The notes under the pieces: generated by a model
What the model was told of the DNA's origin: nothing
Databases searched by the model: none
What the model saw: the letters and a program-made list of their open reading frames with translations, nothing else
Source of the DNA: Bacteroidota bacterium
Lineage (GTDB): Bacteria > Bacteroidota > Bacteroidia > Chitinophagales > Saprospiraceae
Length of the DNA: 49,168 nt
Assembly (NCBI GenBank): GCA_019136675.1
Contig: JAGVTV010000162.1
Span: 4,042-53,209 of the forward strand
Reading direction: 5' to 3'
Position numbers and translations under genes: made by a program
Shown: positions 1-49,168 of the stretch, one piece after another
How positions within the stretch are numbered: the first letter of the stretch is position 1
Layout of the letters: each line of letters starts with the position of its first letter

Positions 1-2238
1 ATTCTCAGTATGCAGACTCGGATTAGTTTGTTTGTAGTTTGACACAAATTCACCACTTTCGCTAAATATTATTACACTAAAATTAGTACCATTAACATTG
101 TCAGCATAAGAAATAAAAACATCTCCTTTTTCTATTTGATAAATATCCTTTGGAAATATATTCAAAGAAAGTTGTTTTTGAAAAACCAGATTACCATTTT
201 GATCCAAGTTTAAGATACTTGTAGTTTCTGAGCTAGTTTTATCCTTCCCAACTACCCATATACTACTATCTCTCGCTGTAAATATACTGCTTGGTAAAAA
301 ATCTTTGTTATACTTTGTCCACTTAACCACACCATCGATAGACATTCTTATAATGTGACCACTTTGGACTATTAAGGCATCCTCCAAAAAATTAACTATT
401 CGATTGGAATTGATGCCATTATTTTCAAATATCAACTCCTTTTCCCATTCCAATTCACCAAATTGATCTAATTTGACTATATACCCTTTATTATTTGCTA
501 CGTTCTGAACATTAAACATAGAACTTCCATCATTAAAATTCACTCCTTCGCAGCTACCTAAAACATCGAAATATTTACTCCATAAAACTTCATGATTTTC
601 ATCGAATTTTACAGCAACAGATTTCGTATCCCATAAGAACAATCCTGCTCCCAAATAGGAGCCTGAATTTCCTTCTCTGTGAACAAGTCTTAGGGCACCT
701 TTATCTGTTACATAAGACTTCAACCAAATAGAGTCACCACAAGCACTCTCCACACTTACCTTGCCAATCTTACTTTGACTACAATACTGATTGGAGGCTA
801 TGAGCTGCACCAGATAGTCCTTTGTTTTGTTAAAAGTATAGTTGAGTGTAGATCCATTGCCGACCTCTACACCATCTACCTTCCAAGTGAATTCAGTAGC
901 TCCCGTAGTAGTGCTGGTAAAAATAACTTGAGATCCTTCTTTAATACTTGAAACAATAGGATTAAAATCTGCAACAATATTACATTTGATCTGAATAGTA
1001 TGCAGCAATTTTTTGATACAATTTGGGTCTTGGTTGTTGACGGTAAGTTGTATTGTGTAAGTTCCGGGTGAGGTAAAAATTTGATTATAGTTGTTTTGAT
1101 TGGAAACAACATCGTCGTTGACCTTCCATTCAAATTGCGATGCATCTGTGCCTGAATAAACCAAAGCAATACTTTGACCTGTTAGACCCTCTGCTGGAAT
1201 ATTGATCACTCCGGTAAGTGGATTGGGACATGGAGATAAGCAGCCATTAGACTCTAAAAGACTCATCCGTACTCCTTCCAAGGTAGCTCTCATCCTGTCA
1301 GACTGACCTTCAGTAAAAGCAAACTGACATTCAAATGGGGAGTAGTCCATGTAATTTTGAGTCATGTCGTTTACATTGACTGTAAAAGGATTATTGACAC
1401 TTGTATCATCAGCATCCGTTAGGCAAGAATTAAATACGCATGCAGAATGCATGGATTGGTCAGGAGGTGTATCACACACTTTGTCACCATCAGTATCGCA
1501 ATTATCATTTTTACAACCACCATCAAAAGTATGGAGTAGATTTAGATAATGGCCCATCTCATGTATAAATACCACATCATCTGAAGGGCTAACTCCAAAA
1601 TATTTGGCTTCACACACCATGCCATCATGAGGTTGCCCATGTTGACCAGCCAAATATGCATATCCAGCTACACCTGAACCTTGACTGACACTACTGATCT
1701 CTTTGACTATCCAAATATTGACATAATCCAAAGGATTCCAACGACTTAAATTCTTAAGACTAATATCATCAGTCTCCATAGTCATATTAGTGAGAGATGA
1801 AACGACTCTGTTTATCCCTGTGGTACCTTGATTGGAAGGTGTTCTGTTTGCCAAACAAAACTGTATTTTGGTATCGTGGCCACTGCCTTTGCCCGAGTAA
1901 TAGCCTTTGTGAGCAAATGCATCGTTTAGGTTTTTAATGGCTTGCAAGATCTGATTATCACTGATATTTTCATTACCATTGTTATGCACCACATGAACGA
2001 CAACTGGTATGGTAAGAAGATTTTGACTTCTTGACCCTGATCCAAATCTTAATTTTCTTTGAATGACTTCTTCAGTTCGTTCTTGATTTTCAAACCATTT
2101 TCTATCCTTTTTGAATAGTGTTTTTTGAATTTCCACTGCTCCGCATGGATAGCTAGACTGTGCACCGGTAATCTTAACTACACACAGCAAAGCGATAAGG
2201 ATAATAAATTTTACAAAATATGACTTTTTTGTTGACAT
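1..2238 (-). CDS. Secreted M43-family (pappalysin/cytophagalysin-like) metalloprotease, C-terminus beyond the window
   Basis: The frame is open from an ATG at 2238 to base 1 (746 codons, no stop), so the gene continues off the left edge. An N-terminal signal peptide ends near an Ala-Gln. The zinc motif HEMGHYLNLLH lies at about residues 226-236 and is the extended HExxHxxGxxH-type site of M43 metalloproteases; a Met-turn (NYMDY) follows. Cysteines around CKNDNCDTDGDKVCDTPPD fit the calcium-binding loop of this family. Two PKD-like domains follow at about residues 346-425 and 426-500, then a beta-rich region of unknown type that begins near CGDSIW. Proteins of this design in Bacteroidota usually end in a T9SS sorting domain, which would lie outside the window (inference). 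It is separated from the upstream gene by a terminator, so it is probably transcribed alone. Base composition is AT-rich compared with the neighbouring housekeeping genes. Confidence 0.88.
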   Translation of the reverse strand, partial: MSTKKSYFVKFIILIALLCVVKITGAQSSYPCGAVEIQKTLFKKDRKWFENQERTEEVIQRKLRFGSGSRSQNLLTIPVVVHVVHNNGNENISDNQILQAIKNLNDAFAHKGYYSGKGSGHDTKIQFCLANRTPSNQGTTGINRVVSSLTNMTMETDDISLKNLSRWNPLDYVNIWIVKEISSVSQGSGVAGYAYLAGQHGQPHDGMVCEAKYFGVSPSDDVVFIHEMGHYLNLLHTFDGGCKNDNCDTDGDKVCDTPPDQSMHSACVFNSCLTDADDTSVNNPFTVNVNDMTQNYMDYSPFECQFAFTEGQSDRMRATLEGVRMSLLESNGCLSPCPNPLTGVINIPAEGLTGQSIALVYSGTDASQFEWKVNDDVVSNQNNYNQIFTSPGTYTIQLTVNNQDPNCIKKLLHTIQIKCNIVADFNPIVSSIKEGSQVIFTSTTTGATEFTWKVDGVEVGNGSTLNYTFNKTKDYLVQLIASNQYCSQSKIGKVSVESACGDSIWLKSYVTDKGALRLVHREGNSGSYLGAGLFLWDTKSVAVKFDENHEVLWSKYFDVLGSCEGVNFNDGSSMFNVQNVANNKGYIVKLDQFGELEWEKELIFENNGINSNRIVNFLEDALIVQSGHIIRMSIDGVVKWTKYNKDFLPSSIFTARDSSIWVVGKDKTSSETTSILNLDQNGNLVFQKQLSLNIFPKDIYQIEKGDVFISYADNVNGTNFSVIIFSESGEFVSNYKQTNPSLHTEN

Positions 2239-2300
2239 GATTGAAATGATTTACAGTATAGTTCATCCAGAACTTCGCTAAAGTAACCCATTAAATCTAA

Positions 2301-2341
2301 AAAAAAGAAAAAAGCCGCAGAAATCTACTTCCTGCGGCTTT
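2301..2341 (-). terminator. Rho-independent terminator of the 2403-3647 gene
   Basis: Read on the minus strand, a perfect 7-bp stem (GCCGCAG at 2314-2320 with CTGCGGC at 2332-2338) with an 11-nt loop is followed by a long T-rich tract. It lies about 60 nt past the stop of the gene at 2403 and just ahead of the M43 protease gene, so it separates the two transcripts. Confidence 0.85.
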
Positions 2342-2402
2342 GGGCTGATGTTGCTTGCAAATAAATATTAAGAGTAACAAAAAATGTCATGGGAAATTAT
2401 TT

Positions 2403-3647
2403 TCAATCTACCCATAGTATGGGCTTTGTGACAATACCTTTTTCGGTTTGGATTTGAATGTAATATAAACCTGCGGTTGTTCCATTTCTTTCTATCAAGA
2501 TATGGTCGGAATTAATCTCTTTATAATCTAATATCTTGCCAGAAATATCAATAATTCTATAAGACATTATCTTATTTGTAGGATCAGTAATATAAATAGT
2601 TTGAACTGCTGGGTTGGGATATATCGATAGATTTTCTCCTGAATATACATCGTTATTACTCGAAATGTCAGGAGTTTTATATCCATACTTTTCATAGTAT
2701 AAAAATACACTTTGATTTGGGAACTCAGTCATTTCTTCATATAAATGCATGGATCCATTATTATTATATACCCATGCCTTAGTTATAATTTGCATGCTAT
2801 TAATTAGATTTTCAAATTTTTCTTTTAATTTTTGCCCCTTATTGTTAAAAGTTATTGTAAATATTTGTGCAATATTGACATCATCAAAATATTTATTAGT
2901 TGTTGATGTGCTATCAGTATAAGTTAGCAATTCTTTTTGAAATATGTAATTCCATTTATCGTTACTCCAAAAAAACCACTTTTTTTCTCGAAGTCGGCCA
3001 TCCTCGTAATATTGATACCAAAACCTTTGACTCCATTTATATAAATCTGGAGTTTGTTCCACTTCTGTATCTTCAAACTCAAGCCTGTTCTCGCCATTAT
3101 ATATGTAATGAATGTTAAATTTTCCAAAATTATTGTCAATGTGCTTCTTAACTAAAAGTTCATTTTCATAAAAGAAGTTCTGATTTCTAAAATTATTTTG
3201 ATCTAATGTTCCATTTAAGTAATTACTTTCCAGAATACTTAAAGTATCCGATTTATCATTATAAGTATATTCCATCCTCTTTGATCTTACTTGATTTATG
3301 ACTGTTGAATCTATAGTTATATTGATTGAATCTAATCCATTGACATTATAATAAATTTCTTTCCCTACCTTCGGGCTTATAATTTTGACCAGTCTGCCTT
3401 GGATGTCATATTTGTACTCATCGCGATAGTCAAATTTATAGCTGGAATTCGTGTACTTTTCATGTATTATGGATTTCAGTGTAGAATCACTATTATAGGA
3501 TAGTAATCTTCTATGGGTAATAATTTCATCTTGTAAGAAGTATGTTATCGTATCTGGTAGAGGTGATCCTGGCAATGGCTGGGACAAACCTGAAGCTACA
3601 CTAAACAATAAGACTAAAAAAGTAAAAATTTTGGGTTTCATAATCAT
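2403..3647 (-). CDS. Secreted protein with T9SS type A sorting domain
   Basis: 414 residues. A signal peptide of about 22 residues ends in GLSQ. The middle has tyrosine- and asparagine-rich repeats with the pattern YDxxGRL (for example near residue 80), reminiscent of YD/RHS-type repeats but too short to form a shell. The last ~75 residues start with SIYPNPA and contain the turn GKIL and the end TAGLYYIQI, the hallmarks of the type A C-terminal signal of the type IX secretion system. The protein should therefore be exported through the inner membrane by Sec and then moved across the outer membrane by T9SS and attached to the surface or released. Function beyond export cannot be told. AT-rich codon use, like the adjacent M43 gene, suggests a lineage-specific accessory gene. 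Confidence 0.85.
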   Translation of the reverse strand: MIMKPKIFTFLVLLFSVASGLSQPLPGSPLPDTITYFLQDEIITHRRLLSYNSDSTLKSIIHEKYTNSSYKFDYRDEYKYDIQGRLVKIISPKVGKEIYYNVNGLDSINITIDSTVINQVRSKRMEYTYNDKSDTLSILESNYLNGTLDQNNFRNQNFFYENELLVKKHIDNNFGKFNIHYIYNGENRLEFEDTEVEQTPDLYKWSQRFWYQYYEDGRLREKKWFFWSNDKWNYIFQKELLTYTDSTSTTNKYFDDVNIAQIFTITFNNKGQKLKEKFENLINSMQIITKAWVYNNNGSMHLYEEMTEFPNQSVFLYYEKYGYKTPDISSNNDVYSGENLSIYPNPAVQTIYITDPTNKIMSYRIIDISGKILDYKEINSDHILIERNGTTAGLYYIQIQTEKGIVTKPILWVD

Positions 3648-4115
3648 TGATTTTTTAATAATTTGATAATATCTAATAGGATAAAGGCATATAATCCTAA
3701 TAATTTACAACATTAATCTGATAATTAAAAAAAGGTAACCCAACTTCTTGAAAATTTTGAAAAACTCTGGTAGCTTTTAAATAATAGGAGAAATTCATGA
3801 GATTATTCACAATTTGTCACCCAAGACCATCCCTTCGACAAAATGATATTACACAAGACGCTTTTACTTCACGCTTTTGCATTATAAAGACAATTTAGGT
3901 TAAATGCACAACAAAAGCAAGGGTTATGACAAATTTTTCATTAAAAAGAAACGCTTCTGAATATTCTTATTGGATTTTTTTTTAATTGATAAAGGCAGTA
4001 ATTAGAATAGCCTATAAAGTTGGTTGGAACATCTGTGCCGTAGTTGGATGTGATGTGAATTAGCATTAGACTCATGCCTGGCATCTTATCGTCTCAGGCT
4101 TATGCCGGATAATAA
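3648..4115. other. Intergenic stretch, AT-rich, no gene recognised
   Basis: 468 bases between the sorting-domain gene and fur. I found no credible reading frame, RNA gene or mobile-element end. A weak stem with one bulge (GCCTGGCAT near 4077-4085 with ATGCCGG near 4102-4108) lies just past the fur stop but lacks a T-tract, so it is not called as a terminator. The promoter of the 2403-3647 gene should lie in the first ~100 bases but no clear -7 box is visible. Confidence 0.5.
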
Positions 4116-4550
4116 TCAGGATAATTGCCCCTGGTTAATAAAACCGCACTTTTCACAGGTGCCATTTACTACCATACTCGTATCCTTGATCGTAAACCCT
4201 CTGGGTAATACTACCTTGGGCACATAGACATGGTCCATACAAAAGGTATTTTCGCACTTCAGGCAATGAAAATGTACGTGCTCATCGTGGTGGTGGTGTT
4301 CATCGCATTCTGCTTCGCACAGGGCAAACTTGGCAGTTTGCGTGCCGTCTACAGCCTTGTGGATGATGCCTTTGTCCTCAAAGCTTTTTAGTGTACGATA
4401 TAAGGTGATTCTGTCGGGCTGGATAAGGCGGGTTTCTACATCGGCCGCCGACAGGGCGTGCCCTGCCTCGCTAAATACTGATATCACATCCAGCCTGAAC
4501 TGTGTGACCCTCAGGTTGTGCTTTTTTAATATTTGCTCTGATGATGTCAT
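4116..4550 (-). CDS. fur: Fur-family metal-dependent transcriptional repressor
   Basis: 144 residues. The N-terminal winged helix (about 5-75) has the recognition segment DRITLYRTLKSFEDKGII. The C-terminal dimerisation and metal domain has a His-rich loop (about 85-95) and two CxxC pairs (C96/C99 and C132/C135) that in this family hold a structural zinc. Whether it senses iron, zinc or peroxide cannot be decided: the very His-rich loop would suit a Zur or Fur role. Its ATG overlaps the stop of metG by one base (TAATG), so it is translated with, and probably transcribed with, the methionyl-tRNA synthetase gene. No Fur-box-like palindrome was identified near it. Confidence 0.9.
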   Translation of the reverse strand: MTSSEQILKKHNLRVTQFRLDVISVFSEAGHALSAADVETRLIQPDRITLYRTLKSFEDKGIIHKAVDGTQTAKFALCEAECDEHHHHDEHVHFHCLKCENTFCMDHVYVPKVVLPRGFTIKDTSMVVNGTCEKCGFINQGQLS

Positions 4551-6691
4551 TACTTTATCACCTGCCCGTCTGCCCAGCCATCTTCGGCACTGACAAAACT
4601 TAATTTTCCGTCGCCGTTTTCAGCCATCAGTATCATACCCTGTGATTCTACCCCTCTCATCTTCCTTGGGGCAAGATTTGCCAGCAGACTGACCTTTCTG
4701 CCTACAACGCTTTCGGGGGAATAATGTTCTGCAATACCGCTGACCACGGTACGCTGCTCAAATCCGAGGTCCAGTGTAAGTTTGAGCAGCTTGTCGGCCT
4801 TTTCTATTTTTTCCGCTGCAATGATGGTAGCCGTTCTGATGTCCAGCTTCTGGAAATCATCATAGGTTACTTCCGGCTTGAGCTCCGGTGCCACGGGCTT
4901 TTCAGAAGGCTCTTCTACAGGCGATGACCCGGCCAGTTTGTCGATCTGCTTCTGGATCGTCTCATCGTCTATTCTGGTAAACAAATGTATAGGTTCACCT
5001 ATTTTATGGCCTTTCTTCAGCAATGGCTTGCCTTCACTGAGCTGGTCAAGCATCTTATTGAGTTCGCCCTTTTCCTCCAGGTGGGGCAGATTAAGGAGGG
5101 TCCTTATCTTATCTGATGTAAATGGTAAAAATGGCCTCGACAGTATGGCCATGGCTGCTACATACTGCAGGCAAAGATTCAAAACTGCTTTGACAGCCTC
5201 AGGATTTTCTTTGATGGTTTTCCAGGGTTCATTAAACTGCAGGATCTGGTTGCCACGGGTAGAAATATCCATCAACACCTTTTGAGCCGACCTGAAATCA
5301 AACTTTCTTAAAAAATCACATAACTCATGAGAATCGTCAAAAAGCCTCAGAAGCTCTGAATCATGAAAAGCTGCCTCATACTGATCATCCGGCCCTATAA
5401 AGTCCATATCCTCGTCAAATGCAGGGACTTTGCCATCATAATACTTGTTAGCCAAAACCATTACCCTGTTGACAAAGTTGGCCAGATTGTTGACCAGTTC
5501 GTTGTTGTTGGCGTCCTGGTATCCTTTCCAGGTAAATTCACTATCCTTGAGCTCAGGCATGTTTTTGATCATGGCATACCTGAGTTCATCCTCCCTGCCG
5601 GGCAGGTCGTCCAGGTATTCGTGTACCCATACTGCCCAGTTTCTGGAGGTCGATATTTTTTTGCCCTCCAGATTCATAAACTGGTTGGCAGGTACATTGA
5701 CCGGAAGGATATAATCTCCATGTGCCCTGAGTATAGCCGGAAATATCAGACAATGGAAGACGATGTTGTCTTTTCCGATAAAATGGATAAGTGCCGTTTC
5801 ATCATCCTGCCAGTACTTTTTCCAGTTTTTCTTATTGTTTATGGCCCATTGCTTTGTAGAGGATATATAGCCTATGGGAGCATCCATCCACACGTACAGT
5901 TTTTTACCTTCGTGGCCTTTTATATCACGCGGTACATCCACACCCCAATCGAGATCCCGGGTCATAGCCCTGGGTTGCAAGCCCCCGTCCAGCCAGGATT
6001 TGCACTGTCCCAGCACATGATTTTTCCAGACATCGGGATCATGCAGTACTTTGCCATCGAGTTCGCCTGTCTCTATCCATTTGCGGAGCCAGGTTTCATA
6101 TTGGTCCAATGGCAGATACCAGTGTTTGGTGGTTTTAAGTACCGGCTTTTTCCCCGAAAGGGTAGAAACAGGATTTATAAGGTCTGTGGGGCTAAGCGAT
6201 GAGCCGCATTTTTCACACTGATCGCCGTAGGCCTCACCGTTGCCACATTTGGGGCAGGTCCCCATGATATATCTGTCGGCCAGAAACTGTCCTGCTTCTT
6301 CGTCAAAATATTGTTCTGACTCCTTTTCCTGAAACTCTCCTTTTTTATACAGTTTCCTGAAAAACTCCTGCGATGTCTCGTGGTGCAGAGGCTCCGAAGT
6401 GCGGTGATACATGTCAAAAGAGATGCCTATCCTGCTGAATGTCTTTTCAAACAGGGCATGATACTTATCCACGATCTGCTGCGGCGAAAGACCTTCCTTC
6501 ATGGCCTTGATGGTAATGGCAGCACCGTGCTCATCCGATCCGCATACAAAAACGATGTCCTTGCCCATAAGCCTCTGAAATCTCACATACACGTCGGCGG
6601 AAAGATATGCACCGGCCAGATGACCGATATGCAGGGGGCCATTGGCATAAGGCAAGGCCGATGTTACCAGTATCCTTTTAAATTCCCTCAT
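4550..6691 (-). CDS. metG: Methionyl-tRNA synthetase
   Basis: 713 residues, full length. It charges initiator and elongator tRNA-Met with methionine in the cytoplasm. Visible marks: the HIGH motif at residues 21-24; a four-cysteine zinc knuckle (C146, C149, C159, C162); the KMSKS-loop equivalent KISTS at 345-349; an anticodon-binding helical domain; a Pro/Glu-rich linker near 590-605; and a C-terminal Trbp111-like tRNA-binding domain from about 609 to the end, which makes the enzyme a homodimer in relatives. The start is supported by a -7 box 23 nt upstream. The downstream fur gene overlaps its stop codon. Confidence 0.97.
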   Translation of the reverse strand: MREFKRILVTSALPYANGPLHIGHLAGAYLSADVYVRFQRLMGKDIVFVCGSDEHGAAITIKAMKEGLSPQQIVDKYHALFEKTFSRIGISFDMYHRTSEPLHHETSQEFFRKLYKKGEFQEKESEQYFDEEAGQFLADRYIMGTCPKCGNGEAYGDQCEKCGSSLSPTDLINPVSTLSGKKPVLKTTKHWYLPLDQYETWLRKWIETGELDGKVLHDPDVWKNHVLGQCKSWLDGGLQPRAMTRDLDWGVDVPRDIKGHEGKKLYVWMDAPIGYISSTKQWAINNKKNWKKYWQDDETALIHFIGKDNIVFHCLIFPAILRAHGDYILPVNVPANQFMNLEGKKISTSRNWAVWVHEYLDDLPGREDELRYAMIKNMPELKDSEFTWKGYQDANNNELVNNLANFVNRVMVLANKYYDGKVPAFDEDMDFIGPDDQYEAAFHDSELLRLFDDSHELCDFLRKFDFRSAQKVLMDISTRGNQILQFNEPWKTIKENPEAVKAVLNLCLQYVAAMAILSRPFLPFTSDKIRTLLNLPHLEEKGELNKMLDQLSEGKPLLKKGHKIGEPIHLFTRIDDETIQKQIDKLAGSSPVEEPSEKPVAPELKPEVTYDDFQKLDIRTATIIAAEKIEKADKLLKLTLDLGFEQRTVVSGIAEHYSPESVVGRKVSLLANLAPRKMRGVESQGMILMAENGDGKLSFVSAEDGWADGQVIK

Positions 6692-6713
6692 CTCATTATG
6701 GGCATTAAGCCTG

Positions 6714-6721
6714 CAAAGATA
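6714..6721 (-). promoter_or_regulatory. -7 promoter box of metG-fur
   Basis: TATCTTTG on the minus strand is an exact match to the Bacteroidota -7 consensus TAnnTTTG. It ends 22 nt upstream of the metG ATG, giving an expected untranslated leader of about 16 nt. No clear -33 TTTG is seen. Confidence 0.6.
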
Positions 6722-6754
6722 TTAAATTTTATGCCAGAGGCCTTAACTTTTGCG

Positions 6755-7465
6755 TCATTGCTTACCATTATACAGCAGAATGGAGATGCCATAGATTAAG
6801 AATTTTTCATTCTGAGGTTTTGGAGCCACCCAGGATGGGTCAATCTGGCCATTTATCTCCTGGTCAAAACCCGAAACGTCATACTTTTTAAGCGGAACCT
6901 GGACAAAGGGTTTGAAGGCTATGCCTACTTTGTCGCCCGGAAACTGGAAGATAAGGTACAGTTTACTGGCTGGTGCCGACTCGGTCACGACAGTCCTTTT
7001 CTTTTTAGAAGAACCCGGGATATCTGTTTTGAGCCTGGCTGTCCGGTATCCTATGGAGGCACCATAGCCGAAATATCCAAAATAGTTTTCTACACCCAGG
7101 GAGTATTCCGTAAGGCTTAAAAACCACTTGTCCTGAAAGAGACTACCGTCTGCTTTGGACAGCAGCACATCACTCTTATCACTCAGATATGACCATCCGG
7201 CTTCCAGGCCCACATGTCCCATCCTGTACCGGAGGCCAATCTCCATTCCGTTGCTGTAGTTGAAGTCCTGCAGCTGATCATCGAGTCTGGATCCAGCAAA
7301 GGTACCGACCACCCGGGTATTGAAATCACCGATGATCTTGTTTACAACCGGAGCCGGAGTGGCCGCCCCCATGTAACCTACTTTCAGATTGAGCTGACCG
7401 AATACCGGGCTGACAAGCAAAACGGCAAGAGCTGCAGCCAACCCTATTCTGATCCCATTCAACAT
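6755..7465 (-). CDS. Small outer-membrane beta-barrel protein, function unknown
   Basis: 236 residues. A signal peptide of about 23 residues ends in VFGQ. The rest is made of alternating, Gly- and aromatic-rich strands (for example the stretches NGMEIGLRYRMG, YFGYGASIGYR, KLYLIFQFPG) typical of 8-stranded outer-membrane barrels; a basic turn SSKKKR sits in the middle. It ends near the metG promoter and is transcribed from its own -7 box, divergently from the TMTC-like gene. No specific family name is recognised, and the barrel assignment is by pattern only. Confidence 0.75.
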   Translation of the reverse strand: MLNGIRIGLAAALAVLLVSPVFGQLNLKVGYMGAATPAPVVNKIIGDFNTRVVGTFAGSRLDDQLQDFNYSNGMEIGLRYRMGHVGLEAGWSYLSDKSDVLLSKADGSLFQDKWFLSLTEYSLGVENYFGYFGYGASIGYRTARLKTDIPGSSKKKRTVVTESAPASKLYLIFQFPGDKVGIAFKPFVQVPLKKYDVSGFDQEINGQIDPSWVAPKPQNEKFLIYGISILLYNGKQ

Positions 7466-7497
7466 ATTTACAGATTAAGAATTTTTAAAAAGTGTTA

Positions 7498-7505
7498 CAA
7501 AAATA
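7498..7505 (-). promoter_or_regulatory. -7 promoter box of the outer-membrane protein gene
   Basis: TATTTTTG on the minus strand matches TAnnTTTG exactly and lies 32 nt before the ATG at 7465. The divergent plus-strand gene has a near match (AATCTTTG, 7519-7526) that could serve it. Confidence 0.55.
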
Positions 7506-7553
7506 GACGAAATTTGCAAATCTTTGCAATTCCGGACCCAATATCACCACCAT

Positions 7554-9473
7554 ATGGCAAAAAGCAGATCAAAGCCTGAACCGGCAGCTTCAAGACAAAA
7601 AACAGCCCCAAAGACCTCGGCCCTGGTCATCCCTCATACTGAAGGACCATTTTACACGTCTTCCTTTTATCGTAGGCATTGGCCGGCTGCCCTGGTCCTG
7701 ATGCTGGTGAGTTTTATCTTGTACTACCAATGCATCGCTTATGACTATATCCTGGACGACCTTATGGTCATCACCGGCAATAGCTTTACCAAAAAAGGTT
7801 TTGGCGGGATCTGGGACATTATGACGACAGAGAGCTTTGAAGGTTACTTTGGCGAAAGAAAAGACCTTGTCCAAGGCAACCGGTACAGACCCCTGTCGAT
7901 AGTAACCTTTGCTATCGAATACGGTATTATGGGTGGTACGGCTCCCTGGCTGAGCCATGTGGTCAATATCCTGCTGTACGGACTTACGGGCATTACCCTG
8001 ATGATGGTGCTCGATCTGATGTTCCGCAATTTCACTTCACGCAGCTGGTGGTTTTCGGTTCCGTTTCTGGCTTCCCTGATTTTTATCCTGCATCCTATCC
8101 ATACTGAGGCTGTGGCCAATATAAAGGGCCGCGACGAGATCATGAGCATGTTACTGTCGCTTATTGCCCTTTACACTGCCATGCGGTATACCGACCATAA
8201 CCAGGGAAGATGGCTTGCCTTATCTATGGTAAGTTTTTTTCTGGCCCTTTTGTCTAAAGAAAACGCCATAACCTTCCTGGCCGTCATCCCGCTCTCAGTA
8301 TATTTCTTCGGCCGGGTCAGGTCAGGTGTTATTTTCCGCATCTTTTTGTGGCTTGCGGGCACCACGATCCTATACCTTATCCTCAGGTTCAACACCGCAG
8401 GGGTACCTAAATTAAGTCAACCGATTACCGACCTGATGAACAATCCATTTTTCGGCATGAAGCCGGACGAAAAAATCGGTACGATACTCTACACCCTCGG
8501 CAAATACATTCTATTGATGGTATGGCCCCATCCCCTCAGCCACGATTACTACCCTTATGCCATTCCCAAAACAAGCCTGTTCAGCATCATACCCCTTGGC
8601 TGTCTTTTGGTGTACCTGGCTCTGGCATTTATTGGTATCCGCGGGCTCAGGAGCAAGTCAGTCTATGCCTATTCCATCCTGTTTTATCTGATTACCCTGA
8701 CTATTGTATCCAATGTAGTGATCAATGTAGGCACATTTATGAATGAGCGATTCATATTTATGGCTTCGGCGGGTTTTTGTTTAGCAGTTGCCTATGCACT
8801 TTCTGTCTATCTGCCTAAGCTTTCTCCCGGAGGACAGAATATAGCCATCGGCTTGATGACGGTCATTGCAGCCGGATTCGGACTAAAGACATATCTAAGG
8901 GTACCCGTATGGGAAAACGCCCTCACACTAAATAAGGCTGCGGTGGAGGTATGTCCTAACAGTGCTCGTGCCAATTCGTTTATGTCCACGGCACTCTTTG
9001 AACAATTTAAGGTTACCGAAAATAGAGAGGAAAAAAAGCGGCTCCTTACAGAATCTGAAAAATATGCCCTGAAGTCTGTCGAAATAGTTCCAAACTACCA
9101 AAATCCAAATCTGATGCTCATAGGTGTGGCCTCAGAACGTTTTAAACTTGACAATGACATCAACGAATACATACGACAGATGAAACCTGTCGTCCAGCGA
9201 AGGCCCGACATACCATTCATTGAGGAATTTCACAATTATCAGAAAGGTCGTGGCTTTGACCAGCAACTGTTTGGCTTTTATCTCGAGGCGGGCAGCAACC
9301 TGCTGCAGGTCAATGACGGCAGACGGGCTTTTGCCCTGAAGTTCCTGACCTGGGCCTATGAGATTAACCCCAATAACAGGCAACTTCTGGAAGCATTGGG
9401 ACTGGCACACGAACTGGCAGGCGACGCCACCAGGGCCGCATCATTCCGTCAAGCTGCCCAATCCATGCAATGA
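7554..9473 (+). CDS. TMTC-like multi-pass membrane protein with C-terminal TPR region (GT-C fold)
   Basis: 639 residues from the ATG at 7554; an upstream in-frame TTG at 7524 lies in a near -7 box and is unlikely to be used. About ten transmembrane helices follow a basic cytoplasmic N-terminus. The first periplasmic loop has the acidic pair ILDDLMV (D68-D69) expected of GT-C glycosyltransferases. Two further motifs, RPLSIVTFAIEY and HPIHTEAVANIKGRDE, match the pattern of eukaryotic TMTC protein O-mannosyltransferases and their bacterial relatives. The last ~180 residues are helical TPR-like repeats ending with the pattern INPNNRQLLEALGLAHELAG. A role in lipid-linked-sugar transfer to proteins or glycans is inferred from family; donor and acceptor are unknown. 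Its stop overlaps the dprA start by 4 nt, so the two are co-transcribed. Confidence 0.82.
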   Translation: MAKSRSKPEPAASRQKTAPKTSALVIPHTEGPFYTSSFYRRHWPAALVLMLVSFILYYQCIAYDYILDDLMVITGNSFTKKGFGGIWDIMTTESFEGYFGERKDLVQGNRYRPLSIVTFAIEYGIMGGTAPWLSHVVNILLYGLTGITLMMVLDLMFRNFTSRSWWFSVPFLASLIFILHPIHTEAVANIKGRDEIMSMLLSLIALYTAMRYTDHNQGRWLALSMVSFFLALLSKENAITFLAVIPLSVYFFGRVRSGVIFRIFLWLAGTTILYLILRFNTAGVPKLSQPITDLMNNPFFGMKPDEKIGTILYTLGKYILLMVWPHPLSHDYYPYAIPKTSLFSIIPLGCLLVYLALAFIGIRGLRSKSVYAYSILFYLITLTIVSNVVINVGTFMNERFIFMASAGFCLAVAYALSVYLPKLSPGGQNIAIGLMTVIAAGFGLKTYLRVPVWENALTLNKAAVEVCPNSARANSFMSTALFEQFKVTENREEKKRLLTESEKYALKSVEIVPNYQNPNLMLIGVASERFKLDNDINEYIRQMKPVVQRRPDIPFIEEFHNYQKGRGFDQQLFGFYLEAGSNLLQVNDGRRAFALKFLTWAYEINPNNRQLLEALGLAHELAGDATRAASFRQAAQSMQ

Positions 9474-10573
9474 CCCGGGAGGATCTGATCTGCCTTATCG
9501 CCATCACCAAAATGCCCAATGTGGGCCCGGTGACTGCAAAAAATCTAATCTCCTATTGCGGAAGCGTAGAAGGTGTTTTTAAGGAAAAGAAAAAAAACCT
9601 CCTGAAGATACCGGGTATAGGGCCCCTGCTCGCAGAAAACATTGACCCGCACAGCTACCTCGACGATGCAGAAAAGGAAGTAACCTTTACAGAAAAAAAC
9701 GGTATTAGCCCCATTTCCTATCTGGACAGGAATTATCCTGCAAGGCTACTAAATTATGACAGCAGCCCGGTTTTACTTTATTTCAAAGGGCAGGCAGACC
9801 TTAACCACTATCGTACTGTCGCTGTAGTGGGCACCAGAAATCCTACCGAATATGGCAAAATCATGTGCGAAAGGCTGGTGGAAGGTCTTACGCCATATAA
9901 GGTATTGCTTGTCAGTGGCCTGGCATTCGGTATCGACAGCATAGCACACAGAGTTTGCCTGGAGTCCGGCATACCTACCCTGGGTGTCCTGGGCCACGGG
10001 CTGGACAGGTATTATCCTCATGAGCACAAGGCCATGGCCAAAAAGATGACGGAGCAGGGAGGCGGCATCCTTACCGAATTTACCACCGGCACGAGGCCTG
10101 ACCGCGAAAACTTCCCCATGCGAAACAGGATCATTGCAGCCCTGAGTGATGCAGTGGTCGTAGTCGAATCAAAAAGGAAGGGAGGGTCAATCATTACGGC
10201 AGAATTTGGCAATGAATACAACAAGGATGTGTTTGCCATACCAGGACAGGTGACACATGAACTATCCGAAGGATGCAACAAGCTGATCAAGCAAAACAAG
10301 GCCCACCTGCTGGAATCTGCAGCAGATGTTGCCTATATCATGAGATGGGACGAAATCGATTCAGGCAAGATTATCCAAAAACAACTGTTTGTGGACCTTG
10401 ACGAAACAGAGAGCAGACTCGTATCGGTACTCAGAGAGCATGGCGAGCTGGGCATAGATTCCCTTACCTACAAACTGGGCATCTCGCCTTCTGAGACTGC
10501 TTCAGTATTGCTGGGACTGGAATTTAAGGGTCTTCTGAGGGCCCTTCCGGGAAAAAAATATATGCTGGCCTGA
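9470..10573 (+). CDS. dprA: DNA-processing protein DprA
   Basis: 367 residues, full length. DprA binds incoming single-stranded DNA in natural transformation and loads RecA. The N-terminal part has helix-hairpin-helix-type repeats (MPNVGPVTAKNL, IPGIGPLLAENI). The central Rossmann-like fold shows VAVVGTRNPTEYG, SGLAFGIDSIAH, the arginine-rich loop RPDRENFPMRNRIIA and the KRKGGSIITA segment conserved in the family. The C-terminal ~70 residues form a winged-helix (DML1-like) domain. It begins inside the stop of the TMTC-like gene (ATGA overlap). No other competence gene is nearby; in many bacteria DprA is present without proven competence, so transformation ability is only suggested. Confidence 0.96.
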   Translation: MTREDLICLIAITKMPNVGPVTAKNLISYCGSVEGVFKEKKKNLLKIPGIGPLLAENIDPHSYLDDAEKEVTFTEKNGISPISYLDRNYPARLLNYDSSPVLLYFKGQADLNHYRTVAVVGTRNPTEYGKIMCERLVEGLTPYKVLLVSGLAFGIDSIAHRVCLESGIPTLGVLGHGLDRYYPHEHKAMAKKMTEQGGGILTEFTTGTRPDRENFPMRNRIIAALSDAVVVVESKRKGGSIITAEFGNEYNKDVFAIPGQVTHELSEGCNKLIKQNKAHLLESAADVAYIMRWDEIDSGKIIQKQLFVDLDETESRLVSVLREHGELGIDSLTYKLGISPSETASVLLGLEFKGLLRALPGKKYMLA

Positions 10574-10669
10574 CAAGGAAAGAAGCTGCCTGTAGTCTTG
10601 CATTGAACACTGGCTACTAAGATTTGTTAGTTTGGGAATAATTACTTCAGTCGTTTGGCTGCTAAGTAT

Positions 10670-10677
10670 TATTTTTG
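10670..10677 (+). promoter_or_regulatory. -7 promoter box of ricT
   Basis: TATTTTTG matches TAnnTTTG exactly and lies 27 nt before the ATG at 10705. An in-frame TTG at 10675 lies within this box, so it cannot be the start if the promoter is real. A TTTG at 10654-10657 is too close to be the -33 element. Confidence 0.55.
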
Positions 10678-10704
10678 CAGGAATTTATAGAAAAACGAAA
10701 TAGC

Positions 10705-12135
10705 ATGGGATGCAGCAGTTGCAGTGTTGATGAAAAGGGTACTCCGCGGGGATGCGGTGACAAGGGGCATTGTACGTCAGGCAGCTGCAACAAAAACAAT
10801 TCCTATGACTGGATCTCTGCCAAAGACATTTCAGACCCCTCGGCCTACAATTACATAGAAGTAAGTTTTAAGAAAGGATCCCGAAAGGACTTTTTTATCA
10901 ATGACCCGCTCTGCAGGGCTGTCACAGGCGATATGGTCGTCGTAGAAACCACCAGCGGCTATGATGTGGGCAGAATATCACTGTCTGGTGAGCTGGTAAG
11001 ACTCCAGATGAAAAAAAAGCGTATCCACGAAGACAGGGTGACCTTTAGAGTCATACGCAAGGCCAATGAAAGGGACCTGGAAAAACTGGAAGAGGCCAGA
11101 CAACTCGAAAAAGAGACATTGGTCAGAGCACGTGTGATATCAAGGACGCTTGGTCTGGACATGAAGCTGGGAGATGTCGAATACCAGGGTGACAAAAAGA
11201 AAGCGACCTTTTATTATACAGCCGAAGGCCGGGTCGATTTCAGAGAGCTTGTCAAGGAATACGCCAGGGAATTTAAGATCAAGATCGAGATGAGGCAGAT
11301 CGGAGCCCGCCAGGAAACCTCCAGGATCGGCGGAGTAGGTTCATGCGGCAGGGAGTTGTGCTGCTCTACCTGGCTGTCTGACTTTAAATCGGTCAATACC
11401 GCAGCAGCCAGATACCAGAACATAGCCATCAACCAGTCAAAGCTTTCCGGACAGTGCGGCAGGCTCAAGTGCTGTCTCAATTATGAACTGGATACCTATC
11501 TGGATGCATTGGAAGATTTTCCGGAAGATGCAGATACATTAAAGACAAAGGCAGGAGCCCTCGTGCTTATAAAAACAGACATTTTCAAAGGCCTGCTGTA
11601 TTATGCCTACGAAAACAACGATAAAATGCGGGGGACCATCGTTGCCCTGAGCACATCGAGAGCCAAGGAAATCAGGAAGATGAACAAAAACAACATCCTC
11701 CCTGATGAGATCAATCCGGAAACAAATGCCGCACCTGTCGTGACCGATCCGGATGACGAAAACGCCGTACATGAATATGAAGATGTAACCGGCCTGATCG
11801 AACTCAGAAATGAGCCCCGCAAGAAAAAGAAAAAGAAACCTAATCAAAAACCAAGGCCGGGAGGCATGCCTTCACCGGAACAGAAAGGGGGTCAGCCCGG
11901 CAAAAATCCGCAAGGAAACAATCAGCAGGGCAGGCAAAACCAAGGCCCAAACAGACCAGAGAGACCAACAGACCAGAGAGACAGACCTGCTGAGAAAAAA
12001 GACAGTACATCTGATCAGGGAGACAGGCAGGGACAGGAAGGACAACCAAGGCCTCAGTCTCAGCAAGGTCAAAATCAAAAGAAAAAAAAGTTTTTTAACA
12101 AAAACAAAAAGCCGCGGGACGGCCAGAACCAATAA
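10705..12135 (+). CDS. ricT: PSP1-domain protein RicT/YaaT with basic disordered tail
   Basis: 476 residues from ATG 10705. The first 30 residues are Cys-rich (C3, C6, C17, C23, C28). The PSP1 core follows, with the conserved cysteine motifs GSCGRELCCSTWL and GQCGRLKCCLNYE. In Bacillus, RicT joins RicA and RicF in a complex carrying iron-sulfur clusters that affects RNase Y-dependent mRNA processing; the Bacteroidota homologue is less studied. The last ~120 residues, from about EPRKKKKKK on, are low-complexity Lys/Gln/Pro/Arg/Gly and predicted disordered, suggesting nucleic-acid binding (inference). It lies 131 nt after dprA behind its own promoter box and 12 nt before lpdA. Confidence 0.9.
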   Translation: MGCSSCSVDEKGTPRGCGDKGHCTSGSCNKNNSYDWISAKDISDPSAYNYIEVSFKKGSRKDFFINDPLCRAVTGDMVVVETTSGYDVGRISLSGELVRLQMKKKRIHEDRVTFRVIRKANERDLEKLEEARQLEKETLVRARVISRTLGLDMKLGDVEYQGDKKKATFYYTAEGRVDFRELVKEYAREFKIKIEMRQIGARQETSRIGGVGSCGRELCCSTWLSDFKSVNTAAARYQNIAINQSKLSGQCGRLKCCLNYELDTYLDALEDFPEDADTLKTKAGALVLIKTDIFKGLLYYAYENNDKMRGTIVALSTSRAKEIRKMNKNNILPDEINPETNAAPVVTDPDDENAVHEYEDVTGLIELRNEPRKKKKKKPNQKPRPGGMPSPEQKGGQPGKNPQGNNQQGRQNQGPNRPERPTDQRDRPAEKKDSTSDQGDRQGQEGQPRPQSQQGQNQKKKKFFNKNKKPRDGQNQ

Positions 12136-12147
12136 AGTTTCAGAGGT

Positions 12148-13548
12148 ATGAAGTATGATATCACGGTGATAGGATCAGGGCCGGGTGGTTACGTATGTGC
12201 CATAAGGGCAGCCCAGCTGGGTCTGAAGGTAGCTCTTGCAGAAAAGTACAGTACACTTGGCGGCACTTGTCTCAATGTTGGCTGCATACCTTCCAAGGCA
12301 TTGCTGGACAGCAGCGAACATTACCACAATGCCATACACAGATTTGCCGACCATGGCATCACAGCCACTGGTGTCAGTGCCCACCTCGACCAGATGGTAG
12401 CCCGGAAAAATCAGGTAGTTGACCAGACTTGCAAGGGGGTGGAGTTTTTAATGAAAAAAAATAAGGTGGATGTTTACATCGGCACCGCATCCTTTGTCAC
12501 AAAAAATAAAATTGCCATTGCAGGCACTGATGGTGTAAAGGAGATAGAAACCGATAAGGTTATTATTGCTACCGGATCAAAACCCGCTATGCCCGCCATG
12601 TTCAATTACGACAAGAACAGGGTAATTTCGTCTACCGAAGCCCTCAATATCACCAAAATACCATCAAAGATGGTTGTGGTAGGTGGAGGTGTCATCGGTC
12701 TGGAGTTGGGGTCGGTATTTGCGAGGCTCGGTACCGCAGTGGAGGTTGTTGAATATATGGATTCGATACTACCTGCTATGGACAGTGACTGTGCCAGGGA
12801 ATTGATGAAGTCTCTTAAGAAGCTCGGCATGAATTTCCACCTGGGCCATAGTGTAACAGGGGTCAAGGCGACCAAATCATCCTGCACGGTCTCAGTAAAG
12901 AAAAACAATACGGAGGAAGCTTTTGAAATAAAAGCTGACTATTGTCTGGTGGCTATCGGACGCCGTCCATATACAGAGGGCCTTAACCTGGAGGGAGCGG
13001 GTCTTCAGACAGACGACAAAGGCAGGATTCCAGTCAACGAACATCTGGAAACCCAGGTGGCCGGTATTTTTGCCATCGGAGATGTGGTAAAAGGAGCCAT
13101 GCTTGCCCATAAGGCAGAAGAAGAAGGTATGTTTGTGGCTGAATATATAGCAGGAGGCAAACCACATATCGACCACAATCTGATACCCGGAGTGGTGTAC
13201 ACATGGCCTGAAATGGCTGCTGTCGGCAAAACGGAAGAAGAGCTGAAATCAGCCGGCATCCCGTACAAGTCAGGCAAGTTCATGTTTAAGGCACTGGGTC
13301 GGTCAAGGGCGAGCATGGACACTGACGGCCTGGTAAAGGTACTTTCGCACAAGGATACCGACGAACTCCTGGGTGTACACATGGTTGGTCCCCGGGTCGC
13401 CGATGTCATCATGGAGGCTGTAGCACTTATGGAATTCCGGGCCAGTGCTGAAGATATGGCCAGAATCTGCCACCCGCATCCCACCTACACGGAAGCTGTC
13501 AAGGAGGCAGCCATGGATGCCACCGCTAAAAGAGCTATCCATATGTGA
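12148..13548 (+). CDS. lpdA: Dihydrolipoyl dehydrogenase (E3)
   Basis: 466 residues. This flavoenzyme reoxidises the lipoyl groups of the pyruvate and 2-oxoglutarate dehydrogenase complexes and the glycine cleavage system, reducing NAD+. The FAD-binding site GSGPGGY is at residues 9-15, the redox disulfide is C41/C46 in GGTCLNVGCIPSK, the NAD-binding site is VVVGGGVIGLE, and the C-terminal base motif HPHPTYTE contains the catalytic His at 444. Length and all motifs are canonical. It starts 12 nt after ricT and is likely in the same transcript. No E1 or E2 gene is adjacent, so it may be shared between complexes. Confidence 0.96.
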   Translation: MKYDITVIGSGPGGYVCAIRAAQLGLKVALAEKYSTLGGTCLNVGCIPSKALLDSSEHYHNAIHRFADHGITATGVSAHLDQMVARKNQVVDQTCKGVEFLMKKNKVDVYIGTASFVTKNKIAIAGTDGVKEIETDKVIIATGSKPAMPAMFNYDKNRVISSTEALNITKIPSKMVVVGGGVIGLELGSVFARLGTAVEVVEYMDSILPAMDSDCARELMKSLKKLGMNFHLGHSVTGVKATKSSCTVSVKKNNTEEAFEIKADYCLVAIGRRPYTEGLNLEGAGLQTDDKGRIPVNEHLETQVAGIFAIGDVVKGAMLAHKAEEEGMFVAEYIAGGKPHIDHNLIPGVVYTWPEMAAVGKTEEELKSAGIPYKSGKFMFKALGRSRASMDTDGLVKVLSHKDTDELLGVHMVGPRVADVIMEAVALMEFRASAEDMARICHPHPTYTEAVKEAAMDATAKRAIHM

Positions 13549-13639
13549 TTCGACTGACTGGCGGGCTGATAAACCATTGGTCATCTTTTGTGTTTTTTCA
13601 CTGAATGTCAAAACAACAAACCGGACGTCGGTAAACACG

Positions 13640-15346
13640 ATGAAATACTGTCTCTATATCCGGATTTTTTTACTCTGCCTGATTGCTGTCACAGCAAACA
13701 TTGCAACCGGCCAGCAGACCGGCTTTTTCCTGCGTACTGACAGATCAGACATCCATGACGGGGAAACCTTTGTACTGGAGGCTGCCCTGGAAAACATGGA
13801 GGGCGAAGACATCAAAATGCCCAACCTGTCCCCTTTTGAAGTATTGCAGGGCCCTTCGACTGCCCGGTCCATGTCCGTAATAAACGGCAAAAGGTCCTTT
13901 AGCCAGAGCTACAAATTCCTGCTGAAAGCCTCTAAAAAAGGGACCTTTGAAATCGGTCCTGCTACGTGCCGGATGGGAGGCAAACTGCTTAAGACAAATG
14001 TGCTGAAGATCACTGTCCTGGGCAGGAAAGACACCAACGTACCAGCAGATCCGGGTGACAAGCCCACATTTATCCGCATGGAAGTCTCCGAAAATCCTGC
14101 CTATCCAGGCCAGCAACTTGTCCTTGACTACATCATTTACACCAGGCAAAACCTCGAGTCCTGTACCATAGACAACCAACCAAAAAACCCCGGATTTTTC
14201 AGCCGGGATGTGGAAGACATCAGAGACCAGCCTCAGAGGATCCGGATCAAGGGCACTGAATATTATACTCAGGTGGTGAGGAGAGTCCTGCTTTTTCCGC
14301 AAAAAACAGGGGAATTTGACATCGAACCCTCTGTATTCAGCATCACTGTGCCTATGGAGGAAGACAACTCAGGTTTCTTTTTTCGCAATGTGAAAAGGGA
14401 GAAAATCACCACCAACCCGCTCAAAATTAAGGTAAACAAGTTGCCTGATGGAGCACCTTCCTCTTTTAACGGCAGTGTGGGACAATTCGCCTTTAAGGCA
14501 GAAGTCAAAAAACCCACCGTAGCAAAAGGTGAAGCCATTAAGTTACAGGTAGAAATCCAGGGCAACGGGGATCCCAATCTGCTGAAAGCCCCGGAAGTAA
14601 AAATCCCGGAAGGCTTTGAAAAATATGAGCCCTCTCTTGTGTACGAAAATTCATACATGGAAGGAAAAAAACTCACCTCCGTGGCACAGTACGAATACCT
14701 CTTCGTGCCACAGGCAGAGGGGACCTACAATATTGTACCTGAATTTTCTTTTTTTTCGCCTTCAGGAGGAAAATATATCACCCGGACAGCTGATACTGTC
14801 AGGGTCTCTGTCTTGCCATCATCAGCAATAACCACGCAGGCAGGACCGGCAGATACAGGTTCTTCGGTTTTACCTTTGTCTGACGACAGCACCCTCACGA
14901 ACATGAAAGGCGGTTTTTTGGGAAGTCTTTTGTTCTGGAGTCTATTAGGACTGATTGCTGCAGGTACAGCCGCTGGTTTATATCTCCGCATCAGGCGATC
15001 AGGACTTTCCGAAATTGCGAACATGGCGGACCACAAAACAAAATCATTGGCCCGTCTGAGTGAAGCCAGGGATTTTTTTGCCCGGGGAGACCTTCCGTCT
15101 TATTATGAGAGGCTAAATGAGACCACGACCGGATACCTGCTGAATAAATACGACATCCCTCACCAAGATTCGGGGCTGGAGGGTATCACGTCCCATCTCA
15201 GCCGTCATGGAGCAGGTCCGGAAGCCATAGACCTTTTCAGGGAAATCAGGCAAAAATGCGAACTCGCACGCTTTGCAGGCACCTTGCAACCCGATGCCAC
15301 CCTGTATGACAAGGCTGTAAGGCTCATCGGATTACTTGACCCATGA
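13640..15346 (+). CDS. batD: BatD-family protein (oxygen tolerance)
   Basis: 568 residues from the ATG at 13640, which begins a good signal peptide ending in ATGQ; upstream in-frame codons would put 65 residues before it and overlap lpdA. The secreted part has repeated Ig-like beta domains typical of BatD: FxRxxRSDIHDGETF near the start, SENPAYPGQQLVLDYIIYT, and a third domain with KGEAIKLQVEIQGNGDPNLL. A single transmembrane helix lies at about 430-452, followed by a ~115-residue cytoplasmic helical tail. In Bacteroidota BatD is normally encoded with MoxR, BatA, BatB and BatC; here it stands alone, 91 nt after lpdA. Known family role is indirect (stress or oxygen tolerance, membrane complex with von Willebrand-type proteins). 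Confidence 0.88.
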   Translation: MKYCLYIRIFLLCLIAVTANIATGQQTGFFLRTDRSDIHDGETFVLEAALENMEGEDIKMPNLSPFEVLQGPSTARSMSVINGKRSFSQSYKFLLKASKKGTFEIGPATCRMGGKLLKTNVLKITVLGRKDTNVPADPGDKPTFIRMEVSENPAYPGQQLVLDYIIYTRQNLESCTIDNQPKNPGFFSRDVEDIRDQPQRIRIKGTEYYTQVVRRVLLFPQKTGEFDIEPSVFSITVPMEEDNSGFFFRNVKREKITTNPLKIKVNKLPDGAPSSFNGSVGQFAFKAEVKKPTVAKGEAIKLQVEIQGNGDPNLLKAPEVKIPEGFEKYEPSLVYENSYMEGKKLTSVAQYEYLFVPQAEGTYNIVPEFSFFSPSGGKYITRTADTVRVSVLPSSAITTQAGPADTGSSVLPLSDDSTLTNMKGGFLGSLLFWSLLGLIAAGTAAGLYLRIRRSGLSEIANMADHKTKSLARLSEARDFFARGDLPSYYERLNETTTGYLLNKYDIPHQDSGLEGITSHLSRHGAGPEAIDLFREIRQKCELARFAGTLQPDATLYDKAVRLIGLLDP

Positions 15347-15354
15347 CGATACAA

Positions 15355-15402
15355 ATGAAAAAAGAGCACTCTTTCCCTTTCGAAAGAAATGCTCTTCAGT
15401 CT
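15355..15402 (-). terminator. Terminator between batD and the TPR gene
   Basis: A long imperfect hairpin: AAGAGCA (15362-15368) pairs with TGCTCTT (15390-15396), and inner TCTTTC pairs with GAAAGA. On the minus strand it is followed by TTTTTTCATTT, so it best ends the TPR gene; it could also slow plus-strand transcription from batD. Confidence 0.75.
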
Positions 15403-15433
15403 TGGTTATTAAAAGAGTAAATCTTGATGCAGA

Positions 15434-16834
15434 TCAGTCTGCAAAGTATTTTATCATCGAATTGATCTCTTTGTCAAGTTTGAGTTCCGGTGCTATCTCA
15501 AAAAGGATGTGGTGCTGGTCATAATTCTCCACCAAGGCTTCTTCCAGAAACTCCAGGCAATCTGCCTTTTGTTTTTGAAGATAAGCAATAATAGCCCTGC
15601 AATAGATTAGGTCGGACCCGTAAGTATGGTCTTCTGCTTCGTCGAGCACCTGACAGGCTTCGTCATACAGTCCCATCTTGATCAGGAAACCAGCATATTC
15701 TCTCCAGTATAACGTGTCTTCAGGACCGGTTTGGGTGGCCATCTGAAAATTGACCGTGGCCTTGTTGTAGTTTTCTACCGCAAGGTATGCTTTGGCCAAG
15801 CCAAGATAATATTCCTCCCTTCTGTTTTCAAGATTTATGGCCTTATGATATGCATTGATGGCGTTGTACCACACCTGATCGCTGGAATAACATTCGCCGA
15901 GCAGGAAAAATGCTTCATCATTAAAGCCGTCCAGTTTAATGGATTTGAGAAGCCATTGTTTTGCTATCCCGATCCTGTTAAGTGATATGTAGCAACTGGC
16001 AATATTGACCATGAGTTCGCTGTTGGGGCCAAACCTTGAATTGGCTTCAGTGTAGATCTCCAATGCCTTGGAATAATCCCTGATCTGAACGCATGTGTCT
16101 GCACAGTCAAGATAACCGCTTTCAAACTCCGGATTGATGATAAAGGAATATTCCAAAGCATCAATGGCCTTTTCGTACTCCATGATGCAATTGTAACCAT
16201 GTCCCAGATTATACCAGGCCTGAAAATTATAGGGATCTCTTTCTATGATTGTTTTATGCAGCTCTACACTGTCATCATACCTTCTGGACAGCTCTGCACT
16301 TATCCAGACCCGTTCCATGGCCTCCTCGTTGTTGCTGTCCAGCATAACGGCTTTAGCGAGGACATTGTACATGGCATTGTAATCTTTCATATGCTCATAG
16401 ATAAAAGATTCGGCAATGAGCAGGTCAGCACTTTCTGATCGAGTGGCTCCTACAGAAAGATCCTCCACTATTTCCTGAGCTTCAGCAAATTTTTTTGAGA
16501 TTGCCAGTGCCCTGACCTTGATTATACTTATCTCCCTTTCAAACGGAGCGATGGTCTCTGCAAATGACAGCACTGACAAGCTGTCTTTTACCTTATTACC
16601 GTTTAGCAACAACCTGGCTTTGATGATATAAAATTCAGACCTGTATTTAAATTGTTCGATAGCCATGTCCACAACCAGCAGTGCCTTTTCATAAAGATAC
16701 TCATCCTCATAAAATTCCAACAGCTGAAAATACACCTTTTCCTCCAGATACCCGACCTCACCCCTTTCAAATGACGACTCAAATTCGGTCACGAGATTGA
16801 TCAATGCGGTGTCCCGCTTTATTTTATTTTCCAT
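15434..16834 (-). CDS. Tetratricopeptide-repeat protein, cytoplasmic
   Basis: 466 residues made almost wholly of TPR-type helical pairs, about ten to twelve repeats, with clear examples NFQAWYNLGHGYNCIMEYEKAI (about 205-225), NDEAFFLLGECY and REEYYLGLAKAYLAVENYNKA. There is no signal peptide, lipobox or transmembrane helix, so it should act in the cytoplasm as a protein-binding scaffold. The partner is unknown. Similar long acidic TPR proteins are common in Bacteroidota next to unrelated housekeeping genes. A near -7 box (TATATTTA on the minus strand, 16869-16876) lies 35 nt before the ATG. It converges with batD across a shared terminator. Confidence 0.88.
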   Translation of the reverse strand: MENKIKRDTALINLVTEFESSFERGEVGYLEEKVYFQLLEFYEDEYLYEKALLVVDMAIEQFKYRSEFYIIKARLLLNGNKVKDSLSVLSFAETIAPFEREISIIKVRALAISKKFAEAQEIVEDLSVGATRSESADLLIAESFIYEHMKDYNAMYNVLAKAVMLDSNNEEAMERVWISAELSRRYDDSVELHKTIIERDPYNFQAWYNLGHGYNCIMEYEKAIDALEYSFIINPEFESGYLDCADTCVQIRDYSKALEIYTEANSRFGPNSELMVNIASCYISLNRIGIAKQWLLKSIKLDGFNDEAFFLLGECYSSDQVWYNAINAYHKAINLENRREEYYLGLAKAYLAVENYNKATVNFQMATQTGPEDTLYWREYAGFLIKMGLYDEACQVLDEAEDHTYGSDLIYCRAIIAYLQKQKADCLEFLEEALVENYDQHHILFEIAPELKLDKEINSMIKYFAD

Positions 16835-17178
16835 AAATAATTACTGTGTCCGGGATTAAAAGACGGTGTAAATATAGAACTATTTAATACCCCCGGAAGC
16901 TTTTGAAATAAGAATTTTTCCACATCGCCAAAGTTTTTTTTTGTATAAAATATTGTTATATATAATTGTAATTCAATGTTTTATATAGATATAGGCTTTT
17001 TGAATGTTGACTAATTTACTAAACCCCATATGTTAATACATTGATTTTTATTGTTAACTGTTTGTGTGAAACACTCTTGTTTACAGTCTTACTGAATAAC
17101 ATTTTACCTGAATCCCTTCAAAAAAGGGGCCCGGAATGGTAATATCCAAGTAAAACTGAGTGTCTCCTGTGGTCCTGA
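16835..17178. other. AT-rich intergenic region between the TPR gene and glyA
   Basis: 344 bases with no credible reading frame. The part next to 16834 should hold the TPR promoter. A 16-base string of G, nine T and GTATAA at 16933-16948 recurs exactly at 28023-28038, where it supplies a -33 element. Here it is followed by TATAATTG (16961-16968), one mismatch from the -7 consensus on the plus strand, but no plus-strand gene follows. Small inverted repeats lie near 17050-17100. No clear terminator for glyA is seen. Confidence 0.45.
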
Positions 17179-18450
17179 TCAGCCGTAAAGAGGGAAATTT
17201 TCCATGTAAGTGTGCACCTTTTGGCCTACCTCTGCGACCAGTCTGTCATTGGCGTGGTCGCTTATCACGGCGTCCATCCATTCAGCCACCTTCACACAGT
17301 CCTCTTCCTTAAATCCGCGGGTGGTCACGGCGGCTGTTCCTACTCGTATGCCTGATGTGGTGAGCGGTGGCCTGCTGTCAAATGGCACCATGTTTTTATT
17401 GACGGTGATGTGGGCCCTGACAAGAGCGTTTTCTGCATCCTTACCTGTCGTGTCTGGAAATTTTTGCCTCAGGTCTATCAGCATCAGGTGGTTTTCTGTG
17501 CCCCCTGAAATGATCTTATACCCCATGGAGGTAAAAGCGTCGGCCATAGCTCTGGCATTGGAAATTACCTGTACACCGTATGCCCTGAATGAAGGTTGCA
17601 ATGCTTCTCCGAAAGCAATGGCCTTGGCGGCAATGGCATGCTCCAGTGGTCCTCCCTGCATTCCCGGAAATACAGCTGAGTTGAGTATGGTTGACATCAT
17701 GATGGGGTCGCCCTTTTTGGTGGTTCTGCCCCATGGATTGGCAAAATCGGTGCCTATCATGATGATTCCGCCCCTGGGACCCCTGAGTGTTTTATGGGTA
17801 GTTGACGACACGATATGGCAGTGCTGCAGAGGATCTCTGAGCAATCCTGCTGCGATAAGCCCGGCAGGATGTGCGATGTCAGCCAGAAGTAATGCTCCGG
17901 TTTCATCCGCTATCTGGCGAAACCTGGCATAATCCCAGTCACGTGAGTAGGCTGATGCTCCGCATATGATGAGTTTTGGTTTTACCTCTCTGGCTTTCAC
18001 AGCCACCTTGTCCATATCAATGACACCGCTCTCTTCCTCTACTCCATAAAAATGTGCCTCATATACCTTGCCTGAAAAATTGACAGGTGAACCATGTGAC
18101 AGGTGCCCTCCATGGGACAGATCAAATCCAAGGATAGGATCTCCGGGCTGCAATACACCCAAAAACACAGCTGCATTGGCCTGGGCACCAGAGTGTGGCT
18201 GCACATTGGCATATTCTGCCCCAAATAGGCTGCACAACCTGTCTATGGCCAGTTGCTCCACCTTGTCTACCACCTCGCAGCCGCCGTAATACCTTTTGCC
18301 GGGGTACCCTTCGGCGTATTTGTTGGTCAGGCAACTGCCCAATGCTTCCAGTACATATTTTGATGTGAAATTTTCTGAAGCTATTAGCTCAATTCCGTTT
18401 CTCTGTCTTTCGAGCTCTTCTCTGATTAGTGAGGCGACTTCCTGGTCCAT
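17179..18450 (-). CDS. glyA: Serine hydroxymethyltransferase
   Basis: 423 residues from the ATG at 18450. A PLP enzyme that converts serine and tetrahydrofolate to glycine and methylene-tetrahydrofolate, feeding one-carbon metabolism. The PLP lysine is K220 in the motif [14 protein letters not shown]; the substrate-binding segments [26 protein letters not shown] and [12 protein letters not shown] are all present. An in-frame TTG at 18480 would add 10 residues but overlaps an exact -7 promoter box, so the ATG is chosen. It is separately transcribed from the HD gene upstream. Length is normal for the family. Confidence 0.97.
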
Positions 18451-18477
18451 GTGCGTATTTAAGTGGTTGTTGCGGGG

Positions 18478-18485
18478 CAAAGTTA
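18478..18485 (-). promoter_or_regulatory. -7 promoter box of glyA
   Basis: TAACTTTG on the minus strand matches TAnnTTTG exactly, 27 nt before the ATG at 18450; the expected leader is about 20 nt. Confidence 0.6.
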
Positions 18486-18533
18486 GTAAAATTAACCTGT
18501 TTACGGAGTATGGCAGACCCGGCAGTTTCAGTT

Positions 18534-19721
18534 TTATCGCGGATAAAAAAGAAAAGACAACTCTTCGTCTTTGTCAGGCATGCCTGGTATGACATCGCTC
18601 CAGGCTTTTACCGCTCCAGATTTTTCCAGGAGGTGTATCTCCCCTTCTTCCCTGTCATAAGTCCGGATGGTCTCCTTTTTTTGGACAAAGAAATACTCCA
18701 GTTCAGTGTCGGTAAAGTTGTATTTCACCCCAAAAGCGGCTCTACGTTCCCAAAACAGCTTTTCGGCTTCAGCCGTCCATACATTCACTTTCAGCAGTCT
18801 CCTCTCAAGCAGGTCGCTGCATAGCTTCCTGAAGACCGGGTCCGGATGTCCTGCACTTTTTTTTATCATCCAGAGGATGTCCATGTCATCAAGTTTGACA
18901 AAGTTGGTAAGAAACCGGTCCTCATCGTCCATAATATCCAGCTTGAGAAAATAATCAAGTTCATCCGACGAAGGTATGTCCACCCCTGATCTGACCAGAT
19001 GCCTGGCCCTTCTGAGCACGGCAATCAGCATGATCTCCGCCGAGATTACCGTTTTATGCAGATAGACCTGAAGATACATAAGTCTGCGGGCCATAAGGAA
19101 TTTTTCTATAGAATACCTTCCTTTTTCCTCGATGACGAGCATGTCATTTTGTACTGCCATCATCAGGATAATCCTGTCGTAACCTATGATGCCCTCTGCC
19201 ACGCCGCTGAAAAAACTGTCCCTTGTCAGGTAGTCCATTCTGTCCACATCGATCTGGCCGGACACCAGCTGGTGAAAAAACTTTCTTGTATATGTGCCTT
19301 CAAAAATATCCATAACCAGTCCAAAGTCCTTTTTCAGGTCCATGCCTATTCTGGCTATGAGGAGATGTGAAATTTTTTCGTGGTGGATGCCTGTAAGCGT
19401 GTGCTCAAGGGCATGCGAAAAAGGGCCGTGGCCTATATCATGCAGCAGGATGGCCAGGCAAGATGCTTCATACTCTGTGTCGGTGATATCTGTACCCTTG
19501 GATCTCAATATGTCAAGTGCCCTGCACATCAGGTGGGTGGCTCCTATGGCATGCTGAAACCGGTTGTGCAGTGCACCGGGATATACATAATGTGATAAGG
19601 CCTGTTGCGAAATCCTCCGCAGCCTCTGAAAATATGGGTGATCGATGACTTCATAGATGCTGTCAAACGGAAACCTGATCAGGCCGTAGATGGGATCATT
19701 GAATATCTTTCGTTTGCTCAT
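18534..19721 (-). CDS. HD-superfamily phosphohydrolase (SAMHD1/dGTPase-like)
   Basis: 395 residues from the ATG at 19721; a GTG 39 nt upstream would overlap the S9 peptidase gene. The HD metal site is visible as H57 in RFQHAIG, H94-D95 in [13 protein letters not shown], and a downstream Asp in [11 protein letters not shown]. The N-terminal motif [11 protein letters not shown] and the arrangement match the SAMHD1-like branch of HD proteins that cleave dNTPs to nucleoside and triphosphate. Substrate is inferred only. It starts 17 nt after the stop of the S9 peptidase gene and is probably co-transcribed with it. The related family includes both housekeeping dNTPases and phage-defence enzymes, but nothing here marks it as a defence gene. 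Confidence 0.88.
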
Positions 19722-19738
19722 GTCATCATCCGGGGTAA

Positions 19739-21670
19739 CTACAGTGTTTCTTTCAGCCACTTAAAAAACTCCCTCTGCCATACCAGGCTGTTTTGAGGGC
19801 GGGTAACCCAATGGTTTTCCTCAGGTAAAAAGAGGAACCTGCTTTTGATGCCCCGCAGCTGGGCCGCGGTAAATGCCTCGATCCCCTGCCCTTCCGGCAC
19901 CCTGTAATCCTTACCCCCCTGGATGATCAGGATCGGAGTATCCCATTTTGCCACCAATGCGGATGGATTGGATTCAACGTAGGACTTTCTGTTGGCAGGG
20001 TCCCAATACGGGCCACCCAGGTCGTAATTGACAAAAAACATTTCCTCCGTGGTTCCGTACATACTTTGGGTATTAAACATACCATCGTGGGCTATAAAAC
20101 TTCTGAACCTTTTATTGTGTACACCTGCCAGAAAAAACACGGAATAACCCCCGTAACTGGCTCCTACTGCTCCGAGCCTGTTTCTGTCCACGTAGGGCAT
20201 AGCAGACATGTCATCGATGGCTGACAAATAATCCCTGATATTCTGACCTCCCCAGTCCTTGCTGATCTGTCTGTTCCACTCCACGCCGTGGCCGGGCATA
20301 CCCCGGCGGTTTGGGGCCACTACAATATAGCCCTGACTTGCCATAAGGTGCAGATTCCACCTGAAACTGTAAAACTGGGTAAGGGCAGATTGGGGGCCAC
20401 CCTGGCAATACAGGAGCGTAGGATATTTCTTATTCGGGTCAAAATCAGGCGGATAGACCACCCACACCAGCATTTTTTTCTGGTCGGAGGTGGTTACATA
20501 TCTTCTTTCGGTACGGCAGGTAGAGGTAGCGTTATACACTTCCCCGTTTACGTCTGTCAGCTGTCTCCATGTTTTGGTCATAGTGTTGTAGCTGAATAGT
20601 TCTGCCGCACGATTGATGGAGACTCTGTTTACGATGAGCAAATCACCGGATTCGCCGATGATGGTGTTTACATCCCAGTCGCCCTGAGTGACTTGCCTGA
20701 CAGTCGCCCTTTCATTGGCTGTTTGCGGTACGTTGACCTCAAAGACCTGCAAGGTGCCATCAACGGCCGCTGTAAACCACAGCCTTCTTCCGTCATTGGC
20801 CCACCTGTAGCTCAGGACGGTTTCGTCCCATTGTGACGTGAGATTGAGGACTTTGCCGTTTCGTATCACTTTAAGATCGTTTTTATCCGCCTCATAGCCA
20901 TCTGTCTGCATACTCAGGTACGCCAGGTCGCCATGGATGGAATACTGTGGATTGGTGTCATAGCCCTTGTTTTGTTCGGTCAGGTTTGTTGTGATGCCGG
21001 TGGCAAGTTCGTACCGGTACAGGTCGGTATTGGTGCTTACGACAGAGGCTGTGCCAGCCAGCTTCTTGGCTACATAAACGATGCTCTTTCCGTCTGGGCT
21101 CCAGACATAGTCATCATCGCCTCCAAAAGGTTTTTGGGGACAGTTGTATGGCATCCCCTGCAGCAGGTCGGTATACGTAGAATCAGCTTGGTCAGCTGGT
21201 CCGAAAAACAGATGGTTGTAGGTACCGTCATTCCACGTATCCCAGTGGCGGTAATCGAGGGCATTGTATATCCAGGCATTTGATTTTTTCAACTCAGGAT
21301 AATAATCTGTACCCCTTACCTGCTCTGTCTTGACTTCCTTTGTGGAAATTTTGTATTTGCCGTCAGGCGAAAGTTCCTTTACCGCAAGGCCGCTGGCATC
21401 CGGGATTTCTGTCGTGGGGCCACCGGTTACAGGAACCATATAATAGGAAGATCTCATTTTATCCGCCTCCACATCGGGAGTGGATACCCGGTACACCAGA
21501 TTATTACCATCCCGGGTGAGCCCCAGGCCTGTTACCCTTTTTACCGTCCAAAGCCTTTCCGGGGTCATGGGCGTACCGATCAGAACAGGCGGCGGTATTT
21601 GCTTTTGGGCGAGGCAGGATATCTGGGCCAGGATGAGGATAAAAAAAAGGGATTTTAAAAACATGGACAT
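19739..21670 (-). CDS. S9 prolyl-oligopeptidase-family serine peptidase (secreted)
   Basis: 643 residues from ATG 21670. A hydrophobic signal peptide ends near CLAQ; a Cys lies close by but the context is not a clear lipobox. Residues ~30-400 form a WD40-like beta-propeller (repeats such as VWSPDGKSIVYVAKK). The C-terminal alpha/beta-hydrolase has the nucleophile S505 in GASYGGY, D588 in IIQGGKDYRVP and H620 in PEENHWV, completing the catalytic triad. These enzymes cut short peptides, often after Pro or Ala, in the periplasm (dipeptidyl- or acylaminoacyl-peptidase type). A GTG at 21697 lies inside the promoter box and was rejected as start. The HD gene follows 17 nt after its stop. Confidence 0.93.
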   Translation of the reverse strand: MSMFLKSLFFILILAQISCLAQKQIPPPVLIGTPMTPERLWTVKRVTGLGLTRDGNNLVYRVSTPDVEADKMRSSYYMVPVTGGPTTEIPDASGLAVKELSPDGKYKISTKEVKTEQVRGTDYYPELKKSNAWIYNALDYRHWDTWNDGTYNHLFFGPADQADSTYTDLLQGMPYNCPQKPFGGDDDYVWSPDGKSIVYVAKKLAGTASVVSTNTDLYRYELATGITTNLTEQNKGYDTNPQYSIHGDLAYLSMQTDGYEADKNDLKVIRNGKVLNLTSQWDETVLSYRWANDGRRLWFTAAVDGTLQVFEVNVPQTANERATVRQVTQGDWDVNTIIGESGDLLIVNRVSINRAAELFSYNTMTKTWRQLTDVNGEVYNATSTCRTERRYVTTSDQKKMLVWVVYPPDFDPNKKYPTLLYCQGGPQSALTQFYSFRWNLHLMASQGYIVVAPNRRGMPGHGVEWNRQISKDWGGQNIRDYLSAIDDMSAMPYVDRNRLGAVGASYGGYSVFFLAGVHNKRFRSFIAHDGMFNTQSMYGTTEEMFFVNYDLGGPYWDPANRKSYVESNPSALVAKWDTPILIIQGGKDYRVPEGQGIEAFTAAQLRGIKSRFLFLPEENHWVTRPQNSLVWQREFFKWLKETL

Positions 21671-21696
21671 ACCGGCACTGCTGTTGGTTACAGTCA

Positions 21697-21704
21697 CAAA
21701 AGTA
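21697..21704 (-). promoter_or_regulatory. -7 promoter box of the S9 peptidase gene
   Basis: TACTTTTG on the minus strand matches TAnnTTTG exactly, 26 nt before the ATG at 21670. It overlaps the alternative GTG start and rules it out. Confidence 0.55.
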
Positions 21705-21890
21705 CGGCCTGCAGGAGTATTATCCCATTTTTAATGAAAAATAACTATGGTTCAAACGTTAAGGAATTCACAAAACGATCCGGAATCGTTAAACCTCAAA
21801 AATAACCCTGCTTTTAAAACGTTATGGTTTGGCAGGTGTTACAAGATGGTAGCCGGCTTTCAAATCAAAAAAACAAACCAACAAGGAAAC

Positions 21891-23453
21891 ATGAGTGACA
21901 AGATCAGGATTTTATGGGCAGATGATGAGATAGATCTTTTAAAGCCACAGTTGTTTTTTCTGGAAAAGAAAGGGTATGAAGTAATCACTGTAAGCAATGG
22001 ACACGACGCCCTGGATACCCTGGACGAGACCGGCGACATCGACCTTATCTTTCTGGACGAAAGTATGCCGGGCCTAACAGGACTGGAGACGCTGAGCAGA
22101 ATCAAGGCCAGGCAGCCCAACATTCCCGTAGTCATGATCACAAAAAATGAGGCCGAAAACATCATGGAGGAAGCCATCGGCTCACAGATCGACGATTACC
22201 TCATCAAGCCTGTAAACCCAAATCAGATCCTGCTTACGCTTAAAAAGATTATGGACAATAAGCGGCTTGTCGCCGAAAGGACCGCAACCAATTACCAGCA
22301 GGAGTTTCGCCATATAACTATGGAAATCAACGATGGCCCTGACTACTCCGGATGGGTGGATATCTATCGCAAGATTATAGCCTGGGAACTTCGCCTTGAT
22401 GAGAGCAACAATCCACAGATGAAGGAGATTCTGGCCATGCAAAAACAGGACGCCAACAGGGAATTTTTTAAATACGTATCCCGACATTACCTGGACTGGA
22501 TAAAAATGCAAAAAGGGCCCCGAAGATCTGAACATCTTATTAAGGAAAAGGTATTGCCACTGCTGGCAGGTGGCAAACCCGTGATTTTTGTGCTGCTGGA
22601 TAATCTCAGGTACGACCAGTGGAAGATCCTGGAGCCCATCATCAGTGAATATTACCGGGTGGAAGAAGAAGATTATTTCTACTCAATCCTGCCTACTGCC
22701 ACACAATACAGCCGAAACGCCATTTTTTCAGGCCTGATGCCGGCAGACATCCAGAAAAGGTTTCCTGACTGGTGGCTCAATGACAATGAGGAAGGCGGCA
22801 AAAACATGAAGGAGGCTGAACTGATGGCTGACCAGATCAAGAGGTTGGTCCGGAAGGATATCAGGTCTGAATATGTCAAGGTCACAAACGTACTCTCGGC
22901 CCGACAGATGCAGGACAATGCCCTCAATTATACCAACAACGACATTACAGCCATTGTGTATAATTTTATAGATATGCTTTCGCATTCGCGTACAGAGATG
23001 GAGGTACTAAAGGAACTAGCCGGCGACGAGCAGGCATACAGGTCTCTGACGCGGTCATGGTTTTTGCACTCTCCCCTGTGGACAGCCCTGCAAAAGCTGG
23101 CTGAAAGGGATGTGCAGGTCATCATAACCACGGACCATGGCACGATCCGAGTCAAGGACTCGACCAAAGTAGTCGGAGACCGTGAGACCACCACCAACCT
23201 GCGGTATAAGGTGGGTAAAAATCTTAACTATGAGAAAAAAGACGTCCTGGAAGTAAAAAATCCGGCAGACGCAGGTCTACCTTCACCTAATATGAGCAGT
23301 ACCTACATTTTTGCCAAGGAGGACCTTTTTTTCCTGTACCCCAATAACTATACCTACTTCCATAATTTCTTTAAGGACACTTTCCAGCACGGGGGCATCT
23401 CCCTGGAAGAAATGATCTGCCCCATCATCAGGCTGGTGCCAAAAACCAAATAG
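21891..23453 (+). CDS. porX: PorX-type response regulator with PglZ/alkaline-phosphatase domain
   Basis: 520 residues from the ATG at 21891, which begins directly at the receiver domain (MSDKIRILWADDE). The receiver (1-120) has the acidic pocket D11-D12, phospho-acceptor D56 in IFLDESMPG, and the Lys in DDYLIKPVNP. After a helical linker comes a PglZ-like alkaline-phosphatase-superfamily domain, with VIFVLLDNLRYDQW, the TATQYSRNAIFSG segment and the metal-site pattern ITTDHGTIR. In Porphyromonas PorX is needed for type IX secretion, works with the PorY kinase, and has zinc-dependent phosphodiesterase activity. It is followed after 6 nt by a serine acetyltransferase gene and then cysM, so the three form one operon. 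No PorY-like kinase is in the window. Confidence 0.95.
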   Translation: MSDKIRILWADDEIDLLKPQLFFLEKKGYEVITVSNGHDALDTLDETGDIDLIFLDESMPGLTGLETLSRIKARQPNIPVVMITKNEAENIMEEAIGSQIDDYLIKPVNPNQILLTLKKIMDNKRLVAERTATNYQQEFRHITMEINDGPDYSGWVDIYRKIIAWELRLDESNNPQMKEILAMQKQDANREFFKYVSRHYLDWIKMQKGPRRSEHLIKEKVLPLLAGGKPVIFVLLDNLRYDQWKILEPIISEYYRVEEEDYFYSILPTATQYSRNAIFSGLMPADIQKRFPDWWLNDNEEGGKNMKEAELMADQIKRLVRKDIRSEYVKVTNVLSARQMQDNALNYTNNDITAIVYNFIDMLSHSRTEMEVLKELAGDEQAYRSLTRSWFLHSPLWTALQKLAERDVQVIITTDHGTIRVKDSTKVVGDRETTTNLRYKVGKNLNYEKKDVLEVKNPADAGLPSPNMSSTYIFAKEDLFFLYPNNYTYFHNFFKDTFQHGGISLEEMICPIIRLVPKTK

Positions 23454-23459
23454 TTACCG

Positions 23460-24287
23460 ATGAATAACCAGACAAATAATGACTTTTACAGACTGCTGTC
23501 AGAAAAACACCGCATGACCCTTGAGGTCCCTTCGGCCAGACTGACGGGAGAATGGGCATGGGGTCTGCTGGAAGTACTCTTTCCGGAAGTAAGCGAAAAA
23601 AGGCTCCACAGTCTGGGTGAGGTAAAAAATGCTCTGGATGGACTGAAAGCAGGACTTAAGAACCTGCTCTTTAACACAAGGCATTTTGATCACCGCAATA
23701 CGGACAAGGTAGCAGACCATTTTTTTGATTTCTTGCCACATATCTACCAGGCCCTGCATAGAGATGCTTTGGCATTTGTGGATGGGGACCCTGCGGCAGA
23801 CTCATATTTTGAGGTAATCAGGAGCTACCCGGGGTTTTATGCCATATATATCTACCGGATTGCCCATATGCTGCACAGTCAAGGAGTGCCATTGCTACCC
23901 AGGATACTCAGCGAGCTGGCCCACTCGAGGACAGGCATAGACATACATCCAGCCGCAGTCATCGGAGATTCTTTTTTTATTGATCACGGCACAGGGGTGG
24001 TGATTGGTGAGACGACCATTATTGGCGACCATGTCAAGATCTATCAGGGTGTAACCCTGGGAGCCCTCAGCATTGATAAAAAAATGGCCGGCATCAAGAG
24101 ACATCCTTCCGTTGGCGACAACGTGGTAATCTACTCCGGGGCCACCATCCTGGGCGGAGATACCGTGATTGGTGACGGAAGTGTGATCGGAGGTAATGTG
24201 TGGCTGACCAAATCCGTCCCCCCCGGCACGAAGGTCTACCACAATGCTGACAACCGATATATCGAATCTCTTACATTAAATTCGTGA
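23460..24287 (+). CDS. cysE: Serine O-acetyltransferase
   Basis: 275 residues. It transfers acetyl from acetyl-CoA to serine, making O-acetylserine for cysteine synthesis. The N-terminal half is helical; from about residue 155 a left-handed parallel beta-helix of hexapeptide repeats appears ([46 protein letters not shown]). The catalytic His in IDHGTG and the serine-binding Asp/Arg region before it match the EpsC/CysE pattern. It lies 6 nt after porX and 3 nt before cysM, the next enzyme in the pathway. The C-terminus ends in hydrophobic residues and could dock to the cysteine synthase as in other cysteine-synthase complexes (inference). Confidence 0.94.
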
Positions 24288-24290
24288 ACC

Positions 24291-25163
24291 ATGCACAGGA
24301 TCAGTGACCTTGTAGGCAATACGCCGCTCGTAAAATTGCAAAACCTCAATCCCAATCCCAAAGTAAAGGTGTACGCTAAGATGGAAGGTCACAACCCCGG
24401 TGGCAGCGTCAAGGACCGCCCTGCCCTCAATATGATCAGAAGTGCTATGGAACGGGGACAGATAGGCCCCGGCACTACATTGATAGAGGCCACCAGCGGC
24501 AATACAGGTATAGCCCTTGCCATGATAGCCGGTGTTTTTGGCATACCTATAGAACTCATTTTGCCTTCGAGCAGTACCCGGGAGCGTACCCTGACCATGG
24601 AAGCATACGGGGCTAGAGTCATCCTGCTGGAATCCATCGAGGCTTGCCGGGACTATGCCGTAGAAAAGTCACAAAAGCCGGGCTACTTTATGCTCGACCA
24701 GTTTGCCAACCCCGACAATTATCTGGCCCATTATCACACCACCGGCCCTGAAATATGGCAGGCTACAGAAGGTAAGGTCACCCATTTTGTCAGCTCCATG
24801 GGCACAACAGGGACCATTATGGGTACTTCCAGGTATCTTAAGGAAAAAAATCCCGCCATTCAGATTGTGGGATGCCAGCCTACTGATGGATCATCGATTC
24901 CCGGTATACGCAGGTGGAGTCCGGAGTATGTGCCATCCATCTTTGAGCCGGCCCGGGTGGATCAGGTCATGGATGTCTCGCAGGACGAAGCCACCATGAT
25001 GGCACGACAGTTGGCATTGAGAGAGGGTATATTTGCCGGCATGAGCTCAGGAGGAGCTGCCGCCATGGCTCTTAGGCTGGCTTCAGAACTGGACTCCGGT
25101 CTGATCGTTTTTATATGCTGTGACCGCGGCGACCGATATCTCAGCAGCGACCTCTTCGGGTAG
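24291..25163 (+). CDS. cysM: Cysteine synthase (O-acetylserine sulfhydrylase), CysM type
   Basis: 290 residues. A fold-type II PLP enzyme that makes cysteine from O-acetylserine and sulfide (or thiosulfate for CysM enzymes). The PLP lysine is K41 in NPGGSVKDRPA; the substrate loop TSGNTG is at about 68-73; the phosphate-binding glycine loop SSMGTTGTIMG is present, and GMSSGGAAAMAL follows. The sequence HNPGGSVKDRPA and the short length favour CysM over CysK. It is the last gene of the porX-cysE-cysM operon; no clear terminator follows. Confidence 0.94.
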   Translation: MHRISDLVGNTPLVKLQNLNPNPKVKVYAKMEGHNPGGSVKDRPALNMIRSAMERGQIGPGTTLIEATSGNTGIALAMIAGVFGIPIELILPSSSTRERTLTMEAYGARVILLESIEACRDYAVEKSQKPGYFMLDQFANPDNYLAHYHTTGPEIWQATEGKVTHFVSSMGTTGTIMGTSRYLKEKNPAIQIVGCQPTDGSSIPGIRRWSPEYVPSIFEPARVDQVMDVSQDEATMMARQLALREGIFAGMSSGGAAAMALRLASELDSGLIVFICCDRGDRYLSSDLFG

Positions 25164-25216
25164 AAACCTGAAAATTTCTTAATTCCCAGCTACATTATCA
25201 TTATCACAAAAGTATC

Positions 25217-25452
25217 TCATTGTCTTATCATAGGGTATTTATCCCTTAAATTTTTTTTTCCACCTTCAAAATTTGGATAATAATCGTCCATACTGATATC
25301 ATAAAGCTTTTTGCCCTTAACTTTAAACTTAAATGAAGTTCTGTTGTGTCCTGTCTTATGGTAATCTGCTTTTCACCACAATCCGGCTCGTCCCACAATT
25401 CATTGATAAAAAAGATACCAATGCGGCATCTTTTGATTGTCTCATGGAAGTC
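25217..25452 (-). pseudogene. Decayed C-terminal gene fragment with a frameshift
   Basis: On the minus strand two adjacent frames together read like one protein tail. The 5' part (about 25378-25452) reads DFHETIKRCRIGIFFINELW then DEPDCGEKQ. The 3' part, in the next frame, starts at 25372 and runs 51 residues through YHKTGHNRTSFKFKVKGKK and DDYYPNFEGGKKNLRDKYP to a TGA at 25217. Both parts have protein-like composition; the join near 25370-25380 needs a one-base shift and stops block either frame alone. No start codon and no family are recognised. The surrounding DNA (25164-25585) otherwise holds nothing I can identify. A short plus-strand frame over the same bases (25333-25542) is judged a shadow. 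Confidence 0.4.
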
Positions 25453-25585
25453 TTAGCAGAACTGCAACTTTCAGCTAAACAAAGAATTGTCAACAATAAG
25501 GTCACATACTTTATCATATCAATGTTGATCTCCAAAGATTAAAATACTGATAACGGCAGTTATTATACGAAACGGCAGAATTGGG

Positions 25586-26236
25586 TCATAACGAATATTC
25601 TATTAGTGAACTAATATTGTAAAGCAAATTGGGTAATAGATTACCTCTGGTTCTCTTAATTAGATTTCCTGCATTGTAAATACTTACAACCAAAGTGTTT
25701 TCCTTTGTGCTTTCCGAATTAATAAGTATAAAATCTTTTTTTACAATGAAGTAAACTTCTTGTGTTATTGTGAAGGGGTGATTTAAATTCGGTTCTGATT
25801 TATTTCCATCTATGTTTAAGATTTTTGTTCTTTTTAATGGAAAATCATCGTATGTAATAATGATTGAATCCCACATAATTTCCATATCATTATTTCTTAT
25901 CAAAATTAGTTCTTTTCCTTTTAAGTTAAAATAATTTGCAGAGCATGAATCAGAAGACAAAATCAAATAACGATTTTTCTGACTTTGCTCAATTTCAACG
26001 CAGACTTGATATGAATTTCTATTTCTATCCCTACAATTAAAATTTAAACTACTTCCACAATATTTATTTATACTCTTTTCTAAAAATACTTTAGAAGGTG
26101 CAAATTGTTTATGGAACTGAAACATCTTGTTTTTATATACAGCAAATATAATATCATTAAGTTGATACACCACCACTGTACTTTTATTTTCACAAGACAT
26201 AATAAATAAAGATACTATAAACAAGATTTTTCGCAT
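25586..26236 (-). CDS. Small predicted lipoprotein, unknown family
   Basis: 216 residues. The start MRKILFIVSLFIMSC is a lipoprotein signal with the lipid-bearing Cys at residue 15, so the mature protein should be anchored in a membrane facing the periplasm or the outside. It has several further cysteines (CGSSLNFNC, CVEIEQ, SSDSC) and is rich in Asn, Ile and Lys with beta-strand-like segments; no domain is recognised. Its ATG lies inside the last codons of the upstream zincin-like lipoprotein gene (22-nt overlap), indicating coupled translation and a shared role. Strongly AT-rich compared with the flanking cysM and SET genes. Confidence 0.75.
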   Translation of the reverse strand: MRKILFIVSLFIMSCENKSTVVVYQLNDIIFAVYKNKMFQFHKQFAPSKVFLEKSINKYCGSSLNFNCRDRNRNSYQVCVEIEQSQKNRYLILSSDSCSANYFNLKGKELILIRNNDMEIMWDSIIITYDDFPLKRTKILNIDGNKSEPNLNHPFTITQEVYFIVKKDFILINSESTKENTLVVSIYNAGNLIKRTRGNLLPNLLYNISSLIEYSL

Positions 26237-27933
26237 GTCTTACTATTTTTAAATTCATCCCAAATACTTTCAATTTCATTTCTTTTTGCCGCAGATAGTT
26301 TTTTATATGCTAAAGTATTGTGCAATCCATTCCACATTAAAGCTTCATACTCCGCATCAGAATATTTGTCACTATATATTTGCTTTAGGGATTTAACAAG
26401 GTTATCAAAATAATTACCTGCCATATATTCATGGTGAAAATCAGTAAAATTGTCATAATAATACTTCAAATCCGGAACATCATCAACGCCCCAACCGTTA
26501 ATATGAGTACCTTTTACAACATTAAGTATTCCGGCATGAACCGATTCGTGAATCATGGTCTTTATTATTTCAATATCACATTTGTTCTTTAAGTTTGTCT
26601 CATTAAATTGGATAGCAACTTGACCATTATCATCAATAGTAGTAGAGCCATTAACACCATTAAAAGCTTGTGACCAAATACTAAGGTTAAGTTTTGTCTT
26701 ACCTTCATAATAAGAAATTTGCTCACATATTACATTGTTATTACTTTTCATAAGCTTATTCCACAGACAATTGAGTCTTGGGTCAGAAATGTTATTGTCA
26801 ATATAATCCACCGCATCGAGTGCCTCCTTCATTAACCTTTGAAGGCCACCTCTGCTGTAATCACCGGACAGACACAGCTCTAACTCGATGCCTTCTGCAT
26901 CAATTTCATATGGAGTATTGTCACATGGATTTGTGAGGTTGCTCTGAGCCATCTCGTCTATCATGGATCTTAAATCCGGTACAGACTCCCGGCAGTCCTG
27001 CAGCAGCTCGTCCAGTTTGTCCTCATCCAGCTTCCCGTTTTTATTGAGGATACCATACTTTTTAAGCAGATCTTTACAATCCTCCGATAGGTCTCTCGAG
27101 CCATTTACCGCAGTAGTGCCCAGATTGCCGGTATTTGTCCCAGTCCCATTTATAGGATTAAAAGGCTCGTAAATTTCCATGTCGTCATCGCTGTTCCAGA
27201 TTAAAACTCTTGTTACATTTGGAGGTGGAGTGATAGTATCGCAGTCGTCACCTGGATTTCCACCGCTACCTCCTCCAGATCCTCCACCACCGGGACCCGG
27301 GTCCCCTCCAGGATCGCCAGAGCCTCCGCCACTATTGCCATAATTCCAATATATCACTCCATTGCTTATACCATCTCCACCAGAATTGCCAAAGGGGTTG
27401 TCGCCATTACTTCCTCCACCACCTGAATTGCCTGAACCATTACCCGATACGTAGTGGCTTCTGATACATTCTTTTAAGCTTAGACTCCTGCTTCCTGTAC
27501 CAAAGCCTTCTTCAAGAGAGTATTGATATGACAACATCCTGGAGTTGGTCAGTCTCCTGATACCGACTATCTTTACATTGTCTATTATACCATCCTCTTC
27601 ATGCATAACAATGTTATAAATCCAGCCTTCAGAGGGATCTTGATCTAAAGCCAGAGAGTAAGTCCTTTCGTTATAACCTGTAACCGCAACAAGGGTCTGA
27701 CTGTAGTCTATATCTGTGGTGCTAAAGTAAGCATTTCTGTCACCGATATTTCTAAGTTGTTTTTCAATATATCTCTTAGCTTTTGGAAATGAGTCCAACG
27801 GCATCAGATTTTTCTCAATTGAATTTTTCTGATGGGCTTCCAGAAATTTTTCCTCATCCTTCTGACACCCACCCAAAAATAAAAATACACCCGCTGCCAT
27901 AAGCAATACACTAAAAAAGCTTAATCTTTTCAT
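26215..27933 (-). CDS. Lipoprotein with C-terminal zincin-like metallopeptidase domain
   Basis: 572 residues. The lipobox FLGGC places the lipidated Cys at 23. The N-terminal ~150 residues are of unknown fold. Residues ~163-235 are a Gly/Ser/Asn/Pro linker, followed by a helical region. The C-terminal ~170 residues hold a zincin motif HESVH (H462, E463, H466) within MIHESVHAGIL, and a second cluster HHEYMAGNYF at 500-509 that offers a third zinc ligand. This HExxH plus downstream HHExxA arrangement recurs at the C-terminus of many Bacteroidota lipoproteins and long repeat proteins (from memory, no search done). Substrate is unknown. The next gene overlaps it by 22 nt and also encodes a lipoprotein, so the pair may act together. 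Confidence 0.82.
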   Translation of the reverse strand: MKRLSFFSVLLMAAGVFLFLGGCQKDEEKFLEAHQKNSIEKNLMPLDSFPKAKRYIEKQLRNIGDRNAYFSTTDIDYSQTLVAVTGYNERTYSLALDQDPSEGWIYNIVMHEEDGIIDNVKIVGIRRLTNSRMLSYQYSLEEGFGTGSRSLSLKECIRSHYVSGNGSGNSGGGGSNGDNPFGNSGGDGISNGVIYWNYGNSGGGSGDPGGDPGPGGGGSGGGSGGNPGDDCDTITPPPNVTRVLIWNSDDDMEIYEPFNPINGTGTNTGNLGTTAVNGSRDLSEDCKDLLKKYGILNKNGKLDEDKLDELLQDCRESVPDLRSMIDEMAQSNLTNPCDNTPYEIDAEGIELELCLSGDYSRGGLQRLMKEALDAVDYIDNNISDPRLNCLWNKLMKSNNNVICEQISYYEGKTKLNLSIWSQAFNGVNGSTTIDDNGQVAIQFNETNLKNKCDIEIIKTMIHESVHAGILNVVKGTHINGWGVDDVPDLKYYYDNFTDFHHEYMAGNYFDNLVKSLKQIYSDKYSDAEYEALMWNGLHNTLAYKKLSAAKRNEIESIWDEFKNSKTCEKSCL

Positions 27934-28029
27934 GGTAAAAATACAGTTTAAAATTTAATAATCATAGAAAATCCGCCGGTTTTTGGTGTAGCCTGCCGAT
28001 ATTTCCTGTCGGGACAAATATTGTTTTTT

Positions 28030-28062
28030 TTTGTATAACAAAATATTAGAGAGGTAATTTTG
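28030..28062 (+). promoter_or_regulatory. Promoter of the GldJ/K-like lipoprotein gene
   Basis: TTTG at 28030-28033, a 21-nt spacer, and TAATTTTG at 28055-28062 fit the Bacteroidota -33/-7 promoter pattern exactly. The predicted leader of about 155 nt before the ATG at 28225 is long and AT-rich. The 291-nt gap 27934-28224 also serves the divergent zincin lipoprotein gene. Confidence 0.55.
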
Positions 28063-28224
28063 ATATATTTATATTTATATACTGTATTTTTATGTCTGAC
28101 AAAACTATACGTAAGAAAATTTTTTATATATAGCTTTTAACATTACAAGCTATTATTGATTAATTTTACACCCGTCAATCAACTCAGATATTCATTTTTA
28201 CGCAGAACATAAAAATTACCAACC

Positions 28225-29130
28225 ATGCTAAAAAATATTTACTTTATTACTGTTGCAATTTTAATTTTTACATCATGCAGACCTCCCATTCGCCCAGCAA
28301 CGGTCATACCGCCAAATGGTGTAAGGATTACCGATAATTTTTATTGTGACCAGACAGAGGTTTCCAACATTAACTGGAGAGGGTACATGGTCTGGATGCA
28401 AAAAATATATGGTATTGATTCGGAGCAGTATGTGTCAACAATACCCGATACTGCAGTTTGGCATAATTTGGACACCTGTTCCATACCTTTTGCTACAGAT
28501 TATTTTAAAAGCCACATATATTATGATTACCCTGTAACAGGAGTCACTCAAAAACAAGCTATGGATTATTCAAAATGGAGGTCTGACAGAGTATTTGAAA
28601 TGTACCTTGTTAATCAGAAACTTATAAAACATGACCCTGAACAAACAAAGGAAACATTTTTCAGCATTGAGCGATATTATGCCGGCAATTTGACAACTTT
28701 ACTTACAAAAGAAAAAATAAAATATTATCCGTTGTTCAGGTTGCCTACACCCGGAGAAAGAAAAATCATACTTGATTATTCAGATGCTGTGGACCTTAAA
28801 TATTTGAAGAGGTGCTGGTCAAAAAACTGTAAAGAATGCCTTGAAAATTTCCCCAAAATTGTTTCAGATATTGTACTTTGCAATTCTGCCACTAATGGAA
28901 AACCACCTGTTGTAAAAGTGACTGAAGGCTGTTATACTGAAAAAGGCCATCCTATATACAATTTAAGAGGGAACGCAGGTGAATGGACATCGGAAAAAAA
29001 CATAAGTTCAGGAGGATCGTGGGCCGATAAAAAGCAAGTAATCATGTTAACAGATACATTCAGAATCGAAATGGTAAATGCCGGGACCGGATTCAGAAAT
29101 GTATTTGAATGGAAAGAATGGAAAAATTAA
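28225..29130 (+). CDS. SUMF1-fold lipoprotein resembling GldJ/GldK
   Basis: 301 residues. Lipobox IFTSC gives the lipidated Cys at 18. The body has the formylglycine-generating-enzyme (SUMF1) fold: FYCDQTEVSNINWRGYMVWM near the start, FRLPTPGERK in the middle, and NLRGNAGEWTSE followed by SSGGSWADK and GTGFRNV at the end. The start segment closely resembles GldJ and GldK, lipoproteins of gliding and type IX secretion. The catalytic Cys pair of true formylglycine-generating enzymes is missing in the last segment, so a structural role is more likely than catalysis. It lies alone, away from any gldL/gldM/gldN genes. It is AT-rich like the rest of this patch. Confidence 0.85.
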   Translation: MLKNIYFITVAILIFTSCRPPIRPATVIPPNGVRITDNFYCDQTEVSNINWRGYMVWMQKIYGIDSEQYVSTIPDTAVWHNLDTCSIPFATDYFKSHIYYDYPVTGVTQKQAMDYSKWRSDRVFEMYLVNQKLIKHDPEQTKETFFSIERYYAGNLTTLLTKEKIKYYPLFRLPTPGERKIILDYSDAVDLKYLKRCWSKNCKECLENFPKIVSDIVLCNSATNGKPPVVKVTEGCYTEKGHPIYNLRGNAGEWTSEKNISSGGSWADKKQVIMLTDTFRIEMVNAGTGFRNVFEWKEWKN

Positions 29131-29167
29131 CTGAGGTACGTGGGAGTTATTTTATATCCGATATTAC

Positions 29168-29545
29168 CTAAAACCACAGCGGAGTGTCGTCGCCCGGCTC
29201 ACCATGATAATTAATGGTAATCTCACTGCCCGCAGCAATGTCCGCTATGGAGACGATGTCTATGGTCATGTTTTCCATATCCAGGATAAAATTGGCATTT
29301 GGATCCACAGCATGGTTGTAAAGGCTTCCGAAGCCCAGGGCTAAGGCCGCTTCCTCCATGTCTTCTCCCCACAGAAAGTAATAGTCATGGATCACGGTCT
29401 TGTGGATAATGGGCACCTCCGCTTTGGGAATGGTGATCACCGGACAAATCTCAATAAGTTCGCCGGCAGGGATATCGTGGGAGGTAAATACTCCGCGGCC
29501 CTTGTCCTCTGAGTGGACCACATATAATCCCGGTCGCTGGTTCAT
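29168..29545 (-). CDS. Short SET-domain protein (putative lysine methyltransferase)
   Basis: 125 residues, almost only the SET domain. Visible motifs: KGRGVFTSHDIPAGELIE at the start; GSLYNHAVDPNANF, the NHxxxPN cofactor and knot motif; and ITINYHGEPG, matching the ELTYDY motif near the active-site Tyr. It lacks the Cys-rich post-SET zinc site. Such stand-alone bacterial SET proteins are assumed to methylate lysines with S-adenosylmethionine; the substrate is unknown. Its ATG overlaps the stop of the EamA transporter gene by 4 nt (ATGA), so both are on one transcript. Confidence 0.88.
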   Translation of the reverse strand: MNQRPGLYVVHSEDKGRGVFTSHDIPAGELIEICPVITIPKAEVPIIHKTVIHDYYFLWGEDMEEAALALGFGSLYNHAVDPNANFILDMENMTIDIVSIADIAAGSEITINYHGEPGDDTPLWF

Positions 29546-30426
29546 CTGCTGCGTTTTGTAATATACACGCCGGCCAGGATCGTCCCCATGCCCATCAGGG
29601 TGACCGGTGTCACTGCCTCACCGTCGATGACGCCCCAGATCAGAGCCACTACGGGCATGAGATAGGTCACTGTGGAAGCAAAGACGGCATTGGTCCTTTG
29701 TACCAGATTATAAAACACGATGCTGGCCATGACCGTACCGAGCAGAGAAAGGGCCGTGACTGCCGCAAGTGCCTGCCAGGCGAGCGGCTGTGTGTCCATC
29801 ACCTCCCCTAAACCAGAAAACAGAAGATACACCCATGCCGGAAGACCTATCAGGAAAAAAGACATGGCACTGATGATAATCGGCCTGGTACCGCTAAAGA
29901 AGGCCTGCACCATATTGACGCTGGAAGCATAGCAGATCGTGGCGATGACCACAAAAATGCCATAGAGAGGATTGGTATTGAGTCCGGTTTGTCTGCCCAT
30001 AGTTATAAGGATGGCAGCCCCTGCAAATCCAAGCAATACACCGGCAAGCTTGTGCCTGGTAAAAGGTGTCTTAAATATAAATATGCTGATGAGCAGGGTC
30101 CATATAGGGGTCAGGCTGTTGAGCAGGCCAGCCATTGAACTGTTGATTCGTGTCTGGGCAAAGAAAAACAGAAATGCCGGAATTCCGCTGCCTGTAAGTC
30201 CCACGGCGACAAATTTTTTCCATCTGTACCATTGGATGTCATTCCTATGGTACCACACTATGGGACTGAATGCCAGGGCCGAGATCCCTATCCTGAGACA
30301 TGCCAGCTGGACCGGGTCAAAGGCCACCAATGATTTTTTAATCAGAATAAACGAACAACCCCAGACAATGCTGAGGAACAGGAGCATCGACCAGGCTAAT
30401 TTGTCTTCCTTGCTGTGGTGTTCCAT
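29542..30426 (-). CDS. EamA/DMT-family permease
   Basis: 294 residues from ATG 30426, which starts 10 residues before the first transmembrane helix; a longer frame from 30534 would add an unlikely tail. Ten hydrophobic helices form two EamA repeats, with the first beginning SMLLFLSIVWGCSFILIKK and the second near IFVVIATICYASSVNMVQAF. Members export amino acids, metabolites or drugs in exchange with protons; the substrate cannot be told. It overlaps the SET-domain gene by 4 nt. Confidence 0.9.
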   Translation of the reverse strand: MEHHSKEDKLAWSMLLFLSIVWGCSFILIKKSLVAFDPVQLACLRIGISALAFSPIVWYHRNDIQWYRWKKFVAVGLTGSGIPAFLFFFAQTRINSSMAGLLNSLTPIWTLLISIFIFKTPFTRHKLAGVLLGFAGAAILITMGRQTGLNTNPLYGIFVVIATICYASSVNMVQAFFSGTRPIIISAMSFFLIGLPAWVYLLFSGLGEVMDTQPLAWQALAAVTALSLLGTVMASIVFYNLVQRTNAVFASTVTYLMPVVALIWGVIDGEAVTPVTLMGMGTILAGVYITKRSR

Positions 30427-30845
30427 GAGGGTTACGGCAAAAGAAGATAACAACACATGGCGACTCATGGTTTTGGAAGGGGCAGTGTTTGGCACCGGAG
30501 TAACCAAAAACGGATACCGGATGACCATTATCATGCCATGACATGACGGGACGCGACGGGCCCTTTATTTCAGGCTCACTACCTTTCGGCCAGAATACAA
30601 ACATTCGCCAAACGGCAACAAAAATAATATTGTGTACATTGACATAAATAAATCATTGAATCAGTCACATTTAGATATTAGTGCGGTTTTTGATGTCAAT
30701 ACCGTGAATGCGAAAAATATTATTTTACGATTCAAAATTTTGAGGATATCTGAATTGATTGTACCTTTTAGCCCATTTAATCCCGGACCATGATACACAT
30801 CATGCAAGGGGTTGTATTTATTTTAAAATTTAAATCTCAAAAATT
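30427..30845. promoter_or_regulatory. Divergent regulatory region of the EamA and EF-G2-like genes
   Basis: 419 bases with no credible gene. TTTG at 30739-30742, a 19-nt spacer and TACCTTTT at 30762-30769 (one mismatch from TAnnTTTG) form a likely promoter for the EF-G2-like gene, with a leader of about 70 nt. That leader contains a small inverted repeat (ATGAT, 4 nt, ATCAT near 30791-30804). The part near 30427-30540 should hold the minus-strand promoter, where only a near match is seen. Confidence 0.45.
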
Positions 30846-32978
30846 ATGAGTGTTGATACAAAAAATATCAGGAATGTGGTCCTCCTGGGCCACTCCGGAT
30901 GCGGGAAGACGACCCTCTCCGAAGCCATGCTGTATGAATCAGGTGCCATAAGCCGGATGGGTACCATAGCCGCCGGCAATACGATGTCTGATTATACAGC
31001 GATCGAACAGGAAAGAGGTAATTCATTATTCAGCTCACTGATGCACGTCAAATGGCGTGATTGCAAGATAAACATCCTGGACACTCCCGGCTCCGACGAC
31101 TTTATCGGAGAGGTGGTTTGCTCCATGAAGGTGGCAGACACAGCTATCATGGTACTCAACGGAGCCCATGGTGTGGAAGTGGGTACGGAGATTCTGTGGG
31201 ACTATGTCAAGGATTTTGCTACGCCCACCATCTTTGCCATCACGCAGATGGATCACGAAAAAGCGGATTTTGAAGCCACGCTGGAGCAGGCACGTGAGAG
31301 GTTTGGAAGCAAGGTTCTGGCAGTACAGTATCCGCTTAATCCGGGTACAGGATTTAACCGCATCATCGATGCCCTTCGTATGGTCATGTATGAATTCGGA
31401 CCCAATGGCGGAAAGCCCGAGAAGAAACCTATCCCGGACAGTGAGATGGCCAGGGCCAATGAAATGCACAATGCACTGGTAGAGGCTGCCGCCGAAAATG
31501 AGGAGGGACTCATGGAAAAGTACTTTGACCAGGGCACGCTTTCTGAAGAGGAGCTCACTCAGGGACTCAGGATAGCACTCGCCCATCAGCAGGTCTTCCC
31601 GGTATTTTGTTGCAGTGCCGTACAGGACAAGGGCAGTGGCAGGATCATGGGTTTTATCAATGACATAGCACCATCGCCCGCCGATATGCCGCCATTTAAG
31701 CTGGCCGACGGCAAGACCATGAAATATGATGCCAAAGCAGCCCCCGCCTTATTTATATACAAGACCATCTCAGAACCCCAGGTAGGTCTCGTCAGCTACT
31801 TTAAGGTGTATTCCGGATCTGTCAGGGCCGGTGACGAACTGATAAACGTCAAAAACGCCACACACGAGCGAATCTCACAGATCTTCGAGTCAGAAGGTAA
31901 GGTCAGAAATACCATTGACTATCTGCAGGCCGGAGACATAGGCGTGACACTCAAGCTTAAAAATTCGCATACCAACAATACCCTTACATCCAAAGGTTCA
32001 GGCATAGAAATAGACCACATTCATTTTCCGGAACCGAGGATCAGGACCGCAGTAGTGCCTCCATCCAAATCTGATATGGAAAAGCTCATCAAAGCCCTGC
32101 ATCAGATCGAAGAAGAGGATCCTACACTTATCGTAGAGCAATCTCCCACCCTCAAGCAGACCATCATCCACGGCCAGGGCCAACTCCACCTCGACCTCAT
32201 CCGATACAGGATTGAGAAAAACTTTGGTGTGCACATGGACTTTGAAAAGCCTCGTATACCGTACAGAGAGACCATCACCCGTGCTGCCAATGAGGTGTAC
32301 CGCCACAAAAAGCAAAGCGGCGGTGCCGGACAGTTTGGCGAGGTGCATATGAGGATCGAGCCTTATTATGAAGGTATGCCAAATCCTGAAGGCCTGACCG
32401 TCAAGAATGTAGAAATTGATGACCTGGACTGGGGCGGAAAGCTGGCCTTTTACTGGTGTATCGTAGGAGGTACCATCGATGCCAAGTTTAGCAGTGCCAT
32501 TAAAAAAGGTATCATGCAGAAAATGATCGAAGGTCCGCTTACGGGTTCAAACTGTCAGGATATAAGGGTCTGTATCTATGACGGCAAGATGCACCCGGTA
32601 GACTCCAATGATATGGCTTTCATGCTGGCGTCAATCGGAGCATTTAAGGCAGCATTCAGAAATGCGAGCCCTCAGGTACTGGAGCCTATATACAATGTCG
32701 AGATTACCTGTCCTGATGTAGCCATGGGAGACATCATGGGTGACCTGCAAACAAGGAGAGCCATCATAATGGGAATCGACACCGACGGCCACTACCAGAA
32801 AATCAAGGCCCGGGTGCCGCTGGCAGAGCTGTACCAATACTCCTCAACACTCAGGTCTCTGTCCCAGGGTAAGGCCAAGTTTACACTTAAGTTTGCCGAT
32901 TACACAGCTGTTCCTTCTGATATTCAGCAAAAACTGATCGCAGAACACAAGGAAGAAGAGGAAGAGGCAAGTCACTGA
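30846..32978 (+). CDS. Elongation factor G paralogue (EF-G2 type) with altered GTPase motifs
   Basis: 710 residues with the full five-domain EF-G layout. The G1 loop GHSGCGKT (15-22) is intact. But the switch I motif reads ERGNS (56-60) instead of RGIT; the G3 motif reads DTPGSDDF, with Ser at 83 where EF-G has the catalytic His; and G4 reads TQMD (133-136) instead of NKxD. Domains III-V are well preserved, including the segment KKQSGGAGQFGEVHM and the C-terminal fold up to an acidic tail. These changes suggest weak or absent GTP hydrolysis and changed guanine recognition. A Bacteroides EF-G2 that supports translation without GTP hydrolysis under starvation is known; that this is its counterpart is inference. 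It faces a DUF2279 gene across a shared terminator. Confidence 0.92.
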   Translation: MSVDTKNIRNVVLLGHSGCGKTTLSEAMLYESGAISRMGTIAAGNTMSDYTAIEQERGNSLFSSLMHVKWRDCKINILDTPGSDDFIGEVVCSMKVADTAIMVLNGAHGVEVGTEILWDYVKDFATPTIFAITQMDHEKADFEATLEQARERFGSKVLAVQYPLNPGTGFNRIIDALRMVMYEFGPNGGKPEKKPIPDSEMARANEMHNALVEAAAENEEGLMEKYFDQGTLSEEELTQGLRIALAHQQVFPVFCCSAVQDKGSGRIMGFINDIAPSPADMPPFKLADGKTMKYDAKAAPALFIYKTISEPQVGLVSYFKVYSGSVRAGDELINVKNATHERISQIFESEGKVRNTIDYLQAGDIGVTLKLKNSHTNNTLTSKGSGIEIDHIHFPEPRIRTAVVPPSKSDMEKLIKALHQIEEEDPTLIVEQSPTLKQTIIHGQGQLHLDLIRYRIEKNFGVHMDFEKPRIPYRETITRAANEVYRHKKQSGGAGQFGEVHMRIEPYYEGMPNPEGLTVKNVEIDDLDWGGKLAFYWCIVGGTIDAKFSSAIKKGIMQKMIEGPLTGSNCQDIRVCIYDGKMHPVDSNDMAFMLASIGAFKAAFRNASPQVLEPIYNVEITCPDVAMGDIMGDLQTRRAIIMGIDTDGHYQKIKARVPLAELYQYSSTLRSLSQGKAKFTLKFADYTAVPSDIQQKLIAEHKEEEEEASH

Positions 32979-32999
32979 CAATCAAACTTAACCGCAATA

Positions 33000-33038
33000 A
33001 AAAATGGCTCCACTTCACTGACGGGGCCATTTTTTTTT
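33000..33038. terminator. Bidirectional terminator between the EF-G2-like and DUF2279 genes
   Basis: ATGGCTCC (33004-33011) pairs with GGGGCCAT (33023-33030) with one G-T pair, flanked by an A-run on the left and eight T on the right. It works in both directions and reaches into the stop codon of the minus-strand gene. Confidence 0.85.
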
Positions 33039-34020
33039 ATCTGAGGATGTGGAAAACCACCTGTCCCCTGGTATTAAATTCAACTGCCGGACCGGGAACT
33101 TTAAACACATTTAGCACCGACAGGACGGACCGCAGAAAAGGGCTGCGGGTGCGTATTCTGGTCAGGTCGATGTCAGGCCCCACAAACAACTGGCTATATC
33201 TGGGATACTTAGCCAGATCAGCAGTATATTCATGGCCATCGGAGGTCCAGTTATTGGCATAGCCGCCAAACATATTCTGGGCACCGTAACCCACTGCCAG
33301 GTTCAGCCACTGAGGCCAGCGGTTGTTTTCGGGCAGAAAGGAATGCACATTAAAAGACAGCCAGTAAACCTGGGCATTGTAATCCTTTAGGTACCGCTCA
33401 AAATAATTATGGCCAAACAGAGAGCCGGTGCGGGTTTTTAGAGAGGTTGTGCCGAGTCCGTCTCGGGAGATGATCGGCTCAGTAGAGTAGGATATGGGGA
33501 CTGAAGACACCTTGATTCCTATCCTTTGCTCGTCCCACAAGCTCTGCTGCAGGGCAAAGATCCCCACACCGCTGACATTGGCTGCCATATCAGGAATCGA
33601 AAACCCCCATTTGGAAGAAAAACCGTCCATCACCTCAATCGTACTCTGAAACAACATACCACAAATGGTCCCCGTGATGATGGCGGGCTTTTTGCCGAGT
33701 CCCGTCCACCTGGCCCCCTTGTAGCACAGTACTCCCTGAAGGTAGGCTGTGTGGACGTGGCCTATTTTGTCCATATGCCGCCATTCTCCCCAGTCATTGA
33801 ATAAATGAAAACTTTCCTGCTCATACTGTCTGTACCATATATTATAGAGGCCGACAGAAAATGCAGTATACGTGGTACCGGTAAAAACCAATGCCTTAGT
33901 AAACCTTTTTTTATTGAGTGTATCTGATGGCTCAAAAAAGGACTGACTTTTTCCCGTAAGGGCAAAAACCACCAGAACAACGGTAAGCAACAGTCTGGGT
34001 AAAAGGTTAAAAATATTCAT
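33037..34020 (-). CDS. DUF2279 family outer-membrane-associated protein
   Basis: 327 residues with a signal peptide ending in GKSQ. The segment HLFNDWGEWRHMDKIGHVHTAY and the following LCYKGARWTGLGKKPAIITG, with STIEVMDGFSSKWGFSIPDMAANVSG, are typical of DUF2279 (YfiM-like) proteins; conserved acidic and His residues sit around hydrophobic helices. The second half is beta-rich. Role unknown. A TAATTTTG box (minus strand, 34028-34035) sits 8 nt before the ATG, so the transcript may be nearly leaderless. Confidence 0.85.
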   Translation of the reverse strand: MNIFNLLPRLLLTVVLVVFALTGKSQSFFEPSDTLNKKRFTKALVFTGTTYTAFSVGLYNIWYRQYEQESFHLFNDWGEWRHMDKIGHVHTAYLQGVLCYKGARWTGLGKKPAIITGTICGMLFQSTIEVMDGFSSKWGFSIPDMAANVSGVGIFALQQSLWDEQRIGIKVSSVPISYSTEPIISRDGLGTTSLKTRTGSLFGHNYFERYLKDYNAQVYWLSFNVHSFLPENNRWPQWLNLAVGYGAQNMFGGYANNWTSDGHEYTADLAKYPRYSQLFVGPDIDLTRIRTRSPFLRSVLSVLNVFKVPGPAVEFNTRGQVVFHILR

Positions 34021-34027
34021 TAGGATG

Positions 34028-34035
34028 CAAAATTA
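34028..34035 (-). promoter_or_regulatory. -7 promoter box of the DUF2279 gene
   Basis: TAATTTTG on the minus strand matches TAnnTTTG exactly; the predicted transcript start falls within a few bases of the ATG at 34020. Confidence 0.45.
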
Positions 34036-34191
34036 ACCATTCCAACCCGTATCGGCTGATGAAAATGTTATTTATTTCGGTCACCGCAAAGACATTTGAC
34101 CCTATAATTTTAAGGTGATTATTGTCAATAATAGTTCCATATTAAAAAATTGCACTATCTTTCGAGGTCGAAATTAAAAATGATAGGAATC

Positions 34192-35313
34192 ATGAGGATG
34201 AAGACCTTTACTATGTGCCTGCTCGCATTGGTTGCCTTTGGAAGCCTTACAGCACAAGAGCTCCACAATTCATATTACCATTTTACACCTCTCAATATAA
34301 ACCCGGCCAATGCCGGGGCGTTTGCCGGATCGTACCGGATAAATGGTATCTATTCTGACAAGCAGGCTGCCATTACATCCAGGCCATTCAGGACGTTTAC
34401 ACTGTCTGCAGATGCTCCAATCATCAGGGGCCTGAGAAAACAGGACTGGGTCGGCGTCGGCGTACAGGTGGATGTGCTAGGTCAGTCGGGGCTAAATTAC
34501 ATGGCATCCACCACAGGAGAGTTTGATTCAAGAGGCACCCAAAGTTGGACATTCATGAAAGTAGGGCTGGCATATCACCTTTCACTGGACAAAAAGCAAA
34601 CAAATATCTTTACCCTGGGTGCCCAACTGAGCAACGGAAGCCGCAACTTCAACATGCTCAACCAGAGAGACGGAAGGATAAATCCACAGACTGGTTCCGC
34701 AGACCTCGACATACTTGCCTTTAATGCAGGACCTGCTCAGGGAGGAGGAAGCAATAACAACAACTCCAACAACGTGGTCTTCGGTAGTTACCGCGATCTC
34801 AGTGTGGGAGTACTGTACAATGCACGCAGGAAAAAATCAGACATGAGACTGGGCCTGGCCGTAGAGGGTCTGCTCAATCCCGCAATAGGATTCAGCCAGA
34901 GAAGCACCGGAAATGCAGCCGACAGTACAGAACACAAATATTTCGGCATTAATGTCCACGGCAGTTACGATATGGAAGTCAATAAAAAACTTCACATAGT
35001 GCCGGCATTTTATTATTACACCCTTGGACCGGCCAATGCACTGAACATCAACTCACATGCCTGGTATCAGCTGGACCCCGAAAAGGACTTCAGGGTCGGA
35101 GCAGGTCTGGGCGTGAGAAACCTTAGGGCAGCCATCCTGTACCTCGGAGCTGAGTATAAGGACTTCAGGGCCGGATTTGCCTATGACATGGATCTTTCTT
35201 CAGCTGCAATCGGATCCGACGGAGTGGGAGGTTACGAACTGGCCTTGTCATACCTGGGTAAGATATACAAGAAACCCAAGCCAAAAGCCGTAATATTCTG
35301 CCCCAAACTCTGA
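34192..35313 (+). CDS. porP: PorP/SprF family type IX secretion membrane protein
   Basis: 373 residues from the ATG at 34192; other in-frame ATGs at 34180 and 34198 are possible, while a TTG at 34150 precedes a near -7 box (TATCTTTC, 34156-34163). A signal peptide ends in SLTAQ. The mature start YYHFTPLNINPANAG matches the conserved N-terminal segment of PorP/SprF proteins, and the rest is a beta-barrel. An Asn-rich insert (about GGGSNNNNSNN) lies in one loop. PorP/SprF proteins are outer-membrane parts of type IX secretion, and partners of PorE or of surface adhesins. The porE-like gene follows 45 nt later. Confidence 0.93.
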   Translation: MRMKTFTMCLLALVAFGSLTAQELHNSYYHFTPLNINPANAGAFAGSYRINGIYSDKQAAITSRPFRTFTLSADAPIIRGLRKQDWVGVGVQVDVLGQSGLNYMASTTGEFDSRGTQSWTFMKVGLAYHLSLDKKQTNIFTLGAQLSNGSRNFNMLNQRDGRINPQTGSADLDILAFNAGPAQGGGSNNNNSNNVVFGSYRDLSVGVLYNARRKKSDMRLGLAVEGLLNPAIGFSQRSTGNAADSTEHKYFGINVHGSYDMEVNKKLHIVPAFYYYTLGPANALNINSHAWYQLDPEKDFRVGAGLGVRNLRAAILYLGAEYKDFRAGFAYDMDLSSAAIGSDGVGGYELALSYLGKIYKKPKPKAVIFCPKL

Positions 35314-35358
35314 TATTAAACTGTGCCCATTATTATACTGTAATACAAAGATAGCAAC

Positions 35359-37353
35359 ATGAGAATCAATTGGCTTTTAGTTGTTTTTATTAGCGGAATG
35401 GCTGTCTTTCGGGCCTCCGCCCAGCCCGTGGAAGTGAGCTCCTATGAAATGATGATGGAGACCGCTGCCACTTGTGCCGAAAACAATGATTATGTCAACG
35501 CCATAGAGTGGTTTGAAAAAGCATACAAGGAATCAAAGGACCCCAATATCACCGTGAGTATCGGAGACATGTATATGCTGCTCAGGGATTATCCCAAGGC
35601 AGAAAAGGCTTACGAAAGGGTAATCAAAAGAGACAAAAGGGATGAGTTTTTTGACCTTAGGCTCGACTGGGCGAAAACCATGAAGTATCAGGGCAAATAT
35701 AAGCAGGCCATGGACGAGCTTAATTCATTTATAAGCACAGTGGAAGACGACTCACTGCGTAATGAGGCAAAGATGGAAATGAAAGGCATCCTCATGATGG
35801 AAAAGTATCCTGAAAACATAGAGGCGTCCGTGAGTTTTGCCAGCGAAGAGGTAAACTCTCCATCTGCAGAATCCTCTCCCGCACTGTATACAGACGGAAC
35901 CCTGTATTTTACCAGCATGAAAGGCAAGGCTCCGGTGATCCTTGACGGTCAGGAAGGAGACTACCATGCCAAGCTGTATGTGGCCTCCAGAAATCCGCAG
36001 GGAGAGTTTGCTGCCGCCAGCCCTCTGGATGAATCTATAAACAGGGTAGATTTTTACAATACAGGAGTTTCATTTTCGGCTGACGGAAAAAGGATGTATT
36101 TCACCAGAGAAAAGTTCAATAATAACAGGCCTGAAAACTCCCAGATTTATGCATGTGACAGGATGGGAGACAAGTGGGGTATTCCCTACCCGATAGAATC
36201 ACTTAACAACGAACACCATTCGCGGCATCCGTACGAAGGTGAGTTGTTTGGCATCAAGGTTCTGTACTTTATCTCTGATATGCCGGGTGGCTACGGCGGA
36301 TATGACGTCTATTACTCACCCATCACGGGATCGACCTATGGTACACCTGTAAACCTGGGAGACAAAATCAATACACCAAAAAACGAGGAGTCACCCTTTT
36401 ACAGGGAAGGTACGCTATACTTCAGCAGCAACGGACATCCGGGCATGGGAGGTATGGATAATTTTTATTCTGAATGGGATGGATCCAAGTGGAATGAACC
36501 TGTCAATATGGGATTCAACTATAATACAAGCTACGATGATTCCTTCCTTAGATTCAATCAGGGAGGCACTATTGGTTACGTAGTGTCCAACAGACCAAAC
36601 AAGAGCAAGAAAAAATTTAAGAATACTGAGACCTGCTGTGACGACATTTACATCATTCAGATCAGGGATATCGTGATAGACCTCAAGGCTTTGGTCAATA
36701 ACGACAAAGGTCCCTTGGAAGGTGCAACTGTAGAACTTTTTGAAAGTGGAAAAAAAGTACCGGTTGACAGCAAGTCCAACTTCCTTGCCAATGACTTTTC
36801 ATTCCTGTTGGATTCTGATAAAAGCTATAAGGCCTATATTACCAGGGAAGGATATTTTCCTGATTCCATAGAGTTTAACACCAATGGAATATTTGACGAC
36901 TATACTTTAAGCAAAACCGTGGTACTAAAACCAAAACCGGTAACAAAGAAAGTCATTTCAAGAAACGAGCCTATAGTCCTTAAAAGCATCTTTTTCGATT
37001 TTGACGATGACAAGATCCTTCCTGAGGCAGAAAAGGACCTTTCGTACCTCAAATCACTTATGGACCAGTATCCGGACCTGGTCATAGAGCTTTCGTCGCA
37101 CACAGACTCCCGCGGTATTAATGAATACAATAAGAAGCTTTCGCAAAAAAGGGCAAACTCCACCAAAAACTGGCTTGTGGAGGAAGGGGTCGCTGCTGCA
37201 CGTATAAAGGCTGTCGGTTACGGAGAAACAAAACTTCTTAACCGATGTAAGGACGGGGTCAAATGTACCGAAGAAGAACACCAGCTCAACAGGAGGTCAG
37301 AATTTAAGATCATAGCAGGACCACAGACCATCGAGATTAAAATAGAAGATTAA
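35359..37353 (+). CDS. PorE-like OmpA-family protein (TPR, beta-propeller, CarboxypepD-reg, OmpA)
   Basis: 664 residues with signal peptide ending in ASAQ (no lipobox, unlike PorE of Porphyromonas). In order: TPR repeats at about 30-135; a PD40/WD40-like propeller at 160-430 with repeats such as ESSPALYTDGTLYFTS and GVSFSADGKRMYFTR; a carboxypeptidase-regulatory-like domain at 440-520; and a peptidoglycan-binding OmpA domain at 545-655, with IFFDFDDDKILPEAE and SSHTDSRGINEYNKKLSQKRA. This domain order is that of PorE, which ties the type IX complex to peptidoglycan. It directly follows porP/sprF, and a strong terminator closes the pair. Confidence 0.92.
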   Translation: MRINWLLVVFISGMAVFRASAQPVEVSSYEMMMETAATCAENNDYVNAIEWFEKAYKESKDPNITVSIGDMYMLLRDYPKAEKAYERVIKRDKRDEFFDLRLDWAKTMKYQGKYKQAMDELNSFISTVEDDSLRNEAKMEMKGILMMEKYPENIEASVSFASEEVNSPSAESSPALYTDGTLYFTSMKGKAPVILDGQEGDYHAKLYVASRNPQGEFAAASPLDESINRVDFYNTGVSFSADGKRMYFTREKFNNNRPENSQIYACDRMGDKWGIPYPIESLNNEHHSRHPYEGELFGIKVLYFISDMPGGYGGYDVYYSPITGSTYGTPVNLGDKINTPKNEESPFYREGTLYFSSNGHPGMGGMDNFYSEWDGSKWNEPVNMGFNYNTSYDDSFLRFNQGGTIGYVVSNRPNKSKKKFKNTETCCDDIYIIQIRDIVIDLKALVNNDKGPLEGATVELFESGKKVPVDSKSNFLANDFSFLLDSDKSYKAYITREGYFPDSIEFNTNGIFDDYTLSKTVVLKPKPVTKKVISRNEPIVLKSIFFDFDDDKILPEAEKDLSYLKSLMDQYPDLVIELSSHTDSRGINEYNKKLSQKRANSTKNWLVEEGVAAARIKAVGYGETKLLNRCKDGVKCTEEEHQLNRRSEFKIIAGPQTIEIKIED

Positions 37354-37380
37354 TGCCGTAGGCAATACTAAAAACAAGAA

Positions 37381-37417
37381 AAAGGGGTGACAGCAATGCT
37401 TTCACCCCTTTTTCTTT
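37381..37417 (+). terminator. Terminator of the porP-porE-like operon
   Basis: A perfect 10-bp stem (AAAGGGGTGA at 37381-37390 with TCACCCCTTT at 37402-37411), an 11-nt loop and a T-rich run TTTTTCTTTT. Confidence 0.93.
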
Positions 37418-37434
37418 TGGTAATCGAATGAACA

Positions 37435-37499
37435 ATTTAGAATAATTGTCATTATAGGGTCTAATAGCATCAAAATTGCTGATTAGATGGATTCTAAAT
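37435..37499. repeat. Nested inverted repeat upstream of the NQR operon
   Basis: An outer repeat ATTTAGAAT (37435-37443) pairs with ATTCTAAAT (37491-37499). Inside it, TCTAAT-a-GCA (37460-37469) pairs with TGC-tg-ATTAGA (37477-37487) around a 7-nt loop. It lies between the porE-like terminator and the nqr -7 box, about 55 nt before the latter. Confidence 0.5.
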
Positions 37500-37553
37500 A
37501 AATATTGCTCGTTTTTTCAAAACAATATTTTACATAAAAATCCAAATGCTGTT

Positions 37554-37561
37554 TATATTTG
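37554..37561 (+). promoter_or_regulatory. -7 promoter box of the NQR operon
   Basis: TATATTTG matches TAnnTTTG exactly, 64 nt before the nqrA ATG. No TTTG at the expected -33 distance; a T-rich ATTTTAC near 37527-37533 is the best candidate. Confidence 0.55.
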
Positions 37562-37625
37562 CGGCGATCTTTGATAAACCCTTTTTTTGGGTAATATATA
37601 TTATAAAATTAATCTTAACAATAAG

Positions 37626-39248
37626 ATGAGTAAGCTGAATCTTTCCTTAAGCTTAGTGTTTTTTTCGCAAATTTTATCCGCTCAATCTACAGGTAATTCA
37701 GGAAGCAGTCTTATGACCTATGGTCTCATAGGCCTTTGTGCTTTGCTGCTGGTTTGGGCCCTTTTTGGCCTGGCATCCAATCTCCTCAAGATAGAAGCTG
37801 ACAAATACGGCCTTGATTCTGAAAAGAACAGGATCGGCATCGTGCCGGGTCTTAGTGATTTTATCACCCCGTCCAAACCTTCCTTTGCTCAAGAAGGATC
37901 TTTCCACTATCTGACAAAAGGCCATGACATCAAGCTGGAGGGTGCAGCCACCGGCGGTGTTTCCCAGGCTAATGTCACAAGATTTGCCCTCAACCCCAAA
38001 AACTTCCATGGTATGTCGCCAATTCCAAAGGTTGAGGTCGAGGTAGGTATGGAGGTAAAAGCAGGTGATCCTTTGTTTTTTGATAAAAAAAGGCCTGAGA
38101 TTCATTACGTTTCACCGGTAAGTGGCGAGGTGGTGGAGATCCGCAGGGGCGAAAAAAGGTCGATCTCAGATATCGTAATCCTTGCCGACAAGGAAATGAA
38201 ATACAGAAAACAGCATGTTCCTGACATATACAAGACCGACAGGGCAGGCATCGTATCCTTTATGCTGTCTTCAGGCCTTTGGCCACTGATAAATGAAAGG
38301 CCTTTTGACATGGTTCCTGATATAAATTCTGTACCTGTCAACATCTTCATCAGCACATTTGATACGGCCCCTCTGGCACCGGACAATAATCTTTTTGTCG
38401 AAGGTAATGAAGAAGCCTGGCAAAAAGGGCTCAGTGTCCTTGCTCTGCTTACCTCAGGCAAAGTGCACATAGGCCTGGACGCACGCGGCAAAACAGCACC
38501 AGCCAAAGCATTTACAGAATCATATAGTGTGGAAAAGCACTGGTTCAAGGGACCTCATCCGGCAGGCAATGTGGGTATTCAGATCCACCATGTAGCCCCT
38601 ATCAGGGGCCATGAAAGAGTATGGACTCTGGGAGTACAGGAAGTGGTCACCATCGGAAGAATGTTCCTTACCGGCGAATACCATGCCGACAGGGTGGTAG
38701 CCCTCACGGGAGCGGAACTCAGCAATCCTTGCTATGTAAGGACCAAACAAGGTGCCAGTATCGATGAGCTGGTTAAAAACAACCTCACGGGTGACAATGT
38801 GAGACTTGTATCAGGTGATGTACTTTCCGGCAAGCAGACAACTGCCGATGGCTTCCTCGGATTCAGGGATGATCAGATTACAGTCCTCAAGGAAGGCAAC
38901 GATTATGAACTTTTCGGCTGGCTGCTTCCTTTGGCCCCAAGGCCAAGCATCTCGGGCACCATCCCATCCTACGGCAAGGACTTCAACTTTACGGCAAATA
39001 CAAACACTCACGGCGAAAAAAGAGCCATCGTGGTTTCCGGACAGTACGAATCCGTTCTGCCTATGGATATCTATCCTCAGCATCTGGTCAAGGCCATCCT
39101 CACCAATAATATTGAAAAGATGGAAGCCCTGGGCCTCAATGAGCTGACAGAGGAAGACGTGGCACTGTGCGAGTTTGTCTGCACATCTAAAAATCCGGTC
39201 CAGGCCATCATACGTCAGGGCCTCGATGCACTCAAAGAACAATCTTAA
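37626..39248 (+). CDS. nqrA: Na+-translocating NADH:quinone reductase subunit A with membrane-anchor leader
   Basis: 540 residues, about 90 longer than the usual ~450. The NqrA body starts near residue 93 (FHYLTKGHDIKLEG) and carries the normal NqrA motifs, such as KVEVEVGMEVKAGDPLFFDK, HVAPIRGHERVW and LNPCYVRT-like LSNPCYVRT. Before it, residues 1-20 look like a signal peptide (LVFFSQILSAQ) and residues 30-52 are a transmembrane helix (TYGLIGLCALLLVWALFGLA), followed by a basic/acidic cytoplasmic linker. NqrA is a cytoplasmic peripheral subunit in Vibrio; here it would be tethered to the membrane. It opens the six-gene operon; the ATG at 37626 lies 64 nt past the -7 box. Confidence 0.93.
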   Translation: MSKLNLSLSLVFFSQILSAQSTGNSGSSLMTYGLIGLCALLLVWALFGLASNLLKIEADKYGLDSEKNRIGIVPGLSDFITPSKPSFAQEGSFHYLTKGHDIKLEGAATGGVSQANVTRFALNPKNFHGMSPIPKVEVEVGMEVKAGDPLFFDKKRPEIHYVSPVSGEVVEIRRGEKRSISDIVILADKEMKYRKQHVPDIYKTDRAGIVSFMLSSGLWPLINERPFDMVPDINSVPVNIFISTFDTAPLAPDNNLFVEGNEEAWQKGLSVLALLTSGKVHIGLDARGKTAPAKAFTESYSVEKHWFKGPHPAGNVGIQIHHVAPIRGHERVWTLGVQEVVTIGRMFLTGEYHADRVVALTGAELSNPCYVRTKQGASIDELVKNNLTGDNVRLVSGDVLSGKQTTADGFLGFRDDQITVLKEGNDYELFGWLLPLAPRPSISGTIPSYGKDFNFTANTNTHGEKRAIVVSGQYESVLPMDIYPQHLVKAILTNNIEKMEALGLNELTEEDVALCEFVCTSKNPVQAIIRQGLDALKEQS

Positions 39249-39275
39249 TTAGAAGGATATTTTCAATTAAAAACA

Positions 39276-40526
39276 ATGGCCTTAGTAGATTTTTTTAAAA
39301 GGATAGAACCGGACAAGAAAAAAAGTCCGTTCCTGCACACGGCCTATGACGCTTTCTTCACGTTTGCATTCAGTCCAAATACAGTCACCTCTGGTGGCAC
39401 ACACATAAAGGACGGTATGGATCTGAAGAGGCTGATGGTAACCGTTGTAATCGCCATGCAGCTTTGTTATCTTTTTGGTACCTATAATATCGGACACCAG
39501 CATTTCGTGGCTGCGGGTCAGTATCTGGGATTTCTGGAAGGATTTCATCTTAAGCTTGCCCATGGCCTTATCAAATTACTGCCCATATTTGTTGTATCTC
39601 ATGTTGTAGGTCTGGGCATTGAGTTTTATTTTGCGGCTAAGAAGGGACACGCTGTGGAAGAGGGCTTCCTCGTGACAGGTGCTCTGATTCCGCTTATCAT
39701 GCCACCGGATATTCCACTGTGGATACTTGCATTTTCGATAGTTTTTGCCGTGATCATAGGTAAAGAAGCTTTTGGAGGCACAGGTATGAACATCTGGAAT
39801 ATAGCCCTGCTATCCAGGGTATTTATCTTTTTTGCTTATCCGCTCACTATCTCAGGAGACCAGATCTGGGTTTCCGGTTATAAAAAACTTACCGGAGGCA
39901 CACTTGCTGATTACGGCTGGTGGCACACCACCTTCTTTAATAAAATCTTTGACTGGATGGGCCTTTCAAAATTTGACCCCGCAACCAAAGTTATCGATGG
40001 CTTCAGCGGTGCCACTCCACTGGCCCTTGGATATGAAGGCGGATGGGAAAAGGTAACTTCCGTATTTTCAGAAAGTCAGATGATCTGGGGTACTATTCCC
40101 GGTTCCATCGGTGAGACCAGCAAGGTGCTGATTCTGGTAGGAGCCCTGATTCTTCTTGTCACAAGGGTGGCTAGCTGGCGGATCATGGCAGGTATGCTTG
40201 TAGGGTTGATCGGAACATCCTGGCTGCTTAATGCCATAGGTTCCACACCATTTATGCAAGTGACTTGGACACAGCATCTGATGATGGGGTCTTTCCTGTT
40301 TGCCATGGCATTTATGGCTACTGACCCCGTCACGGCAGCTACTACTAACCGTGGCAAATGGATCTACGGCATAATGATAGGCGTGATAGGACTGGTCATC
40401 AGGGTCATGAACCCTGCATACCCGGAAGGATGGATGCTGGCTATTTTGTTGCTAAATACCTTTGCCCCGACGATCGATTACTTTGTATTAGAGTCTAACA
40501 TTAAAAAAAGATTGAGCCGTGCATAG
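39276..40526 (+). CDS. nqrB: Na+-NQR subunit B
   Basis: 416 residues, about ten transmembrane helices. Subunit B holds a covalently bound FMN and riboflavin and is central to sodium transport. The FMN-attachment motif SGAT is at 244-247 (T247). Helices include the segments HVVGLGIEFYFAA and EEGFLVTGALIPLIMPPDIPLW, both typical of the NqrB/RnfD family. Located 27 nt after nqrA; its stop overlaps the nqrC start by 8 nt. Confidence 0.97.
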   Translation: MALVDFFKRIEPDKKKSPFLHTAYDAFFTFAFSPNTVTSGGTHIKDGMDLKRLMVTVVIAMQLCYLFGTYNIGHQHFVAAGQYLGFLEGFHLKLAHGLIKLLPIFVVSHVVGLGIEFYFAAKKGHAVEEGFLVTGALIPLIMPPDIPLWILAFSIVFAVIIGKEAFGGTGMNIWNIALLSRVFIFFAYPLTISGDQIWVSGYKKLTGGTLADYGWWHTTFFNKIFDWMGLSKFDPATKVIDGFSGATPLALGYEGGWEKVTSVFSESQMIWGTIPGSIGETSKVLILVGALILLVTRVASWRIMAGMLVGLIGTSWLLNAIGSTPFMQVTWTQHLMMGSFLFAMAFMATDPVTAATTNRGKWIYGIMIGVIGLVIRVMNPAYPEGWMLAILLLNTFAPTIDYFVLESNIKKRLSRA

Positions 40527-41289
40527 TACAGGATATATTATCAGATTTACCATTGTCATGACTGTCATCGTAGCCTTCGTGCTGGCCTTGATGGTGTCAG
40601 GACTTAAGCCCATTCATACTGAGAATGAGGAGGTATATAACAAAAAAGGCATACTTTCCGCGGTAGCAGAGCAACTCGGCAAAGATATCAATACAATGTC
40701 AAATAAGGAGGTGCAAGAAGTGTTTTCATCGCAGATAGAGCAAAAGGTGGTCAATTCAAAAGGTGAAGAACTCACCCCTGACCAAATCAAGGCGGCGACT
40801 GACGGTGCTGCAGATAAAGCTGAAGATCTGGACCTTTCCAAGGAATCAAAAAAGCCGGAAGGCGAAAAACTTTTGCCCGTCTACACCTTTAAAGGTAAAG
40901 ACAATAAGATGTACAATATTCTGTATGTTAGAGGCAAAGGACTGTGGGACGAAATTTGGGGTTATATCACCCTCGATTCAGACTGGAACACTATTGCCGG
41001 CGAAGCCTTTGACCACAAGGGCGAGACACCGGGTCTGGGTGCCGAGATCAAGGAAAACAAGGCTTGGTATACACAGTTTACCGGCAAAAAGCTCTATGAC
41101 CAGTCCGGTGCGTACAAGTCAGTCGCCGTGGTCAAGGGAGGAGTAAAGATTCCTGATCATCAGGTCGATGCCATCTCAGGGGCGACCATCACCGGAAATG
41201 GTGTAGATGAGATGCTTGAAAGAGGGCTTAAGTATTATGAAGCCTACATTCAAAAAAATAAAAAATCAGTTCAAGAAGTAAAACAATAA
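40519..41289 (+). CDS. nqrC: Na+-NQR subunit C
   Basis: 256 residues from a GTG at 40519. The GTG is preferred because it provides the complete N-terminal helix ([19 protein letters not shown]) followed by the family motif SGLKP; an internal ATG would cut this helix. A periplasmic flavodoxin-like domain carries covalent FMN at T223 in the motif ISGATITG (220-223 SGAT). Overlaps nqrB by 8 nt and is 2 nt from nqrD. Confidence 0.95.
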
Positions 41290-41291
41290 AA

Positions 41292-41993
41292 ATGGCTGAA
41301 GTACAGGACTTAATCAAAAAAGAGCCGTCAGCATTTTCTTTTGGCAAGTCCGAAAGAAAACTGATCACAGACCCCATCAACGACAACAATCCGGTTACAG
41401 TTCAGATCCTGGGTGTTTGTTCGGCACTGGCGGTCACTACCCTATTGACCAAAGCAATCGTAATGGGTATAGCAGTAACCCTGGTGACTGCTTTTTCAAA
41501 TATGTTTACGGCCATGCTGAGGGACTATATTCCCAAATCCATAAGGATGATCGTACAGCTCGTTATCATCGCCTTTCTGGTGACGGTAGTAGAGCTCGCC
41601 CTCAAGGCGGTCAATTATCCCATCTGGAAGGAATTGTCGGTATTCATAGGTCTGATTATTACTAACTGTATCCTTATGGGAAGACTTGAGGCATTTGCCA
41701 TGTCCAACAATCCATGGAGGTCCTTTCTCGACGGTATAGGAAACGGCCTCGGATACTCAGCAATTTTGATCATTGTAGCTGCTGTCAGGGAACTTTTTGG
41801 CAAGGGATCTCTTCTGGGTTTCAAGATAATCGGGCCTTCTGCCGAATATGTGCTAAACACAAACTCTATAAGTTGGCTAAACTGGTACACTCCCAATAAC
41901 CTCGTTATCCTGTCTCCGGCAGCCATGTTTCTTGTGGCCATTATTATATGGCTGCAAAGGGCCAAAAACAGAAAATTAATAGATATTTCCTAA
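41292..41993 (+). CDS. nqrD: Na+-NQR subunit D
   Basis: 233 residues with six transmembrane helices. The cysteines that, with NqrE, hold the intramembrane iron centre in Vibrio have matches here at C43 ([10 protein letters not shown]) and C126 ([10 protein letters not shown]). The N-terminus is ~14 residues longer than in Vibrio. Sits between nqrC (2 nt) and nqrE (20 nt). Confidence 0.97.
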
Positions 41994-42013
41994 TCAATAA
42001 ACATTGAATTGAA

Positions 42014-42619
42014 ATGGGTGACGTTATAAATATATTCATCAAATCCGCATTCATTGAAAATATGGCCTTGTCGTATTTTCTCGGGATGTGTTCTTTCCTT
42101 GCTGTTTCCAAGAGTGTGAAGACGGCCCTCGGACTGGGTGTCGCAGTTGTGTTTGTGCAGGGTCTTACGATTCCCATGAACTGGCTGATTGACTATTATC
42201 TGCTGGGCGAAAACGGCATCTTTGGCATGGATCTGACCTTCCTCAGGTTTATCATCTTTATTTCAACCATTGCAGCCCTTGTGCAGCTGGTGGAAATGGT
42301 AGTGGAGAAGTTTTCACCGTCCCTCTACAATTCCCTGGGTATCTTCCTGCCGCTGATCACTGTTAACTGTGCGATCCTCGGTGCATCACTCTTTATGATC
42401 ACAAAGGAATACAATTTTGCAGAATCAGTATCCTTCGGTCTTGGAGGCGGAGTGGGATGGGCACTTGCGATAGTAGCAATAGCCGGCATCAGAGAAAAAA
42501 TGGCCTATTCCATCATCCCTGCTCCTTTAAGGGGTCTGGGTATGGCATTTATCCTCACCGGACTAATGGGCATCGCCTTCATGGGCCTGATGGGAATAGA
42601 CCCGGCTGCATTTAAATAA
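42014..42619 (+). CDS. nqrE: Na+-NQR subunit E
   Basis: 201 residues, six transmembrane helices. Iron-centre cysteines are C26 ([10 protein letters not shown]) and C119 ([10 protein letters not shown]), in mirror topology to NqrD. Length and motifs are canonical. Lies 20 nt after nqrD and 21 nt before nqrF. Confidence 0.97.
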
Positions 42620-42640
42620 TAATCTGAAAAAAGTAATAAA

Positions 42641-43990
42641 ATGAATCTTATGATACTTTTGGCATGGATGTCGGTTATTATGGCAGTATTGGTATTTACC
42701 GCTGTCATCCTCGGCTTGTCATACATGCTCATATATGCACGTAAAAAGCTCGTGGCACAGGGCGATGTCAAAATCGTGATCAACCATGATGACGAACATC
42801 CTATTACTGTGTCTCCGGGTTCTTCGCTTCTTTCCACCCTTGCCGACAGGAACATCTTCCTGCCCTCAGCCTGTGGAGGTGGAGGTACCTGTGCCATGTG
42901 TGAATGTCATGTGTATGAGGGCGGTGGAGATATTTTGCCTACAGAATTAAACCACATCACACGCAAGGAAGCCAAGGATGGCATGAGGCTTGCCTGCCAG
43001 GTCAAGGTTAGGCAGGACATGAAGATAGGCATTCCGGAAGAGATTTTCGGCATCAAAAAGTGGGAGTGCGAGGTAATCTCAAACTACAACGTAGCCACCT
43101 ATATAAAGGAATTTATCGTAAGGCTGCCTCCGGGCGAAACGCTGGATTTCCAGGCAGGTGGATATATCCAGATAGATGTACCGCCGTGCACGGTGGATTA
43201 CAAGGATATCGACATTACGGCCCACCCCAAGTATCACGACAGACCTGACAAGTTTCAGTCTGACTGGGATCAGTACAAACTGTGGGGCCTCAGGATGGTA
43301 AACGAAGAGCCTATTTTCAGGGCGTACTCTATGTCAAACCACCCTGCTGAGGGCAACATAGTATCCCTTACTATCAGGATAGCCACCCCGCCATTCAAGT
43401 TTAAGACCGGCCCTGACGGCAAAAGGCAGTGGGACGGCTACGAACCGGTAAATCCGGGTATATGCTCATCTTATGTGTTTTCGCGTAAGCCAGGTGATAA
43501 AGTAACCATTTCCGGTCCTTACGGCGAATTTTTTATCAAACCCACACAGGCTGAGATGCTTTACATAGGCGGTGGTGCCGGAATGGCTCCCATGAGGTCT
43601 CACCTGTACCACCTGTTTCATACACTGAAGACCGGCAGGAAAGTAACCTTCTTCTACGGTGGTCGTACCAGGAAAGAACTTTTTTATATCGAGGAATTCA
43701 GGGAAATAGAAAAGCAGTTTCCTAATTTCAGGTTTGTGGTAGCCCTTGATAACCCGCTGCCGGAAGATAACTGGACCCTTAAAAAGGATATCAATGACCC
43801 CGAGGGTGACGGTTTCAAAGGCTTTGTGCACAATGTCGTCATCGAGCAGTACCTGAGCAAGCACCCTGCACCTGAAGAAGTGGAACTGTATTTCTGCGGT
43901 CCTCCGATGATGAACCAGTCCGTACTTAAGATGGCGGATGACTGGGGAATTCCAAAAGAAAACGTATCATTTGACGATTTTGGAGGGTAA
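42641..43990 (+). CDS. nqrF: Na+-NQR subunit F, NADH-oxidising subunit
   Basis: 449 residues. One N-terminal helix (about 6-33) anchors it; then a 2Fe-2S ferredoxin domain with C78, C84, C87 and C119 ([15 protein letters not shown]); then an FAD domain (RAYSMSNHP) and an NADH domain ([20 protein letters not shown]). It takes hydride from NADH and passes electrons to the sodium-pumping subunits. A full-length last gene of the operon, followed by a terminator. Confidence 0.98.
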
Positions 43991-44020
43991 GACACCTTCA
44001 CAATCCGAAATAAAAAGAAA

Positions 44021-44048
44021 AAGGGAGCCTGTTTTGGTTCCCTTTTTT
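44021..44048 (+). terminator. Terminator of the NQR operon
   Basis: AAGGGAGCC (44021-44029) pairs with GGTTCCCTT (around 44036-44043, one G-T pair), followed by six T. Confidence 0.85.
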
Positions 44049-44102
44049 CATTTTAATGGATATCTTTGATCAGGAATTAAAATAACAACAACAGCTGAAA
44101 AC

Positions 44103-44423
44103 ATGGATTGGTCATTGAGCAACCTGGATTGGTCACTGGTGGCCACAATATTTTTTGGGGCTATGAGCGGTTACATTGCAAGCAGGATACTCGGAGGTGA
44201 AGGCTTTGGCTTTTTTGGAAATATTGTGGTGGGAATCATAGGCGGATACCTGGGCTCCTGGCTCGTAAAGGTGGCAAAAATCCCTCTTATGGAAGGATTC
44301 TTTGGTACGCTCGTAAGTTCCGTGGGCGGAGCCATTATCCTGATTTTCTTCATCGAGCTTATTAAATACATGCAAAAAAGCAACCGGTCTGTTCCCTCAA
44401 GGAAAACCAGGACAAGAAAATAG
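44103..44423 (+). CDS. Small membrane protein, GlsB/YeaQ/YmgE family
   Basis: 106 residues with three hydrophobic, Gly-rich segments: TIFFGAMSGYIASRILGG, GFFGNIVVGIIGGYLGSWL and TLVSSVGGAIILIFFIELI. The motif order GYIASRI then GNIVVGIIGGYLG is typical of the transglycosylase-associated (YeaQ/YmgE) family, small stress-linked inner-membrane proteins whose biochemical role is unknown. A basic tail follows. It converges with the ATP-grasp gene with one base between the stops and no terminator. Confidence 0.88.
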   Translation: MDWSLSNLDWSLVATIFFGAMSGYIASRILGGEGFGFFGNIVVGIIGGYLGSWLVKVAKIPLMEGFFGTLVSSVGGAIILIFFIELIKYMQKSNRSVPSRKTRTRK

Positions 44424-44424
44424 C

Positions 44425-45645
44425 CTAATCGCCCACCAGCTTGTTTTTGGGAGGAAGGCTGGCATGGTACTCGCTCCGTATCCTCTCTGTATATTTTTCA
44501 AGTAGTTCGAGTACCTTATCCCTGGTTTTGGCTTTGACAATAAATCCTATGTGAAAATCTTTCTTTAGCCTCCAGACAATCTCCTTATCATCAAATGAAG
44601 AAGTATCAGGCTCCTTAAACCTGCTTAGCGAAACTACAATACCTGTATAGTCCTTTTTGACCGGAGGCAACTTATAGGCTGCCTTCCTGAATGCTGCCAC
44701 TTCGATCTTTACCCATTCCTTCCAGAGATTGATGCCGCTGGCAAATTCGATCATTTCAGCAAGGTGGGCCCCTCCTACCCTGGACGAGGTCTCCAGGAAG
44801 TAATATCTGCCGTCTTCACTGCATTTTATAAACTCAGAATGGGAGGCACTGTACTGCATGCCAAAGGCCTTCATAACCTTGTCATTCATTTTTGACAGTT
44901 CTTTATCATCCTCCGACCCGATCTCCACAGTATGGGATCTGAATATGCCGCCTCCGTGAGACACCTCGAGTGGTGTATCAATATACTGACTTACACGGCC
45001 GAACAGGATCTTGCCGTCTGACGTGAGTGTATCCACGTGATACACAGACCCGGGAGCAAACTTTTCTACGAGGTATTCATGGCGTTCGCCCCCGAGATGG
45101 TCCAGGTGCTGCCAGAGTTCCTCCTTGCTGTGGATTTTTTTAATGCCTGCAGCAGAAGCCTGCATCCTGGGCTTGACAAGCCAGGGAGGGGCCACACGAT
45201 CGGCAAAGCTGTTTATATCTGCATCATGAAACAAGGAAGTAAATTCCGGCACCGGTATGCCTTCCTCTTTGGCCCGGATCCTCATAGCCAGCTTATCCCG
45301 GAAGTACCTTGCAGTGGTTTCGCCCATACCCGGAATACGGAAATACTCCCGGAAGTAGGCCACATGCTCTACATCAAAGTCATCAAGTGCCACAAATAGG
45401 TCAAATTTTATCGTCCTCATTTTATGGGCCAGGCCTCCGATGAGATGCTGGTCGTTCCAGAGACCATGCTCATCCTCCACCATATAAAAAGTATCATCGA
45501 TACAATCCCATGGCCAGGGACTGTCGTCAAGCTTTTTGCTGGTCAGCAAATAGACATGGTGCCCATTTTCCTTGGCTCCGCGAATAAAGTCAACCCCTTT
45601 ATAAAACCTGGAAATACAGAGGATATTTAACGGCCGGTCTTTCAT
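44425..45645 (-). CDS. ATP-grasp domain protein, unknown substrate
   Basis: 406 residues, no signal peptide. The N-terminal ~95 residues form a pre-ATP-grasp Rossmann fold (NILCISRFYKGVDFIRGAKENGHHVYLLTS). The ATP-grasp domain follows with the region YFRDKLAMRIRAKEEGIPVPEF, the ATP-lysine segment PPWLVKPRMQASAAGI, EYLVEKFAPGSVYHVD, and the metal-binding end YFLETSSRVGGAHLAEM. Such proteins join a carboxylate to an amine using ATP; stand-alone members make peptides, modify amino acids or act on carbamoyl-type substrates. No pathway partner is adjacent, so the product is unknown. Confidence 0.88.
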   Translation of the reverse strand: MKDRPLNILCISRFYKGVDFIRGAKENGHHVYLLTSKKLDDSPWPWDCIDDTFYMVEDEHGLWNDQHLIGGLAHKMRTIKFDLFVALDDFDVEHVAYFREYFRIPGMGETTARYFRDKLAMRIRAKEEGIPVPEFTSLFHDADINSFADRVAPPWLVKPRMQASAAGIKKIHSKEELWQHLDHLGGERHEYLVEKFAPGSVYHVDTLTSDGKILFGRVSQYIDTPLEVSHGGGIFRSHTVEIGSEDDKELSKMNDKVMKAFGMQYSASHSEFIKCSEDGRYYFLETSSRVGGAHLAEMIEFASGINLWKEWVKIEVAAFRKAAYKLPPVKKDYTGIVVSLSRFKEPDTSSFDDKEIVWRLKKDFHIGFIVKAKTRDKVLELLEKYTERIRSEYHASLPPKNKLVGD

Positions 45646-45662
45646 GGCAAATAATGTTTGCT

Positions 45663-45670
45663 CAAATATA
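45663..45670 (-). promoter_or_regulatory. -7 promoter box of the ATP-grasp gene
   Basis: TATATTTG on the minus strand matches TAnnTTTG exactly, 17 nt before the ATG at 45645, giving a leader of about 12 nt. Confidence 0.55.
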
Positions 45671-45879
45671 AGTCAAGCCTTGATAAAGAAGGAAAGATAT
45701 TATGAAAAATATATGAATTGCAGTATTTAATCAACTCATAGTCCGTTGAGTCCTTTTTTTGTTACAAACCATATTGTATTGCCTTCCACAAGATGATACT
45801 TTATTGAAGGGTTGACAATTGTATTATTAATCAGATCTTAAGTTCCCCCTATCCGGGTCATGCAGGCACAACATTTTGT

Positions 45880-45887
45880 TACCTTTG
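45880..45887 (+). promoter_or_regulatory. -7 promoter box of the TonB-dependent receptor gene
   Basis: TACCTTTG, followed by CGG, is an exact match to TAnnTTTG, 25 nt before the ATG at 45913. No TTTG at the -33 distance. Confidence 0.55.
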
Positions 45888-45912
45888 CGGTAAATTTCAG
45901 ACAACAATCGAA

Positions 45913-48021
45913 ATGCTGATATTCAGAATACTCTCTCTCATTGTTCTTCTATTGCCGGTTTATTCACTAAGTGCCCAGACAGACACCATAAACCTGGATC
46001 CTTTTTTTCAGAATAATGCCCTACTTTCAGAAATTGTCGTCACAGGGAGCAAAACATTTAAAAGGAAAACTGATTCGCCGGTTATTGTAAATATCCTGGA
46101 CCGCAAGACGCTAAACGACCTTCAGGTATGCAATCTTTCAGAAGGATTAAAGTTTCAGCCAGGACTCCGCATCGAAACCGATTGTCAGACCTGCAACTAT
46201 ACCCAACTCAGGATGAACGGGCTGCAGGGCGGATATTCGCAGATTCTGATCAATGGCAGGCCTGTTTTTAACCCATTGATGGGGTTGTATGGCATGGAGC
46301 AACTGCCAGTCAGTATGATCGAAAAGATAGAAGTGGTACGCGGCGGGGGGTCATCCTTGTATGGCTCAAGTGCTATTGGAGGCACAGTAAATGTAATAAC
46401 AAGGCAGCCAAAAAATAACGGTTATGAGATCAACACATTTTACCAAAACATTGGAAAAAAGGCAAGTGACCTGAATCTTAATGCCAATGCCTCCCTGGTC
46501 AGTGAAGATAAAAATGCAGGCATTACTTTTTTTATAAACAAGCGTGTCCGGGATTATTACGATGCCAATGGGGATAATTTTTCGGAAATACCACAGGCAG
46601 AGAACACCTCATTGGGTTTTACTTCTCATTACAATTTTACCGAAAATCAGAAACTGGAATTGTCAGTCAGCAACCTGAATGAATACAGGTATGGCGGAGA
46701 AATGGTCGATAAACCAGCCTATCTAACTCTCCAATCTGAAGAAAGGAAACACAGGATCTGGATGGGTAGTGCAGATTATCAAATAAACTTCAAAGGCAAT
46801 AAAACGACGCTTATCGCTTACACTGCCCTTCAAAATACCTTAAGAGATCACTACACAGGCATCTTTCCTGATGAAGTATCGGCCATTCAAAAACACCTTG
46901 AAGATCCTCCGTACGGCCACTCAACAACCACCACCTGGCAAGGCGGGTTACAACTTAACCACGAACTTCCTAATTTTTTCAATACCCGAAATGTCCTTAC
47001 AGTGGGGACGGAATACATTTCCGACAAGGTCCTGGACAAAATACCTTCCTACCATTACCTTATAGACCAGCATACAAGGGATTGGGGTACATTTATACAA
47101 AGTGACTGGGATTTTGCAAAAAACTTCAATCTGCTTTCAGGCATAAGAATGGACCTTCACAACTTACTCAATCGGCCCATCTTTAGCCCCAGGATAGCCC
47201 TCATGTACAAATTCAGAACCAGCACCCAGCTGCGGTTTAGCTACGGCACGGGATTCAGGGCACCACAAGCTTTTGACACCGATCTTCACATAGCTTTTGC
47301 CGGAGGAGGTGTGTCAAGGGTAAGGTTATCACCGGACCTCAGAGAGGAGCGGTCAAAAAGTTTTTCAGCATCTGTCAATTTTGACAAAGCTGTCGAAAAA
47401 TGGATAGCTGGGTTTACCACCGAAGTGTTCTATACACGCCTCCGTCATGCCTTTGAACTGGAAAATACGGAAAGGGATGACTTCGGGGAGGTTTTTACCA
47501 AAAAGAACGGTCAAGGAGCTGCTGTAAGGGGTCTGACTCTGGAAGTCAGGGCAAATTATAACAGGATTATCCAGCTCGAAACAGGATTTACACTTCAAAA
47601 AAGCAATTTTGACAACCCTGTGGCTTATCTGCAGGGTGTGGAACCTACATCAACTTTCCTCAGGACTCCGAATGACTACGGCTTTGCCAATCTCAGTATC
47701 ACGCCTGGCAGGAAGTGGAATATTAATCTTAACTGCGTTTATACCGGTAAAATGATGCTTGTCCATATCGGAGGAGCTGAAAATTTTCCCTTTGACCAAA
47801 AAACGGAGACAAGAACTTTTACAGAGTTAAACAGCAAAATATCCTACACTTTCCATTTACACTCGCTGCAAAATGATATAGAGATCTACGGTGGTGTAAA
47901 AAACATTTTAAATGCGTATCAATCGGATTTTGACAAAGGCAAAAACCGCGACAGCAATTACATCTATGGGCCGGGTATGCCAATGACAATACTTCTTGGC
48001 GTTAAGCTAAAAATGGATTAG
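45913..48021 (+). CDS. TonB-dependent outer-membrane receptor
   Basis: 702 residues. Signal peptide ends in SLSAQ. The plug domain starts with SEIVVTGSKTFK and contains DCQTCNYTQLRMNGLQGGYSQ, which carries a CxxC pair, then VEVVRGGGSSLYGSSAIGGTVNV-type plug motifs. A 22-strand-type barrel follows, with LRFSYGTGFRAPQAFD and a C-terminal strand ending in aromatic/hydrophobic residues. These receptors import metal complexes or vitamins with energy from TonB. The substrate is not recognisable; the CxxC plug motif recurs in Bacteroidota receptors thought to take up metals or haem (from memory). The next gene, an oxidoreductase, has its own promoter 47 nt later. Confidence 0.93.
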   Translation: MLIFRILSLIVLLLPVYSLSAQTDTINLDPFFQNNALLSEIVVTGSKTFKRKTDSPVIVNILDRKTLNDLQVCNLSEGLKFQPGLRIETDCQTCNYTQLRMNGLQGGYSQILINGRPVFNPLMGLYGMEQLPVSMIEKIEVVRGGGSSLYGSSAIGGTVNVITRQPKNNGYEINTFYQNIGKKASDLNLNANASLVSEDKNAGITFFINKRVRDYYDANGDNFSEIPQAENTSLGFTSHYNFTENQKLELSVSNLNEYRYGGEMVDKPAYLTLQSEERKHRIWMGSADYQINFKGNKTTLIAYTALQNTLRDHYTGIFPDEVSAIQKHLEDPPYGHSTTTTWQGGLQLNHELPNFFNTRNVLTVGTEYISDKVLDKIPSYHYLIDQHTRDWGTFIQSDWDFAKNFNLLSGIRMDLHNLLNRPIFSPRIALMYKFRTSTQLRFSYGTGFRAPQAFDTDLHIAFAGGGVSRVRLSPDLREERSKSFSASVNFDKAVEKWIAGFTTEVFYTRLRHAFELENTERDDFGEVFTKKNGQGAAVRGLTLEVRANYNRIIQLETGFTLQKSNFDNPVAYLQGVEPTSTFLRTPNDYGFANLSITPGRKWNINLNCVYTGKMMLVHIGGAENFPFDQKTETRTFTELNSKISYTFHLHSLQNDIEIYGGVKNILNAYQSDFDKGKNRDSNYIYGPGMPMTILLGVKLKMD

Positions 48022-48040
48022 TATCAGGCACGAGGTGCCA

Positions 48041-48075
48041 ATTGTATTTATCGTTAAGAATTATGCATATATTTG
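48041..48075 (+). promoter_or_regulatory. Promoter of the FAD-dependent oxidoreductase gene
   Basis: TTG (48042-48044), a 23-nt spacer and TATATTTG (48068-48075), an exact -7 match. The predicted transcript start is about 15 nt before the TTG start codon at 48098, which supports that start. Confidence 0.55.
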
Positions 48076-48097
48076 TTAGACAATATAGGTACCAGTT

Positions 48098-49168
48098 TTG
48101 CATGTTATCATCGCAGGCAACGGAATAGCCGGAAGCACGGCTGCTCACCTTATCTCACAAGGCAGTGACCACCATATCACTATGATCTCTGATGAGGCGG
48201 AATACCCATTTGCACGGACAGCTCTCATGTATGTGTTCATGGGCCATCTTAGGCTGGAAGACACCAAATTATATCAGGACCACTTCTGGGCTGCCACCGG
48301 TATCAAACGGATAAAATCACGGATCGTAGCTGCAGATACCCATAAACAAAGGCTTACCCTGGCTAATGGTGACGAGGTAAGTTATGACAAGCTCATCATT
48401 GCAACGGGGTCCCGGCCAAAGCTTCCAGGCATTCCAGGTGAGGAACTTGACGGAGTTCAAGGTTTGTACCACCTCGGTGACCTTGATAGGATGACACATA
48501 AAAACCAGTCAGGGATCCGTCATGCCGTGATAGCAGGTGGTGGTCTTATCGGCGTGGAAATGGCTGAAATGCTGCACTACGCCGGGGTGCCTGTCACGAT
48601 GATAATCAGGGAAAAATCCTATTGGAGCAATGTCCTGCCTTCTGAAGAATCCCGCATAGTCACAGATCATCTGGCACAAAAAGGCATCAAACTGAAAACG
48701 GATGAAGAAATATCAGCCATTTGCGGGACAGACGGCAAGGTGTCATCGGTCATATGCAAAAACTCGGGAGAAGAGGTATTCTGTGACTTTTGTGGCATCA
48801 CAATAGGTGTTGAACCCAATATTGATCTTTTCAGGACAACGGATATCAGAATCGGAAAGGGTATTTTGGTAAATGACTGTCTCGAGACCTCCTGTGAAAA
48901 TGTATATGCCATAGGCGATTGTGCAGAACTGGCCACACCTTCTCCGGGCCGCAGGTCCGTTGAGGCGGTATGGTACGCTGCCCGGGCGATGGGTGAGACC
49001 GTGGCACAGACCCTTTGCGGCAAAAGAACAGAATATAAGCCCGGAATATGGTTTAATTCCGCCAAATTTTTTGATGTCGAATACCAGGTTTACGGAGACA
49101 TTCCTGCCTTTGTACCTGAGGGTGTAACCACACTTTTCTGGAAACATCCTGCAAAAGCCCGGTCCATA
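48098..49168 (+). CDS. FAD/NAD(P)-dependent oxidoreductase, C-terminus beyond the window
   Basis: The frame is open to the last base (357 codons, no stop). It starts at a TTG (MHVIIAGNGIAGSTAA); no ATG or GTG is available between an in-frame stop (TAG at 48086-48088) and this position, and the FAD-binding dinucleotide fold starts right away, so TTG is well supported. Marks: the FAD site GNGIAGSTAA; ATGSRPKLPG; the NAD(P) site VIAGGGLIGVEMAEM; and the C-terminal FAD motif ENVYAIGDCAEL. It belongs to the pyridine nucleotide-disulfide oxidoreductase superfamily, close to the nitrite reductase/rubredoxin reductase type; no redox Cys pair is seen in the usual place. It follows the TonB receptor by 76 nt. 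Confidence 0.88.
   Translation, partial: MHVIIAGNGIAGSTAAHLISQGSDHHITMISDEAEYPFARTALMYVFMGHLRLEDTKLYQDHFWAATGIKRIKSRIVAADTHKQRLTLANGDEVSYDKLIIATGSRPKLPGIPGEELDGVQGLYHLGDLDRMTHKNQSGIRHAVIAGGGLIGVEMAEMLHYAGVPVTMIIREKSYWSNVLPSEESRIVTDHLAQKGIKLKTDEEISAICGTDGKVSSVICKNSGEEVFCDFCGITIGVEPNIDLFRTTDIRIGKGILVNDCLETSCENVYAIGDCAELATPSPGRRSVEAVWYAARAMGETVAQTLCGKRTEYKPGIWFNSAKFFDVEYQVYGDIPAFVPEGVTTLFWKHPAKARSI

Follow-up and report, generated by a model that had tools for sequence, protein, structure and literature searches.

A probable N-terminal membrane anchor on the NqrA subunit of Na+-NQR in Saprospiraceae

In the portions of the Na+-NQR papers available to us, the role of the NqrA subunit is called unsettled and the protein is described as having no transmembrane (TM) helices. 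In the excerpts that concern Vibrio, the protein is held in place by its own C-terminal loop and the N-terminus of NqrB, and NqrF binds a basic patch on it (PMC9325719, PMC10643135). The nqrA gene in the window analyzed here (a 49,168-nucleotide stretch of DNA from a member of the Saprospiraceae, a family with marine and sludge members, taken at its full length) poses the question of why such a protein should begin with 92 additional residues that resemble a signal peptide followed by a TM helix. An earlier note on this DNA had suggested that the leader tethers NqrA to the membrane and either adds a contact in the pump or replaces a docking surface. We propose that it is very probably a real, translated, lineage-specific anchor that tethers NqrA and adds a TM helix, with the segment next to the membrane as the likely site of a specific contact. 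The gene and its parts, whose coordinates, frame, and body start at residue 93 agree with those given in the earlier note, are as follows.

37554..37561, + strand: candidate Bacteroidota -7 element TATATTTG, 72 nt upstream of the nqrA ATG (putative)
37626..39248, + strand: nqrA open reading frame, 540 aa including the 92-residue in-frame leader
37626..37682, + strand: signal peptide, residues 1-19, cleavage predicted between A19 and Q20
37683..37712, + strand: short periplasmic stub (predicted), residues 20-29, with no charged residue in the window NqrA
37713..37775, + strand: TM helix, residues 30-50 or thereabouts, predicted N-out/C-in from hydropathy, AlphaFold2, and charges
37776..37817, + strand: conserved, charged, cytoplasmic juxtamembrane segment (predicted), residues 51-64, family consensus DNLLxIEAKxxGxD
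37818..37901, + strand: linker, residues 65-92; P74 and P85 are conserved, and AlphaFold2 confidence is low in 61-80
37902..39248, + strand: ordinary NqrA body, residues 93-540, and stop codon, from profile matches

The assignment of the body to the NqrA family is sound. It scores 444.3 bits against TIGR01936 (cut-off, 321.05; model positions 4 to 443 of 446) and 494.9 bits against NF003761 (cut-off, 450); these NCBIfam models align only from residue 96 or 97 onward, and the Pfam NQRA_N model from residue 96. The gene heads a complete nqrABCDEF operon, in which NqrB, NqrC, NqrD, NqrE, and NqrF each score above a TIGR cut-off and follow in order.

39276..40526, + strand: nqrB, with its N-terminal NqrA-docking stretch kept
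40519..41289, + strand: nqrC, profile match
41292..41993, + strand: nqrD, profile match
42014..42619, + strand: nqrE, profile match
42641..43990, + strand: nqrF, profile match

The resemblance to Vibrio cholerae NqrA (PDB 7XK3, 8A1U) extends to this six-gene arrangement and to the fold of the body, the AlphaFold2 model of which fits 7xk3_A with a TM-score of 0.91 by target length and 36% identity in the structural alignment. The surfaces that face the other subunits are likewise shared. The membrane-inserted C-terminal segment (LFGWxxP) reads LFGWLLP here and LFGWAMP in Vibrio, and most of the basic residues that face NqrF are kept, with K154, K155, K177, and R178 standing for Vibrio K61, K62, K84, and R85 (counted by eye on the alignment) and Ser131 in the position of Vibrio Arg40 as the sole exception named; the N-terminal docking stretch of NqrB is also retained. 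Replacement of a docking surface, one of the two roles suggested for the leader, is thus rejected as unsupported; with the features that dock to NqrB and NqrF in place, the leader is an added attachment rather than a substitute. From prediction and comparison, the window protein departs from the NqrA of Vibrio, as the available parts of the papers describe it, in a single property: the Vibrio protein is soluble and has no TM helix, whereas the window NqrA adds a signal peptide and an N-out TM helix.

To characterize the leader, we assembled 202 nqrA loci, from which we set aside four (L022 and L028, cut by contig ends; L029, masked; and L030, a fragment from the L022 genome) and then 25 near-copies (≥95%) among the remaining 198. 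The resulting 173 rows, classified by reading the translated leaders (with the starts of L084 and L085 uncertain), comprise 102 with signal peptide and TM helix, 12 with the TM helix only, 2 with divergent leaders, and 57 without a leader; hence, 116 non-redundant rows show leader features. The first 19 residues have the hallmarks of a type I Sec signal peptide as far as sequence features go, namely, a basic n-region (with K or R in 99 of 101 placed rows), a hydrophobic core, and an AXA-type site (in 101 of the 102 rows with signal peptide and TM helix, using a loose pattern), with no lipobox Cys at the window site. A signal peptide had already been proposed in the earlier note and is borne out; its span, then given as residues 1-20, is better drawn as 1-19, since the best cleavage site judged from sequence features falls after A19 (LSA/QST), with A19 kept in 84% and Q20 in 94% of the alignment rows filled there. 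The TM segment has a mean hydropathy of 2.83 (minimum, 1.67) over the same 102 rows.

The distribution of charges around this segment shows the positive-inside asymmetry expected of a single-pass N-out/C-in anchor. In the rows with both elements, the mean number of K and R is 2.65 in the 20 positions following the TM helix versus 0.13 in the N-side stub, and the C-side excess is seen in 99 of 101 placed rows and reversed in none (L065 is unplaceable and was omitted from the count). The TM-only rows behave alike (2.67 versus 0; C-side excess in 12 of 12, none reversed). The predicted orientation is therefore N-out/C-in with or without the signal peptide, which would leave the NqrA body in the cytoplasm. 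A monomer-only AlphaFold2 model from 34 sequences (mean pLDDT, 82.2) has a helix at 2-19, one continuous helix at 27-60, a weakly predicted linker, and a good body; confidence in the leader is moderate, with block means of 53 to 79. Taken together, the charge pattern, the conservation of the leader, and the modeled helix support the suggested tethering of NqrA by a signal peptide and an N-out/C-in helix.

Conservation is unevenly distributed along the leader. Across 103 leader rows (a set that excludes the 2 divergent leaders and 11 carriers from outside Saprospiraceae), the signal peptide averages 1.68 bits, the TM helix 2.07, juxtamembrane residues 51-64 2.46, the linker 1.77, and the start of the body 2.43, so that the juxtamembrane segment is conserved on par with the body start; within the linker, P74 is near-invariant. 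A conserved face of the TM helix was sought in these 103 rows and none was found (moment, 0.024 versus a shuffle mean of 0.092; p = 0.95), leaving specific packing of the helix in the complex unsupported. This combination suggests that the TM helix serves as a general anchor and that the contact is made by the juxtamembrane motif. The new contact in the pump proposed earlier is thus plausible in view of the conserved juxtamembrane motif, with no sign of it in the faceless TM helix.

The leader is a feature of the Saprospiraceae and of some families in the same order. In the order-wide sample, NqrA was detected in 92 of 248 genomes, 55 of them Saprospiraceae, and 52 of these 55 have the leader (for 6 of the 52, G102, G152, G215, G239, G249, and G265, this is read solely from where the alignment starts and how long the open frame is), the exceptions being G203, G225, and G233. 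Elsewhere in the order it occurs in families f5, f10, f13, f18, f21, and f22; among the stretches read, it is absent from f2, f6, f9, f11, f12, f14, and f17. In the class sample, at least 150 of 395 genomes match NqrA, and the leader is present in all 6 Saprospiraceae and, among the matches listed, in none of the other 144 genomes; reading of eight stretches, chiefly those with long open frames, showed no TM leader, and the others were assessed from the start of the alignment and the length of the frame. Of 395 genomes sampled across the phylum, 67 score above the cut-off, 6 of them Saprospiraceae; the open frames of the remainder do not exceed 495 aa except in G597 (580 aa), the upstream frame of which holds no such leader. 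The leader is thus conserved among close relatives, where its absence had been named in the earlier note as a refutation, and it is kept in five congeners of the window genome. Cultured carriers include Phaeodactylibacter xiamenensis, Neolewinella xylanilytica, and Membranihabitans. NqrA itself has no match in three of nine window congeners (G003, G005, and G009; completeness, 97 to 100%), indicating that the pump is not universal even in this genus.

On the tree of the 173 NqrA bodies, presence and absence of the leader need four changes. An AU test does not reject the grouping of leader-bearing rows in a single clade (p-AU = 0.76 on 70 of the 173 rows, hand-chosen and without L061; the constrained tree lies 16.7 log units above the free search), making one origin possible, though not proven. 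The TM-only state needs five changes, four of which are forced by starred branches, and it appears from these placements that the signal peptide was lost at least four times with the TM helix retained. This repeated loss, along with the charge pattern, suggests that the retained unit is the N-out anchor. The three exceptions in the family seem to have different histories. G203 is, judging from its operon, a true loss: the rest of the operon is intact and resembles that of its congener G186, and the leader is hence dispensable rather than essential. In G225 and G233, the leaderless NqrA groups with another family (99*), and the remainder of the G225 operon is also divergent; the simplest explanation is that the gene was replaced by transfer.

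Could the leader instead be an artifact of a wrong start, with translation beginning somewhere near the body, for example at GTG codon 73? In other Bacteroidota, NqrA does start near the body, and the GTG at codon 73 is the sole alternative start codon between the TM helix and the body of the window gene, with zero ATG codons from the TM helix (codon 30) to codon 130. The codon 73 column, however, is variable, with Phe its commonest residue (54%), and signal-peptide and TM features recur across the 116 rows. Differences in the leader from the five congeners are dominated by third codon positions (changes at positions 1/2/3 of 18/10/48, 35/17/63, 41/22/60, 39/24/59, and 38/19/62); we rely on these counts rather than on ratios because synonymous sites are near saturation. 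With pN at 0.14 to 0.34 in the leader versus 0.11 to 0.26 in the body, the codon comparison clearly points to a constrained protein-coding frame that evolves faster than the body. Finally, the candidate -7 element at 37554 stands upstream of the long start, as the claim that its ATG fits a promoter would have it. Its motif resembles TAnnTTTG, the Bacteroidota-type -7 consensus, and is expected 0.21 times by base composition in the stretch upstream of the ATG. The start-codon survey, which revealed no start near the body that would undo the leader, and these other observations reduce a mis-called start to a negligible probability. Export of NqrA, or the splitting off of the leader as a separate small membrane protein, fares only slightly better: a signal peptide is present and the modeled linker is probably flexible, but behind the signal peptide lies a TM helix with charges on its cytoplasmic side, the residues that face NqrF and NqrB are retained, and no separate small ORF of the signal-peptide-plus-TM type lies upstream of the leaderless nqrA of G203. 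We therefore consider it highly improbable.

Two further readings accept the leader as translated and differ from ours in what it does. One is that it serves translation only: by steering the first subunit to SRP/Sec while still nascent, it would have the operon translated at the membrane, and it would play no role in the finished pump. The position of nqrA as the first gene, the freely varying TM residues, and the repeated loss of the signal peptide would all suit such targeting, which has no need, however, for a conserved cytoplasmic 51-64 motif or a near-invariant P74; we regard it as unlikely. The other is that the TM helix, together with the juxtamembrane segment, occupies a defined docking site, a new intersubunit contact that affects coupling or quinone access. 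The juxtamembrane conservation argues for this, and, going by the available parts of the Vibrio descriptions, the TM helix would reach the cytoplasm near the point where NqrA and the N-terminus of NqrB meet. Against it stand the lack of a conserved TM face and the viable loss in G203; leader-bearing rows do have a longer NqrB (median, 422 versus 400) and NqrD (236 versus 214), but these differences follow phylogeny and prove nothing. Defined docking is, in our judgment, a tentative possibility that is a little less doubtful than pure targeting.

Under the preferred reading, in which the leader is a tethering anchor, the signal peptide would open the Sec channel and then be removed, leaving the short polar stub in the periplasm, and the TM helix would stop transfer and insert N-out/C-in. 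The body would stay in the cytoplasm, placed normally on NqrB and NqrF as the retained interfaces suggest. The anchor would hold NqrA at the membrane and aid its delivery to and retention beside NqrB, to the benefit of assembly or stability, with the juxtamembrane segment, rather than the TM helix, likely making the specific contact. The Saprospiraceae pump would probably exceed the textbook version by one membrane helix, a 25th in addition to the 24 of the Vibrio cholerae complex. Any effect on pumping is probably modest, because one lineage has lost the leader. That NqrA supplies this 25th helix and that its juxtamembrane motif touches NqrB, NqrF, or some respiratory partner in a lineage-specific way, thereby altering assembly, quinone access, or supercomplex formation, is a speculation that we rate as rather doubtful. 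The presence of anchored NqrA, TM-only forms, and a natural loss in one clade offers a ready experiment on how the attachment of NqrA serves the pump, and models built on the Vibrio template would miss one helix in Saprospiraceae.

Parallels to the leader are suggested by several other proteins. The closest non-NqrA match of its profile is a small CcmD-like Bacteroidota protein (L213:2945-3217, - strand; E = 0.002). In this protein, too, a single TM helix comes immediately after the signal peptide; however, only profile positions 5-52 (signal peptide and TM helix) are aligned and the juxtamembrane motif is unmatched. We discounted homology, the E value being too weak and possibly reflecting the common composition of such segments. 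Nor was an origin of the leader from a known domain apparent: a Pfam search with 34 leaders recovered no described family (best E = 0.0011, each family being hit by at most 5 of the 34), and the best PDB match has an E value of 0.44. Within the pump, NqrC and NqrF likewise anchor a hydrophilic domain by one N-terminal TM helix but, in the portions of the papers available, without mention of a signal peptide, and, within the same clade, conservation is higher in their TM columns (2.74 and 2.55 bits in 39 and 30 rows, respectively) than in those of the NqrA leader (2.07 bits in 103 rows). RnfC, the RNF homologue of NqrA, shares its fold (structure matches 8rbq_C and 7zc6_C). In the available part of its description, RnfC binds FMN and 4Fe-4S clusters, and the Azotobacter version has a C-terminal helix, with no mention of an N-terminal TM leader (PMC12174285). 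As far as the accessible text of the open-licence literature searched goes, we found no description of such a leader on NqrA, the Na+-NQR, or RnfC, and it is apparently undescribed there.

Several additional observations accompany this survey. NqrM was found in 0 of 20 genomes, and the control was likewise found in none, which makes the zero uninformative. In 60 of the 116 leader-bearing rows, all from genomes other than that of the window, ATG codons lie between the TM helix and the first codons of the body, and a second, leaderless NqrA product may be made in those genomes. In many leader-bearing nqrA genes, TTG at a conserved position is apparently the start codon (L127, L133, L135, L153, L163, L169, L177, and others). 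The divergent leaders of L069 and L189 (from G140 and a Saprospiraceae MAG) contain two hydrophobic stretches and are joined to the body by a very short linker. L190, from a record titled Acidobacteria bacterium isolate p16x34bins.10, encodes a leaderless NqrA that lies beside the Saprospiraceae clade in trees, which reflects either a mislabeled bin or transfer. In five genomes of one genus, two of which were read, the match to the window NqrA is split in two. In L228 and L229 (from G692 and G849, which belong to family f86 in the class of the window genome), the second domain of NqrA contains an internal insertion of several dozen residues.
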